This document shows positions 1 to 54,132 of a stretch of DNA of 54,132 nt, piece by piece. The notes under the pieces are model-generated. The model ran no database searches. It was not told the origin of the DNA and was given only the letters and a program-made list of their open reading frames with translations. Numbering within the stretch: position 1 is the first letter of the stretch; each line of letters begins with the position of its first letter. Origin of the DNA: Nitrososphaeraceae archaeon (GTDB lineage: Archaea; Thermoproteota; Nitrososphaeria; Nitrososphaerales; Nitrososphaeraceae); contig WHTU01000018.1 in the NCBI GenBank assembly GCA_009377575.1, positions 1-54,132 on the forward strand. The letters are read 5' to 3'. Made by a program: the position numbers and the translations under genes.

Positions 1-197
1 ATTATTCCCTTACCTTCATCAGAAGGGTATAGCGGCAAACACTTTGCTACTGTTCGACGTTTGCCTCTAATCTCAATAACATCTCCTGTAGAAGCGGTGA
101 GAGAATCCATTGAGTCATAATCAATACGAGCTACTCCTCTGCCAACATCTCTAGTATAAGCTTCAAGTACTTTAAGACTTGAATTAGTGTCTCCCAT
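1..197 (-). CDS. cdc48: CDC48/VAT-type AAA ATPase, N-terminal fragment
   Basis: Only the first 65 codons lie in the window; the gene runs off the left edge. The start is the ATG at 197. The reading frame gives the typical CDC48 N-domain opening (LKVLEAYTRDVGRG, then SGDVIEI-GKR-TVAK and YPSDEGKG), the substrate-recruiting double-psi barrel that precedes the two AAA modules. In archaea this hexameric ATPase unfolds proteins for the proteasome. The AAA domains cannot be seen here, so the assignment rests on the N-domain alone, but that match is clear. Confidence 0.88.
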   Translation of the reverse strand, partial: MGDTNSSLKVLEAYTRDVGRGVARIDYDSMDSLTASTGDVIEIRGKRRTVAKCLPLYPSDEGKGI

Positions 198-360
198 TAT
201 ACTAATAGATAATCATTAACTCCTTATACATTTTTTTAATTTTATTGGAATCGCTATCGGATTATGTGAACAGCTGTGCCGATTGCGAGCAATTCCTTAA
301 AGACAATCGTTGTGAATAGTTGGTTATGGAAATGAAATCTTAGAATCTACAGGTAGTTGA

Positions 361-564
361 ATAGAATATATTAGATCTGATAAAGCAAGGTACAGATTGC
401 AGAGCAGATCGTACCAGCAAAAAAAGGCATTGGTAAAGAGATTCATTAGGAAGAAAAAAACGACTGATACCTCACGTATTTTGAATGAAGTCAATATTGA
501 TTATGATACGTTGATGTTGGTTCTTGCAGATCTGCAGAACGAAGGAGATCTCAGAAATATATAA
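361..564 (+). pseudogene. Possible winged-helix DNA-binding remnant without ATG
   Basis: An open frame between a TGA at 358 and TAA at 562 encodes a basic, helical peptide (KALVKRFIRKK, then ILNEVNIDYDTL and VLADLQNEGDL). The pattern resembles helices 1-3 of archaeal ArnR1-like winged-helix proteins such as the intact one at 24838. There is no ATG; TTG at 397 or 430 are the only starts, and the wing region expected after the third helix is missing. It could be a truncated remnant or chance. Low confidence. Confidence 0.25.
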
Positions 565-729
565 TTTGCATCTTCAGGGTACCTGAGAGGAAATACATAC
601 TGAGTAGTGGTGAATAAAGTTTTGTTAGTTCAAAAGGCGAAATTCCATGCATTGGACATAATGTAAATGTGTTATGTGTCATATATTCCGACGTTTGGAT
701 AGGATCTATCGAAATGTTCGGACCTAAGT

Positions 730-912
730 ATGCGGCAAAATATATACCCCTTCAGACTAATAGAATTGAATGTGATCATTAACACATATAGGTCATGCCT
801 GTCTTGTGAAAAGAAAATATCTGCGAGTGATAGCTTGTGCGAAGAATGCACGAGTAAATTTAAGATCAAGAGATATAACTATGGTAATGACGGTTGTGGC
901 TGTGATCGATAG
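730..912 (+). CDS. Small CxxC (putative zinc-binding) protein
   Basis: A 60-residue ORF starting at ATG 730. Two cysteine pairs, CLSC and CEEC separated by about ten residues, form a plausible single zinc knuckle, followed by a basic stretch and a CGC near the end. The spacing is similar to the small proteins at 21648-21782 and 5626-5910, which supports coding on this strand rather than the antisense frame. Function unknown; such proteins in archaea may bind nucleic acid or mediate protein contacts. Confidence 0.5.
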   Translation: MRQNIYPFRLIELNVIINTYRSCLSCEKKISASDSLCEECTSKFKIKRYNYGNDGCGCDR

Positions 913-948
913 TTTTTACAGTTTATTTGCTTAATCTTTTAGCCGACA

Positions 949-1257
949 TTAGGGTGGCTCGGCAGCAACCGTGAATTGAAGATTAGTTACATTGCCATTA
1001 ATGTTTGATAAGTCGTATTGCAATTCCTCCAAAGCTCTCATCGCTTCAGACGAGTCGTTTTGTTGTATCGCTTGCATTGCATCATCTACATGTAAATTAG
1101 CACTTTCAATAGAAGTTGAGATCATATCACTTTCTTGAGATTCATCAAATGGCGGCTGAGGACTGGTTGAGTATGCATCCATAGGTGAAATCAACAACAA
1201 AACAATAGGAATGGAACAACTAACAACGGCAGCTAACAATCCTTGAACCCGATCCAT
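949..1257 (-). CDS. Small secreted helical protein
   Basis: 102 residues from ATG 1257. The first 30 residues are a hydrophobic signal or anchor segment (AAVVSCSIPIVLLLI), and the remainder is acidic and predicted helical with repeated HVDDAMQAIQQND / EALEELQYDLSNI-type patterns. This resembles the helical repeats of the larger secreted protein at 15093-16262. It is probably exported and either anchored or released. No enzymatic motif is visible. Confidence 0.6.
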   Translation of the reverse strand: MDRVQGLLAAVVSCSIPIVLLLISPMDAYSTSPQPPFDESQESDMISTSIESANLHVDDAMQAIQQNDSSEAMRALEELQYDLSNINGNVTNLQFTVAAEPP

Positions 1258-1386
1258 TAAGATAAGAATTAATTGAGGTAAATATATAAACCTATTTTAC
1301 GTCCGAATCGAATGCCATGTGTCGTATGGCAGGTACTATGGCCTTAAGATGAGTAGTGATGAAAGGCTTCTTTTCTTTTTCAATTT

Positions 1387-1857
1387 ATGAAAAATCCTAT
1401 ATTGTACCATGTGTTATTAGCAAATATGTTAGCTACGACTCTCAGCCTACCCACTCTACAAGATTTACGTTTGCTGACTAGAACTGATCTAGCGATAATG
1501 AGTACGTTGTCGGATACGTTCAGACATAATCTTGATCTGTATGTCGACATAGATCCCTTTACTACTAAGGATCCGTTCGGAGATCAAGATGATTTCAATT
1601 ATTACATCATCGTCGACAGAACAGAACCTAGGAGAATCGTGTCGTTAATTGCAATGAAAAAGGATCCTCTTCCCCACCTTTCATGGGATAATATTTTAGG
1701 GAATCGTCTCGCGAAACTCATGGTCCCAAAAACTGACGCGTACATCTTGAAATCTGAAATCATGCCAAAAGATACCAATAATTTTTATTCCTATAGACGT
1801 TCAGGCGTAATATCTGGACTTGTAATGTTTGCATTTCAAATGTGCGGACGTAAATAG
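1387..1857 (+). CDS. Hypothetical protein
   Basis: 156 residues from ATG 1387. It begins with a moderately hydrophobic segment (VLLANMLATTLSLP), continues with a mixed alpha/beta region (DDFNYYIIVDRTEPRRIVSLIAM), and ends in a hydrophobic stretch (VISGLVMFAFQM). I do not recognise the family. Base composition and codon use match the neighbours, and the opposite strand has no competing long frame. Confidence 0.5.
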   Translation: MKNPILYHVLLANMLATTLSLPTLQDLRLLTRTDLAIMSTLSDTFRHNLDLYVDIDPFTTKDPFGDQDDFNYYIIVDRTEPRRIVSLIAMKKDPLPHLSWDNILGNRLAKLMVPKTDAYILKSEIMPKDTNNFYSYRRSGVISGLVMFAFQMCGRK

Positions 1858-1908
1858 ATAAAAGTAATAGACGATTTCCGGAACACGCGGTAGTCTCAAG
1901 GATGTAAC

Positions 1909-2595
1909 CTACATGACCGGTTCCCTCTTCACCCGCACTTTTCCTGCACGATCTTCCTCTAATCCCATGATGTTAAGAATCTGCCTTGAGTTAAAAACGC
2001 CTTCACGTTTTATTATTTTCTCTGCCATCTTTAGCCTATAGCTAGGTGTCCAGTGTTGACCGATCTTGTATTTTCCTCGAATATCATGGGGGACAACTTT
2101 AATCACACTTACTCCATGTACTGAGCGCATGGACTGATCTAGTGATTCATAGAATCCTTCAGTTTGGTATTTCTGCATCAACATATTTAGTGCAAATGCC
2201 TTTTCGATATCGTCATCAATCATGAAAGCGTTACCTTTTATTACAACACTAATATAGAGAGTATCCGCTTGTGATGCATCTGTTGGATGGAAGTAATATG
2301 AGGGCAGAAAGCAGACATGTTGATCCACTCCGAATCCGACTTTTGAATTTCTTTTGATATTTTCAATTTTCTCTCCAAATGGATGCGAATGCATATAGAT
2401 CGCATTCGAATTGATCGGAGTAGACTGTTTGTTCATTTTCATCTCGTGCTTTGATTTTACGGAAACAAAATTCATGGGTATAACTTGAGGAAATCCCTCA
2501 ATATCAATAGAGGATATTCTTCCAACACGTTGACTATTCAAGAAATCAATTATTCGATGCTCCGATTTTATTTGAAATCTATTTGTCAGTTGCAT
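1909..2595 (-). CDS. Pyridoxamine 5'-phosphate oxidase-like flavin-fold protein
   Basis: 228 residues from ATG 2595. The N-terminal part has the split-barrel signature of PNPOx-like FMN/F420-binding proteins: an N-terminal helix, then VGRISSIDIEGFPQVIPMNF, then a strand with IYMHSHPFGEKIENI and KRNSKVGFGVD. The centre (YISVVIKGNAFMIDD) is the second half of the barrel. The C-terminal 60 residues are basic and may form a separate helical extension. Members bind a flavin or deazaflavin; the substrate cannot be told from sequence. A second, broken gene of this superfamily lies at 40767-41085. Confidence 0.72.
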   Translation of the reverse strand: MQLTNRFQIKSEHRIIDFLNSQRVGRISSIDIEGFPQVIPMNFVSVKSKHEMKMNKQSTPINSNAIYMHSHPFGEKIENIKRNSKVGFGVDQHVCFLPSYYFHPTDASQADTLYISVVIKGNAFMIDDDIEKAFALNMLMQKYQTEGFYESLDQSMRSVHGVSVIKVVPHDIRGKYKIGQHWTPSYRLKMAEKIIKREGVFNSRQILNIMGLEEDRAGKVRVKREPVM

Positions 2596-3371
2596 CTCAT
2601 GTTACTTCATGTTTACTAGTCCCCTTCTAATAAAGTAGTATCCAGCCCAGTATCTACGCTCAACTCATATTACTGGACCATTTATGGGGAATATCATGAG
2701 CTTAGTTATAGTATGCACTAATCGACTCCCACATTTCGAGGTTTTGTACTAGTATCCATCGATTATTGATGTCGAGAAATTTGATTTCAACCTATGAAAC
2801 TGTCCTGGGACGTTTCAACATAAAAAAATATATGAATAATTTCATCATTCCTTATGTTGGATCTAGGCATATGTATCTTATCATAAGATAAGCACAATTT
2901 AAAGAACTGTCGGTTTCTCACTATGACAAGGCTTGGCCCGCAGATCTTTATTGTTTGTAGTATCACTAGATGTAGTACTTCAACATCCCTGCCATAATTT
3001 AGTCCGAAATTGTGCTGCGATAGAAAAAGGGTCCTGTAAGAGATAAGGGGCCATGTGAAGAAAATTCCAAGTGCAAGAACAGATCTTTGAGGATTGTTTT
3101 TCTCAATAATTTTGTCTTTTCCCACGAAACTAATCATCGGTACGGTAAAAGAGACACAGGCTACAAGGATAAAACCTGAAGAGTAAAATATAGCTTATTG
3201 CATTCCATTGAATATAGCTTAAATAATGATAATATTTATTAGTATCTGATGCTCAGCCTTGAAACGTCGATTTATGTGGACTTTCTTTTCCAATCCGTCT
3301 ATCTAATTCAGAATTATACTCTTTCTTTCCCATCATCAATTTCATTAATTACTTCATCATCTCTTCATTTT
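2596..3371. other. Intergenic region with possible decayed ORF
   Basis: No confident gene. A minus-strand frame at 2787-3137 gives 116 residues with hydrophobic strands (SLVIVRN, HLVILQTIK) and a YRTLFLSQ segment loosely like response-regulator receiver helices, but the acidic pocket and phosphoacceptor motif are absent, so it is at most a remnant. TATA-like ATATTTATTA lies at about 3230-3239, upstream of the MarC gene. Confidence 0.3.
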
Positions 3372-4055
3372 ATGAATAACATAAATGTACAAGACCTACT
3401 TACGTCTACTATCGCCCTATTTGTAGTGATGGATCCTATCGGTGTAATTCCCTTATACGTTTCACTTACGAGAAACATATCAAACCATGAGCGCAAAATA
3501 GTTTCCTCTAATGCAGTAATAACCACAGGTATTTTGTTGCTAGTATTTGCAATAGCTGGGACTACAATCCTGAGTATATTTGGAGTAACCATTTCCAGCT
3601 TCATGATAGCCGGCGGCATCCTTTTGTTTATAGTTGCAATTGAATTATTGACGCGGGGCGAATGGACATTTGGCAATCCTAGAGGTATCACGAATATTAG
3701 AAAGAAATCTGCGGATAAGGCTAATAATCTGAACGCTGATACTGAGAGCACGTCTGGAGGAGAATCAGGGGTAGTACCACTCGCATTTCCATTACTTGCA
3801 GGGCCAGGAGCTATTACATCTGTAATGATCTCCTATCAATCAAATGGTCTCTTGACTTCGATACTGTCAATTGCAATTGTCATTGGTCTTACCTTTATTA
3901 TCCTTAGAATTGCAGAATCGATAAACAAATTGTTTGGGCAACGTGGATCCATGATAGTTACAAGAGTGTTTGCAGTTATTGTTGCAGCAATAGCTGTTCA
4001 ATATATCATACAAGGAACAGGACAAACCATTGCGGACTGGCGACTTAATATGTGA
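3372..4055 (+). CDS. MarC-family integral membrane protein
   Basis: About 227 residues with six hydrophobic spans. Family hallmarks are ALFVVMDPIGVIPLYVSL near the N-terminus and PLAFPLLAGPGAIT at about residues 134-147. MarC proteins are inner-membrane proteins whose transported substrate is unsettled. The ATG at 3372 gives the usual family length; an upstream ATG at 3249 would add 41 non-conserved residues and lies only about 15 nt from the TATA-like element, so the later start is preferred. Confidence 0.85.
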   Translation: MNNINVQDLLTSTIALFVVMDPIGVIPLYVSLTRNISNHERKIVSSNAVITTGILLLVFAIAGTTILSIFGVTISSFMIAGGILLFIVAIELLTRGEWTFGNPRGITNIRKKSADKANNLNADTESTSGGESGVVPLAFPLLAGPGAITSVMISYQSNGLLTSILSIAIVIGLTFIILRIAESINKLFGQRGSMIVTRVFAVIVAAIAVQYIIQGTGQTIADWRLNM

Positions 4056-4209
4056 GTTAATGCCAAATTTCTTTGGCTCTCCTGGCGATCGCTTTCAACA
4101 CTAGAGATTTCTCAATTTATCTGGGGGAATAGTAGTTTGTCTAAGTTATTGATTAGTATCTAGGATCGAATTAATTGCTGTATACCAATACATTGTACAC
4201 CGACTGAGG

Positions 4210-4410
4210 TCACCGAAGCCTGTTAAGGGAATTTAGAAATATCCCTAGATCGTTCTTACTTACAGGGTACGTAAGAGTGATTTTAATGAGCAGCCTGCTC
4301 TGGGACCTTCGTGAGAATACCATCACTAATTCTTCAGTCTTAGAATCGAAAATTCCCAGCAGAAGCATTAGAACTCGTATTGATTTGATTGGTCGCTCTA
4401 ACAACTTCAT
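4210..4410 (-). CDS. Small hypothetical protein
   Basis: 66 residues from ATG 4410 (a GTG at 4419 is also possible). The protein has alternating hydrophobic and charged residues compatible with a small alpha/beta fold: KSIRVLMLLL, EELVMVFSRR, RLLIKITLTYPVS, and a final helix LGIFLNSLNRL. No family recognised. The region has no better frame on the other strand. Confidence 0.4.
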   Translation of the reverse strand: MKLLERPIKSIRVLMLLLGIFDSKTEELVMVFSRRSQSRLLIKITLTYPVSKNDLGIFLNSLNRLR

Positions 4411-4635
4411 CCTCGACACTTTGAACTTGAGAATTAGAATTTAGTGCGACGGCAGGAATCATCATTCCCATTACTTATCCAAAATTTCTAAACGTGAAGT
4501 GTTGGGAATCGAAGCAAGGAAAATTTAATAGTAAGCCTAGAAAATTGGAGATCTCTAACCAAGTTGATCCTATCCTATTTTTTCCCAATCATTCTCTCAG
4601 AATTGGTAGTTGCTTCACCAAATACTATATCAAAT

Positions 4636-5271
4636 ATGACTGGACATGGCATTTTCGGGAATATGATAGAAATAATAGCTGGTTGGATAGCTAATTATGG
4701 TTATCCAGCAGTATTTGCTGCTGCTTTATTAGAAAACCTATTTCCACCTATTCCCAGCGAATTAGTCTTCCCATTGGTCGGATTCTCAGCACAGACAAAT
4801 GATCTTGGAATGGCAGGAGCGATCGGGATGGCTATCGTAGGGGCGGTAGGCTCAACTGTCGGAGCAATAATAATATACTTTATCGCTTTAAAGATCGGCC
4901 TGCCGACAATAACTAGGATTGGTAAACGGTATCACCTACTTTCAGAATCAGATTTAAAAAAGACAGAGACATGGTTTGTTAGGCACGGCGAACTAGCAGT
5001 ATTCCTAGGTAGGATGGCTCCCGGAATTCGTGAATTGATTTCCATACCTGCAGGGATCGCAGAAATGAATATTGTCAGATTCACTTTTTTTACATTTATC
5101 GGGTCGTGCATTTGGAGTCTATTTTTGACACTAGTAGGATTTTTCATCGGAGATGCATGGATTAGATTTTATGGTAATTATTCTCAAGTCTTTGACATAG
5201 CAGGGATCACATTGATACTGGTAATAATCGCAATTGTTGCTATAAAATATTATAAGGGAAGACAGAAATAA
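4636..5271 (+). CDS. DedA/SNARE-associated family membrane protein
   Basis: 211 residues from ATG 4636; upstream TTG 4564 would add an unconserved segment. Diagnostic motifs are ENLFPPIPSE (residues 33-42), a glycine-rich span (GAVGSTVGAII), and GRMAPGIRELISIPAG (residues 125-140), followed by two C-terminal membrane spans. DedA proteins act in the membrane, with roles in lipid-carrier flipping and envelope integrity shown in bacteria; the archaeal role is inferred. It stands alone, 580 nt after marC-like gene. Confidence 0.87.
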   Translation: MTGHGIFGNMIEIIAGWIANYGYPAVFAAALLENLFPPIPSELVFPLVGFSAQTNDLGMAGAIGMAIVGAVGSTVGAIIIYFIALKIGLPTITRIGKRYHLLSESDLKKTETWFVRHGELAVFLGRMAPGIRELISIPAGIAEMNIVRFTFFTFIGSCIWSLFLTLVGFFIGDAWIRFYGNYSQVFDIAGITLILVIIAIVAIKYYKGRQK

Positions 5272-5625
5272 TATATGCGTCGACTCTTCAGCGAACATTC
5301 CCCGCGTTGATTGAACCTCCTTAGGATGCTAGCTAAGGATGAAGTTTCTAGCTATCAGTATCATTTGGCAGATTCATTAGTATGACAGTGATATATTAGG
5401 TTTTCAGTTCGAAACAACTACGACTATCAATCGTATTGCATCTACATTGGTGACTTAACGCGCACAATAGACTTCCTTGCAAATTTTGGTATGAAGTTAA
5501 ACAGGTCCTTTTGAAATAAGGTCAGATGCGAAAGTCCAATATTTGTCTTAATTCTCGCTTTTCAAGCAAGTATTACAATGTATTCAATATTTATAATAGT
5601 GGCTTTGGTCTAAGATAATCGGATA
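5272..5625. other. Intergenic, nothing recognised
   Basis: 354 nt without a convincing frame. A TATA-like run ATATTTATAATAG at about 5586-5598 sits roughly 30-40 nt upstream of the start of the zinc-ribbon gene at 5626 and is the likely promoter element. Confidence 0.4.
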
Positions 5626-5910
5626 ATGTTCGGAAATATCTTTAGAAGATGGAAGCCGAAAGGAAGCATGTACAGTCTGAAATGTGCGCAATGTGGCACG
5701 GGCTTTCTTTCTAGTTTAAAACTTGAAGCTCCTATATGTGGAAAGTGTCTTCAGAAAGTGAAATCACTCGATTCAACAGTAGATCAGGATAAGAGATGCA
5801 GCAATTGTGGGAAGAATGGAGTTCTCTATGGAAAAAGTATGTGTTCTCAATGCTATTTCGGTTTTTCAAATCCTACGGAAGGTAAGGAACAAGGAACCAG
5901 AATACAATAG
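5626..5910 (+). CDS. Small protein with two CxxC zinc knuckles
   Basis: 94 residues from ATG 5626. Four CxxC pairs are present: CAQC and CGKC (first knuckle) and CSNC and CSQC (second knuckle), with a GKNGVLYGKSMC pattern in the second that resembles zinc ribbons of nucleic-acid binding proteins. The C-terminal tail is polar. It may be a small transcription-associated or RNA-binding protein. It is one of several tiny CxxC proteins in this window. Confidence 0.62.
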   Translation: MFGNIFRRWKPKGSMYSLKCAQCGTGFLSSLKLEAPICGKCLQKVKSLDSTVDQDKRCSNCGKNGVLYGKSMCSQCYFGFSNPTEGKEQGTRIQ

Positions 5911-6053
5911 AACTCTGGTGCTAAACGCTACTCCTCTATGCAGTTGAGATTTGATTATTTGGAATAAATCTCAATAGCACTTGATTTCAATGAAAGCTAT
6001 GACGATGCATATAGGAATAACCTTTTTAGACTTCCTGCCGGCATTGTTGGATT

Positions 6054-6294
6054 ATGAATGGGGATAAAAGCCATATCTTACCATCATCTTCAAGTAGTTG
6101 GGTAAACATACTAACAAAAAGAGAGAAGAGAGAAGGAATTAGTAGAAGGATGTAAGAAGGCTGTTGAAGGTACAAAGAATAGCATTCAAGGAGGTATGGT
6201 TAGAAACCGCAAGAGGACATTCAGTTCACAGGACGATGTACTTGGTGGTAATACTGGTCTCAATTCTTGCGACGGAGAATCAAGTTCGTCTTAA
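6054..6294 (+). pseudogene. Frameshifted small basic protein gene
   Basis: Frame 1 starts at ATG 6054 and ends at TAA 6153 (33 residues, MNGDKSHILPSSSSSW...). A second frame, shifted by one base and open after the TAA at about 6110, encodes EKELVEGCKKAVEGTKNSIQ and runs to TAA 6292. The two halves overlap in the purine-rich run at about 6115-6140 and join into one hydrophilic protein of about 78 residues if one indel is allowed. This is consistent with a decayed gene or a sequencing indel. No family known. Confidence 0.3.
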
Positions 6295-6626
6295 TGCATA
6301 GCATGTTTAATTGTAGTATTACTTTAGGTTCAGTCTTTTTTGTTGATTCCACTGTATTTGACTAGAATTTTGACTCATGCTTAACATCTAGGTATTCCTA
6401 ATAGGTTCTGATTGGCCTTACTAAGTTCCATCTGCATGACGCTTTGTAGTCTTTTTTTGGCAACTAACTCATTGCCAAATTATTCCCGAAATATTAAAAA
6501 ACCTACAAAATTTCTGATCTACATTTCAACTGATACAATAGAGAGGAGATCTCAATGTGTCTCCATACGGTCTTAACTTGCTAAATCAATTGGGAATTAC
6601 TAGGCCAGCATTATGACATTACTCTC
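6295..6626. other. Intergenic, nothing recognised
   Basis: 332 nt with only short frames. It holds the convergent downstream region of the NHL-repeat gene and of the decayed ORF at 6054. Confidence 0.4.
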
Positions 6627-7595
6627 CTAAGAGGGGGCAAACACTTGGACGCGGCTATTTCCTGCATCAACTACATATACGTTGCCTGATGTGTCTAAAG
6701 CAATACCAAGAGGATCAATAAATTGCCCTTCGTCACTACCTTTAGATCCCCACATTGTCATAAAATTACCTTCACTGTCAAATTTCTGTACCCTGCTATT
6801 ACCTTGATCAGTAACGTAAGTATTTCCTTCCGAATCGACTGCAATATCACCAGGTCGAGTAAATTGTCCATCCCCAGTACCAGGCGTTCCCCACTTTGTC
6901 ATAAAATTACCTTCACTGTCAAATTTCTGTACTCGATTATTTCCTCCGTCAACCACATAGATATTATTTGAGGCATCAGCTGCTAAGCCGGCAGGATTGA
7001 TAAACTGTCCATCCCCAGTACCAGGCGTACCCCATTTTGTTAGGAGGTTGCCTTCGCTATCAAACTTTTGTATTCTGTTGTTTTCGCCAAAGTCACCTAC
7101 ATATACGTTGTCTGAGCTATCCACAGTCAAACCTCCTGGGTTAATGAACTGACCGTCGCCTAATCCAAATGAGCCCCACATTAGTACAAAAGTACCTTCA
7201 TTGGTGAACTCTTGTACTGCCGTATCCGGACTACCAAAGTCAGCAACATATACATTTCCAGAGGAACTAACACCAATCCCGCTAGGACTAGTAAAGAGTC
7301 CAGGGCCGAAACCCAATGTTCCCCAAGAAGAGAGAAAGGTGCCATTATTAGTAAACTTCTGCACCTTATTAGATACACTGGTGAAGTCGGTAACATATAC
7401 ATTATCGTCCCGATCTACCATGATCTCAAGGGGTTGTTTGAAAGTACCAATGCCAGTACCAGTAGAGCCCCATTGTGTAACAAAAGAGTATTGTTCCTGC
7501 GCTAGAACTGTCATCATGGTAGTTCCTAGTACGAGAGTCAATGTGATACCCATAAATGTCGCCAATACCATTCCAATGGTGACTACGTTATTCAT
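6627..7595 (-). CDS. Secreted NHL-repeat beta-propeller protein
   Basis: 322 residues from ATG 7595. A signal peptide ends near LAQEQ (about residue 33). Six NHL repeats follow, each with a W-G-x-x-G-x-G-x-G-x-F turn, a P-x-G-(I/L) strand, and an (N/D)-x-(Y)-V-x-D-x-x-x-x-R-(V/I)-Q-K-F core, sufficient for a closed six-bladed propeller. No fused catalytic domain is seen, so it is probably an extracellular binding scaffold. Adjacent blades are nearly identical in DNA. A TATA box at 7617-7626 places transcription start at the ATG. Confidence 0.88.
   Translation of the reverse strand: MNNVVTIGMVLATFMGITLTLVLGTTMMTVLAQEQYSFVTQWGSTGTGIGTFKQPLEIMVDRDDNVYVTDFTSVSNKVQKFTNNGTFLSSWGTLGFGPGLFTSPSGIGVSSSGNVYVADFGSPDTAVQEFTNEGTFVLMWGSFGLGDGQFINPGGLTVDSSDNVYVGDFGENNRIQKFDSEGNLLTKWGTPGTGDGQFINPAGLAADASNNIYVVDGGNNRVQKFDSEGNFMTKWGTPGTGDGQFTRPGDIAVDSEGNTYVTDQGNSRVQKFDSEGNFMTMWGSKGSDEGQFIDPLGIALDTSGNVYVVDAGNSRVQVFAPS
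6750..7080. repeat. Internal blade repeats of the NHL gene
   Basis: Two DNA blocks, at about 6750-6803 and 6889-6941, are almost identical, and a third at about 7030-7080 is more diverged. They encode the F-D-S-E-G-N-(F/L) turn and flanking strands of consecutive NHL blades. Near-identity at silent positions suggests recent duplication or gene conversion between blades. Confidence 0.75.
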
Positions 7596-7616
7596 ATTAA
7601 ATCAAGTTATGATTGT

Positions 7617-7626
7617 TTTATATAAA
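7617..7626 (-). promoter_or_regulatory. TATA box of the NHL-repeat gene
   Basis: TTTATATAAA, centred about 26 nt upstream of ATG 7595, the spacing expected for an archaeal TATA box when transcription starts at the A of the start codon (leaderless mRNA). Confidence 0.6.
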
Positions 7627-7758
7627 TGAATACTGTATCACAAAGAAGTACGAGTACTCTTTTAGATCATCATGCCATCCCAATCGAGAAAGGTTGGAGA
7701 TCGGAAATAAACGAAAGATTGAATTGCGTTGTTGCTGCCTAATCGGATTCCTATTCTC

Positions 7759-8367
7759 CTATCTGCCTATTCGTGTACTATTTGATTTCAACATGGTATT
7801 CCTATCTTCATTGTCATCCATGACAAGGCCATAGATAGGCGTATTCCCATAATGGTTGTTTATCTTTGAAGGGTCAAGCCATATACTTATTACTCTATCT
7901 CCGGTGATGGTGACGCTCGAAGGAATGTCTGTAACCGGCCCTTCTCTCATACTTGCAGTTGCAGTGCCATTAATCATCACTGTAGAATTGTTTATCTGGG
8001 AAGAATTCGAAGCAACAAAATTAGTTATAGTATGGGTATGTGCTGCACTTCCATTTAGTCTTACCATCTCAAATTGTGTGTCAAAAGATTCTCCTGCTAA
8101 AGTCTCATTTCCTTGACCTTCAACAAGTGATTGGTTATTCGCTAAATTGCTCTTCCAATTCCCGGAAAGGACCCACCCCGGATTACCGTTTTCATCATTC
8201 TGTACACTGGATATTGTTCCGAAATCATACTCTCCTATATTATTACCATAAGGATAAGCTCTGACATGATTAATCGGGTAGGTGGCCATTAAGACTGCTG
8301 ATATAACCACAAAAGAAGCGAATATAGCAGGTCCCATCACTCGTCTTTCAATACCTCTATCCATCAA
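7759..8367 (-). CDS. Secreted or membrane-anchored hypothetical protein
   Basis: 202 residues. An N-terminal hydrophobic segment (VMGPAIFASFVVISAVLMATYP) acts as signal or anchor. The mature part has a GNWKSNLANN segment, F-x-x-x-F-x-M-V-(R/K)-L-NGSAAHTHTITNF, many NxS/T sequons and a beta-rich C-terminal part (VISIWLDPSKIN-YGNTPIYG). I believe this layout is common among exported proteins of Nitrososphaera relatives, but no function is known. The last residues are polar and may be unordered. Confidence 0.65.
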   Translation of the reverse strand: MMDRGIERRVMGPAIFASFVVISAVLMATYPINHVRAYPYGNNIGEYDFGTISSVQNDENGNPGWVLSGNWKSNLANNQSLVEGQGNETLAGESFDTQFEMVRLNGSAAHTHTITNFVASNSSQINNSTVMINGTATASMREGPVTDIPSSVTITGDRVISIWLDPSKINNHYGNTPIYGLVMDDNEDRNTMLKSNSTRIGR

Positions 8368-8803
8368 CTAATAATTGGCAATACCATTATTTGTACCTTC
8401 GTTCTAATTAGGTAAGTTAACCTATTTCTTTTCGATATACTCTTGAAATAAGAATATCTTTTAGTCTTAAGCAAAAAGTCACGTTCACCGTATTGAAACA
8501 GCTTCGAGAATAGAAAAAGTTTGAGAGGAATTAAGATAATCCAAAACGAGATCAAGAGCGATCAAAATACTATTTCGCTAATTTGGGTGATACTGTAATA
8601 CGTTCGAGTCTTACTTTACTGTAGAAACCGTGAAAAAAGAAAAAATATCGAGCAAAATTGGGAGGAGAGGATAGCTGGGTTAGAACGATCTTTTCAAGAG
8701 GTTATCAAGGTAGAGTCATTAGTTGAAAAAGAATTAATTCGATGGGAAACACAGTTAGACCTCCACTTAATATATGTCCATATATTATAGTGATCAGCAC
8801 TCA
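8368..8803. other. Intergenic with possible coiled-coil fragment
   Basis: A plus-strand frame open from about 8600 to TAG 8785-8787 encodes a charged helical peptide (IEQNWEERIAGLERSFQEV, then VEKELIRWETQLDLH) but has no plausible start codon. It overlaps the promoter region of the response regulator. TATA-like TTAATATATG lies at about 8768-8777. Probably a remnant. Confidence 0.25.
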
Positions 8804-9406
8804 ATGCAGGTATTGATAGCTGAGGATGATCTTGACATAGCTACCCTTTACAAAAAGGCGCTAGAGAAAAGAAAGCATGATGTCGTCATTACTTCAAATG
8901 GAGAGGACTGTCTCAAGAAGTATTTGGACGCATTGCATCATATGACGTTTGGAGTCTCATTGCCAACTCTGTCTATGCCTAGAATGCCAGCAACAAGAAT
9001 GGATCCTGCTTTATCTTCAACTGGGTCTAGCGCATTCAGGTCGGTCAACAAGTCCGCACCTTTCGATGTTGTTATTCTAGATTACAGCATGCCAAGTATC
9101 AACGGGATGGACGTAGCTAAAGAAATCCTGGCTATTAATTCCCATCAAAGAGTTATTTTCGCTTCCGCTTATGTGAAGGAAACCCTCGAACATTCTATTA
9201 AGCAACTCAAACAAGTAGTAGAATTGATTCAGAAGCCCTTTGAATTGAGCAAATTAGTGGACACCATCGAAGATAAGGAGGTATATGAAGATTTGAGAAC
9301 TCTTAACATTGACGTTGATCTCGTGAAAGCCGCAAATCCGACTCATGAGCAAATTATCGATCTTTTAGAAAGATTAAAGAGAATACAGAAATATAGGACA
9401 TTTTGA
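8804..9406 (+). CDS. Response regulator receiver protein with an insertion
   Basis: 200 residues from ATG 8804. The receiver domain has acidic pocket E7-D8-D9, phosphoacceptor D93 (VVILDYSMP), S121 and the invariant lysine K144 (QKPFE). About 40 low-complexity, Ser/Pro/Met-rich residues (about 46-86) are inserted before strand 3, where a normal receiver has none. A 50-residue helical tail follows; no DNA-binding domain is seen. ATG 8774 is an alternative, but the TATA-like element overlaps it, so 8804 is preferred. The partner histidine kinase is not in the window. Confidence 0.82.
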   Translation: MQVLIAEDDLDIATLYKKALEKRKHDVVITSNGEDCLKKYLDALHHMTFGVSLPTLSMPRMPATRMDPALSSTGSSAFRSVNKSAPFDVVILDYSMPSINGMDVAKEILAINSHQRVIFASAYVKETLEHSIKQLKQVVELIQKPFELSKLVDTIEDKEVYEDLRTLNIDVDLVKAANPTHEQIIDLLERLKRIQKYRTF

Positions 9407-9712
9407 TTTTTTTGTCGTGGCCACAATGTATCCAGCCGTTACAATGGCGATTGCTAATAAGCAGCACAATCCACATAACAAACAAGCTCTATGAAAGATG
9501 TAAAGGTATACTCAAGCGTGGAAAGAATCCCAACCTGCTCGGAACCAAAGTTAATTCATTATTTTTGGGTATCAAAAAGGTAACTCTAAATGGGTGCTAA
9601 TGGTGTTTAGTGCAGTGAAAAAACTCTAGGGAATTTATTATGCGATCTTTTCTTACGACCATGATATTTTTGGTTAAATATGTAATTGAGAATCCAGAGG
9701 TAGCTAGAACAT
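9407..9712. other. Intergenic, nothing recognised
   Basis: 306 nt. A 65-codon frame at 9403-9600 overlaps the response regulator stop, has no family features and is judged spurious. Confidence 0.4.
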
Positions 9713-9976
9713 ATGTCTTTCTATAAAAGCAGAAGGCTTCCTAGGTCAGCCAGAAGGTCACGTAAGCCTTTACAGGATAATTGGGTAAGAGGCCCCGGGA
9801 GGGGGACAATGCTCAGGTGTACTTATATGAAATGTTCCTACGAATGGGAATACTTTGGTCGCCGAAAATGGGCCAAATGTCCGGCATGTCATAGTGTGGT
9901 GAGAGTCGCATTAGCTAAGAAGAATCTAGGATACCATCAACGAGCTTTGAATTCTAAGGAATTCAAGAATGAATAG
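9713..9976 (+). CDS. Small basic zinc-ribbon protein
   Basis: 87 residues from ATG 9713. A strongly basic N-terminus (RRLPRSARRSRK) and a GPGRGTM turn precede one zinc-ribbon-like unit: C-x4-C (CTYMKC) then CPAC about 18 residues later, framing a YEWEYFGRRKWAKCP core. This pairing of a basic arm with a zinc ribbon suggests nucleic-acid binding. Stands alone with its own intergenic region on each side. Confidence 0.65.
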   Translation: MSFYKSRRLPRSARRSRKPLQDNWVRGPGRGTMLRCTYMKCSYEWEYFGRRKWAKCPACHSVVRVALAKKNLGYHQRALNSKEFKNE

Positions 9977-10031
9977 GTTGAAAATATATATCATTCAGAT
10001 CACAATATCAAGACCTATTGGTGAAGGCGTT

Positions 10032-10907
10032 TTATGGTCTCCAGGTAAACTTGTTAGATTGCTTAAAGAACTCGTAAGCATTGTAAAAAGTTACCTTTTC
10101 TATTTGCTCAATACTAAAATCTCTTGATTTCCTCATTTCTCTTGCCATTAGTGGAACACTCAAGGGGTCAGAAACTCCCCAGTCAGCTGCACTGTGTATC
10201 ATCACTTTTTCCGTACCATATTTCTTGATTATATTCATAGCTCTATCAGGGGAGAGCTTAGTATATGGATATACTGACAACCCTGCCCACAATCCAAGAT
10301 CTAAAGTTTTTTCAATGGTCTCTTCTACATTGTGGTCTACCAGTATCATTTTCCGCCTATATCTATTAGATCCATTTAATATTCTCTCAATTCTATTCAT
10401 CCCTTCCAACTTGTTTTTGTGTGGTAAGTGTATTGTCATTAGCAAATCCTTATCAGCCGCTATGTCCATTTGTTTGATAAATACCTCCTCTTCTAGTTCG
10501 TTTATGAGATTATAGCCAATTTCGCCAACTGCTACTACTCGTTCCCTGTCGAGATATCCTTTCCTTGTCATTGCATCAATTGCATCGAGTCCTAGAGGTC
10601 TAGCATTTGCTTCCTTAGGATTTACTGAGATACAAACATAATGTTCAATGGCAAATTCTCTTGCTCGTTGAGTTTCGAAGGTGATCATGTGCTCCCAGTA
10701 ATCTTCAAAAGTACCAACAAACCTTCTTGGTCCGCCGAGCCAAAATGATGGCTGTACTATGACCTCAATGCCTGCCTTTGACATCAGATCATAGTCGTCC
10801 GTCGTACGAGAGTACATGTGAATGTGGGGATCAAATAATCTTGTCAATTCTGCTGCACTATCTTTCTCCCTTATATATGGATGTAGTATATCAAATGTTG
10901 TATTCAA
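10032..10907 (-). CDS. TatD-like metal-dependent hydrolase (Ebo-type)
   Basis: 291 residues; the start is TTG 10907 because no ATG precedes the first conserved motif. TIM-barrel metal ligands are visible: DPHIHMYSRTTDDY (HxH), E in VAVGEIGYN, H in MTIHLPHK, H in LVDHNVEET, and D in SAADWGVSDP. The sequence VIVQPSFWLGGP and VNPKEAN match, from memory, the TatD-like hydrolase of bacterial ebo (edb) gene clusters rather than TatD itself. No other ebo partner is adjacent, although a xylose-isomerase-like protein lies at 23740. Confidence 0.78.
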   Translation of the reverse strand: MNTTFDILHPYIREKDSAAELTRLFDPHIHMYSRTTDDYDLMSKAGIEVIVQPSFWLGGPRRFVGTFEDYWEHMITFETQRAREFAIEHYVCISVNPKEANARPLGLDAIDAMTRKGYLDRERVVAVGEIGYNLINELEEEVFIKQMDIAADKDLLMTIHLPHKNKLEGMNRIERILNGSNRYRRKMILVDHNVEETIEKTLDLGLWAGLSVYPYTKLSPDRAMNIIKKYGTEKVMIHSAADWGVSDPLSVPLMAREMRKSRDFSIEQIEKVTFYNAYEFFKQSNKFTWRP

Positions 10908-11841
10908 GAATCTTCAATAGGCGGCGGATATAGAATGGCTGTCGCAAATTCTTATGCATCTTTGCGGACCTCGTGAAGGCATATGTAAAGTTTCGATTCT
11001 TCGCTCGCCAAATCAAAAACTAAGTAGAGCATTATACAAATCCATCATGATATCCATACATCAATAGAGAATTATTACTTAATTCCCATACATCGATCAC
11101 AAATTTAATTGAATTGTTCAGAGCTACAGATGTTGAACTGTTGCGCCTAAATTGACACAATTGGATAGTATTAAAGTAGTATTCAGTCCACCCTTTGTGC
11201 TATTCAGGATTGCCAGCAGCAATGTTTCGATACTAGTATCTATTACCTCAAAACGACCAACAAATTTTATTTGTGCGGAAGCGACTAATATCGATGAGAA
11301 CTATACTATCCTCAAGTAACGCAAGCATAACTACATCATATGATTTAGAAACATAAGATTTGGGTATAGGTTATGACTTAAGTATTAGGTGTATTTGAGT
11401 AGGATCAGTACTTGTCGTAATAGAATTGTACAACTGCAATCCCAATGACTTCAAGAAGATATCAATCCCGAAGATCTAAAAGATAGGATATTTGAGAGTT
11501 GAAGAACAATTAAGGATGAAAGATTAGAACTCGATTTTTCATAATGAAGTGAAAGTATTTCTTTCATGGAATGAATCTGTGGTATGTATATCCAATTGTT
11601 CGAGTACCAAATGACAATCCTGCTCTTGTGGATAGTACAATACTAATAATCTTCAAACACTTTTTCATCCACTTTTTAAAGTTCAAATGACAAATTTAGG
11701 CTAGCGTATAACATCTGGACGCTAGAATATACCGCCTTGATTATTTGTATCTTTCATATTTGAGAGCAGAATGATATAAATCTACGATAAGTTATATTCA
11801 GATGTTAGAATTAATGTACCATCTCTTCAGGTCGAGATCAA
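10908..11841. other. Long intergenic region with decayed coding traces
   Basis: About 930 nt without an intact gene. Short frames on both strands give protein-like pieces: plus strand around 11448-11540 (LQEDINPEDLKDRIFES, stop, RTIKDERLELDFS) and minus strand around 11280-11365 (YDVVMLALLEDSIVLIDISRF). Both are interrupted, so this looks like a graveyard of one or two genes. Confidence 0.35.
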
Positions 11842-11849
11842 ATTTATAT
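11842..11849 (+). promoter_or_regulatory. TATA box before small PRC-like gene
   Basis: TTTATATA about 36 nt before ATG 11882, giving a predicted start of transcription a few nt before the gene. Confidence 0.5.
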
Positions 11850-11881
11850 ATTTCAACATTCATAATATTATCCAATGGGCG

Positions 11882-12112
11882 ATGTTAGATGAGGATATAA
11901 TGTTTGCAGATTGGGATAAAATTATCTTTAAGAACGCTCGATCGAGGGATAGTAAAGAATTGGGAAATGTTACAGCCATAGATGATGACAATATTATTTT
12001 GAATCAAGATGACATCGAATTTAAGATACCAAAGTCATTCGTGGAAGGATATAGAGGTAACGATGTCTTTCTAGGACTTGATGGAAAGGACATTCAGTAT
12101 TACCAATTTTAG
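11882..12112 (+). CDS. Single-domain PRC-barrel-like protein
   Basis: 76 residues from ATG 11882. The pattern FADWDKIIFKNARSRDSKELGNVTAI, then a short strand and IPKSFVEGYRGNDVFLGL, is the same fold signature as the larger PRC/DUF2171-like proteins at 33267 and 33804: W-x-x-(V/I)-(I/L)-x-K-x-(V/A)-(K/R)-S-x-D, (L/I)-G-x-(V/I), and IPK-x-x-V-x-G-Y. Such domains are small beta barrels often used for protein-protein or RNA contacts. Function of this protein unknown. Confidence 0.65.
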   Translation: MLDEDIMFADWDKIIFKNARSRDSKELGNVTAIDDDNIILNQDDIEFKIPKSFVEGYRGNDVFLGLDGKDIQYYQF

Positions 12113-12192
12113 GACTGATACTCCTTTCGAAGCATGATAAATTGATAATCTTTGATAAATCAAATGAAAATGACCGTGACTTTGCTAATTAA

Positions 12193-12948
12193 ATGAGGTT
12201 ACCTTTTACCAAGATGACAATTCTACAAAAATCCATTTGCCATTGGCTAAGTTCTAATCAGTTTCTCCTGCTGGCGATAAGCTTATTGAGTGTGTTACTT
12301 TTGCTGTTTGTCAATGTATCCGTGGTAGAAATGTTCGATTCGATTTCATTGACTTCGGATAGCTCAATAATCTCAGAGGTTGTATTTATTCTGACACTTG
12401 TATTGATAGTGATCATTCCTCTTCCCATAGTACATAAGGGAATTGTTCCTGTTGCAATAGCTAGCATAGGAATACCTTTATTGTATGCTGGTACGGTAAT
12501 CCCTATAACTGCGTCATCATCGAGCATATCTACAAGTACCGAAGAAATATTGTTCATTATTGAAGGATACTTTCTGCTTGGAGTCTCAATGATAGCATTT
12601 AGTATTATTAGTGCATACAAACCTTCCTTACTATATGTCAAGAATAGGCCAAAGGACACAGGAGTTATGAGCCTAGAAGAATATCCACTGTGGGATGAGA
12701 TAGATGAAGGAGCAAACCATGTTGTTTCCGTCGGTAGATTTGATGATGAGGTCAATATTCCTCTTAAAAATTTGATGAATGAGATAGAAACGTACCTGTT
12801 ATGGCGATATTCATATGTCTTAGTCGCGATTCATGGAATACGTTATCTGGCTAATCCCAACAGCTACGTTCCATATAGTTCATTTATCTTCAGGGATGAA
12901 AACGGAAGAATGATTGGGAAGGGCCGATTTAGCAGCTATTTAGTATAG
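12193..12948 (+). CDS. Membrane protein with cytosolic C-terminal domain
   Basis: 251 residues from ATG 12193. Four hydrophobic spans occupy about residues 25-45, 62-80, 85-105 and 118-140. The remaining 110 residues are soluble and include a helix (LKNLMNEIETYLLWRY) and a beta-hairpin ending YSSFIFRDENGRMIGKGRF. Family not recognised. Stands alone. Confidence 0.65.
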   Translation: MRLPFTKMTILQKSICHWLSSNQFLLLAISLLSVLLLLFVNVSVVEMFDSISLTSDSSIISEVVFILTLVLIVIIPLPIVHKGIVPVAIASIGIPLLYAGTVIPITASSSSISTSTEEILFIIEGYFLLGVSMIAFSIISAYKPSLLYVKNRPKDTGVMSLEEYPLWDEIDEGANHVVSVGRFDDEVNIPLKNLMNEIETYLLWRYSYVLVAIHGIRYLANPNSYVPYSSFIFRDENGRMIGKGRFSSYLV

Positions 12949-13233
12949 CTTCATCAGATTTCTTGAATCAATCATTTATTTGACATTAACTGGGGTAAGA
13001 TAAGCGAGATTTTGTGTATTCGATAATCTTTCCTTAAGAAGATCATTCTATGGCTGTATAAAATCTGTTTGTTTCTCTATCGAGTCTAATATCAACACAT
13101 CATAGTTATCGCTTAATATTTATTTTAGTGAAAACCAGAAAGGCGTTCTTTTAGGCGATCGATTCAATAGCTCTTAATAGTAGCTAATAAATAAATGCTA
13201 TGAATCAAATAACAGAATACAATAGTTATTCGA

Positions 13234-13818
13234 ATGACAGGAATGATAAATGGTAATAATAATAATAATAATAATGACTTAATTATGCAGATATCGAATG
13301 AAGTGATCCGTTGCACGAGTTGCGAACTTTGTCATACGAGGAAAAATGCGGTACCTGGAGAAGGATCTGCCTCAGCAAGGATCATGTTCGTAGGCGAAGC
13401 TCCTGGTAGATTTGAGGATGATCAAGGCAAGCCGTTTGTAGGACCAGCTGGGAAAATCCTGGAAGCCGCACTATTGAATGCGAACATATCCAGATCTCAA
13501 GTTTTCATAACCAATATTGTAAAATGTAGACCGCCTGGAAATCGAAGACCGAAACGTGATGAGATTATTAAGTGCAATGATTATCTCAACAAACAAATAT
13601 CGGTCATTAATCCAAAAATTGTATGCATCTTAGGTGCAACAGCATATTCGTCACTTTTAGGCGGTAAAGCAATTATTGTAAATCGAGGCAAGGTACTAAA
13701 TATCAATGGAAGGAATTATTTCTTGACGATTCATCCTGCAGCAACTTTGTATAGAAGAAGTCTACTCCGCCTCTTAGAGGAGGATATGTTGAAGTTATCG
13801 AAATTGATCCTTGAGTAG
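13234..13818 (+). CDS. Family 4 uracil-DNA glycosylase (Fe-S)
   Basis: 194 residues from ATG 13234. Catalytic motif A is GEAPGRFEDDQGKPFVGPAG (from residue 54) and motif B is HPAATLYRR (from 167). The [4Fe-4S] ligands are C30, C33, C98 and C114, with the 16-residue C98-C114 spacing typical of family 4 enzymes. It removes uracil from deaminated DNA at the start of base-excision repair. The N-terminal extension holds an Asn7 tract encoded by an AAT microsatellite, which is unusual. Confidence 0.93.
   Translation: MTGMINGNNNNNNNDLIMQISNEVIRCTSCELCHTRKNAVPGEGSASARIMFVGEAPGRFEDDQGKPFVGPAGKILEAALLNANISRSQVFITNIVKCRPPGNRRPKRDEIIKCNDYLNKQISVINPKIVCILGATAYSSLLGGKAIIVNRGKVLNINGRNYFLTIHPAATLYRRSLLRLLEEDMLKLSKLILE
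13255..13275 (+). repeat. (AAT)7 microsatellite
   Basis: Seven consecutive AAT triplets inside the 5' part of the uracil-DNA glycosylase gene, encoding residues 8-14 as asparagine. Length changes here would be in frame. Confidence 0.95.
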
Positions 13819-14085
13819 TGATAGTGATTGTGATAGTTGATTTTCTCCTAGGCGCAGAAGTTCACTTGAGTCTTATCCAACAAGGACTTCAAAGAATTCA
13901 TCTAAGCCAAATCTGGGATCTTGAAATTATTTGGATTGATTAGCGTATGTCGATGTACTTTTTTTGAGTGCGCTTACATTTTGAATCCGCTCCGTGATTG
14001 TGGTACGGGTAGGACTGAGAGAAATGAATAGGAGATGCGATACTCTGTAGTACTACATTTATCCCAGGAAATCCTGTTTTTTTCT

Positions 14086-15063
14086 ATGAAAATAGGTGTG
14101 ATCGGGACCGGAATGATGGGAAGACAACTAGCGATTAGGCTAGCAAAGAGTGGACATGAAGTTATGGTCTTTAACAGGCACAAATCGAAAGTTCAGGTTA
14201 TCTACCAATCTACTGATGGCAACAAGATTAGAATGGCTAACACCCCAGCAGACGTAGGGAATGATTCCAAGATTGTCATAGTTTGCGTGAAAGACCATCA
14301 AGCTATTATAGATATATCCGTTGCAAAAGGGGATGCAGGTTTAATTGAATCTTCGAGGAGTGCTCGTGGTAACAAAGATTTCATTGTAATTCAGTGCAGC
14401 ACGATATCTCCCACCGAATCCAATCATGTAGCAAATCTTTATGCCGATAGGAACATCAAACTGATCACTGTGCCAATCATAGGTGGGATTACTGCTGCAG
14501 AAAGAGGAGAATTAGTTTTGATCGCTGCTGGCTCAAAAAAATCATTCAATGTGGCCAAACCATTACTTAAAGACATTAGCAAACAACTATTTTATGTTGG
14601 GCCAAACCATAGTACCGCAAGTACGCTCAAACTTGCAATTAATATTAACATTGCATTGATAGCTCTTGCACTTGCAGAAGGGTTGGTATTTGTGAAGGGT
14701 ACCGGGATAGACCCCGATATCTTTCTCAAAATTCTTAATTCTACGTACTTTAAAACTGGATTGAGTGAAAACAAAGGACCAAAAATTATTCATGATGAGT
14801 ACACTGCCTCATTCTCTCTTACGAATATGGTAAAAGATTTGAAATTAACATTACAGACAGCGTATAATTTAGGTCTTATACTCCCAGTAACTGCTTCAGC
14901 TCATGCTATTTACAAGGCCTCGGAAGCAGTGGACCTATCGAATTTGGATTATACTTCAGTAGCTTCTTTCCTATTAAGACTAAATGGTATCAGTCGCTTT
15001 GAAAAAAGGAGGAGGCAGAGTAAAGATAGTGTCCATCCTGGTAACACAAAAAATAGGTGCTAA
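14086..15063 (+). CDS. 3-hydroxyisobutyrate/6-phosphogluconate dehydrogenase-like protein
   Basis: 325 residues from ATG 14086; the frame opens upstream but MKIGVIGTGMMG is the natural N-terminus of the Rossmann fold. The NAD(P)-binding GxGxMG loop is at residues 7-12, followed by FNRHKSK, VIVCVKDHQAI and IQCSTISPTES. The C-terminal helical domain has the substrate-domain pattern TLKLAININIALIAL with the candidate catalytic Lys. Probably a beta-hydroxyacid dehydrogenase; substrate unknown. The last 20 residues are basic and poorly conserved. Confidence 0.82.
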   Translation: MKIGVIGTGMMGRQLAIRLAKSGHEVMVFNRHKSKVQVIYQSTDGNKIRMANTPADVGNDSKIVIVCVKDHQAIIDISVAKGDAGLIESSRSARGNKDFIVIQCSTISPTESNHVANLYADRNIKLITVPIIGGITAAERGELVLIAAGSKKSFNVAKPLLKDISKQLFYVGPNHSTASTLKLAININIALIALALAEGLVFVKGTGIDPDIFLKILNSTYFKTGLSENKGPKIIHDEYTASFSLTNMVKDLKLTLQTAYNLGLILPVTASAHAIYKASEAVDLSNLDYTSVASFLLRLNGISRFEKRRRQSKDSVHPGNTKNRC

Positions 15064-15092
15064 GTGACCATTATTTAAATATGGCCTTTAAG

Positions 15093-16262
15093 CTAACCTG
15101 AAGCCGCCAACAAGTCCTCTGCTCGGTTCAAGTTACTGTTGATCTTTTCTATGTGCTCTTGTATCTCCTCTAATGGTGCGTGGGTTTGAATCAACTGTCT
15201 CAAGTCTTCTCTGAGCATTACTTCAGTTGTCTCCATTAGGGTCCTATTCAGTGCCGCTAATGGGGCTTCTATAAACTCATAGTTATCTAGGTACGCTTGT
15301 ATAGCTAGAGTATCGGCCTGGTCATAGTTCTGATTTTCGTATGCATCGAGCGTTTGATTTAGCAAATTGCGAATCTCAAGGATAAAAGCTGAAGTATCAG
15401 TCTCAGTACCAGAGATACTTTCTTCATTTATCCCAGTCACCTCCGAAATCTCATGTACTATGGATCGTATCGCATTAGATACTACTTCTGGACTTGACTT
15501 TTCCTGAACAGCACTTCCAAGGTCTGCAAAGAATCCGTTTATCTCCTGAATCTTAGCAGACTGTTCCTGAGGGATCATAGGTGATGATTCATTAAATACT
15601 GAGCGAGCTCTTGAAATAAATGCTTGCCCATCCTGATACTCTACTATTTCCTTTACCGAACCATTCTCTATTGCTTCCTTGTATTCGGAATCTGCTATAG
15701 ATAGTAGATTTCCTACAACCATGAGGTTGAACGCGCTGTCATTTATCTCTCGAGTTGGGATGACCTTTCCAACAGTATCATTAAGTAAACCATTGATATC
15801 CAGAGCCTTGGTCCTAAATTCTTCAACAGTAGAATTGTCAACCATGTTTGAAAGCTGAGTCAAAGAAGATGATAACGATTGATTCAGGCTTGGGTCTGAG
15901 GCATCTATCTGGGTCTCTATGCTGCTATATACCTCTTCGATTGGATGAAGGGTATGTGCCCTTGCCAATGTTGTATTTCCAATCTCTTTGTTAGCAACGG
16001 CTTGGTCTAAATGCCCCCTGATCTGCTCTATATTGGAATCCAATTCTACCAATGAGCTGTTTGATTCGCTCGTGCTCGTATCCGTGGTATTTTGAATTGC
16101 ATCAACTTCGGTCCCCCCTGATTCTTGTCCTTCTGCAAATCCGGGATATAGAGATATTGATGTACAAATAGCCATAGTAGCAGCGAAGCAAGCCACAAGA
16201 AGAACAGGATTGAAATGTTGTTTACCTGAAGTCAAACTTTTCGATTCATTCTGCATTCTCAT
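15093..16262 (-). CDS. Secreted helical-repeat protein
   Basis: 389 residues from ATG 16262; the longer frame to 16376 adds residues that do not fit before the signal peptide. The signal is LLVACFAATMAICTSISLYPGFAEG (given here in part), then an acidic Ser/Thr-rich linker with many sequons, then long helices with periodic hydrophobics such as IEQIRGHLDQAVANKEIGN and IQEHIEKINSNLNRAEDLL. It is probably anchored or released outside the membrane. No catalytic motif. A much shorter relative may be the protein at 949-1257. Confidence 0.68.
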   Translation of the reverse strand: MRMQNESKSLTSGKQHFNPVLLVACFAATMAICTSISLYPGFAEGQESGGTEVDAIQNTTDTSTSESNSSLVELDSNIEQIRGHLDQAVANKEIGNTTLARAHTLHPIEEVYSSIETQIDASDPSLNQSLSSSLTQLSNMVDNSTVEEFRTKALDINGLLNDTVGKVIPTREINDSAFNLMVVGNLLSIADSEYKEAIENGSVKEIVEYQDGQAFISRARSVFNESSPMIPQEQSAKIQEINGFFADLGSAVQEKSSPEVVSNAIRSIVHEISEVTGINEESISGTETDTSAFILEIRNLLNQTLDAYENQNYDQADTLAIQAYLDNYEFIEAPLAALNRTLMETTEVMLREDLRQLIQTHAPLEEIQEHIEKINSNLNRAEDLLAASG

Positions 16263-16526
16263 ATTAGTTGAACCTAACTTACAATATAGTCTATTTATCT
16301 CATTTGGTGATTCTCGATCCAGAGAATAGCAGATCAAATTTTGGTGCCTAACGGCTTTGTTCATTGGGATAATCACAACTAATAACTGAAAAATATATTG
16401 TTACCCCATTCTACGTGAGAAAATCTCTATGATTACTCTGGCGCCCCAAATCTAGCCTATTTTCTTATTCCTTATTGTTTGAATTCTAATCTGATTTGAA
16501 ATCACTTTGTTTTAAAATCATAAATA

Positions 16527-16802
16527 ATGCTTAAGGCTTATGTATCAATGGTGAATGATATGTCTGAAAGGATACCAAGAGACCGTGACATAGAATTGGA
16601 AAATATTATCGGAAACTTGATGATAGCTGAATATCAAGTCGATAGACTTCAATCTAGATTGAGTGAGAGGGTAGGGGGTTTAGGATCAGGAAGTAACAAG
16701 AAATCCTCTTCATTTGTGTTTAAGAAAAATGATAAATGGTATAGAGTCACACTTTCTGTTGAGGAGATGACTAACATAAATATTATTGATGATGTGACTT
16801 AG
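16527..16802 (+). CDS. Small hypothetical protein
   Basis: 91 residues from ATG 16527 (internal ATG 16560 possible). A helix (ELENIIGNLMIAEYQVDRLQ) precedes a Gly/Ser linker and a small beta region (FVFKKNDKWYRVTLSVEEM). No family known. Confidence 0.5.
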   Translation: MLKAYVSMVNDMSERIPRDRDIELENIIGNLMIAEYQVDRLQSRLSERVGGLGSGSNKKSSSFVFKKNDKWYRVTLSVEEMTNINIIDDVT

Positions 16803-16918
16803 ATTTATTCTTCCATAGATGCGCTAAACTCTGAAGTACCTAACGCCAATTATCAAATCTATTTACCATAAAACATCAAAAATAACTAAATAGGTTAAGT
16901 AATTTTTGTCACTGCATC

Positions 16919-17614
16919 CTAAACTAATATTCTAGTCCCTATTTTAGTATCTGATTCAATAACTTTGACAATATTAGTAACGCTAGATCGTAATATCACA
17001 GTAGGGATTCTTGAGCGTTCTATTATTTTTAGAGCGACCATATCCATCAGATCGTACTTTCCTGCCATTGAGCTATTTTTGCCCAATACCTCTATGCATT
17101 TATCAACGCTAACCATCTTGAAAATCTTTGCATGTCGGTTAATATTTGGATCAGAATCATAAATCCCATTGACATCTGTCGCGTTCACAAATATCTTAGC
17201 TTTAACCTTTTCAGCGACCAATGCAGAAGTTGCATTAGTACTCTGGCCAGGATGCAATCCTCCTAAAATCACTGGTTCTCCTGTCTCAGCTGCAATAGAG
17301 ACTTCATCGAGATTTGTGGGTACCTTTGGGTAGACACGGCTACTTACTGAATGCAGCAACAACTGAGCATTGAGCCTCGATACTTCTATGCCCAATATAT
17401 CAAGGCTTGCCTCGTCACTTCCAAGTTCTCGTGCAAGATCAATATAATGTCGGGCAATATTTCCTCCTCCTGCAATAACTACCGGTTGTACGCGTCTATT
17501 CAGTTCGGTTATCATTACTCCATACTCCTTAATGGATTCCGACCTTGCGCTACTACTAAAAATACTTCCACTAAGTTTAATGACTACCCTTTTTTTCATG
17601 AGTTGTTTACTCAT
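16919..17614 (-). CDS. pyrH: UMP kinase, archaeal type
   Basis: 231 residues from ATG 17614 (TTG 17644 would overlap the upstream gene stop). Amino-acid-kinase fold motifs are present: VVIKLSGS at the phosphate site, VVIAGGGNIAR, NATSALVAEK-KAKIFVNATDVNGIYDSDP (nucleotide site) and KYDLMDMVALKIIERS. It phosphorylates UMP to UDP in pyrimidine nucleotide synthesis. It is co-directional and overlaps or nearly overlaps the HD hydrolase gene, so the two are likely co-transcribed. Confidence 0.92.
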   Translation of the reverse strand: MSKQLMKKRVVIKLSGSIFSSSARSESIKEYGVMITELNRRVQPVVIAGGGNIARHYIDLARELGSDEASLDILGIEVSRLNAQLLLHSVSSRVYPKVPTNLDEVSIAAETGEPVILGGLHPGQSTNATSALVAEKVKAKIFVNATDVNGIYDSDPNINRHAKIFKMVSVDKCIEVLGKNSSMAGKYDLMDMVALKIIERSRIPTVILRSSVTNIVKVIESDTKIGTRILV

Positions 17615-17640
17615 GCTGACTCTGACTCTTTGCTGATCCC

Positions 17641-18876
17641 TCAAATCGGGTCCCCAAGTACCTTATGGATAGTGGAAGTCACTGCATTCCTGCTATCTGC
17701 AGTTGTGTATATCCTAAGCATATCAAGAAATCCTGTAATTGAATTGATAACAGGAATTTCTGAGATAGGGGTATCATATGCCCATTCTTTGTCAACCAAG
17801 ATAATGGAATTGATTTCTTCTTTAGAGGGAGTAAGTGGCATTGAGGGTGCTATGGATGCGTCCACGAAAACAGTATTTTCGTTTACCCTAGCAACATCAC
17901 ATATACGTAGTCTTAACTCTTCAAGTGTCTTGACACTCATCTTGTTGTACAACCTGTCCCGCTTATGTAAAAATTTTTCATAGACACATTTTAGTAACCG
18001 CCTATCTCGATAGTCTTTAGCTAACTTTGATGCATTGTCATTCTTGTCAAATGAACAAATTTGTTCAAGAGTAATCTCATCTGTTAGGTTGAGAAATTCG
18101 TCAAGTGAAATCTTAGTGATTTGTAAGTGATTATCTGCTTGTGCTAAGGAATGGAGTAGCATTACTTCTGCAGATCTAACTGTCTTATGAAAATAAACGG
18201 CTTTGAACATTTCGTATCTGGATATAAGCATCGATTCAAATGAATAAAGAGCAGATTTATTGATCGCCAAGTGCCCTGTTGCAACCACTTCAAATGAAGC
18301 TATTAGTCTATGATAATCAATCTTGCCGTATTCAGCTCCGGTAAATAGACTATCCCTTGGCAAGTAATCCATGATATCTGCGGATAAGCTGCCGGCAATT
18401 ATTTCGTTTAAGAAACTTGATCTTGACTCTCCAAATGATAATCTGCATATATCTGAAGGAGTATACCCGTGCCCACTCAAGACGTCGCTAATCTCACTTT
18501 CGAGTATCACTTTTTTCCCTATATCTTCATGTGTCATATTGCATTTACTCTCCAAAACCTCTTCGAAAAGATGAGAGAAGGGTCCATGACCAACATCATG
18601 TAGGAGAGCAGCTAACCTCAATTCTTGTAAATTGTCTTCGCTATCGATGAAGCCCTTTCTCAGGAGGCTCTCTCCGGCATACCCCGCAATATGCATTGTC
18701 CCTAACGAATGTTCAAACCGGGAATGTTGTGCACTGGGATAGACAAGATGAGCTCCAGCAAGCTGTCTGATCCTTCGCAACCTCTGAAATACCGAGGTAT
18801 CTATAAGATCTCGCTCGACAGCACTGAAGCTGATATATCTATGAACTGGATCCGTAATCTCACCAATAAACTTCAT
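17641..18876 (-). CDS. HD-domain phosphohydrolase
   Basis: 411 residues from ATG 18876. The N-terminal half has the HD metal site: HSRFEHSLGTMHIAG (H56), LLHDVGHGPFSHLFE (H93-D94) and SADIMDYLPRDS with the distal Asp. This arrangement is that of dNTP triphosphohydrolase-like proteins (SAMHD1/YdhJ branch). The C-terminal 150 residues are helical with no known domain. Its stop codon shares bases with the TTG start option of pyrH, which suggests a nucleotide-metabolism operon. Confidence 0.88.
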   Translation of the reverse strand: MKFIGEITDPVHRYISFSAVERDLIDTSVFQRLRRIRQLAGAHLVYPSAQHSRFEHSLGTMHIAGYAGESLLRKGFIDSEDNLQELRLAALLHDVGHGPFSHLFEEVLESKCNMTHEDIGKKVILESEISDVLSGHGYTPSDICRLSFGESRSSFLNEIIAGSLSADIMDYLPRDSLFTGAEYGKIDYHRLIASFEVVATGHLAINKSALYSFESMLISRYEMFKAVYFHKTVRSAEVMLLHSLAQADNHLQITKISLDEFLNLTDEITLEQICSFDKNDNASKLAKDYRDRRLLKCVYEKFLHKRDRLYNKMSVKTLEELRLRICDVARVNENTVFVDASIAPSMPLTPSKEEINSIILVDKEWAYDTPISEIPVINSITGFLDMLRIYTTADSRNAVTSTIHKVLGDPI

Positions 18877-18989
18877 GGAGCGTACCTCATAATCGGGAAT
18901 TGTTCTTTAATAGATTATCTGCAAGAGTTTGTCATCTTGCAATATTAGCTAGAATGATAATCTTTGTATTTTATTTCAACTCTTTGGGA

Positions 18990-19346
18990 CTACGCATTAG
19001 TCATTCTTGTAACTTCTTTTAAAAGATCGTAGTTGTCAATCGGCTTTTTGAGAATGGCGGAGTCGGGGAATTTACGTAAGGCAAGATCAAACACCATCTC
19101 CCCTGCAGTTATAAAGCATACTTTGACTTTGCTATCGATTTTTCGCAGTTTCTTGCACAACACAAGCCCATTCATTTTAGGCATTCTGATATCAATCAGG
19201 AGGAGATCGTACAAACCTGGTTTGAAATTATCTAGTGCTGCGAATGGATCATTAAATACATGTACTGAAAATTGATCCTCGAGGACTATCCTCAAAGTAA
19301 CGTTCACATCATCCTCGTCGTCGACAACCATAATTCTCTTTCTCAT
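18990..19346 (-). CDS. Single-domain response regulator
   Basis: 118 residues from ATG 19346; the frame extends upstream to 19412 but homology begins at MRKRIMVVDDEDD. Acidic pocket D9-D10, phosphoacceptor D52 (LLLIDIRMP), T80 and K101 are all present, so it should be phosphorylatable. No output domain. Thaumarchaea carry many such stand-alone receivers. Its kinase is not nearby. Confidence 0.88.
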   Translation of the reverse strand: MRKRIMVVDDEDDVNVTLRIVLEDQFSVHVFNDPFAALDNFKPGLYDLLLIDIRMPKMNGLVLCKKLRKIDSKVKVCFITAGEMVFDLALRKFPDSAILKKPIDNYDLLKEVTRMTNA

Positions 19347-19688
19347 TTGATGGACGCCTGTCATTGCTGCTACTTGGTATGATGCGCCCACCGCTGAAAC
19401 CCTCCTCATCACGTTGTCGCTGTGTATACGAAAACGATGAAGTCGATGTCATTTCTGGGGCAGCTATCAATTTAATAATCATTGTAATAGATAAGTATTA
19501 CCTGCAAAATGGAATATCTGTAATACTTGACAATACTAATATACTAGTCCAAAGAGTAAGCGTTCAAAGGTTCTTAAACGTGCAGATTGGCTTAATTAAT
19601 TATCTCTATAGTCGCCTTGTGCTAAAGCGGAATTGTCATTTTTGAGTATAATCAACTAAATCAAGGGACTGTGGCTTGGCAGAGCACC

Positions 19689-19946
19689 TTACCAATGCGG
19701 ATTATAACGTTTGAGGTACTCTAGGCCTTCTTTGGTAATCACAAGCTCATTCACGAAATTTCGTTCTACTAAACGAATATCCATTAGAACCCCTAACCAT
19801 GTTTTAACAAGTTGCTCATCTCCAATGAATCTTTCCACTATCTGATCTTCATTCCTGCCCTCTGATACACACCTAAGTATGTACAATGCAGACTGAAGCT
19901 CAGAGAGTCTATTGATATAGAAATTCCTCTTTATCGTATGCACCAC
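19689..19946 (-). CDS. Winged-helix DNA-binding protein
   Basis: About 85 residues; no ATG is available, and GTG at 19946 or 19943 fits best, lying about 25 nt after TATTATAT (19966-19973). The helices LSELQSALYILRCVSEG, EQLVKTWLGVLMDIRLVER and the wing NELVITKEGLEYLKRY follow the archaeal ArnR1-like winged-helix pattern. A small transcription factor. Confidence 0.6.
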   Translation of the reverse strand: MVHTIKRNFYINRLSELQSALYILRCVSEGRNEDQIVERFIGDEQLVKTWLGVLMDIRLVERNFVNELVITKEGLEYLKRYNPHW

Positions 19947-20252
19947 TCCTATTCCCCCTAGCAATATAATACAGAAAGTTGATAGTTATTGGGCCAAGAG
20001 CTTAATAGCATTTGAGCAAGTTTTTACCGTAAATTTCCCATGGATTAATCTTCTAAAGGCAGGACAAATTCTCCTTTAGGATATTGTGTTTCGATTCGTG
20101 ATTAGATGTCAAATCGATATATGATGATGGGTCTTGTACTTATGATGCTCCAAATATTGATGAATTTTAGTCAAAAAAATATAACGTTGTGACTTAAATG
20201 GCTTTCGTCCGAGAATGAACGGACGAACCCGGGATCGATCGAGATACAAAAA

Positions 20253-20504
20253 GTGTTACAAAGTGTCAAGAAATATTGTAAAATCAACGACGACAATAGC
20301 GATGAACAGCTTTTACAATATATTACAAAGAATACTCCAATCGGTACCCCGGAAACAATCATGTATGGATCCAAAAATTCAAAATAGATGAATTCTGACA
20401 ATGTTGCAAGAAATATAGTTAAAAAATACTATCCATTTAAAAATCAAGATTTGTTAAGTGAACACCAAGAAGATGCCGTCACGGTTGAACCAAGTTGGTC
20501 TTAA
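20253..20504 (+). CDS. Tandem small ORFs separated only by TAG
   Basis: One frame is open from 20193 (GTG 20253 the first usable start) to TAG 20385, encoding VLQSVKKYCKINDDNSDEQ and a C-terminus with IGTPETIMYG. The very next codon in the same frame is ATG 20388, opening a 38-residue ORF (MNSDNVARNIVKKYYPF...) to TAA 20502. Both halves have protein-like composition. This is either two coupled small genes or one gene with an in-frame nonsense codon. The antisense 76-codon frame is a shadow. Confidence 0.38.
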
Positions 20505-20530
20505 GCAACTATTCTAGTACTTATCTCGAG

Positions 20531-20911
20531 CTACGATACGGTCTTTATAGCCCCATTAAATTCTTCTAACCCATCCTGAAGCATTCGTTGAACTATCTTC
20601 TGTCCCTCTTCCAAGGTCAATGGTTTTGACTGGGCTTTTGCATAGCCATCATTGTCGCAGATGAACAGCATCATCTCATTTCCTCTTGTCATTGATCCTG
20701 TAAGCATTTCTTCACCTACTGGTTCGAATCCCTTATTGGTTTGTTTGATCGTATAGGTGAGCATAGCAAAGCCAGTATAGTTAAACAACTTCATCTGGGC
20801 TTTTCTTGATCTCTCGGACCCCAAAAAGGCAGCTTTATGATATTGCATATGCTGGTTAATTACCTCTTCTGGATTCAATATTGCAGTATTGATCGTCCGG
20901 TATGGATTCAA
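20531..20911 (-). CDS. Hypothetical protein
   Basis: 126 residues from ATG 20911. Compact alpha/beta pattern: a helical N-terminus (EEVINQHMQYHKAAFLGSE), central strands (FAMLTYTIKQT, EMMLFICDNDGY) and a C-terminal helix (EEGQKIVQRMLQDGLEEFN). Soluble, no membrane segment. Family not recognised. Confidence 0.6.
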   Translation of the reverse strand: MNPYRTINTAILNPEEVINQHMQYHKAAFLGSERSRKAQMKLFNYTGFAMLTYTIKQTNKGFEPVGEEMLTGSMTRGNEMMLFICDNDGYAKAQSKPLTLEEGQKIVQRMLQDGLEEFNGAIKTVS

Positions 20912-20956
20912 GATGCATGATACTTGTAATTAGACATTAGTTGCAGTCAGGATTTA

Positions 20957-21451
20957 TTACTTTTTCCCTCTATCGTCACGCGCAGCTGAAGTAGTATTTG
21001 TCATATCAATCAAAGATCTTAATGATCTGTATCTGTTATAATCATTAAGTAGGATCTCTGCCAGATGTTTTGTAATATCTGTAACGCTAAGCAAACCACA
21101 TATTCTATTATCCTCCTCTAGAACTGCTAGATGCTTAATCTGATTATGGGTCATGATTCTGGAGGCGGTATCTACCGAATCGTAGGCCATAATAGTGATC
21201 AAGGGTGATGACATTATTTCCTCTACGGCAAATCTACTTGCTGACATGTCTTTTAAGCAAACACGTCTGACTAGATCTTTTTCAGTAACAATACCAATTG
21301 GTTTTGTTTTCTTGTCTATAACGATCACAGAGCTTATTCCTTTTTTAACCATGACCTCAGCAACATCTCTGGCCGTATTACCAGATTCTGAAGTGATCGT
21401 GACAGTATCCTCACTTGACATTATCTCGCTTACTGCGCTCACGGTAATCAT
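20957..21451 (-). CDS. Two-CBS-domain protein
   Basis: 164 residues from ATG 21451. Two CBS motifs: residues about 5-65 (SSEDTVTITSESGNTARDVAEVMVKKGISSVIVID with GIVTEKDLVRR) and about 75-135 (MSSPLITIMAYDSVDTASRIM with HLAVLEEDNRICGLLSVTDI). The pair forms a Bateman module that binds adenosyl nucleotides and serves as an energy sensor. No catalytic domain is fused; the regulated partner is unknown. Confidence 0.9.
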   Translation of the reverse strand: MITVSAVSEIMSSEDTVTITSESGNTARDVAEVMVKKGISSVIVIDKKTKPIGIVTEKDLVRRVCLKDMSASRFAVEEIMSSPLITIMAYDSVDTASRIMTHNQIKHLAVLEEDNRICGLLSVTDITKHLAEILLNDYNRYRSLRSLIDMTNTTSAARDDRGKK

Positions 21452-21647
21452 ATAGCTCGTATGCCTTTTTTAAATTACTGGAGATTCACGCCCTCTTACT
21501 AGACACAGTGAATTCGAGTATACTACGCTGATGGTCAACCGTAGCGTATATCTCATTGGTTAGGCCGCCTTCTCGACGGTTTTCATAAGACTTTTCCACG
21601 AGTCTTATTCTGCTCTATTCCACTGGAGCTATGCATGATAACTGTTT

Positions 21648-21782
21648 CTAGTAGTAAACACGTGAGTAGTATTGAATTTCTTCTTCATTAATTAATATTC
21701 TTAGATGACAATCCCTGCATAGCATATACTTTGAGGATGCAGGAAGTTCTTTTTTGCATTTGTTGCAGAATTTTCGTAGCAT
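21648..21782 (-). CDS. Tiny CxxC/CxxCH zinc-knuckle protein
   Basis: 44 residues from ATG 21782 to TAG 21650-21648, shorter than usual gene-finding cut-offs. CNKC and CRDCH are 11 residues apart, followed by a helix (LRILINEEEIQYY). The spacing resembles that in the 730-912 and 5626-5910 proteins. A tiny zinc knuckle is the most likely identity. Confidence 0.5.
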   Translation of the reverse strand: MLRKFCNKCKKELPASSKYMLCRDCHLRILINEEEIQYYSRVYY

Positions 21783-22323
21783 CCAAATAATGTATAATTG
21801 CTATTTGGATTTAACTCTATGTGAGCACGAGAGAATCATATGCAAATCATAGACATTGATGCTTCATTTATTAGATAGACAGTTATGTTTCTCTCTCGGC
21901 TTTTCGCGGTCCGGCCCCACTCTAGATGGGCTTTTGCTCATGCCTCACTTCATTGCTTATTATCAATACACAACATGTGTCGATGGGCTGATTAAATGTA
22001 TCATGTTCTTGACTACCCAACTTGTGCAACTACGTCTTGACAATCAGGTTCACCACAATGTCTTTCTATTTGGATTGTCTAAATGGCAGATTGGTGAGCA
22101 AGCAGAGAATGTCTAAATTCCAATGACAAATCTATCCACTATAGTTACATAATGTGTCGAGGCTTCAGATAAAACATTCTTATTATTTGCTGCGCAACAT
22201 CGGTTAGCAAAACGGACCAAGCTGACAAATGATAATCCTCGCCATTTGTGTTCGAGCTGGCGCATCGAATAACGTGGGCACAAATTGATTGTCAGCCTTC
22301 GCGCCATGCATTAAATGAATACT
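21783..22323. other. Intergenic, no convincing gene
   Basis: Frames of 86 codons (21856-22116, plus) and 64 codons (22113-22307, minus) exist but have atypical composition (many Cys, His, Trp, Met) and no family features. I do not support either. Confidence 0.35.
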
Positions 22324-22343
22324 TTGTAATTATTTAATTACAA
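22324..22343. promoter_or_regulatory. Inverted repeat upstream of variant TFB
   Basis: TTGTAATT-ATTT-AATTACAA, a perfect 8-bp inverted repeat with a 4-nt spacer, about 45 nt before the start of the TFB gene and about 17 nt before its TATA-like box. Possible operator or BRE-proximal activator site. Confidence 0.45.
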
Positions 22344-22351
22344 TATAAACC

Positions 22352-22372
22352 CCCGACTTTTATAGAATCGGG
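22352..22372 (+). promoter_or_regulatory. TATA-like box bracketed by CCCGA/TCGGG
   Basis: TTTTATAG (22358-22365) lies about 26 nt before ATG 22387, giving a leaderless start. The box sits exactly between inverted half-sites CCCGA (22352-22356) and TCGGG (22368-22372). A protein bound to these half-sites would block TBP access. Confidence 0.5.
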
Positions 22373-22386
22373 ATAATTAACCGTCT

Positions 22387-23388
22387 ATGGAACTTCCTAG
22401 AAGGAGAGGAAAATCGCTCTCATATCAATACCATCTCCAAGAGAAGTATCAAGATAAAGACAAACAAGTGGATAAAGGTGTTAAGGCAAATTATTCGTCA
22501 AATGCATTTTGCCACTCATGTGACTCCAACTGGATGATCTTCGACGGAGCGACTGGCGAAACTATTTGTACGAATTGTGGTACTGTTATAACTGACAGGC
22601 CTACGATTTTGGAAGGTGGCCCAGGTTCTATTGAATCATTCGGTAATTCTGTATCACTTGCCTTTCCTGACAAAGGCCTGTCAACAGTTATCACTAGTGC
22701 AAATATCGACGCCTCAGGCTCAATTTTAAATCACGACCAGATTCAAAACGTAAACAAAATAAGGTATTTAGATAAGGTTTCAAATAATAATAGAACTCAA
22801 ATTAGAAACCTTAAAAATGCCTTTGTTACTATGGCCGCCATCAGGGACAAATTGACACTCACAGATCCCGTCATGGAAAGAGCAGCTTATTATTATCGTA
22901 AAACACTCCAAAACAAACTAATAAAAGGGAGATCTATCAGGGAAATGGTGGTCGCTTCCATATATGCTTCTTGTAAGGAGATGGAAGTACCTAGAACCCT
23001 GTGCGAGATATGTGACGCAGCTAACGCAGATCCTATATTTGCAGGTAAATGTTACAGAACGATGGCAAGAGAGTTAAGATTGAGTCCCTTAATTGTTGAT
23101 TCTACGCGATATATATCAAAAGTTGCCGACAGCGCCTGTGTCAGCCAAAAAACATACAGAAGAGCTGTAGAAATGTTAGATATTGTGAAGAAACATGCAG
23201 TATCCTACGGAAAGGATCCAAAGGCTCTTGCAACTGCAGTTCTTTATGCCGCATGCATAAAAGAAAATGAACCCAAAGTCAGTCAAGCAAAGATAGCAGC
23301 CGCAGGGAGCATCAGCGTGGTCACTTTGAGGAAAAGATTTTCAGATATATTAAGAATAATTCCAAGAGATACTAATAGATGTGCATGA
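22387..23388 (+). CDS. tfb: Transcription initiation factor B, variant paralogue
   Basis: 333 residues from ATG 22387. Zinc ribbon ligands are C42, C45, C61 and C64, followed by a B-finger region and the two cyclin-like repeats (first: RNLKNAFVTMAAIRDKL..., second: ISKVADSACVSQKTYRRAV... ending VVTLRKRFSDIL). TFB recruits RNA polymerase to TBP-bound promoters. It is close to the TFB at 27312 and more distant from the canonical TFB at 43879, so it is a lineage-expanded paralogue. The N-terminal 40 residues before the ribbon are an extra, polar extension. Confidence 0.93.
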   Translation: MELPRRRGKSLSYQYHLQEKYQDKDKQVDKGVKANYSSNAFCHSCDSNWMIFDGATGETICTNCGTVITDRPTILEGGPGSIESFGNSVSLAFPDKGLSTVITSANIDASGSILNHDQIQNVNKIRYLDKVSNNNRTQIRNLKNAFVTMAAIRDKLTLTDPVMERAAYYYRKTLQNKLIKGRSIREMVVASIYASCKEMEVPRTLCEICDAANADPIFAGKCYRTMARELRLSPLIVDSTRYISKVADSACVSQKTYRRAVEMLDIVKKHAVSYGKDPKALATAVLYAACIKENEPKVSQAKIAAAGSISVVTLRKRFSDILRIIPRDTNRCA

Positions 23389-23739
23389 ATATAGCACAGT
23401 CAAGATGCGATCATCGCCAAACTTGTTACAGAGAAAGCAAAACCTTCGTTGCTCCTGTTTGATTTGAGTTTATCTCTTATTGCAGAAGCAATATTTGTCT
23501 CTACCGTCTGTACGCAGGCTGAACACGATCCGAATTATCACACATTGCTTGATTTTTCAGATGGTTGCCATTGTTAATGGCAATCCAATTTTGATTCCTC
23601 TCCCAGTCTGGGACAGAAGGGATGCATTGATAAGAGGCGTCAAACAATGAATTTATTTGCAGTTTAGTAATTCTAACCATTCTAGTGACAATGTGTCACA
23701 ACACTATTAACTACCTCGAGATCCAAAATCAGAAGGTAT
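23389..23739. other. Intergenic, nothing recognised
   Basis: 351 nt between the variant TFB and the isomerase-like gene; only short frames. Confidence 0.4.
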
Positions 23740-24534
23740 ATGCCGCATTTTGGTTTGCTTACAAATCCCTCCAATGAATTGTTAAGTGAAATTAGAAATA
23801 TTTATCTTCTGGGTTTCGAATATGCCGAGATTGCTATCGAAGGGCCGGAAGGGAGTCCTCAAGTATTAATCGATAGACGGATCGGGATAACAAGACTACT
23901 CCAAAAATTTGGATTAAGACCGATTGGTCATACTGTACCGTGGGTAGATTTGGGATCGGATTATGAGTACATTAGGCAAGCATGGATCCTTGAAGCAATG
24001 AGAAACATTAAAGCATGTAGGCAAGTCGGAATCGGCCTTGTTAATTTTCACAGTAGCCTTAACGGGGGAATGTTTAAAGGTGAAAAAAGACGGAGGCTCT
24101 TGGAAAATTGGATCAAAAGCCTTCGTGAAATTGTGAGATATGCAGACTCCTATGGTATGCAGATAATGTTAGAGAACGTTCCCCTTTCTAAAGGGGTACA
24201 TAAACTTGAAGAATTTAAATACATAGTTGACAATGTAGACGGTTTGCTTGTTCATCTAGACATCCCTCATGCTTTCACATCCGCGGGCATGCAGGGGATA
24301 ATAGAATACATTCATTCATTTAGGGATAGAATTGTCCATATTCACTGGCACGACAATAATGGAATAAGGGATGAACACCTCCCCGTAGGACGTGGCCTTA
24401 TCGATCATGAGCTAATAGTACGAGAATTAAGGTCGATAAACTATGATAGAACCATAACCTTGGAAGTCTTTACGAATAGTGCTGATGCGAAGGCATCTGC
24501 GGAAGTACTAAGAAAGTTGTGGTCAGAAATTTGA
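23740..24534 (+). CDS. Sugar phosphate isomerase/epimerase-like TIM barrel
   Basis: 264 residues from ATG 23740. Xylose-isomerase-like/AP-endonuclease-2 superfamily metal ligands are visible: E in IMLENVP, D and H in LVHLDIPHAF, H in VHIHWHDN with HLPVGRG, and a C-terminal E in ITLEVF. A divalent-metal enzyme acting on a sugar or sugar-like substrate; the precise reaction is unknown. Proteins of this superfamily also occur with Ebo-type TatD hydrolases, one of which is at 10032, but the two are 13 kb apart here. Confidence 0.8.
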   Translation: MPHFGLLTNPSNELLSEIRNIYLLGFEYAEIAIEGPEGSPQVLIDRRIGITRLLQKFGLRPIGHTVPWVDLGSDYEYIRQAWILEAMRNIKACRQVGIGLVNFHSSLNGGMFKGEKRRRLLENWIKSLREIVRYADSYGMQIMLENVPLSKGVHKLEEFKYIVDNVDGLLVHLDIPHAFTSAGMQGIIEYIHSFRDRIVHIHWHDNNGIRDEHLPVGRGLIDHELIVRELRSINYDRTITLEVFTNSADAKASAEVLRKLWSEI

Positions 24535-24837
24535 TAATGGTGTAAAGCCCAAGGTACTCGCTAAATGCTATGAACGTGAATAGGTAAGAAAAGTTGTGTG
24601 GGAACTTCTTTGCATTAATCATACGTAATAGGAATTTATGAAATCAGCGTCTAATAATGGGACTGAAACTAGGATTCTCTGGGCACGAATATTACTAATT
24701 CTCGTTTGAAGCGTACAAATTCTTCTATAAGTTATCTATCCCCAATTAGTATACCATTAAAAGCAGATTTATTTCCAAGTAGTTACTTAAAATTTACCTA
24801 AATACTTGTGTTCATCTCTAATAATGGACATAGAAAA
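24535..24837. other. Intergenic, nothing recognised
   Basis: About 300 nt of AT-rich sequence with TATA-like AATTTACCTAAATAC before the winged-helix gene. Confidence 0.35.
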
Positions 24838-25104
24838 ATGAAAAACAGGGATAGAGCGGAGATAAATGCGATGATCCTTGACATTGCAACCCCCGGTAGA
24901 GTTACTAAGACAAAGATTATGTATAGAGCGTACTTATCGTATAACAAACTTCAAGAATATTTAACCGATCTGGGGGAGAGTGAGCTATTGGAATACGAAG
25001 TTGGAGCTCAAACATATCGTACTACGGAAAAAGGAAAACGCTACTTAGAGATACATAGTAGAATGAATGAACTGATTTCCATCAATAGAGAAATAGCATT
25101 CTAG
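24838..25104 (+). CDS. ArnR1-like winged-helix regulator
   Basis: 88 residues from ATG 24838; a GTG at 24808 would add ten residues. The sequence shows the archaeal winged-helix pattern: helix 1 AEINAMILDIATPG, KTKIMYRAYLSYNKLQEYL (recognition helix region), LLEYE and the wing YRTTEKGKRYLEIHSRM. Small DNA-binding regulator; target unknown. Stands alone. Confidence 0.78.
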   Translation: MKNRDRAEINAMILDIATPGRVTKTKIMYRAYLSYNKLQEYLTDLGESELLEYEVGAQTYRTTEKGKRYLEIHSRMNELISINREIAF

Positions 25105-25340
25105 ATAGCCATCTAGCATCTGGTATGCAATGCATGTCACCCAGAGATTATATTATGGAGAGAAATACTTGTTGCTGATTCTATTTCTACCTAAGACAAT
25201 ATTTGATCAAATATATACACTACATCGCATAGATTATTAGACGACACTAGTATGCAATAAAGGTGCGACGAAGAGAAAGATCTCTCTAATAGGAACACTA
25301 TATTTCATGTACGTGATCTGATTATTTTATGATGTACTTT

Positions 25341-26060
25341 CTAACCATGATGATGAAGGTCTCGCAACCTTTCATGAATTTGGTTCCTATATAGTGTTAA
25401 TCCAATTCTCTTTGCGTAAGGCTGTCCCTTTGCAAACGATTCAGCAATTTTTTTGACAAATTCTAAATCGACTTGTGGCGGCATTGGCGGATCGAATGGA
25501 TCTACATATACTTCGACTATCGTTGGCTTCTTCTCGGTCAACGCTTCATTTAGGATAGGTTTGACGTCTCTAGGCTCTGTTACAGTATAACCCTTTTCAC
25601 CACACGCCTCAGCAAATTTTGCGTAATCTATAGGCGTAAATTCTACTCCAAACTCTGGATTTCCTAGAAAGGCCATTTGCTCCCAGCGGATCATTCCCAG
25701 AACGCTGTTTTTAATTATTATCACTTTGATCGGCAAGTTGTGTTGAACTGCTGTGGCAAACTCTCCCATTAACATAGTGAAGCCACCATCTCCTACGAAA
25801 GCTATAGATCGTCTTGTTGGAAAGGCGATCTGAGCTGCGATGGCGTATGGTAGACCGTATCCCATACTCGCTAGAGTACCAGACAGCGAAAAATGCATTC
25901 CTCTTCTTATATTGATGTATCGAGCTGCCCAACTAGTGGTAGTTCCGCTATCTACCGAGATTATCGCGTCATCCTCTAGTTCATCAGATAAGATAGTAGC
26001 GACCAACTGGGGCTTAATTGGCTTATCAGTTCTTGAACCCTGTTCAGAGTTAATTTCCAT
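25341..26060 (-). pseudogene. C-terminal ThDP-binding half of a pyruvate oxidase/acetolactate synthase-like enzyme
   Basis: About 239 residues from ATG 26060. Only the third (PP) domain of the roughly 550-residue family is present: SGTTTSWAARY, the ThDP/Mg motif VGDGGFTMLMGEF (GDG at 90-92) with N118, and the PoxB-like tail YAKRIGLTLYRNQIHERL. The PYR and central domains are absent, and nothing upstream on this strand resembles them. It could be a remnant or a stand-alone subunit that pairs with a PYR subunit elsewhere; the intact ThDP motif argues for either recent truncation or retained use. Confidence 0.65.
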
Positions 26061-26066
26061 TTTAAA

Positions 26067-26156
26067 TGAACGGCATTGAACGGCTCTTTGAACGCTGATT
26101 GAACAGGCGGTTGAACGCCCATAAGGCAATTCTCTTTGAACGTTTTGAACGTTCAA
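26067..26156. repeat. Phased TTGAACG direct-repeat array
   Basis: Seven copies of TTGAACG or one-mismatch variants start at about 26066, 26076, 26088, 26099, 26111, 26136 and 26145, spaced about 10-12 bp (one double gap). The last copy continues into GTTCAA, making the perfect 12-bp palindrome TTGAACGTTCAA at 26145-26156. The array lies immediately upstream of ATG 26060 of the ThDP half-gene. Roughly helical phasing suggests a cooperative protein-binding array. Confidence 0.7.
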
Positions 26157-26382
26157 GATGTTCAGCATTAAACCAACTCATGGCTATGCATGAGTAAGGT
26201 AATCTAGTACGAAAGTTAATACTCGATATGAACAGTTAAAAGGGCACTTTCGTTTGGCCTCAAATTAGACGTAACGAGTATCTCAGAGAAGGGAAGATGT
26301 TTATGATCAATGAAAGTGGATGTATTATTCAATTACACTCGGAGTAATAATTCGAAGTAATAATATGGACATGCCCTTTTGA

Positions 26383-26541
26383 ATGGTAGTTAAAATTGGA
26401 TGGCATTATACTGGTTCCAACGAATGGCAGGCTGATCGGTTAGTCGGAGATAGTAGGTCAAGAATGAAGACGACAGATACTAACAAACTGCCTACCCCTT
26501 CCGCCATATTAGCAAATCTACTCATGAAAGGTATAAGATGA
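26383..26541 (+). CDS. Small hypothetical ORF
   Basis: 52 residues, ATG 26383 to TGA 26539-26541, too short for usual cut-offs. Sequence (VVKIGWHYTGSNEWQADRL, then a polar linker and SAILANLLMKGIR) is protein-like. No family known. Confidence 0.3.
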   Translation: MVVKIGWHYTGSNEWQADRLVGDSRSRMKTTDTNKLPTPSAILANLLMKGIR

Positions 26542-26863
26542 CCTTCTAAACTAAAGAAATAAGAGACTGGGTTATGTATTATTTACGGTAGCAAAATGTC
26601 TTCTACTAAATATGTGATCAGTATGATATTACTAGTGAATGGACATCCCCTTAATTGAGGGACTATTGTAGAACTAGCTATTACTATCTAAAAGGGTCAA
26701 CCAAATGTTGTACAACAGCACTCGAAACGTGTTGTCCATCTGTTGCCACCGTTGCTGCACCCAGCGGCATTTCGGAATACTATTCTTCATTGAAATTATC
26801 AAATGATTATCTGACCGTGCTAAGGTGAGATATCAAGCAAATCACGATAACGGTAGAGGTAGT
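26542..26863. other. Intergenic, nothing recognised
   Basis: About 320 nt with no supported frame. Confidence 0.35.
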
Positions 26864-27070
26864 TTATTTGCCCCCCGTCTTTATCGTACATTTTGGGCAT
26901 TTTCCCTTATCCGATCTAATGGAACAAAGCTTTCCCTTAGAGTTGAATGGACTATGAGAATAGATGAGCCCGCAATTCTCACATCTGTGAAGGTGAGTAC
27001 TTTCGCGAAAGATCTCGGAATTTTTTAACTGTTTGTCTATAACTATCCAAAGGTTGTCGCTGTCATTCAT
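26864..27070 (-). CDS. Small zinc-ribbon-like protein
   Basis: 68 residues from ATG 27070. A CENCG and a CPKC pair, about 30 residues apart with an extra Cys between, resemble a zinc ribbon; the N-terminal part (LWIVIDKQLKNSEIF) is helical. The plus-strand frame over the same bases is a shadow. Function unknown. Confidence 0.5.
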   Translation of the reverse strand: MNDSDNLWIVIDKQLKNSEIFRESTHLHRCENCGLIYSHSPFNSKGKLCSIRSDKGKCPKCTIKTGGK

Positions 27071-27311
27071 TCCACAATCCTCCCACTAATATAGATCACA
27101 ATACGTAATTTCTATATAAAAAGTCAGTGGATGGAAGCAGAAAAATTTCATAGACTTGTATTCACCGGTCTAAGGTAATCTAAAAAAACTTGATTTGCAG
27201 CAAACGTTGAATTGTAAGCACAATTTGCACTTGATTTATCACATCTATTGTCGTGACGCATTGAACAAAAAGTTCAAATAAGAAGTTTTTGATTAAAACG
27301 TGCTATTTGAT

Positions 27312-28310
27312 TCACTTGCGGTTTTTTGCATAATTTACCTCTGGGCATATTTTCAAAATGTCCGCAAGTCTCTTTCTTAGGGTTACTATACTTATGTTGC
27401 CTGCTGCTGCTATTCTGGATTGACTAATATTCACCTCATTTTTCTTTAAACAAGAGGCATACAAGACGGCTGAAGCTACTGCTTTAGGATCTTTGCCATG
27501 ACATATAGGATTCTTTTTTGCTACACTCAACATATTTACCGCCTCTCTATACGTCTGTTGACTGATCTGTGCATTGGTCGCTATTTTAGAAATGTATGAT
27601 GATGCGTCAACTATGGCAGGATTAATTTTTAATTTTCTAGACATTATTCTGTAACACCTACCTGAAAAAATAGGCTCTGCATTAGCAGCATATGATATCT
27701 CTTGTAATGTTCGTGGAACACTCATTTCTTTGCATGCGGCATATACGCTAGCCACAACCATTTCCTTTATTGCCCTTCCTTTGATCAATTTACTGTCAAA
27801 TGCTTTTCGATAATAGTATGCAGCTCTTTCTATTACGGGGTTGGTGAGTCCTAACTTATCGCTAACTGTTGCCATAATACCGAATGCGTTCTTAAAATTT
27901 CTTAGATGATTCTTGTTATTACCCCAGATCTTGTCCAAATATCTAATTTTGTTACTTGATGTAATCTGTTCTTGATTTAAGACAGTACCATTAGCATCAG
28001 TATTTGAGTAGGTTATAATAGTTGACAGACCCTTATCAGGGAAAACAAGAGAAGATGGCATGCCAGATCTGTTTCTCGCGTTTATATCGCTTATTGGGGT
28101 TTCCTGCCTATCCAAAACGACGGTACCACAGAACGTACAGATTATTTCACCAGTTAATCCATCGAAAATTGTCGCCTCACTCTTGCATGATGGACATTTG
28201 CGTGAATTAGTAGTAACTATGGGATTGTTTTGCCGTTCTATTTCTTGAACAGCGTTAACGGGATATTCGTATAGAATATATTCACCATGTTGTATAGATT
28301 GCTTCTTCAT
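27312..28310 (-). CDS. tfb: Transcription initiation factor B, variant paralogue
   Basis: 332 residues from ATG 28310 (ATG 28319 is three codons upstream). A TATA element (TATAAA on the minus strand, 28331-28336) is about 24 nt before 28310 and only 15 nt before 28319, so 28310 fits a leaderless mRNA. Zinc ribbon C39, C42, C58, C61; two cyclin repeats ending VVTLRKR-like IVTLRKRLADIL. Closest relative in the window is the TFB at 22387, to which it shares VFPDKGLST(V/I)IT and NKIRYLDK. It faces the RHH gene at 28448 across a 137-nt intergenic region. Confidence 0.93.
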   Translation of the reverse strand: MKKQSIQHGEYILYEYPVNAVQEIERQNNPIVTTNSRKCPSCKSEATIFDGLTGEIICTFCGTVVLDRQETPISDINARNRSGMPSSLVFPDKGLSTIITYSNTDANGTVLNQEQITSSNKIRYLDKIWGNNKNHLRNFKNAFGIMATVSDKLGLTNPVIERAAYYYRKAFDSKLIKGRAIKEMVVASVYAACKEMSVPRTLQEISYAANAEPIFSGRCYRIMSRKLKINPAIVDASSYISKIATNAQISQQTYREAVNMLSVAKKNPICHGKDPKAVASAVLYASCLKKNEVNISQSRIAAAGNISIVTLRKRLADILKICPEVNYAKNRK

Positions 28311-28389
28311 TACATCCATTTAGCTTATCTTTTATAAAAAACGTTGGTGTTTTGTGTAATTTATTTAATCAAATACGTTAAATAACTCC

Positions 28390-28407
28390 ACTTGTAATTA
28401 AACAAGT
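28390..28407. promoter_or_regulatory. Inverted repeat between TFB and RHH-family genes
   Basis: ACTTGT-AATTAA-ACAAGT, perfect 6-bp arms with a 6-nt spacer, in the shared divergent promoter region. It contains TTGTAATT, also found upstream of the other two TFB genes. Confidence 0.45.
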
Positions 28408-28447
28408 ACAATGTATTTCCCGGTAATGGAGACTTAGAAGCCCTTCC

Positions 28448-29023
28448 ATGAAGACAGCTACTAAAAGACGCAAATCTGCTACCGAAGGCGTAACGTTTAG
28501 ACTTCCTTCTGATAACCTAGAGCAATTATGCAAGGAAGCCGAGACAAGACAGATAAGCGTTAATACACTTGTAAATCAGATCGTCAACGAGCACCTGGAT
28601 TGGCATCTCTATGCTGCTCAGGCTAAACTATACTATGTACCAAAGCCATTCATATCGAGAGTCCTTGAAAAATTTACAGAACAACAATTATCCGAATTAG
28701 CAGAAGCGAGCGCTAAGAAGGATTTTGTTGACATAGGTTTACTGTTACGGGGAGAATTTACGATGTCCTCTTTCCTAAGTATTCTGGAAAACTGGTCAAG
28801 AATTTCAGATATCCCCTACAGAGCCGAAGAGATTGAAAATACTCAGAAGATCATAATTGAACATAATATGGGGTCAAAGTACTCTTATTTATTCAAGGAG
28901 ATTTACAGGCTATTATTGGAGAACTCGTTTGAAACAAAGGCGAAGTTTGATATTACAGATAATACTATCGTTCTAACTTTCGATCAGGGAGCTCGTCCGT
29001 TGGAAAAAGAGACCGAATGCTAA
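28448..29023 (+). CDS. RHH-type DNA-binding family protein (paralogue 1)
   Basis: 191 residues from ATG 28448. A basic arm precedes a ribbon-helix-helix: strand VTFRLPS, helix NLEQLCKEAETRQ, then ISVNTLVNQIVNEHL. The conserved C-terminal domain (about residues 60-180) has YYVPKPFISRVLEKF, LLLRGEFTMSSFLSILENW, IIIEHNMGSKYSYLFKEIY and a closing strand. The same two-part layout occurs at 38608 and 47294. It is divergently transcribed from a TFB gene, so mutual regulation is possible. The RHH would dimerise on DNA; the C-domain may sense a ligand. Confidence 0.72.
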   Translation: MKTATKRRKSATEGVTFRLPSDNLEQLCKEAETRQISVNTLVNQIVNEHLDWHLYAAQAKLYYVPKPFISRVLEKFTEQQLSELAEASAKKDFVDIGLLLRGEFTMSSFLSILENWSRISDIPYRAEEIENTQKIIIEHNMGSKYSYLFKEIYRLLLENSFETKAKFDITDNTIVLTFDQGARPLEKETEC

Positions 29024-29347
29024 TACTAGGTAAGAGGAATCCCTAATGCGAGGTTTAGAATTGTTTTTCATGGAATGATAATTTGAATCCTGCTCGACAT
29101 TGTAGGGACATAGTTACATTCAGCCATTATTGGTGATATGGAAGAAACACGCCTAGTAATTGAATTTAATTAGAATAATCTAGCGACCAATAATTGAGTC
29201 ATCAAGTCGGATCAGACGGAACTACTCGCCATACCATCTATTTAGAAATGAGGCATTACCAGTTATGGGAGAACAAAACTGAACATTAAAAGAAAAGGAA
29301 ATTTAACATGGTGAACTATTGTTACGCCTACCCATTACTATTCGAAC
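29024..29347. other. Intergenic, nothing recognised
   Basis: About 320 nt between convergent genes; no frame worth reporting. Confidence 0.35.
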
Positions 29348-29596
29348 TTAGTCAATTTTTTCCTTTACTTTCTCTTTATCGTATTCTGTTCCTAAATCTC
29401 TATCAGGATCCTTCACTTTGTTAAATACAGCTTTTGCTCCTGCTTTCACTTTGTCTTTGGCATCCTTTGCGCCTTCTTTTACCTCATGTCCTGCTTCTTT
29501 GACGTCATCTTTAACATCATCCTTTGTATCATCATGAGTATCCACTTCATAGGTTGTTTCTTTCTTTACTTCATATTCGCCCATTTTGATCTTCAT
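29348..29596 (-). CDS. LEA-like hydrophilic protein
   Basis: 82 residues from ATG 29596 (29584 also possible). Almost entirely charged with short repeats (DDVKDDVKEAGHEVKEGAK, DAKDKVKAGAKAV), near-absent aromatics and an amphipathic 11-residue-like periodicity, as in group 3 LEA/hydrophilin proteins that protect cells in desiccation or osmotic stress. Probably cytosolic and disordered until dried. Stress role is inferred. Confidence 0.68.
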   Translation of the reverse strand: MKIKMGEYEVKKETTYEVDTHDDTKDDVKDDVKEAGHEVKEGAKDAKDKVKAGAKAVFNKVKDPDRDLGTEYDKEKVKEKID

Positions 29597-29737
29597 TGAC
29601 TTTTACTCAACATTCTATTTATAGCTTGTAAGGTTAAGGAATTGAGAGCTCCATTGTATTTTGCAGCTTGATGCACGCACTGAAAAAGCTATTAATAATG
29701 CTATTATATTTTGTCTACTAAGATTAAGATGCAAATA

Positions 29738-30250
29738 ATGAAAAACCTCTTTGAATCAAGAAGACTGCCTTATGTAGCCGTACTAACTTTAGCAGTAGCT
29801 GTAGTGACATCATTAACATATGGAATGGGAAGCCAAATGGAGCAAAACGTGTTTGCTCAGAATGGCTCTGGGGATAGTGCTCAATTGCAGACATCAAACG
29901 TGACCGGAGAACTTACCAAGCCAGCTGGTGGCAATCCATATGGCGGAGAGAAAACCGGGGATATCGCGATATCTTCAGATGGACATCAAACGAAGATAAA
30001 GGGATTAGTCAGCGCATCTCCTGCCGAGGGGAATGTTTATGAAGCTTGGCTAGGTGATGCCGGTGGATCTGAATACAAACTTAGCCTAGGGCAGGTCAAC
30101 GAAAATGGAACAATAGATGTAAGTCAACATATGGTCAATCCATTTACATACACTATATTCTTCATAACAGAAGAACCACAGGACGATGTCGATCCCAACT
30201 CAGCTGACGCCATAGCTGGTGTCCAACTAAAAGCTCCATTTGGACAATGA
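29738..30250 (+). CDS. Exported anti-sigma K (RskA)-like domain protein
   Basis: 170 residues from ATG 29738; earlier TTG 29711 and ATG 29729 are possible, but the TATA-like TTATATTT at 29704-29711 suits 29729-29738. A signal peptide or anchor (YVAVLTLAVAVVTSLTYG) is followed by a polar linker and a beta domain with Y-E-A-W-L, G-x-L, and VSQHMVNPFTYTIFFITEEP...DP, resembling the extracytoplasmic C-terminal domain of RskA-type anti-sigma factors. Archaea have no sigma-K, so the domain is probably reused as a secreted beta-sandwich. Confidence 0.65.
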   Translation: MKNLFESRRLPYVAVLTLAVAVVTSLTYGMGSQMEQNVFAQNGSGDSAQLQTSNVTGELTKPAGGNPYGGEKTGDIAISSDGHQTKIKGLVSASPAEGNVYEAWLGDAGGSEYKLSLGQVNENGTIDVSQHMVNPFTYTIFFITEEPQDDVDPNSADAIAGVQLKAPFGQ

Positions 30251-30365
30251 TAGGGAGTACGTCCTTCTTTTTTTTGCATTTACTATTTAAATTAAGAACA
30301 ATATTGAACGTATGGATCTTGTGATCGATAAACCATATGCTAGATTCACTCATGACCACAGTTAT

Positions 30366-32186
30366 TCAAAATAGAGAAAATTTGCTTCCTCCTTTTGCCT
30401 CAGGATAGGGTGGCGGAAGGTTCATTTCCTCGAAGTTATAGTAATAGACATGGCCCATAATGTTACCCTTATTTGAAACGCTTGAACCGTTATGATCTGC
30501 CATCTTCTTCCAGATGTTAAATCCGCTATCAAAATCCTCAATATTTGTGTAGTTAGGAAACGAAGAAGACTCCAATTTTCGCCGTTCTGGCCACACTTTT
30601 TGGAGGCGGTTCGCTTGATGTTTATTGGTCGAATCTTCCGTCTTTTCAACTAATCCCAAATGCTCGCACCAAAGTCGTGTCCTCAGCTCCTTAGACAATT
30701 GACCCGAAGTGATGCCAATATTAACCTCAGTTGAATCTTTGAATCCATTCTTGTCTGTATTTGCTGATCCAATCGTAATCCATTTGTCATCCACTATCAA
30801 AAGCTTTGAATGCACGTATATTTGACGCAGTTTTTTAGTTTTTTCATCTTGACAAACCAAGGAATAAGTTCCCACACGTCTTCCCGAGTCTCCTGCATCC
30901 CTTATCCACTGCAAATGTTTGTTGACATCATTTACACTCGTCTTTGATAATATGCTGCCTATCAAACCTGGCAGGTTCGGTTCCATGGGTCCAACTATAA
31001 TAACCTTCAGCTTTTTTTGTTCTTGCAGTCTTTTGCAAAGTATCCTTGTAATGAACTCATTCTGAAACGGAAATTGGTTTTCAACATAAATAGTAGACCT
31101 TGCTTTTCGGATAGTATTTGTATACCAAGCCAAAATACCTCCATCCTTGTCTATTCCTTCCCATGTACGTAATGCAACTATTTTAGTATCCCCATCGGCC
31201 ACTTCATACGGAAAATTTGCTGGCTTTAGATCCATAGCTCGAATCCTTTTTTCATCTTTGACTTCGTGGTAGGCCCATCGCTGATTGAAATGATAAGCCA
31301 AATCCCACACAACTGGACCTTTTATCATAGCATGTAAGTCATGCCACGGCTCGGAATCCTGGTCCCTATGTGGATCATTATAATGGTGTTTACGAGTGTC
31401 CCATTTCCCTCTGGATAAATCAAATCCTCCGCAGAACCCTATCTTATTATCTACTACAATTATTTTTTCATGGTGAGCAGAAGACAGAGTGGGTGAAGTA
31501 TTATCTATCTTAACAATCAGATTTCGTTCTATTCCATATCTTATCGCTAATTTATTCAATACCTCGACCTCGTCGGCTCTCCCATCAAGTCCTCTTTCAT
31601 CAGCCCCTGGTAAGAAGCGCAGCGGCAGCCTTGGCTGCCAGACAATAATTCTGACTATCGCCCCCTTCCTAGCCTTCTCAATAACCAGCTCTTGGAATCG
31701 TTTATACGAATGCCCAGCTCTAAGACGTTGCGCTGAAGTTGTGAAATCAGATACAGGAGGTAAAGGATTTTGGCCACTTGTTGCAGATCCTTGAATTGAT
31801 GAGGTATCGCTCTGATCTTCTTGTAGGGATTCCGAATCAGCGACGACGCTCCCTTTGGTAAATCTGGAGGATTTCGAACGGGACAGACGTGAATTTCTGT
31901 TGATAGTGATACTATTACCAAGGCTGCCGCCACTCATGTTACTTGCATTATGGCCACCTCCTCGAACAAAATTCAGAGAAGGATCAAGGTCATAGCCAGC
32001 TATGTAAATCGAACTCTCAGCTTGAGAGATAGCATCATAAATGAGTTTGAAGGTTTCCTCTCCGTCCACAGTGAAGACTATATGATTCCCGCATGTGATT
32101 TCTCCGAAACGCTTTCTCTCCTTGCGAGCAGGCATAAATCGCTTCAGACTTCCACGTTTTGCCAACAAGTTGTTTTTATCTACCAT
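30366..32186 (-). CDS. Phospholipase D family protein
   Basis: 606 residues from ATG 32186. Two HKD motifs are intact: HHEKIIVVD..GFCGG (near residue 237) and HSKLLIVDDKWITIGSAN (near 456), the pair that forms one active site. Flanks IYIAGYDLDPS, RGGFDLSRGKWD and a DLHAMIKGPVVWD region are as in PLD-type phosphodiesterases acting on phospholipids. The N-terminal 130 residues hold a Ser-rich insertion (GGSLGNSITINRNS..). No signal peptide, so cytosolic. Confidence 0.9.
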   Translation of the reverse strand: MVDKNNLLAKRGSLKRFMPARKERKRFGEITCGNHIVFTVDGEETFKLIYDAISQAESSIYIAGYDLDPSLNFVRGGGHNASNMSGGSLGNSITINRNSRLSRSKSSRFTKGSVVADSESLQEDQSDTSSIQGSATSGQNPLPPVSDFTTSAQRLRAGHSYKRFQELVIEKARKGAIVRIIVWQPRLPLRFLPGADERGLDGRADEVEVLNKLAIRYGIERNLIVKIDNTSPTLSSAHHEKIIVVDNKIGFCGGFDLSRGKWDTRKHHYNDPHRDQDSEPWHDLHAMIKGPVVWDLAYHFNQRWAYHEVKDEKRIRAMDLKPANFPYEVADGDTKIVALRTWEGIDKDGGILAWYTNTIRKARSTIYVENQFPFQNEFITRILCKRLQEQKKLKVIIVGPMEPNLPGLIGSILSKTSVNDVNKHLQWIRDAGDSGRRVGTYSLVCQDEKTKKLRQIYVHSKLLIVDDKWITIGSANTDKNGFKDSTEVNIGITSGQLSKELRTRLWCEHLGLVEKTEDSTNKHQANRLQKVWPERRKLESSSFPNYTNIEDFDSGFNIWKKMADHNGSSVSNKGNIMGHVYYYNFEEMNLPPPYPEAKGGSKFSLF

Positions 32187-32459
32187 GTATTTTTCCCTGA
32201 CCAGTACAAATACCCGTTATGTCATGAATAGATAGTTCCGTCATCCCTCTAAACGGCCTGATTCAACTGCTTATTCAGCATTGCATACTATATTAGGTTT
32301 GACACAAAGTCTTCTTTATCTGTCCTATCGACATCTGATCTATTTCCGTAAATTTAGCAAAATCAGGGTTGAGTCGATCTCCCTTGATATAAACAAGGGA
32401 ATCAACAACGTCACATTAGGAAATACAAAAAAAGATTAATCCGTCAACGTGTCTACAGC

Positions 32460-32831
32460 CTAACCGCTTTGATTTTGTCCTCCTTGATTAAAGAATTCCT
32501 GCACACCTTTTGATACATTGCCAAGGAGTTCTCCTGTTTCATTTGCCACTGCTTGTAACCCTTCACCAGTTCTATTTCCAGTAGTTTGTAATGCTTCACC
32601 TGTCTGGTTTCCAGCAGTTTGTAATGCTTCACCCGTCTGGTTTCCAGCAGTCTGCATACCTTCACCAGTTCTATTTCCAGCAGTCTGCATAGCTTCACCA
32701 GTTCTATTTCCAGCAGTCTGATTCGATCCCTGAGCGAACAAAGGATTTGACGCGAACATAACAGAAAGGAGGCCTGAAAACAACACCAAGGCGACGCCTA
32801 TTGTACTATATTTCACTTTACTTGAGATCAT
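32460..32831 (-). CDS. Secreted protein with 11-residue glycosylation-sequon repeats
   Basis: 123 residues from ATG 32831. A signal peptide ends near LFAQG. Residues 38-103 are six tandem 11-mers of the form QTAGN(R/Q)TGE(A/G)(M/L), the sixth degenerate. Each carries one NxT sequon (NRT, NQT, NET), with an extra NQT just before. The 11-residue period equals three turns of an alpha helix. A C-terminal tail (VQEFFNQGGQNQSG) follows. If exported it could be densely N-glycosylated. No family known. Confidence 0.7.
   Translation of the reverse strand: MISSKVKYSTIGVALVLFSGLLSVMFASNPLFAQGSNQTAGNRTGEAMQTAGNRTGEGMQTAGNQTGEALQTAGNQTGEALQTTGNRTGEGLQAVANETGELLGNVSKGVQEFFNQGGQNQSG
32523..32720 (-). repeat. 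Six 33-bp tandem repeats
   Basis: Each 33-bp unit encodes 11 residues of the secreted protein (CAGACTGCTGGAAATAGAAC start on the coding strand). Copies 1-5 are nearly identical; copy 6 is diverged. The period is divisible by three, so the other frames are also open, which creates spurious ORFs on both strands. Confidence 0.9.
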
Positions 32832-33266
32832 GTTACGATCAATTACATAACTAATCTTGCTAGTCTATAATCTTTTCTTTTTGAATGATCATCCTTAAGA
32901 ATATTTTTTTCTCAACTAATCTTACATTTCTTTCGCGAAGGGCCATGATACGATGAAAAACACCTTTGGATAATTAGTATTATAACACTTATTTATTTGG
33001 TTAATTGATCCATGCTAATTGAGTTCCATTGTACGACCCCAAAAATGAATCGCTTTTTCATAACGGCTTGAAGTAGTATTCTATCATCTAAAAATTTGTA
33101 TAGCCTCGGAGCTTATGACTAATCGTTACTAACTCATATTTGTCGAAAATAAAGATCTCTTGTCCTAGAACAAAAAATATGCTTCTTTCGTTTATAGTTA
33201 GTGTTCACTAAAAAATTGTGGCGAATAATTCCAACCCCTTAAGTTCTGTTTCATCAATATGAGAGA
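32832..33266. other. Intergenic, nothing recognised
   Basis: About 435 nt, very AT-rich, no supported frame. Confidence 0.35.
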
Positions 33267-33686
33267 TCATTTAAAGTCTCTGATGTTTTCATAATTCTCG
33301 ACCATACGAATGCTATCATCGAGATCTGACTTATGTTTTCGATCTTTTCCCGCAGGAGAGCCTCTAAATGTTTCAAAGTCTTTCGCGTATTGTTCAGTTG
33401 ACGGGGCTTCGTTACCCTCTCCTTCTTTTTCTCCATATTTGAATCGGTCAAGAACCTCTTGTTCGCTTATTAGGAGCCACAGTACGTGACCGTCAAATGC
33501 ATCTCCTACATATTTTGGGATCCAGATGCTGTCCTTTCTTAATGTCCCCTTTTCTACTCTTACGTAGTTCTGTGAAAACTCTTTGATCTCGCCTAATTCC
33601 TTTCCGTCATTCGTTTTTACTTTTTTTCCTTTGAGGACATCCCATAGTACGGTCGGCCCCCCTCCACTACTAGTGCTTGAAGACAT
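33267..33686 (-). CDS. Single PRC-barrel-like domain protein
   Basis: 139 residues from ATG 33686; the frame extends to 33728 but a TATA-like TGTATAAAAC near 33738 puts the transcript start near 33712, so 33686 is preferred. One barrel unit: VLWDVLKGKKVKTNDGKELG, EKGTLRKDSIWIPK and AFDGHVLWLL. The C-terminal 55 residues are charged. It faces the three-domain relative at 33804 across a 117-nt spacer, so the two are divergently controlled. Confidence 0.72.
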   Translation of the reverse strand: MSSSTSSGGGPTVLWDVLKGKKVKTNDGKELGEIKEFSQNYVRVEKGTLRKDSIWIPKYVGDAFDGHVLWLLISEQEVLDRFKYGEKEGEGNEAPSTEQYAKDFETFRGSPAGKDRKHKSDLDDSIRMVENYENIRDFK

Positions 33687-33803
33687 ATTTAGACTATACA
33701 GTGCATAATAGAACAAAAAGGTATTCATTTAACAAATCGTTTTATACACAGTTTATGCAAAGCGATATATCTTTTGTTGTATAAAGCACAATAGCAAACA
33801 GAA

Positions 33804-34856
33804 TTGGGAATTGATGTTGTTTCTTGGGATACGGTTATCGATAAGAAAGTAAAATCGAGTGATAATCAGGATCTTGGTAAAGTACATACTATCACCAAGG
33901 ACTTTGTGCAGACAAAAGAAGGATTGGTTTCGAAGAAGTATTATTTTATACCTAAGTATTATGTACAGGGTTACGACGGCGAACACGTCTGGATTTCTTT
34001 GACAAAAAATGATGTCAAGACCAAATTTGAGAGGGATAATGCTCCGACTGATTTGAAGGACTTTTTGCCCGAGGGATACGACGAGAAACGAACTGCCACG
34101 ATTAGAGATTTCCCTGAATTTGAAAATCAGGTCCCGTCATTTTCTCCAGTTAACAAGGGTCAAGCTGGTACTAAGATCCAGAAAAACAAACTTGTGATGC
34201 CATGGGAGGATGTCATTGGCAAAAAGGTAAAATCTATAGATGAGCACGAAATAGGCGAAATTAAAAGTGTATTCTCTTCATTCATTGAAGTTGAAGAAGG
34301 TTTGCTTCGAAAGGACCGTTACTATATTCCAAAATATTACGTCGAAGGTTATGACAATGAAGAGAAGGTAATCACTTCTCTTACCAAAGAAAATATAAAA
34401 GGGAAATATCAACGTAATGGTCCACCATTAGAGTCAGAGTTGGACACACAAGAGTATCTCGAGAGGAAGCAAGCTCAAGACGAAAAACACCCACAAGTCT
34501 TTGTAAACGGAATTCCATTTATGGCGAAAGAACCTGGTGTACAGTTGGAAAGCAAGAAAACTGGAGAAACCCTGAATATTCCATGGGAAGAAGTCATCTT
34601 TAAAAGAGTAAAAACATCTGACGAAGTAGATATTGGAGATATAGAAACGGTCGCAAATGAATACATAGTTGTAAGAGAAGGTGTAGGTAAAATACGACGT
34701 TACTATATACCGAAAACGCACATAAACAATTACGATGGCAGTGCTCTTTATGTAGGAGTACCTGCTGGATTAGTCAGTGCGAAGTTCGAACGAGAGTCTC
34801 CTCCAACTCCAGAAGAAGTAAAAATGCTGTCTGAAGACAGACCAAATGTTTCTTGA
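33804..34856 (+). CDS. Triple PRC-barrel-like repeat protein
   Basis: 350 residues. The frame is closed upstream by TAG 33792, so the only standard start is TTG 33804; TATA-like TGTATAAAGC at 33778-33787 is 22 nt upstream, suggesting a leaderless TTG start. Three units of about 80 residues, each with W-x-x-V-I-x-K-x-V-K-(S/T)-x-D, then (I/L)-G-x-(I/V), EG-(L/V)-x-x-x-x-(Y)(Y/F)-IPK and YD. Linkers are charged and rich in Pro/Glu. Probably a scaffold; three barrels in one chain are uncommon. Confidence 0.75.
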   Translation: MGIDVVSWDTVIDKKVKSSDNQDLGKVHTITKDFVQTKEGLVSKKYYFIPKYYVQGYDGEHVWISLTKNDVKTKFERDNAPTDLKDFLPEGYDEKRTATIRDFPEFENQVPSFSPVNKGQAGTKIQKNKLVMPWEDVIGKKVKSIDEHEIGEIKSVFSSFIEVEEGLLRKDRYYIPKYYVEGYDNEEKVITSLTKENIKGKYQRNGPPLESELDTQEYLERKQAQDEKHPQVFVNGIPFMAKEPGVQLESKKTGETLNIPWEEVIFKRVKTSDEVDIGDIETVANEYIVVREGVGKIRRYYIPKTHINNYDGSALYVGVPAGLVSAKFERESPPTPEEVKMLSEDRPNVS

Positions 34857-34961
34857 CGTCAAGAAATAAACCCAAATTCTTTTTAATAAAATTTTGAGAG
34901 CTGAGAATAACGAAAGTAGCTGGCATAAGAAAGCAGTTTGTTATATATAGGTACTAACTAG

Positions 34962-35684
34962 CTAATTAGCGATACCGCCGCAGCACCAATTCTTCAAGAA
35001 GTTGCCAGCTGTCTTCGTATCCTTAAAAGTAGATTTTTCCAGATTCGAAGATTTTACTTCTTTAAAGTCATTATGCAGGTCGAGAGGTGTATTGTTCAAG
35101 GTAATGATGTATTGCAATCCGGCTCTATTGGCTGCTTCGACTCCTAATGGAGAATTCTCCACTACAATCACCTCTGAAGAGGGTAGGTTCATTTTATTTA
35201 ATGCAATTTCAAAGGGTGCGGGATTGGGTTTCCTTTTTTCCAGATCGTCCCCCGTGATTATGAAGTCAAAATACTTGGCTCCAATATTTTTATCTAAAAT
35301 AGATTCGACCTCTTTTCTGGCAGAACCGCTGACAACAGCTTTAATACAGGAGTTTCCGCATCTTGTTGTTAAATCTTCGAGCAATTCTCTTACTCCATCT
35401 ATCCCTTTAGCATTCTGAATTTGTTTAAAAATTTGTTCCTTTCTTGACCCAATCTGTTTTGCTATTTCATCATCCACCTCACCTTTGTCATCAATGTTCT
35501 CTCTTCTGAAAATTTCTTTTACTAAATCTGAGCCAGGCATTCATTCAAGTAAATATATATTCTTCTTGTTTATCTCGTGGTTAGTCCGTTCTTTTATTGC
35601 TCTGCTCATAGCTTCAGCATGAAATGGCATCGAGTCAATAAGAACGCCGTCCATATTAAATATAATGCCTTTTTTAGTTGTCAT
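34962..35684 (-). pseudogene. HAD-family phosphatase with in-frame stop
   Basis: ATG 35684 opens GIIFNMDGVLIDSMPFHAEA and continues to ...IYLLE, then TGA at 35541-35543, then in the same frame MPGSDLVKEIF to the end at 34962. Typical HAD phosphatases have GMPG at that point, so the TGA looks like a GGA to TGA mutation. The nucleophile of motif I is Asn (FNMDG instead of FDMDG). Downstream motifs VVSGSA, KPNPAPFEIAL and VVENSPLGVEAANRAG are intact. The gene cannot give a full active enzyme as read. Confidence 0.85.
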
Positions 35685-35709
35685 ATAACGAAGTATGTTT
35701 TATGGGATT

Positions 35710-36789
35710 TTATGGTTTTATTATTCCACGGCCAACAATTTTTCCCTCTTTCAGCTTAGATAGAGCTTCTGTAGCTTGATTAAGGCTGAATTTGTCTGAT
35801 ACAAGAGGTTTTATTACACCTCGTCTTGTCAATGATACCAATTCTGCGAGCTGAGCAATGTTTCCCGTATAGGATCCAATCAACTTATATGCTCTTGTAG
35901 GCATACTTAGTAAATTTAATTTTATAGCGCCGCCGTACAATCCAACTAAAACCAATCGAGCACGTTTTCTCAAAAGTTGCATGTCTACCTCTGTGCTTTT
36001 CGAAGAGTTCACAAAATCGATAACTGCGTCCGCGCCCAATCTTTGCGTTGCTTCCATCACAGCAGCTACTGCGTTTTCTTTCTTAGAATTAACGATAAAA
36101 TCCGCGCCATTCTGTTTTGCAGCTCTTAACTTGTTGTCATCCAAATCCATAGCAATCACTGTTGAACCTGTAATCGCCTTTGCGAGTTGAATAGCCATTA
36201 AACCTAATCCTCCTACACCAATAATAACTGCAGTATCGAACGGTTTCAGGTTTGCATTGTTTATTGCGCCATAAGCAGTCAATGAAGAACATGTAAGCGT
36301 ACAGGCTGTACTTGCGTCAAACGAACCGGTCTCAATATCATTGGTTATATCTAAAAGGTATCTATAGTTTGGCACTAAGACATAGTCAGAGTATCCGCCA
36401 TCATTGTATATGCCCAAAGATCGAGGTTTGTCACATAGGTTCTCATCCCCTTCTCTACATGCTGGACACATTCCTTCGCCTATCCAGGGATAAACAAGAA
36501 CCTTGTTATTTTTTTTGAATATATTAAGTGATGATACTTCTTCTCCAACCTCTTCCACTACCCCTGCAATTTCATGTCCGGGGATTAGCGGATATCGCAC
36601 TCCTCGATCAGTTGTCTTGAGGAATTCTCCATCGGGACCTTCATAACCTCCTTCCCAGAGATGAATATCACTATGACAAACACCACATGCTTCTACCCTG
36701 ACAAGAACCTGGGAGCCTATAGGTTTTGGATTTTCTTTAGATACAATTTCTAAAGGAGATTTTGGCTTAGTAATACTTGCCGATTTCAT
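35710..36789 (-). CDS. Zinc-dependent alcohol dehydrogenase (MDR family)
   Basis: 359 residues from ATG 36789. Catalytic zinc ligands C38 (CGVCHSD) and H72-E73 (GHE), NAD loop GVGGLGLMAIQLAKA, and structural-zinc lobe with E105, C108, C111 and C119. The Glu in place of the first Cys matches the arrangement known for the Sulfolobus solfataricus enzyme (Glu98-Cys101-Cys104-Cys112). Oxidises alcohols or reduces aldehydes with NAD(H). Stands close behind the broken HAD gene, same strand. Confidence 0.9.
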   Translation of the reverse strand: MKSASITKPKSPLEIVSKENPKPIGSQVLVRVEACGVCHSDIHLWEGGYEGPDGEFLKTTDRGVRYPLIPGHEIAGVVEEVGEEVSSLNIFKKNNKVLVYPWIGEGMCPACREGDENLCDKPRSLGIYNDGGYSDYVLVPNYRYLLDITNDIETGSFDASTACTLTCSSLTAYGAINNANLKPFDTAVIIGVGGLGLMAIQLAKAITGSTVIAMDLDDNKLRAAKQNGADFIVNSKKENAVAAVMEATQRLGADAVIDFVNSSKSTEVDMQLLRKRARLVLVGLYGGAIKLNLLSMPTRAYKLIGSYTGNIAQLAELVSLTRRGVIKPLVSDKFSLNQATEALSKLKEGKIVGRGIIKP

Positions 36790-37391
36790 ATAAGGGGGTA
36801 AAGAAGAGATTGAATATAAAATGATTGTTATGGGATTGAACTATCAAACCATTGAAAGTATCTGCTATGGAATTAAAATCATGCTAACTGCGTTTTTTTG
36901 ACTCGTTTGCTTGGTCTAATTCGAGACGTTATGGGGAATTGGTAGGTTCCCGCTCGGTTAGACTTTTGCAATGATTTCTACTTAGGCTCAAAAACAGTTT
37001 AGCCTTGCTTTAACTTTAATATACTATCTCTAACTCCAATCCTCAAAATCCAAGGTTCTATTGCAAGCGCAGCATTAAACTTCCTCAGTCTACAGCGAGA
37101 AAGTGATCACTGTACTAAGTCATATCGAGTACTATTTCAATTCTACCTATTCAGTACTATTCCAATCCACGAGTAAAACCTTAAAACCCTATTACTGAGA
37201 CCAGCACCTTTGTTACTAAAATCCTAAACATCCCATATGAGGTTATTACCTCATAGTTAGAGGACATCTGACTATCATGTCGAATCTGCCTGCCTGAACG
37301 TTTTCTTTTATATATATTGTCGACACGACACAAAAAAAACAGTATCCAAACAGCGGAATAAGCTCAATTGATAAAGAAGATAATCCAATCG
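36790..37391. other. Intergenic, nothing recognised
   Basis: About 600 nt between two minus-strand genes. A TATA-like TTTTATATATATTG sits at about 37306-37319 but no gene is supported there. Confidence 0.35.
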
Positions 37392-37874
37392 TCAATTAGC
37401 ATGATGATGATAAAATGTCTTGCTATTCCTTAACATATTAAATAGGCGTTTCCATGTATCTCGACTAGAAATACAACTTGATCCGGTGGAGCATATGTGG
37501 TCGCATAAATTATTCCGTACTGAAGAAGCATCTCCATCGGCGGAGATGTGTTCTTGGTAACCATTAGAAACAGCATTTACTACTTTAGTTTTAATAATAC
37601 CTCTTACTATTTCCTTTAAGACTTGTATTAAGCCAGATCTAGCACCAAATGCTCCTTGCTTATTAATTAGCCAGAACATTTGGGTGGAGTCGTAATCATC
37701 AGGAAAGACCAATTTCTTTACATTCATTGCCTCAGGAGAATAATAATGTCCTGCTAGTTGTATCCACCCTCCCGACAGCACCCTTGCCCAGAATGCAAAT
37801 CTTCTGCACGCTGAACACTTGTCATCATAAATAAGCAGTGGCCTCGAGAGCGGAAGAGGAGCGGGTGCAGGCAT
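37392..37874 (-). CDS. DCC-family thiol-disulfide protein (DUF393)
   Basis: 160 residues from ATG 37874. The DCC signature YDDKCSACRRFAFW near the N-terminus gives a thioredoxin-like CxxC, followed by VFPDDYDSTQMFWLI and GLIQVLKEIVRG typical of the family. The last 45 residues (with five cysteines or so and a His tail) are not conserved. Predicted oxidoreductase; partner unknown. Confidence 0.72.
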   Translation of the reverse strand: MPAPAPLPLSRPLLIYDDKCSACRRFAFWARVLSGGWIQLAGHYYSPEAMNVKKLVFPDDYDSTQMFWLINKQGAFGARSGLIQVLKEIVRGIIKTKVVNAVSNGYQEHISADGDASSVRNNLCDHICSTGSSCISSRDTWKRLFNMLRNSKTFYHHHAN

Positions 37875-38045
37875 TTACATCTCAAATATTCTTTTCATTT
37901 CATGAATATAAGACTTCTTAATGTGATGAATAGGTGGACGATAAGACAGTGTTGCCATGGAAAAAAAAGAAAAGATATGAAACTGCGAAGCAGAGAGTAA
38001 ATATGAATAAATACACTATCGTGCTCATGATTAATAGACTTTGTT

Positions 38046-38171
38046 GTGCTAAAATGTATACGATGTGGACATGAAATGAAGGATATACAGCCCTGTCATT
38101 TGAAATGCTTCAACTGTGGAAGCGAAATCGACTGTTCCGACATAAGCTATTTCTCGATAGAAACCGATTGA
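38046..38171 (+). CDS. Tiny zinc-ribbon protein
   Basis: 41 residues, GTG 38046 to TGA 38169. Motifs CIRCGHEM, CHLKCFNCGSEIDCSD give up to six cysteines in the arrangement C-x2-C...C-x4-C-x2-C...C seen in small archaeal zinc ribbons. Too short for standard gene finders. Confidence 0.58.
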   Translation: MLKCIRCGHEMKDIQPCHLKCFNCGSEIDCSDISYFSIETD

Positions 38172-38607
38172 AATCGGTGTATTGCAGTGACCTACTCGAA
38201 ACATATTTCTGACAGTTTTAAACCAGTTAAGTAGACTAAACTGATATTCTGAGATAATACTAGCGGCCTATTGAGTATACATAAACATATTACTTATCAA
38301 TAAGCTGCAATAATTGTGAAATTAAACGTTACTTTTACCAAGAATTAGTCACTCTGATTTTTATCTCTGCTGTATTCATTAGCTTAATTCATAATCAACT
38401 TAGATTGCCAAGACATTCGCCCTAATAGTACCCTATAACATCGGAGAGACTTGGATATCTTTCCCACTTTCAGTCTTATGATGGAAATGTATCTAATACA
38501 TTATAACGCTTTGCTCACAATGTGCTATTGTACTGAATAATTAAGGAAATCAGTTACTGTCGTCATTATATACCTAAGTATGACAGAAACGTTACTTAAT
38601 CTTATGA
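38172..38607. other. Intergenic, nothing recognised
   Basis: About 435 nt before the damaged RHH paralogue; no supported frame. Confidence 0.35.
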
Positions 38608-39135
38608 ATTCGCTTTCTATTCCATTGTATCACTTTTCGAATCCCAGTTGAAAAAATGATTCGTCTGCGCCGAGAGTCGGTAGCAAAAGGCGTCAGTCTC
38701 AATACATCGATTAATCAAATTATAAGCGAACATCTCAATTGGCACCGGATGGCTGCACCAGCTATGCTATATTATTTACCAAAGCCTTTCTTGATTAGCA
38801 TTATTGAAGAACTCAACGACGAAGAGCTAGGAGCGTTTGCACGAGAGACGGCAAAGAGCGATCTGGTCGATATTAGTTTATTCCTACGTGGCGGATTCAC
38901 AGTGGCTTCCTTGTCGAATATCACAGAGACTTGTTTGAGGATTTCACAAATGTCTCACAGAATTCTAATCGATGGGGATAAATGTACAATTATTATTGAG
39001 CATGATATGGGCCACAATTATCCTTACCTGATCAAAGAAATCTCAAGGTATATATTGGAAGTTGTGTTTGAAGCACAAACTTCCTGCGATATTACTGATA
39101 ACTCGGTTATGATAATGATAAAAAGTAGTTGGTAA
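38608..39135 (+). pseudogene. RHH-family protein, paralogue 2, no usable full-length start
   Basis: The frame opens after TGA 38605 and includes the RHH strand ITFRIPVEK before ATG 38656, but there is no ATG, GTG or TTG ahead of it. ATG 38656 therefore starts inside the first helix (MIRLRRESVAKGVSLNT), losing the DNA-contact strand. ATG 38604 is just upstream but one base out of frame. The rest matches the paralogues: YYLPKPFLISIIEEL, LFLRGGFTVASLSN, IIIEHDMGHNYPYLIKEI. Either the gene is decayed or an indel or non-standard start is involved. Confidence 0.72.
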
Positions 39136-39740
39136 CTATTTACATGTCAAGGAACAGACGCGAAGATCTAAATTGAATAGTTATTCTGTAGCACAAGCTA
39201 TTGTGTTACCTTAACAAGTCTGATCCTAATCTGCTACAATACTTATATCTGATATTATATAATTATCTATTGGTAGTTCAGTCCGGCTCCCGCCAGAGCC
39301 AGTGAATGGCCAAAAGGTAGGGAAGGAATGGTTCCCTGCCATTTTGTCAGTTAGTCACAAAATGCCTAAGCACCCAACTTGTGATGACGGTCAGTCCAAT
39401 TTTATTTTATATGTAAGTCTTCTATGCTGTGAATACCTTCGTACCTCTAATCTATTTGATGTGCGACGGATGTATTACCACGTTTGTCCCAAAATAGACT
39501 CCCTGTCTATTGGCATTTTCCTTTACTGTGAAGTAGTATTTTTACCTGTGTCTTCGGTATGCTTTTGATGTGGTCAGTAACTTCGTCATAGAATGCGTCA
39601 TAGATTCTGTTTTATATTATGTTATCTGCAATTTAGATGATTAATGCCGAGATCACAGTCCGAAAGAACTGATGTAAAGAGAAGTTCAAATGGATCAGAC
39701 AAAAGGTTGTCTACAAGGATAAAAAAAACAAATTGATTCA
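39136..39740. other. Intergenic region with inverted repeats
   Basis: About 600 nt. It holds the hairpins at 39285-39300 (GGCTC/GAGCC) and 39311-39346. An 88-codon frame over the second hairpin (39302-39568) is rich in Cys and Tyr and not supported as a gene. Confidence 0.4.
39311..39346. repeat. Imperfect inverted repeat (hairpin)
   Basis: CAAAAGGTAGGGAA, 7-nt loop, then TTCCCTGCCATTTTG, pairing over about 14 positions with one bulge and one G-U. A GGCTC-CCGCCA-GAGCC hairpin lies 10 nt upstream. Could be an RNA structure or a trace of a small mobile element. Confidence 0.55.
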
Positions 39741-39926
39741 TTGCCAGAACATGCTCAACACATATACAAGAAAACACCTGATAATGCCATCGAACAATAC
39801 CAAAACCCCGATAAAAGACGCGGGGGTAAGAGTGAAAGTGCTGAAGAAGTGGCACACAAAGCTGCCTGGGCGGCAGTAAAAAGAGATTACAAGAAGAAAG
39901 GAGATAAGTGGGTTAAGAAAGATTAG
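39741..39926 (+). CDS. ChaB-like protein
   Basis: 61 residues; the first usable start is TTG 39741, just after a poly-A run (39721-39728). The family core is LPEHAQHIYKK, then A-x-x-QYQNP, a charged loop, and AHKAAWAAVKRDYKKKGDKWVKK. ChaB proteins are small helical proteins often linked to the ChaA cation antiporter in bacteria but widespread elsewhere; role here unknown. Any further N-terminal residues (KKQIDS) lack a start, so the 5' end may be damaged in the poly-A run. Confidence 0.75.
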   Translation: MPEHAQHIYKKTPDNAIEQYQNPDKRRGGKSESAEEVAHKAAWAAVKRDYKKKGDKWVKKD

Positions 39927-40261
39927 CCCGGATTCTGACGTCGACCTGAATCAATAGTTGCGAATATTGTAGCATGTACTTACGGACGGCTAGCTGCCTT
40001 CTTACCATTGTTGCCAGGTTAAAATCCATAACTAAAAATAAGATATTGATATACTCACAAAAATCTAATGACATAGACAGAATTTATCTCGAAATTTTAA
40101 GGGGGCTGATTTATGCCTACAATCCATTAATCTTGTTGCAAATTAGATATTTGCGCTATGTTAAAATTGTCACTATATGCACAAAATATCCCTTGTTTAG
40201 CCTTTAACGTGAAATGTCATATCATAAAGTATTATATAAAATGTTGATATCTTTGTATTTG
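39927..40261. other. Intergenic, nothing recognised
   Basis: About 330 nt; a 77-codon frame (39974-40207) has no family features and is not supported. Confidence 0.35.
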
Positions 40262-40498
40262 ATGACTAGAAATTTGAAATTCTTAGGAATAGGCGTATGC
40301 CTGTTAGCAGCGGCAGTTATTGTGATGGGTGTATCGGCTATAACTCCTGATGCAATGGCGCAGAACACTACTGAAAAGGGCTCGAGTGAAGGCCTAGGAG
40401 TCCCGCTGAATGCAACCGGTGCTGAATCGTCACCTGAAGCTATGAATAATACTCTTACACCTATGGGCCCTGAGAACGAAACAGTGATAGCAAAGTAG
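40262..40498 (+). CDS. Small secreted Asn/Thr-rich protein
   Basis: 78 residues from ATG 40262 (40214 upstream is also in frame, giving 94). A signal peptide (LGIGVCLLAAAVIVMGVSA) ends near AMAQN; the mature part is short, polar and rich in NxT/NxS sequons (NTT, NAT, NNT, NET). Similar in style to the sequon-repeat protein at 32460. Function unknown. Confidence 0.6.
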   Translation: MTRNLKFLGIGVCLLAAAVIVMGVSAITPDAMAQNTTEKGSSEGLGVPLNATGAESSPEAMNNTLTPMGPENETVIAK

Positions 40499-40766
40499 AA
40501 CTAGTTCAATACTTTTTTTATTTTCGACACGAATAATATATAATCATAGGAATAGCTCTCTTTTTACAGAAACTATTGTGATACTATGTATTAGAAATGT
40601 CATCCCACCCAACTAACAAAAACGAACTTATTCATCGGATGGTATTGTGAATCTTAGAAGTATCTCAAGACAAATTTTTTATTGGTTTGACGATTAATAT
40701 GTGTCGAGGCAAGTTTATACTAAACTGAACCATTGGATTGTTGAGCGCCTTTTTGCCAGCGTATCT

Positions 40767-41085
40767 TTAGTACATCTTTATTGCAACAGAGTCATCTTTC
40801 AGCTCGGCCTCGTCTTCATTTATCACAGCTTTACCATTAAGATATGAAATATTTCCAGGTTCCTCTTCAATAACATCTATCGCAATGGATACATTTGGAT
40901 TTTTTTTATATCTCGGCCTTTTTCGTATCTTTAGTGACTGTCAAGACGATATTGGTTCCGTCAAAGTAATACCATAGAGGAACCACGTGCGGTTTTCCAT
41001 TGTCAATGGTTGCCATTCTCGCGATTCTTGGAACAGAAAGAAACGAGTCGATCTCCTCCTCCTCCGACATCGCCATTGAAGACAT
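40767..41085 (-). pseudogene. PNPOx-like flavin-fold gene with frameshift
   Basis: ATG 41085 opens MSEEEEIDSFLSVPRIARM, then ATIDNGKPHVVPLWYYFDG and VLTVTKDTKKA, ending at TAA 40906-40908. Shifting one base near 40914 gives R-(D/N)-I-K-K-NPNVSIAIDVIEEEPG and runs on to TAA 40767-40769. Joined, the protein is a recognisable short flavin-fold domain (KAR-NPNV is a family hallmark). A one-base deletion in GCC/GA is the simplest cause. Confidence 0.75.
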
Positions 41086-41364
41086 CCATTTTTCATATCT
41101 TTCGAGGACAATTAAGTGTGGATTGAAAATCTAGTGATATTTAAGTGAAAGGAAGAACAAGAGTTGTAACAAATGGATTAAATACAGAGGAGAATATGTT
41201 GGCTGAGGTGCATACATTGACTTGTTGTGTGTATGGTGTACAGTAATTTGAGTCTGAATATTATGCCCCCTAGAGTTGCAAAATAAGGCTAAGTTGTAAA
41301 TTTGTAGTACAAGATTAACGAGAAGAGGTAACGTATAACTCAGAGAATAAATAAAAATTGTATC

Positions 41365-42561
41365 TTATACTTTCTTGTCGTTGGTAAGGAAATCCGTTAT
41401 TCTCATCTGTTCCTTCTTTTGTTCAATGATTTTACTACCTCTAATCCACTCTTTTCTAGATGCGGATAAACTTATACACGCAAAGGATAATGCATTTTCA
41501 AAGTTTTCAAATTGTCTTTTTTCATTCTTCAATGCTTCCCTGATTCCTTCCCTAATCTGCCACACGCCTACCGGCATGACATAATCCGAATGAATTTCCC
41601 GTAAAACTAAAGCCGCTGCTTTTCTTCTCCTTTGTGAGAGATGTTCTGCAACACCTAATCTGGCGGCAAAGTATGCACCTGCTATGGAAGGATAATGATC
41701 TAACCCTCTCGCATCTTCAAAATCTACGCCCATCCCTAAATTTCCATTGTTGTCAAACCATGCTTCTTTCATTTCAAAGCTCCATACATCATCTGGAATT
41801 AATATAACAGAATAGTAGTTGCCTAGATGTGCGTGTTTGTAAACTTCAAAAAGATCTATTTGAGCATTCGATACTATACTATTTATCAAACTGACAGAAA
41901 TTATATCATCCGTTGCTGAGATGCTCCATCGTGTAGGGACCAGCCTTCTTTTTTTTTGCAAGCCTAACATTCCTATACTAAGAACCCGATGAATTCTGCT
42001 AACCTCTACCTCCTGTTGGAAGAGACCAACTATAGCCTCTGCTGCGCGCAAATCCTTATCGTAATAGACGTTTTCTAACCTCTTGTCTATTGAGAGTGAA
42101 GCTGTCTTGAAACTCTTTAAAGGTGCAACTGGACCAAAAGGAGCAGATTCACCTAAATCCTTTTCCTGTTCTATATCTGCAACAGGTTTTTTTTCAAACA
42201 ATGCCTCACTTTCAGCTGATTTTGAAGCCATAGCTAATTCCTGTAAAGATTCGATATATCTCCCAGATGTAGCATGGACATTGATGTCTGATACTCCTCT
42301 TACGAGGGACAAACGGTAGTGAACAATATCTTCGAGACTCTTACCGAGCCACATCTCTGGTTTATCGAGTATAGTGGTGTCGCCATGGAATGGTGGCACC
42401 ATTGGTCCCACCTTTACTTTAGGATATCCATAGCGTCCTATAAAAACAGAAGGTGGGGTGGCACCAGAAAGTGTCTCTGAAGCTAATTTTGCAGAATTTG
42501 TACTGAGAAACTGAATCCAGTTATCTTCTAACCGCTTCTTGATTTCATTAGCTGTAGGCAC
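41365..42561 (-). CDS. Nre DNA repair family protein
   Basis: 398 residues from ATG 42561. The N-terminus has the family segment VFIGRYGYPKVKVGPMVPP, and the C-terminus has a PCNA-interacting motif, QMRITDFL at about residues 385-392 (Q-x-x-I-x-x-F-L), just before the end. Archaeal Nre proteins work with PCNA in repair of damaged DNA. The middle (RVLSIGMLGLQKKRRLVPTRWSISATDD) is also typical. Well separated from its neighbours. Confidence 0.9.
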   Translation of the reverse strand: MPTANEIKKRLEDNWIQFLSTNSAKLASETLSGATPPSVFIGRYGYPKVKVGPMVPPFHGDTTILDKPEMWLGKSLEDIVHYRLSLVRGVSDINVHATSGRYIESLQELAMASKSAESEALFEKKPVADIEQEKDLGESAPFGPVAPLKSFKTASLSIDKRLENVYYDKDLRAAEAIVGLFQQEVEVSRIHRVLSIGMLGLQKKRRLVPTRWSISATDDIISVSLINSIVSNAQIDLFEVYKHAHLGNYYSVILIPDDVWSFEMKEAWFDNNGNLGMGVDFEDARGLDHYPSIAGAYFAARLGVAEHLSQRRRKAAALVLREIHSDYVMPVGVWQIREGIREALKNEKRQFENFENALSFACISLSASRKEWIRGSKIIEQKKEQMRITDFLTNDKKV

Positions 42562-43040
42562 ATTTTATCCAGTGTCAATATTAGGTATAATTCAATCTAT
42601 CGAACCCCGATCGTGTGGCTGTTAATTGGAAGAATTGAAATCACGTTGCATAATATCCAAGACACACACGTTCATACTCTTTTTTGACATAAACTATTTT
42701 CCCACCTACTTAACGCACACATCAAATCAGTAATCGAACCTTCCCATATTTCAAATCTGGCCAGCATTGAGACTAGCATGTTGCTCCTCATGGTGATTCC
42801 CACTAGCTCTTCAGTTAGCCATACAGTAGACGTATGTATGAAATAATATTTACGAATTTGTAAAAAAAGACTTCAACACCCGTAAAATTGCCATCGCAAG
42901 ATTACAATCATGTGCAATTCAGTCGAATCATAACTTTCATCATTTACTTAAATCTAAGGCAGAAGAGAGGTAAGGTACTTACTTTGAGTCATCTCGGGTA
43001 AATATTAAAAGCATGAGAAAAATATAGCAATCCATTTGTA
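42562..43040. other. Intergenic, nothing recognised
   Basis: About 480 nt upstream of Nre; no supported frame or tRNA-like structure. Confidence 0.35.
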
Positions 43041-43214
43041 CTATTCTCCTTGTCTTGGTTCTTCGTCCTCAAATTCCTCTCCTCCGATAGGAACATCTTC
43101 CTTTAGATCTCCCTGGCTTTCTAATTCCTTTATTACTTTTACCTCTTCATCGGTATTATCTTTAATATGTGCCTTTTGCTCCCTCCTACTTTTTTCCTTT
43201 AATGCTCTGGCCAT
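43041..43214 (-). CDS. Small acidic helical protein
   Basis: 57 residues from ATG 43214 to TAG 43041-43043; just below the usual cut-off. MARALKEKSRREQKAHIKD, then EEVKVIKELESQGDL and an acidic tail GGEEFEDEEPRQGE. Helical, soluble. It follows the gene at 43238-43534 by 23 nt on the same strand, so the two are probably one operon. The longer antisense frame 43036-43332 is a shadow. Confidence 0.5.
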   Translation of the reverse strand: MARALKEKSRREQKAHIKDNTDEEVKVIKELESQGDLKEDVPIGGEEFEDEEPRQGE

Positions 43215-43237
43215 TAATATTGCTCTTGGTTCACATC

Positions 43238-43534
43238 CTATTTGGACTTTCGTCTTTTTTGCGCTTTCTCATTTGACTTTACTACTCGCTTTGCTCTCGG
43301 TTCGTCTTTTCGTTTCTTCTTCGAGAGTTTAAGAACTCTAATGGTTACAGTATCAACGTTCATATCATATATGAGACCGCAATGCGCAGCAGTATATTTT
43401 GGTTGATAAAGACCATTGCTCCAGTTTAAATCCCATTTAAGATGTAAACCACAGACTTTACATTTGGAATCAGTTAATGCATCACGAAGCATTAGTGGCG
43501 TACCTTTGATATCGTCTTCTCGAGATCGAGGCAT
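43238..43534 (-). CDS. Small Cys/His protein with basic tail
   Basis: 98 residues from ATG 43534 (43579 is an upstream in-frame start). A KCKVCGLHLKWDLNW segment and AHCGLIYDMN give possible zinc ligands; the last 30 residues are very basic (SKKKRKDEPRAKRVV). Nucleic-acid binding is plausible but unproven. Likely co-transcribed with the 43041-43214 gene. Confidence 0.55.
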   Translation of the reverse strand: MPRSREDDIKGTPLMLRDALTDSKCKVCGLHLKWDLNWSNGLYQPKYTAAHCGLIYDMNVDTVTIRVLKLSKKKRKDEPRAKRVVKSNEKAQKRRKSK

Positions 43535-43878
43535 TTTTTTTAAATATGCAATGAAAGAATTAACCCAGATAGGAAGCATAAATCATGATCTGACTTTCTT
43601 GACCAGCTTTTATAGTAGTCGGAATTCCAGGGGATTGAATAGAAAAGACTAATAACATGTCTATTAAATTGGCTCATCACTTCAAGAACCTGGTCGGACT
43701 GTCACTAAGTCCTTGGTACGCATATTATCATTATCTAACTATAAGATCATTTTGGAAAAGTGAGAGTAAAAGGTAGGACGACCCGAGGATAGTCTAACAG
43801 TATGTAAAATCCGTTAAAAGCTATTAATTTATTATACTACCTGTTGCAGCAGGAGTATGTACTCTTGCTTTATTTGTA
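43535..43878. other. Intergenic, nothing recognised
   Basis: About 340 nt upstream of the 43238 gene and downstream of the third TFB. Confidence 0.35.
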
Positions 43879-44796
43879 CTAATTAAGATGAGGAATCTTT
43901 GTATTAAGTTCTTTACATCTATTTCTTAGAGTTACCTCTGTCACTCCAGAAGCAGCTGCAACATCTAACTGAGTTCTATGCTCATCTCCCTGTATGCACG
44001 ATAGATAGAGAACGGCTCCTGCTAAACCCATGGGATCTTTTCCTGCTGCGATTCCCATCGTTATTACGTTGTGCATATAGCCCATAGCATGTCTTTTTGT
44101 TTTCTCGCTTACCTCCATTTTATTCGCAATTTTTGCAACACACTTTACCGGATCTACCATTGGAACCTTCAAATCCAAGTTCAAGACTATTAGCCTATAT
44201 ATCCTTGAGAGTTCCTTGTGTGACGAATTACTAAGTGCTGCTATCTCTGCCAATGTTCTAGGAACTCCGGACTCTCTAGAGGCAATATATATAGAAGCGG
44301 CTAATGTAGCCGTTATTGTTCGTCCTTTAACCATTCCTTGTTGTTGTACCTTTCTATAGATATAAGCTGCCTTTTCTATTACATTATCCGGCAGCCCCAG
44401 CTTTCCTCTTAGCATTTCGAGACTCTGAAATGCTCTTGCAAGATTCCTGTCTGTTGGTGAACTGACTTGAATTCTATGGTCCCATGTCCTTAGTCTTTGC
44501 ATCATAGATCGCATTGAATCGTCAAGTCCTTTTCCACTAGCATCTTTATTTGGTCTTCCAATTACTGTGGAAAGACCTTTATCATGACGTGTTAATGTCA
44601 TAGGCATGCCTACTCTACTTCTGTCTTTCATTTGTTCATAATCAAAAGCACGCCACTCTCGAGTATTCTGTTGAAATGCCTTATCATTTGAATTAACCAC
44701 GCCACAATTGGTACAGATTATTTCGCCAGACTCTGCGTCTGTGATTACCTCAGAAGCTTGACTACATGTTTTACATACTAATTTGCTTGCTAGCAT
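43879..44796 (-). CDS. tfb: Transcription initiation factor B, canonical type
   Basis: 305 residues from ATG 44796; ATG 44811 lies in a TATATATA run and adds MYIYV, so the later start is preferred (a TATA-like TTATACAT at about 44818-44825 is 25 nt upstream). Zinc ribbon C8, C11, C28, C31 directly at the N-terminus; B-finger EWRAFDYEQMKDRSRVG; full cyclin repeats ending VTEVTLRNRCKELN. The canonical TFB of the three, distinct from the extended paralogues at 22387 and 27312. Confidence 0.95.
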   Translation of the reverse strand: MLASKLVCKTCSQASEVITDAESGEIICTNCGVVNSNDKAFQQNTREWRAFDYEQMKDRSRVGMPMTLTRHDKGLSTVIGRPNKDASGKGLDDSMRSMMQRLRTWDHRIQVSSPTDRNLARAFQSLEMLRGKLGLPDNVIEKAAYIYRKVQQQGMVKGRTITATLAASIYIASRESGVPRTLAEIAALSNSSHKELSRIYRLIVLNLDLKVPMVDPVKCVAKIANKMEVSEKTKRHAMGYMHNVITMGIAAGKDPMGLAGAVLYLSCIQGDEHRTQLDVAAASGVTEVTLRNRCKELNTKIPHLN

Positions 44797-44921
44797 AACG
44801 TATATATACACATTACATGTATAATAGGCTTTAAAATGCCGCTAGAATTGTAATTTTTTCATAAGAATATTGATAGTTATTGAATGTCGGCATCCCATAG
44901 TCAATATGCCATCTATATTGG

Positions 44922-45062
44922 ATGATTAAGGCTAGATTAATAAAAATTTGCAGCCCTGAAATAGACTCCCCAACTGATTTTCAAGAGGTGCTTGGTGATC
45001 TTTCTTCATGGTTCAACAGCTGGTTGGTACATCTTGGCCACATAATTGGTCGGGTTCCATAG
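44922..45062 (+). CDS. Small hypothetical ORF
   Basis: 46 residues, ATG 44922 to TAG 45060, with a TATAT run just upstream. MIKARLIKICSPEIDSPTD then FQEVLGDLSSWFNSWLVHLG. Overlapped in another frame by a 49-codon ORF at 45008-45157; this one reads better. Tentative. Confidence 0.33.
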   Translation: MIKARLIKICSPEIDSPTDFQEVLGDLSSWFNSWLVHLGHIIGRVP

Positions 45063-45163
45063 ACAAACGCTATTTATCAATTATAATTTTTTATGATTGG
45101 TTATGGAGAGATATACTGGACAAGATGTTTAATCTTTCAAAGAAGGGTCTAAATTGAAAGTCA

Positions 45164-45475
45164 ATGTCGGCGAGTAGTTTGAAAAAATTGCTTATTATAG
45201 GAGATTTTGTTGTAACGGCTACATTAGCCCCATTTTGGATTGTATTATCCTCAGATTCTGCAGCGTCACAAGAAGCTCCTTGTTATCCTTCAGTATGAGA
45301 CCCAAATAACTAAGATGTTCCGATAGAAGGCTGCGCAAACAAAGTATGTAGTAGATTTACGGAGACTGGAGATAATATGTTGCACCGTGAAGGCGGAGGA
45401 TTGTTAGGAGTTCGTCAAGAAAGTGAATTTATGGATATTCACGCTTTGAATCCTCGCATAACTACAACTCCTTAA
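45164..45475 (+). pseudogene. Disrupted small secreted-protein gene
   Basis: ATG 45164 opens a signal-peptide-like segment (KKLLIIGDFVVTATLAPFWIV, given in part) to TGA 45296-45298. A second frame then yields VPIEGCANKVCSRFTETGDN, GGGLLGVRQESEFMDIHAL and ends at TAA 45473. Two stops and a shift separate them. Looks like a decayed exported protein. Confidence 0.45.
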
Positions 45476-45695
45476 TCCTTATTTTTCAAAAGGTTTGTGT
45501 AATTGAGGTTAGATTATCAATATTCCATATAATTCAATCTACCGTCCTAACTTCTAGAAGGATGCATAGAAACAATCTAGTTTCTCGTAACCTTTCTTAA
45601 TACATCGCTGGTCTAATTCAAAAAGTCACTGAACGATAAAAAGAGTAACAATCCTCACCAAAAAACCTATATACCATTAAAGCAATAATATCTAT

Positions 45696-45806
45696 ATGAT
45701 GAAGGAAATACGTAGTTTTTTCAGATTTGAGAGGCAAGCAAAACACCTTCCCCGGTCAAGCTATTATTACTATCCATATCAGACGCACAATAATAGCTCC
45801 GAATAA
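45696..45806 (+). CDS. Small hypothetical ORF with TATA box
   Basis: 36 residues from ATG 45696 (second ATG 45699); EIRSFFRFERQAKHLPR then a Tyr-rich run. TATA-like CTATATACC at about 45667-45675 lies about 25 nt upstream, fitting a leaderless message. Tentative. Confidence 0.3.
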   Translation: MMKEIRSFFRFERQAKHLPRSSYYYYPYQTHNNSSE

Positions 45807-46081
45807 GCCGTTTAGTAAGAAACAAACTAGTGCGTTTAGAGCGTATCTATGCTAAATGAGTCTCACTGAGCGAAATACTATAATTGGAGAACAGAGTTTG
45901 GTTACTTCCTTTTCTTTAGTGTATTCGTTAATATATTATGCATTCAATTAATGATGGAGCTATAGCTAAAATATATTACCTTCTGGATAATGACTAATTC
46001 TAAACAAGAAGAAACAGAAAGAGATACTTCTACTTGACTTTCATTTTTCTCTTCTATTAAAGCGTCATTGGTAGTTGGCTG

Positions 46082-46237
46082 ATGCATTTAGCCGTCTTCG
46101 GGGGGTTGATATTTGTTGAAACGGAAAGGGATGAAATTAGAAATTCATGAATGAATGAAGAAGCAAATAGGCTGAAAGAGAATTCACTTAGAAAAAGAGA
46201 GTTTCTTGAGCAGTTATCTAAGCAGCAAATGATGTGA
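46082..46237 (+). pseudogene. Small ORF with in-frame TGA
   Basis: ATG 46082 reads MHLAVFGGLIFVETERDEI to TGA 46148, then continues in the same frame with MNEEANRLKENSLRKREFLEQL to TGA 46235. A hydrophobic segment followed by a charged helix fits a small membrane protein. One stop breaks it. Confidence 0.35.
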
Positions 46238-46460
46238 TATTATCCATTTCGTGAGAATTACTCACGTTAAAAGACAAAGATACCAGTGTAAAGTCTATGG
46301 AATGTCTTATAATGTTGTAGTGTCTTGCTACATAATATTTCAGTATTAAGATGAAAAGGGATTAGTCACAATTTGAAAAAAAGGATCGGATTGAGCATGC
46401 ATAGTCCACCTTTTCTACTCTTTTACGATTACTCATAAATACTTTATAAAATAAAGTCAA

Positions 46461-47030
46461 ATGATGAGCTCGCATAATGATTCTAATGTAACAAATTCAT
46501 CATCCGATGCTGGTTTAACACAAGATTTTTCAACAGAATCAAATAGTTCTTTTACTATCTCTAAAATCAATATTCCTTCTTATACTAGAATTTTGGTACC
46601 TCATGATGGAAAAGAAACTTCAGATAAGGCACTTAATCACGCAATATACTTATCAAATCTCTCTGGAGCAGAAATTGTTATTTTATGTATATTACAAGAT
46701 GTTGAAAAGTTCGAAGGGACTTCAGTTGATATATCTAGAAATAAAGCCACAGACAATCAAGATGATTTTAGACATGACATTAAAGGAGAATTAGTAAATG
46801 CAATGGAAGCAAAAATAAAGCAATGTACAGATGCAGGTAGCAAGAGTAAGATTTCCTATAGACTTAGAACAGGACACGTAGTTCATGAGATAGTAAATGC
46901 ATGCCAAGAGACTGATTATGATTTAATTATTATGACAACAACACATCTTGATTCTTGGCTACATTCGATATTTAGTGAAACCAGAAAAATAATCAGCAAT
47001 ATACGAACCCCTATCTTGATCATACACTAG
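46461..47030 (+). CDS. Universal stress protein (UspA) family
   Basis: 189 residues from ATG 46461. The UspA fold appears from about residue 45: ILVPHDGKETSDKALNHAIYLS, AEIVILCILQDVE, and YDLIIMTTTHLDSWLHSI...RKIISNIRTPILIIH. The Gly-rich nucleotide loop expected before the last helix is replaced by a different sequence, so ATP binding is uncertain. The N-terminal 45 residues are polar and not part of the fold. TATA-like TTTATAAA is at 46443-46450. Confidence 0.82.
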   Translation: MMSSHNDSNVTNSSSDAGLTQDFSTESNSSFTISKINIPSYTRILVPHDGKETSDKALNHAIYLSNLSGAEIVILCILQDVEKFEGTSVDISRNKATDNQDDFRHDIKGELVNAMEAKIKQCTDAGSKSKISYRLRTGHVVHEIVNACQETDYDLIIMTTTHLDSWLHSIFSETRKIISNIRTPILIIH

Positions 47031-47293
47031 TCAAGCCGTGACAAAATTTTCAGAATTCATGTAGATTCGCCTGCAATTAAAGTGTCATCTTAAATGCTTG
47101 GTCATTACATCTCGCCGGCCTTCAACCTCCCTTGAATAGTACTAAAACGGCAGTTAGGTTTACATGAAGAGAAGAGGTTAATGAATGGTGGGATTAGGAT
47201 ATCAAGCTGATTAATACGATTCCATTATATTTTTAAATAATAATTATCTCATGATATTAACACCCTGATAATCAAGCTAATCTAAAGTATTAA

Positions 47294-47965
47294 TCAGCGT
47301 GAACATAAAATATTTGAAGATTGGTAAGAATCATTTATATTTATAATTTTTAGGCCAAGGGTATTCTCTGTGACGATAAATTCTGTCTCCATATGAAAGG
47401 TATGATCGATAACATCTCTACAAACCTCCTTGACTAGGAATGAATATTTGTATCCCATGTCATGCTTGATCAAGAGATTGTACTCATACATATTTTGATC
47501 CCTCCTATTAGGTGTCTTTGTAATCTGTAGCCAATTCACTACGACGTCCAGAAAAGATGAAATGGTAAATTCACCGCGCAGCATAAGACAAATATCCTTG
47601 AAATCTCTTGCTACATCTAGTGCTAGTGCAGATATTTGTAGTTCTGTGAGCTGATCAATAACTTTTGTTATGCAAGGTTTTGGCAAGTAATACATCTTAG
47701 CTGCAGGAGCGTTAGTGTGCCAATTCAAATGATCCTTAATTATCTGATTGATTCTAGTGTTTAGACTGACCTGTCTGCCTTTGGACTCATTATACAATTG
47801 TCTCATATTCTCAGAATTAATAGAAATTGTAATCGAATCACCAGGGGGTTCTGTTTCGTCATATAAGAAGGCATCCGTATCGGAAGTATTTCCATAACTG
47901 TCGCCAGAGTTGGAACTATGATCAAAGTCATGATGTTTTCTATAAAAATTCGAACAGCTTGACAT
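47294..47965 (-). CDS. RHH-type DNA-binding family protein (paralogue 3)
   Basis: 223 residues from ATG 47965. A 45-residue polar arm (SNSGDSYGNTSDTD) precedes the RHH ITISINSENMRQLYNESKGRQVSLNTRINQII, then the same C-terminal domain as paralogues 1 and 2: YYLPKPCITKVIDQL, LMLRGEFTISSFLDV, LLIKHDMGYKYSFLVKEV and a closing strand. Longest of the three. Convergent with the universal stress gene. Confidence 0.72.
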   Translation of the reverse strand: MSSCSNFYRKHHDFDHSSNSGDSYGNTSDTDAFLYDETEPPGDSITISINSENMRQLYNESKGRQVSLNTRINQIIKDHLNWHTNAPAAKMYYLPKPCITKVIDQLTELQISALALDVARDFKDICLMLRGEFTISSFLDVVVNWLQITKTPNRRDQNMYEYNLLIKHDMGYKYSFLVKEVCRDVIDHTFHMETEFIVTENTLGLKIININDSYQSSNILCSR

Positions 47966-48324
47966 ATCAGTATCTGTACGTCATAGCTAATAAACCTTAT
48001 AAGTCAGATCAAAAATGGCTGTTTTATCATATGGGAATAAACATTAATCTATACTTAAGTTAGTAAAGACAGGAAACAGGTTTATTTAGTTAACTGCAAT
48101 TGCGTTATCAACGTCGAATCCGACAATGTAATAGTTCTCGATCTTATCTATGCCAACCGTACTCTAGTCAGTCTACTATCCAATCGAGATAATACTGCTA
48201 GGTATTAAATTCCCTTAAAGTGGAAGAAAATTGTCTATCAAAAGAAGAATTGCTGTTGTTTTCACATTAAACTTTATTTCTACATTAATTTTTCTTGGAG
48301 AGTGTTCCTTTTCTTAGTCCTGTT
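47966..48324. other. Intergenic, nothing recognised
   Basis: About 360 nt between a minus-strand start and a minus-strand stop; no supported frame. Confidence 0.35.
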
Positions 48325-48540
48325 TTATGTTGCTTGTGCAAACACATTGAAAACTAGACCTAAACCACCTAATGCAATAAGAATAATTATGATCGAAGCT
48401 ATTACTGCGAACATTTGCAGAGATGATAGTTCTTTTTTATTTTTTCCTTCTATCTTATTATTATCTGCTGTTACTTCCTTCTGCCGCCGCCGTCGCCGCC
48501 ATATACTCTTACCGATGATTCCCTGCTTAATGCGATTCAA
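48325..48540 (-). CDS. Small membrane protein with basic N-terminus
   Basis: 71 residues; TTG 48540 is the only start because a TAA is two codons upstream in the same frame. A basic cytosolic part (KSIWRRRRRQKE) coded by a GC-rich CGG run precedes a TM span (MFAVIASIIIILIALGGLGLVF). A 22-codon frame (48544-48612, MDELNDARKLSEEIITW) immediately upstream is in the same frame but separated by that TAA, so the gene may be longer in relatives. Confidence 0.55.
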   Translation of the reverse strand: MNRIKQGIIGKSIWRRRRRQKEVTADNNKIEGKNKKELSSLQMFAVIASIIIILIALGGLGLVFNVFAQAT

Positions 48541-48790
48541 GGCTTAATGTTTAATCCCTTTCCAGGTAATTATTTCTTCGCTTAGCTTTCTGGCATCATT
48601 GAGCTCATCCATGACACTTGTATTTTCATCCAATTGTGGTTTAACAAACTACTTAATAATTGCAAGAAAGAACTGTCATTATATGGAAGAAGACTAACTG
48701 GTAACGATTGAAGCTAGTAAGTAGACAATATTAACCATTTTACGCCGGCTGTGTGTTTTTACTTAAATAGGTTGTTTTGTAATACTGGGT

Positions 48791-48988
48791 ATGGGAGAAG
48801 TGGAGAATCCCTTTAATGATATATCGAATGAATGCAGGACAGGAAATCATAAAGCATGTCCTAGCAAAATGCATTCTCCGGCAGGTATTAGATATTGTCA
48901 ATGTTTGCATCATAAGGATACTCCTACTTACGTAGATGAGACGCCTATCTCAAATGATACCCCATGGAGAGTATCACATGATAATTAG
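48791..48988 (+). CDS. Small Cys-rich protein
   Basis: 65 residues from ATG 48791. C-x8-C then CQCLHH, with the flanking GNHKACPSKMH and AGIRYCQC pattern of a small metal-binding or disulfide domain. Hydrophilic, no signal peptide. Function unknown. Confidence 0.5.
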   Translation: MGEVENPFNDISNECRTGNHKACPSKMHSPAGIRYCQCLHHKDTPTYVDETPISNDTPWRVSHDN

Positions 48989-49251
48989 ATTAGCTCCATC
49001 CTAAAGCTATTAAATCAGCTAATTTTTCACATTCTAAGTTACTTATATTGATCGCGAAGTTCTTCTGTGTAGATTGCTTCTTAATAGACATATTTGTGGG
49101 ACAATTTTATTTGGCAAAACGTATGGTAAATTGGTAATGATTTGTCGTCAGGTTTATTTCTGACTAGCGCTGGCTAGTATGGAAGGGAATATTTTTTTTT
49201 GACCCAAAGTAGTTATCATCAAGTGCTTATCTTACTTTTATATTTCTTCCA

Positions 49252-49428
49252 ATGAGAACCGAGATGAGTCAGTTATCAAGATTAACCAGATCCAACATAC
49301 AAATTGTGATCGACCTACTGGTCGCTCTGCCAATTTTATGCGAAAATAAGTACAAGCCTTTCAAACTGATCTTGATGAAAATTTATTCTTCTAACTATGC
49401 TAAAACAGCGATTACCATTCACGAATAA
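49252..49428 (+). CDS. Small winged-helix-like ORF
   Basis: 58 residues, ATG 49252 to TAA 49426, under the usual cut-off. RSNIQIVIDLLVAL and KPFKLILMKIYSSNYAKT resemble the first helices of ArnR1-like proteins, but the wing is missing. Possibly truncated. Confidence 0.35.
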   Translation: MRTEMSQLSRLTRSNIQIVIDLLVALPILCENKYKPFKLILMKIYSSNYAKTAITIHE

Positions 49429-49456
49429 TTATGAAAATTAAATTACACATCGTTCT

Positions 49457-49636
49457 ATGCTCTCAGATAAGAAAAGGGGATTGGACCGATCTTGCTGCTT
49501 TGACGATAAGGATAATCAAACCGATGACCGTGTCAAATCCTATGAGGACATCTCCAATCAAAATATTGAAGCAAGTATGAAGGAGCTAAGAAACATTCCT
49601 TATACCCATACGTTACACCTCAGTTGTGATGCCTGA
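49457..49636 (+). CDS. Small hydrophilic ORF
   Basis: 59 residues, ATG 49457 to TGA 49634. SDKKRGLDRSCCFDDKDNQ and VKSYEDISNQNIEASMKEL form a charged helical protein. No family. Missed by a 60-codon limit. Confidence 0.4.
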   Translation: MLSDKKRGLDRSCCFDDKDNQTDDRVKSYEDISNQNIEASMKELRNIPYTHTLHLSCDA

Positions 49637-49989
49637 ATTATTACGAATTATTCGCCAATATGATTTCACTGAAGACTGGTAAGCGTCATAGATGAACTCT
49701 AGTACGCCAACCATGACATCACAGTTGCAATCCGATCTGTGACAAGACACTTGGGTGGTCATTAGTATATCCAAGAAGCATACAAAGAAACAACAAGTTG
49801 TAACCCAAATACGCAATCAAAGACGAAATCTGTCTATTGGAGTAAACTATTGTATATGGTTAATGTCAAGCAGCTGGAGGTATCCCCCCAATATCAATGT
49901 GATCAATATTTCCGCATAAAAAGGCCTGATTCAATGTCGTCACAATTATCTTAAATTACTAGATATCCATTTTACGTCATAAGGTACAT
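49637..49989. other. Intergenic upstream of polX
   Basis: About 350 nt. A minus-strand 67-codon frame (49613-49816) with many Cys and aromatic residues is not supported. Confidence 0.35.
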
Positions 49990-51810
49990 ATGAATTTAGA
50001 AATTGCAAATATCTTGCGAGAGATAGCTTATATTTTAGAGATGGGAGTAACTGGGAAAGACGGAGAGGACCCTAAATCAAAAATAGGTCTAATTTTTAAA
50101 ATCAGATCTTACAGAAGGGCTGCAGATGTTATAGAGAATTTGTATCCCGAAATAGACGAATTGTATAAAACAGAGAAAATAAGCGGACTTTTGAAAATAC
50201 CTTCGATCGGTAAAGCCATCGCTTTGAAGCTTGAAGAATATATTACTACAGGTAAACTGCGTTATTACGAAGATCTTAGGAAAGATATTCCGATTAATGT
50301 TAGTGAATTCATGGATCTAGAGGGGATAGGTCCTAAAACAATCATGAAACTGTATAGTAATTTAAAAATTAAAAACATCTCCGAACTAGAAAAAGCCGCA
50401 CTTGGCGGTGAAATCAGGAATATTGCTGGATTTTCTAAAAAGAGAGAAGAAGCAATTCTAAACAAGATTGAGTTTTTTAGGAAGGGGAAAGAAAGACGAC
50501 TAATTGGTGAAATCTATCCTCTCGTTAAGGAAATCGAGGATCGCCTTGCAAGTGTTCCAGGAATTAGACATGCTATAGCAGCAGGTTCGTTTAGAAGGAT
50601 GAAGGAAACTATTGGGGATGTAGATTTTTTGGTGGCTATTTTGGCAAAAACCGAAAATGCTACTAAAGCCAAGATTATTGATTATTTTACCAGTATGCCT
50701 GAGGTACGAGAGATAGTTGGTAAAGGAGTGTCCAAGGCATTCGTAAAGCTAAGGAATGGTGTGGACGCAGATCTGCTCGTAGTGCCGGAAGATAGCTTTG
50801 GTGCAGCATTGCAATATTTCACGGGAAGCAAAGAACACGGCGTAGCGGTGAGGAAAGTAGCCCTATCAAAGGGTTTTAAGTTAAATGAATGGGGAGTTTT
50901 TGATGCTAGCGAAAATAGAATAGCAGGTCGAACGGAAGAAGAGGTTTATCAAATTTTAGGCATGGAATGGATCCCTCCAGAAATTCGAGAAAACAGAGGA
51001 GAAATAGAGTTAGCACTTGGAAAGGAAGGCCATCAGCACAAGAAAAAAAGTAGCAAGGGGAGAGCAAAGTTACCGCAATTAATTGACTATAACGATTTGC
51101 GAGGAGATCTGCAGGTCCACAGTAATTATAGTGATGGAAAATTTTCAATAGAAGAAATGGCACAAATTGCGAGGCTTAAGTTTGGCTTGAAATACATAGC
51201 CATCTCTGATCATACAACTAGCCTCAAGTTAGCCAATGGGCTAGACGGGCAAGAATTAATTAATCAGTCGAATAAAATTGCTGAAATCAATGAGGTAAAC
51301 AAAGGAATTGGTTTTCATATACTTTCCGGCGCAGAGGTAAATATACAAAAAGATGGATCGCTTGATATTCCCAACAACGTACTTGATAAACTGGAGATAG
51401 TGGGTGCTGCTATTCATTCCAACTTTTCCTTGCCAATTGATGACCAAACGAATCGATTGTTAGAAGCAGCAAAGAACCCAAGTGTCGACATTATTTATCA
51501 TCCTACCGGCAGAATTATCAATCGTCGAGACGGATACCCTGTAAACATGATCAAGCTGATTGAAACCGCGAGGGATACAAAAACGGTACTTGAAATAGAT
51601 GCACACTATAACAGGCTTGATCTCAAAGATGAACACATACGGATGGCTGTCGAAAACGATGTAAATCTCATAATTGATTCAGATGCCCACCATCCCCTAC
51701 ATTTTGCATTCTTGAGGTTTGGCATAGGCCAAGCAAGAAGAGGATGGGCAGAAAAATCTAGTATCCTAAATACTTTACCGTTTGAGCGGCTGCTTGATAG
51801 TTTAAAGTAA
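49990..51810 (+). CDS. polX: PolX DNA polymerase/3'-5' exonuclease
   Basis: 606 residues from ATG 49990. N-terminal helix-hairpin-helix units LLKIPSIGKAIALKL and LEGIGPKTIMKLYSNL; nucleotidyltransferase core AGSFRRMKETIGDVDFLV with VDADLLVV; then a C-terminal PHP domain: VHSNYSDGKFS, AISDHTTS, GAEVNI, IYHPTGR and DSDAHHP, giving the metal cluster of the 3'-5' exonuclease. Acts in base-excision repair and end processing. Complete and uninterrupted. Confidence 0.94.
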   Translation: MNLEIANILREIAYILEMGVTGKDGEDPKSKIGLIFKIRSYRRAADVIENLYPEIDELYKTEKISGLLKIPSIGKAIALKLEEYITTGKLRYYEDLRKDIPINVSEFMDLEGIGPKTIMKLYSNLKIKNISELEKAALGGEIRNIAGFSKKREEAILNKIEFFRKGKERRLIGEIYPLVKEIEDRLASVPGIRHAIAAGSFRRMKETIGDVDFLVAILAKTENATKAKIIDYFTSMPEVREIVGKGVSKAFVKLRNGVDADLLVVPEDSFGAALQYFTGSKEHGVAVRKVALSKGFKLNEWGVFDASENRIAGRTEEEVYQILGMEWIPPEIRENRGEIELALGKEGHQHKKKSSKGRAKLPQLIDYNDLRGDLQVHSNYSDGKFSIEEMAQIARLKFGLKYIAISDHTTSLKLANGLDGQELINQSNKIAEINEVNKGIGFHILSGAEVNIQKDGSLDIPNNVLDKLEIVGAAIHSNFSLPIDDQTNRLLEAAKNPSVDIIYHPTGRIINRRDGYPVNMIKLIETARDTKTVLEIDAHYNRLDLKDEHIRMAVENDVNLIIDSDAHHPLHFAFLRFGIGQARRGWAEKSSILNTLPFERLLDSLK

Positions 51811-52117
51811 ATATCCGATCTGTTGAAAAAATTGATTTCCTCTAGTCTAATTAGTCCTATCTCTGAAATATTTTACGGTGCACTAAAATAATGGGAGGCA
51901 AAAGAAAAAATCAATCAAACAGGGTTGTGTCCTTATTAAAATATGACTAAATTAGAAAAGGCGTATGTTTTCAGAACGAAAAATTAGAATCTCTGGGGAA
52001 AGCATAACAGCTAGAATATGGATTAATCCGATTTTTGAGCGCTACCGCTAAGTGGTATATCAGTTCTAAATGTTAAACAGGAACGCCGAGTCGAACTCTA
52101 CATTCTGAGAAAATAAT
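51811..52117. other. Intergenic, nothing recognised
   Basis: About 300 nt; a 28-residue ORF (51965-52051, MFSERKIRISGESITARIW) is the only readable frame and is not claimed. Confidence 0.3.
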
Positions 52118-52985
52118 CTATCCGTACATCAGGTTTTCTTCATTTTGACCTGTCCCATTTTCATTCATAGATTTCTGCTGAGTGCGAATAGACCTAGCAA
52201 TTTTTTCAAGATTCTTTTTGACATGATTTCCTTGTTGTCTCAACTGTTTCACATCAATTTTTAATTCGTCGTACCGCGTTACCTTTGCAAGGGTTTCGAG
52301 TAGGATTGCTGCGCCCTCAGGATCAGGAATACCGCTAAGTGAGGGGACAAGGACGGCGATACATGGGATATTATTAGAGATGCAGGAAGACAATAAGCCG
52401 CCAGATACTCCACCAATATATGTGGGTCCCAGGTTATCGGAATTAGCATTATACTCCGATGCGTTTTTATTAACGTCATCTTGACTCTGTTTCCCAGATT
52501 GATTTACATTCATATCAAATTCATCGAGATTATTGATTAGGGTATGATTTTCTTCACTATTTGACAGTATGAACGGGTTTCTTTTAGAATCGGGGATACC
52601 TTGAATTGGTATGCCCTCCAAAACAAGCACACTGGTAACGCTGCTCTCTAATGCCCACTTCATCACGGCATCAAGGACACGATGAATTCCATGAACCAAT
52701 ATCGGGGTTTCACAAACAATGACACAAATGGTTCCCTCATTATTAGCATACAGTCTAAAGGGATGTCTTAGTTTTCCGCCAATATAGATTACGCCTGGCA
52801 CAATGAATTCTGATTCAACGCCTGCAATTTGACGCAACTTTAATGTCTCTATGATGAAACTCGTACTGATAGAGCCGACGAGTCCAGGACCAGGAAATCC
52901 CGCAATAAGTAGTGGTTATTAATCGTTTATACGTATAATAAACTTCTACTCGCCCTTTGACATACAATATCACAAGCGGTTTCAT
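52118..52985 (-). pseudogene. PAC2-family proteasome assembly chaperone-like gene, frameshifted
   Basis: The long frame gives LRQIAGVESEFIVPGVIYI and YIGGVSGGLLSS to the end, but the family's N-terminus PLLIAGFPGPGLVGSISTSFI lies upstream in the same frame directly after TAA-TAA with no start codon. The other frame from ATG 52985 (MKPLVILYVKGRVE) would supply the first 23 residues and joins it if one base (an AAC/CC run near 52915) is inserted. PAC2 proteins help assemble the archaeal proteasome. A highly conserved housekeeping-type gene, so a sequence error is a real possibility. Confidence 0.75.
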
Positions 52986-53040
52986 TCGTGAAAAAATGAT
53001 ACCTTCCAACTAGTAACGCTCGTTCTCTCTCATTCCTTGC

Positions 53041-53262
53041 TTAACTGCTACTGGTATCGAATGTCTGTGTAATATGTCCATTACTGCAAAGATACCAAGG
53101 TGGTTCAAACTCTACTTTAGGCACAACAAAATCGCCATTTTCATCCCAATACCCATTAGTAAACTTCATCTCTGGCTCTGCTTTACCTGGATATAGAATA
53201 ACTTTGCTCCTCGTTCCGTCCCTCTGACATACCCAACAGAATACTTTTTCTTTTGTAGACAT
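53041..53262 (-). CDS. Small zinc-finger-like protein
   Basis: 73 residues from ATG 53262 (53280 possible). KVFCWVCQRDGTRSK and YLCSNGHITQTF supply CxxC and C-x3-H ligands; between them FTNGYWDENGDFVVPKVEFEPP. Lies 48 nt downstream of the terminase gene on the same strand, so it may belong to the viral segment. Confidence 0.5.
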   Translation of the reverse strand: MSTKEKVFCWVCQRDGTRSKVILYPGKAEPEMKFTNGYWDENGDFVVPKVEFEPPWYLCSNGHITQTFDTSSS

Positions 53263-53310
53263 CAAAGTTTCAATCAGCATACTATATTTAACGTTTGAAG
53301 CGCTTAGTTG

Positions 53311-54132
53311 CTAGTTGCTAACCCAATATTGTAACGACATCCTGAAAGCATCAAACAAATCGTCATGTGAAGTTGCTTCCTTGTCTAATGTCCCTTCCCC
53401 TTTCTCTACTGCAGTGCGTAAGGCAGTGATGAGTTTAGTATGCTGTGGGTTAATAGCCACTACGCCATTGCCATACTCTATTAACTTCTTGGCATACGCT
53501 AACATGTTACGGTGTTCTTTGTTGAATGCTATCGGAACTACGAACATGTTAAAGATGAGTGAAGGCAAACCAAAGTTAGAACCGTAGGATGTTTTTAGGT
53601 GTGCAATCATATTCTGATAGTTCTCATCCTCTGATACTCTAGCCTTTAATGCTCGGATGAATGATGGGTTAGCACCATCTACAAACACCCTAGACCTACC
53701 CTCAAAGGTGATTGCATACTTATCAAGTAATGATACAGTGGTTTCTATCATCTCGTTAAAGTCTGGTCTAGGATACTCCTCGGCATGCAACACGTTAACC
53801 TGCATCCTCAGTGATGCAGATACCAAACACAGAGGAACCAAAGCCAGGATCTAATCCGACAGACTTCTGAGTATATGAATTCAGTAATTCACTGAATTTG
53901 CGACCTTTCTCAATCGCTGCCTCTATGTCCTTTGTGTGAAAGACATTCCCGATTAATCCCAAATACTTAAGATTATACTCTCGCTCAAAGGATGGACTGC
54001 GCCGCGCTGCTGCTATCTCTTGCTCAGTGTATATCCTACCGAGTCCATAGGTGTAATCAAGGAACAGGCGTTTGTATAAGCATGTAGATTCTGGCTCCTT
54101 TTCTATGCGTTCGAATAGACCTTCTGGTGCAT
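53311..54132 (-). pseudogene. Phage-type terminase large subunit, C-terminal part, frameshifted
   Basis: From the window edge the frame reads ...IYTEQEIAAARRSPSFERE, KYLGLIGNVFH and KSVGLDPGFGSSVFGICI, ending at TAA 53795-53797. One base over, the other frame continues with NVLHAEEYPRPDFNEMIETT, FVDGANPSF, and ends SHDDLFDAFRMSLQYW at 53311. Together this is the RNase-H-like nuclease domain (Asp in LDPGFG, VDGAN, HDDLFDA) of a tailed-virus TerL. The ATPase half is outside the window. Signals a provirus or remnant. Confidence 0.75.

What the first reader, a model, noticed from the sequence alone, without database searches (positions are those of the whole stretch)
26060..26156. Helically phased TTGAACG array before an orphan ThDP half-gene
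Seen: seven near-identical heptamers at about 10-12 bp spacing ending in the palindrome TTGAACGTTCAA, directly before ATG 26060. Array phasing near one turn is typical of cooperative binding. I know no thaumarchaeal factor for this motif.
Basis: partly seen in the sequence, partly recalled or inferred. Interest (0 to 1): 0.62.

Follow-up and report, generated by a model that had tools for sequence, protein, structure and literature searches.

The report
Dispersed half-site repeat beside gene relic
The repeated TTGAACG sites are real, but they belong to a short non-coding DNA element scattered through this soil archaeon's genome and found only in its genus; here it happens to touch a broken gene, and sister species carry the same element built from a different repeated word, as if the protein that binds it had changed its taste.

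Summary
The array is real and far above chance: five exact TTGAACG and seven TGAAC on one strand within about 90 bp, against at most 2 and 4 per 100 bp in 200 shuffles. It is not the operator of the ThDP half-gene. That "gene" is a 5'-truncated relic of a ~600-aa enzyme gene that is frameshifted or deleted in sister species, and its ATG at 26060 lies inside the repeat element. The element is absent from the orthologous locus in the two relatives that could be checked.

The array is one copy of a dispersed, non-coding, genus-restricted element: eight good copies in this genome and more in four sister species. Its anatomy is constant: direct TGAAC half-sites at 10-12 bp steps in variable number, a CCCATAAGGCAAATC linker (25-bp step), then TGAAC-N4-TGAAC/GTTCA-N4-GTTCA. 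Half-sites are conserved; the spacers between them are not.

Sister genomes carry the same architecture with TGACA in both the direct and the inverted positions. At the promoter of an ABM-domain gene, the orthologue has TGAAC here and TGACA in species G001.

Best reading: a non-autonomous, IS607-end-like mobile or ex-mobile element whose half-sites are bound by an unknown protein. No transposase was found: moderate confidence.

The parts
26042..26189 (+). Copy of the dispersed repeat element (family A, half-site TGAAC); the left arm of about 80 bp seen in fuller copies is missing here
   Evidence: Similarity to G000 C348, C380, C10 and G001 C505, C228; right edge shared with G001:C505 up to CATGGCTATG
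26066..26117 (+). Direct array of five TGAAC half-sites at steps 10, 12, 11, 12 (starts 26067, 26077, 26089, 26100, 26112)
26117..26136 (+). Linker GCCCATAAGGCAATTCTCTT, homologous at all A copies and, as CTAGGGAAATCATT, in the TGACA family
26137..26164 (.). Four-half-site palindromic block TGAAC-GTTT-TGAAC/GTTCA-AGAT-GTTCA
   Evidence: among 84,980 GTDB genomes found only in G001 (TH526) plus one actinobacterium
26041..26045 (.). GTTCA at the element/gene junction; TGTTC is shared by the gene and the element edge (microhomology)
   Evidence: synteny with G004:C13 ends at 26045
25344..26045 (-). C-terminal relic (TPP_enzyme_C domain only) of a ~600-aa ThDP-dependent enzyme gene; the 5' ~60% is missing
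26046..26446 (.). Segment without counterpart in G004, where 2.5 kb (5' half of the ThDP gene plus a Ku gene) lies instead; synteny resumes at 26446-26545 and 26886-28870

Best explanation
The array is the working part of a short (about 130-400 bp), non-coding, genus-specific dispersed element. A protein binds its five-base half-sites cooperatively, on one face of the helix along the direct array and as an inverted pair of doublets at the far end. The anatomy (phased direct motifs plus an imperfect inverted repeat, no terminal inverted repeats, no coding sequence, copies at gene breakpoints) is most like the ends of IS607-type transposons. I read it as a non-autonomous or relic mobile element whose half-sites were, or are, transposase sites. 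In the window it lies at a deletion junction that removed the 5' half of an already decaying ThDP gene and the neighbouring Ku gene; it does not regulate that gene. Shown: dispersal, anatomy, conservation of half-sites over spacers, two half-site classes (TGAAC and TGACA) sharing one linker, gene truncation at copies. Inferred: that a protein binds the sites, that this protein is or was a transposase/recombinase, and that its specificity differs between sister species.
For: Dispersed family in the own genome and four sister species, with no convincing copy outside the genus. The step pattern 10-12 (repeated), 25, 9 recurs at unrelated loci while the spacer sequence differs (GGCGG, GGTGA, ACTGA, GATGG/CTACGC). 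Mean column identity is 0.86-1.00 in TGAAC sites, 0.58-0.59 in the N4 spacers, 0.72 in the linker and 0.34 in the flank; N4 spacers are complementary in only 24 of 52 cells, so half-sites and not a hairpin are conserved. A second family has the same layout but TGACA in both direct and inverted positions, with a homologous linker. Copies lie at breakpoints of truncated genes: ThDP here (with both flanks syntenic to G004, so not an assembly chimera), a 286-aa ORF at G001:C505, and a deletion running from a gene into the array at G003:C451 relative to G000:C316. IS607 ends as published: no terminal inverted repeats, no target-site duplications, short helically phased direct motifs, imperfect inverted repeat (PMC6188088).
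Against: No TnpA-like or TnpB-like gene was found in about 0.8 Mb of fetched DNA, including the surroundings of every good copy in G000 (regex only). No clean empty site and no single sharp boundary were found; copies differ in left extent. Several copies are at orthologous positions in two species, so mobility is at least not recent. The ABM-gene copies sit at one conserved promoter position, which fits regulation better than random insertion.
Confidence: 0.5

Rival explanations
1. Host regulatory or chromosome-organising platform: a genus-specific DNA-binding protein (regulator, segregation or nucleoid factor) uses the dispersed arrays as high-affinity sites, and its specificity moved between TGAAC and TGACA in different species, with the sites following.
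For: Half-sites are conserved over spacers. The element lies at the same place, linker about 150-210 bp upstream of an ABM-domain gene start, in all seven loci checked from five species, with TGAAC in G000, decayed TGAA in G003 and TGACA in G001, G002 and G004. Good copies are class-biased by species: G000+G003 have 10 A and 0 C, G002+G004 have 1 A and 8 C (bit-score cut 55).
Against: Most A copies are not in promoters; many lie between convergent ORFs. Copies decay freely in sister species. Several paralogous ABM loci may simply be duplications that carried the element along. The SegB consensus TCTAGASTCTAGA (PMC12284271) does not resemble the half-sites.
Confidence: 0.27
2. Neutral minisatellite: a dispersed repeat whose direct array expands and contracts by slippage, with no bound protein.
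For: Unit number varies widely (about 3 to about 18 direct sites) and units are locally homogenised, as slippage gives. Near the C348/G003:C4 pair the element is no better conserved than its flank.
Against: Slippage does not explain conserved half-sites beside variable N4 spacers in the non-tandem palindromic block, nor the joint change TGAAC to TGACA in direct and inverted positions with the linker kept.
Confidence: 0.18
3. Operator/promoter array controlling the ThDP half-gene.
For: The array starts 6 bp upstream of the ORF's ATG.
Against: The ORF is a 5'-truncated relic, with frameshifts in G004 and multiple deletions in G003. The ATG is inside the element. The array is absent from the orthologous locus in G003 and G004. 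Six base pairs leave no room for a promoter between array and start.
Confidence: 0.03

Closest known systems
IS607-family transposon ends (IS1535, ISC1926; PMC6188088)
   Same: Short helically phased direct motifs, imperfect inverted repeat near the end, no terminal inverted repeats, no target-site duplication seen; sites bound cooperatively by many transposase dimers in the known case
   Different: No tnpA/tnpB found between or near ends; 28-bp four-half-site palindrome and conserved linker are not described there; array length varies up to about 18 direct sites
Prokaryotic MITEs / small intergenic repeats (review PMC10969869)
   Same: Short, non-coding, multicopy, mostly intergenic, restricted to a few related genomes, associated with gene disruption
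   Different: No terminal inverted repeats; variable internal tandem array; no autonomous partner identified
CACTA (En/Spm) and hAT subterminal repeats (PMC2613891, PMC6188088; TNPA detail from own knowledge)
   Same: Many short transposase-binding motifs in direct and tail-to-tail orientation near element ends
   Different: Eukaryotic DDE elements with terminal inverted repeats; no sequence relation shown
Archaeal SegB centromere-like sites (PMC12284271)
   Same: Palindromic sites scattered over an archaeal chromosome
   Different: 13-bp TCTAGASTCTAGA, over 80% intragenic, no direct array

Membership tests
MITE | Terminal inverted repeats | tested here: not met
   Left arm against reverse complement of right arm scored no better than shuffles at 7 copies, p 0.31-0.93
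MITE | Target-site duplications | tested here: inconclusive
   No precise empty site or common boundary could be defined
MITE | Multicopy, non-coding, dispersed at unrelated sites | tested here: met
MITE | Related autonomous element with same ends | tested here: not met
   None in fetched surroundings of the copies; whole-genome search by transposase family not run
IS607-family element or derivative | Helically phased short direct motifs at the end | tested here: met
   Steps of 10-12 bp at about a dozen loci
IS607-family element or derivative | Imperfect inverted repeat near the end, no terminal inverted repeats | tested here: met
   28-bp block, 24/52 N4 cells complementary against 119/130 half-site cells; no terminal inverted repeats
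IS607-family element or derivative | Serine transposase TnpA with TnpB between the ends | tested here: not met
   No motif match in credible ORFs of about 0.8 Mb fetched DNA
IS607-family element or derivative | GG at element and target junction | tested here: inconclusive
   GGG (gene strand) near the window junction and GG near the G001:C505 junction by eye; boundaries too vague
Operator of the ThDP gene | Array conserved upstream of orthologous genes | tested here: not met
   Absent at G003:C119 and G004:C13
SegB/parS-like site | SegB consensus TCTAGASTCTAGA | tested here: not met
   Half-sites TGAAC/TGACA do not match the published motif; segAB genes not sought
REP-like hairpin or structured RNA | Stem maintained by complementary changes; Rfam family | tested here: not met
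   N4 positions not complementary; no Rfam match at E<=1

The most novel reading that the evidence does not exclude
A single lineage of DNA-binding protein, whose target word differs between sister species (TGAAC against TGACA), has an entire set of dispersed multi-half-site arrays that follow it, rewritten in both direct and inverted positions while linker and layout stay. That would be a natural record of a DNA-recognition switch across a genome, at orthologous promoters.
Probability: 0.2. Interest if true: 0.78.

Novelty: new variant of a known kind. Interest (0 to 1): 0.5.

Why it matters
It replaces a single-locus promoter puzzle by a genome-wide, genus-specific element family in soil ammonia-oxidiser relatives, whose non-coding repeats I found little written about. 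The paired half-site classes make a clean test system: two sets of natural arrays, one layout, differing in one five-base word, from which the binding protein can be fished and its change of specificity traced. It also explains an 'orphan half-gene' as a relic at a repeat-associated deletion, a trap for annotation.

Tried and rejected
Terminal inverted repeats: tested on seven copies, none. Hairpin/RNA element: no Rfam match, no pairing of spacers. Viral origin: no match for three patterns in IMG/VR. N-terminal half of the ThDP gene elsewhere in G000: only the full-length paralogue at C371 and distant homologues. Parent transposon: no serine transposase or TnpB by motif in fetched DNA, and the tyrosine recombinase 1.9 kb from the C10 array does not recur near other arrays. 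Common neighbouring gene: none for family A; ABM-domain gene for some copies only. Assembly chimera: rejected for the window because both flanks are syntenic with one G004 contig. Resemblance of GAAC-N7-GAAC to the alphaproteobacterial LexA box is from memory and was not tested. Literature searches gave nothing on such repeats in this group.

Full report
OBSERVATION. The array is there as described. Five exact TTGAACG and two near copies run on the + strand from 26066 to 26151, followed by the palindrome TTGAACGTTCAA. TGAAC starts at 26067, 26077, 26089, 26100, 26112, 26137 and 26146: steps 10, 12, 11, 12, 25, 9. The whole is richer than first seen. The last 28 bp (26137-26164) are TGAAC-GTTT-TGAAC/GTTCA-AGAT-GTTCA, four half-sites in mirror order. 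Two hundred dinucleotide shuffles of the window never gave more than 2 TTGAACG (4 TGAAC) per 100 bp on one strand, against 5 (7) observed.

THE 'HALF-GENE'. The ORF carries only the C-terminal ThDP-binding domain (PF02775). Related genes in the same family of archaea are about 600 aa, and G000 itself has a full-length paralogue on contig C371 (71% identical in the C-terminal part). The orthologue in G004 (90% identical) is broken by frameshifts. In G003, the nearest relative by DNA identity, the locus has lost several pieces, one of them with an end at the same window position, 26040. The window is syntenic with G004:C13 up to 26045 and again from 26446 and 26886; between them G004 has the 5' half of the ThDP gene and a Ku gene, and the window has the array segment. 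So the array lies at a deletion junction, and the apparent start codon at 26060 belongs to the repeat (the same TTAATTTCCATTTTAAATGAAC stretch recurs elsewhere). Neither G003 nor G004 has the array here.

A DISPERSED FAMILY. DNA and profile searches find the element at eight good places in this genome (contigs 99, 348, 10, 44, 380, 316, 266, 111) and at two in G001, one in G002 and two in G003, with decayed copies besides. Fuller copies extend about 80 bp further left. Units differ between loci (TTGAACGGCGG, TTGAACGGTGA, TGAACACTGAC, a 23-bp double unit), but the half-site and the 10-12, 25, 9 steps stay. In the palindromic block, half-site columns are 0.86-1.00 identical among non-orthologous copies, N4 spacers 0.58-0.59; the spacers are complementary in only 24 of 52 cells, half-sites in 119 of 130. 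This is what binding half-sites look like, not a hairpin. No terminal inverted repeats exist beyond the half-sites.

REARRANGEMENTS. Besides the window, the G001:C505 copy ends in a truncated relative of a 286-aa ORF that is intact in G003. In G003:C451 a deletion relative to G000:C316 runs from a coding region into the array, with both outer flanks about 93% identical. In G003:C143 a decayed TGACA-type copy lies about 10-25 bp beyond a synteny break with G000:C10. Other copies (C111/G003:C679, C348/G003:C4) are shared by descent, the latter on one side only.

A SECOND HALF-SITE CLASS. G001, G002 and G004 carry elements of the same layout with TGACA in place of TGAAC, both in the direct sites and in the inverted TGACA-N6-TGTCA, and with a homologous linker (CTAGGGAAATCATT against CATAAGGCAAATCWTT; intermediate forms CCTAGGCAAATC and GCTAGGTAAAACATT occur in TGAAC copies). 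Profile search gives good TGACA copies (55 bits or more) in G004 (6), G001 (5) and G002 (2), and none in G000 or G003, which have only weaker copies. Good TGAAC copies are 8, 2, 1, 2 and 0 in G000, G001, G002, G003 and G004. The species bias (10:0 against 1:8 for G000+G003 and G002+G004) is strong, but copies are not independent and the models were trained on them. At an ABM-domain gene (PF03992) the element sits at one upstream position in all seven loci compared: TGAAC in G000:C266, decayed in the G003 orthologue, TGACA in the 80%-identical G001:C235 and in four paralogues. Because the upstream region of G001:C235 is itself closer to that of the paralogues, promoter replacement by recombination is as possible as stepwise change.

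MECHANISM. Shown: a dispersed non-coding element with phased half-sites, two half-site classes, and copies at gene breakpoints. Inferred: a protein binds the half-sites cooperatively. The closest published mechanism is IS607 transposition, whose ends have helically phased direct motifs and an imperfect inverted repeat but no terminal inverted repeats and no target duplications (PMC6188088). No transposase was found near any copy by motif search, so membership is not claimed, only that it may work like one. A host-factor platform remains a serious rival because of the ABM promoter position; many family A copies, however, lie between convergent ORFs (ORF calls by length only). A pure slippage repeat does not explain the joint change of direct and inverted sites.

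VERDICT. The family, and above all its two half-site classes with one linker, is the real finding.

Noticed in passing
G004:C13:2619-3485 (L075): A Ku gene (PF02735) stands beside the ThDP gene in G004; it is missing from this place in the window, where the array lies instead.
   Followed up: partly
L124:3562-3990, L125:4015-4514, L117:1650-2191 and relatives: Another dispersed non-coding repeat (about 430 bp) in G001, G002 and G004 contains TGAAC sites, a GCCCATAAGGTAAAT linker and GTTAAC-type iterons; its outer edge TTTGGCAAGACTTTAAAGTGTATTAAATA is nearly identical in other genera (G006, G008), probably a transposon end.
   Followed up: partly
L176-L186, right flanks of TGACA copies: Many TGACA copies are followed by AAAGTGTTCAATACACTTTGTTAACAGTTAACAAATTAG, a perfect inverted repeat plus GTTAAC doublet, recurring at unrelated loci.
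   Followed up: no
L121 (G002:C68) right flank: Tandem CTGTTAACGGATTAACAAAT units: a further short-word array next to a TGAAC-type element.
   Followed up: no
window 22387-23388 and 27312-28319: Two TFB (TFIIB-like) genes lie within 6 kb of each other and face each other across the array region, with the order kept in G004.
   Followed up: partly
G023:C1:1578427-1580210: A ThDP gene of another genus is also split, into frames of 358 and 267 aa, so decay of this gene may be recurrent.
   Followed up: no
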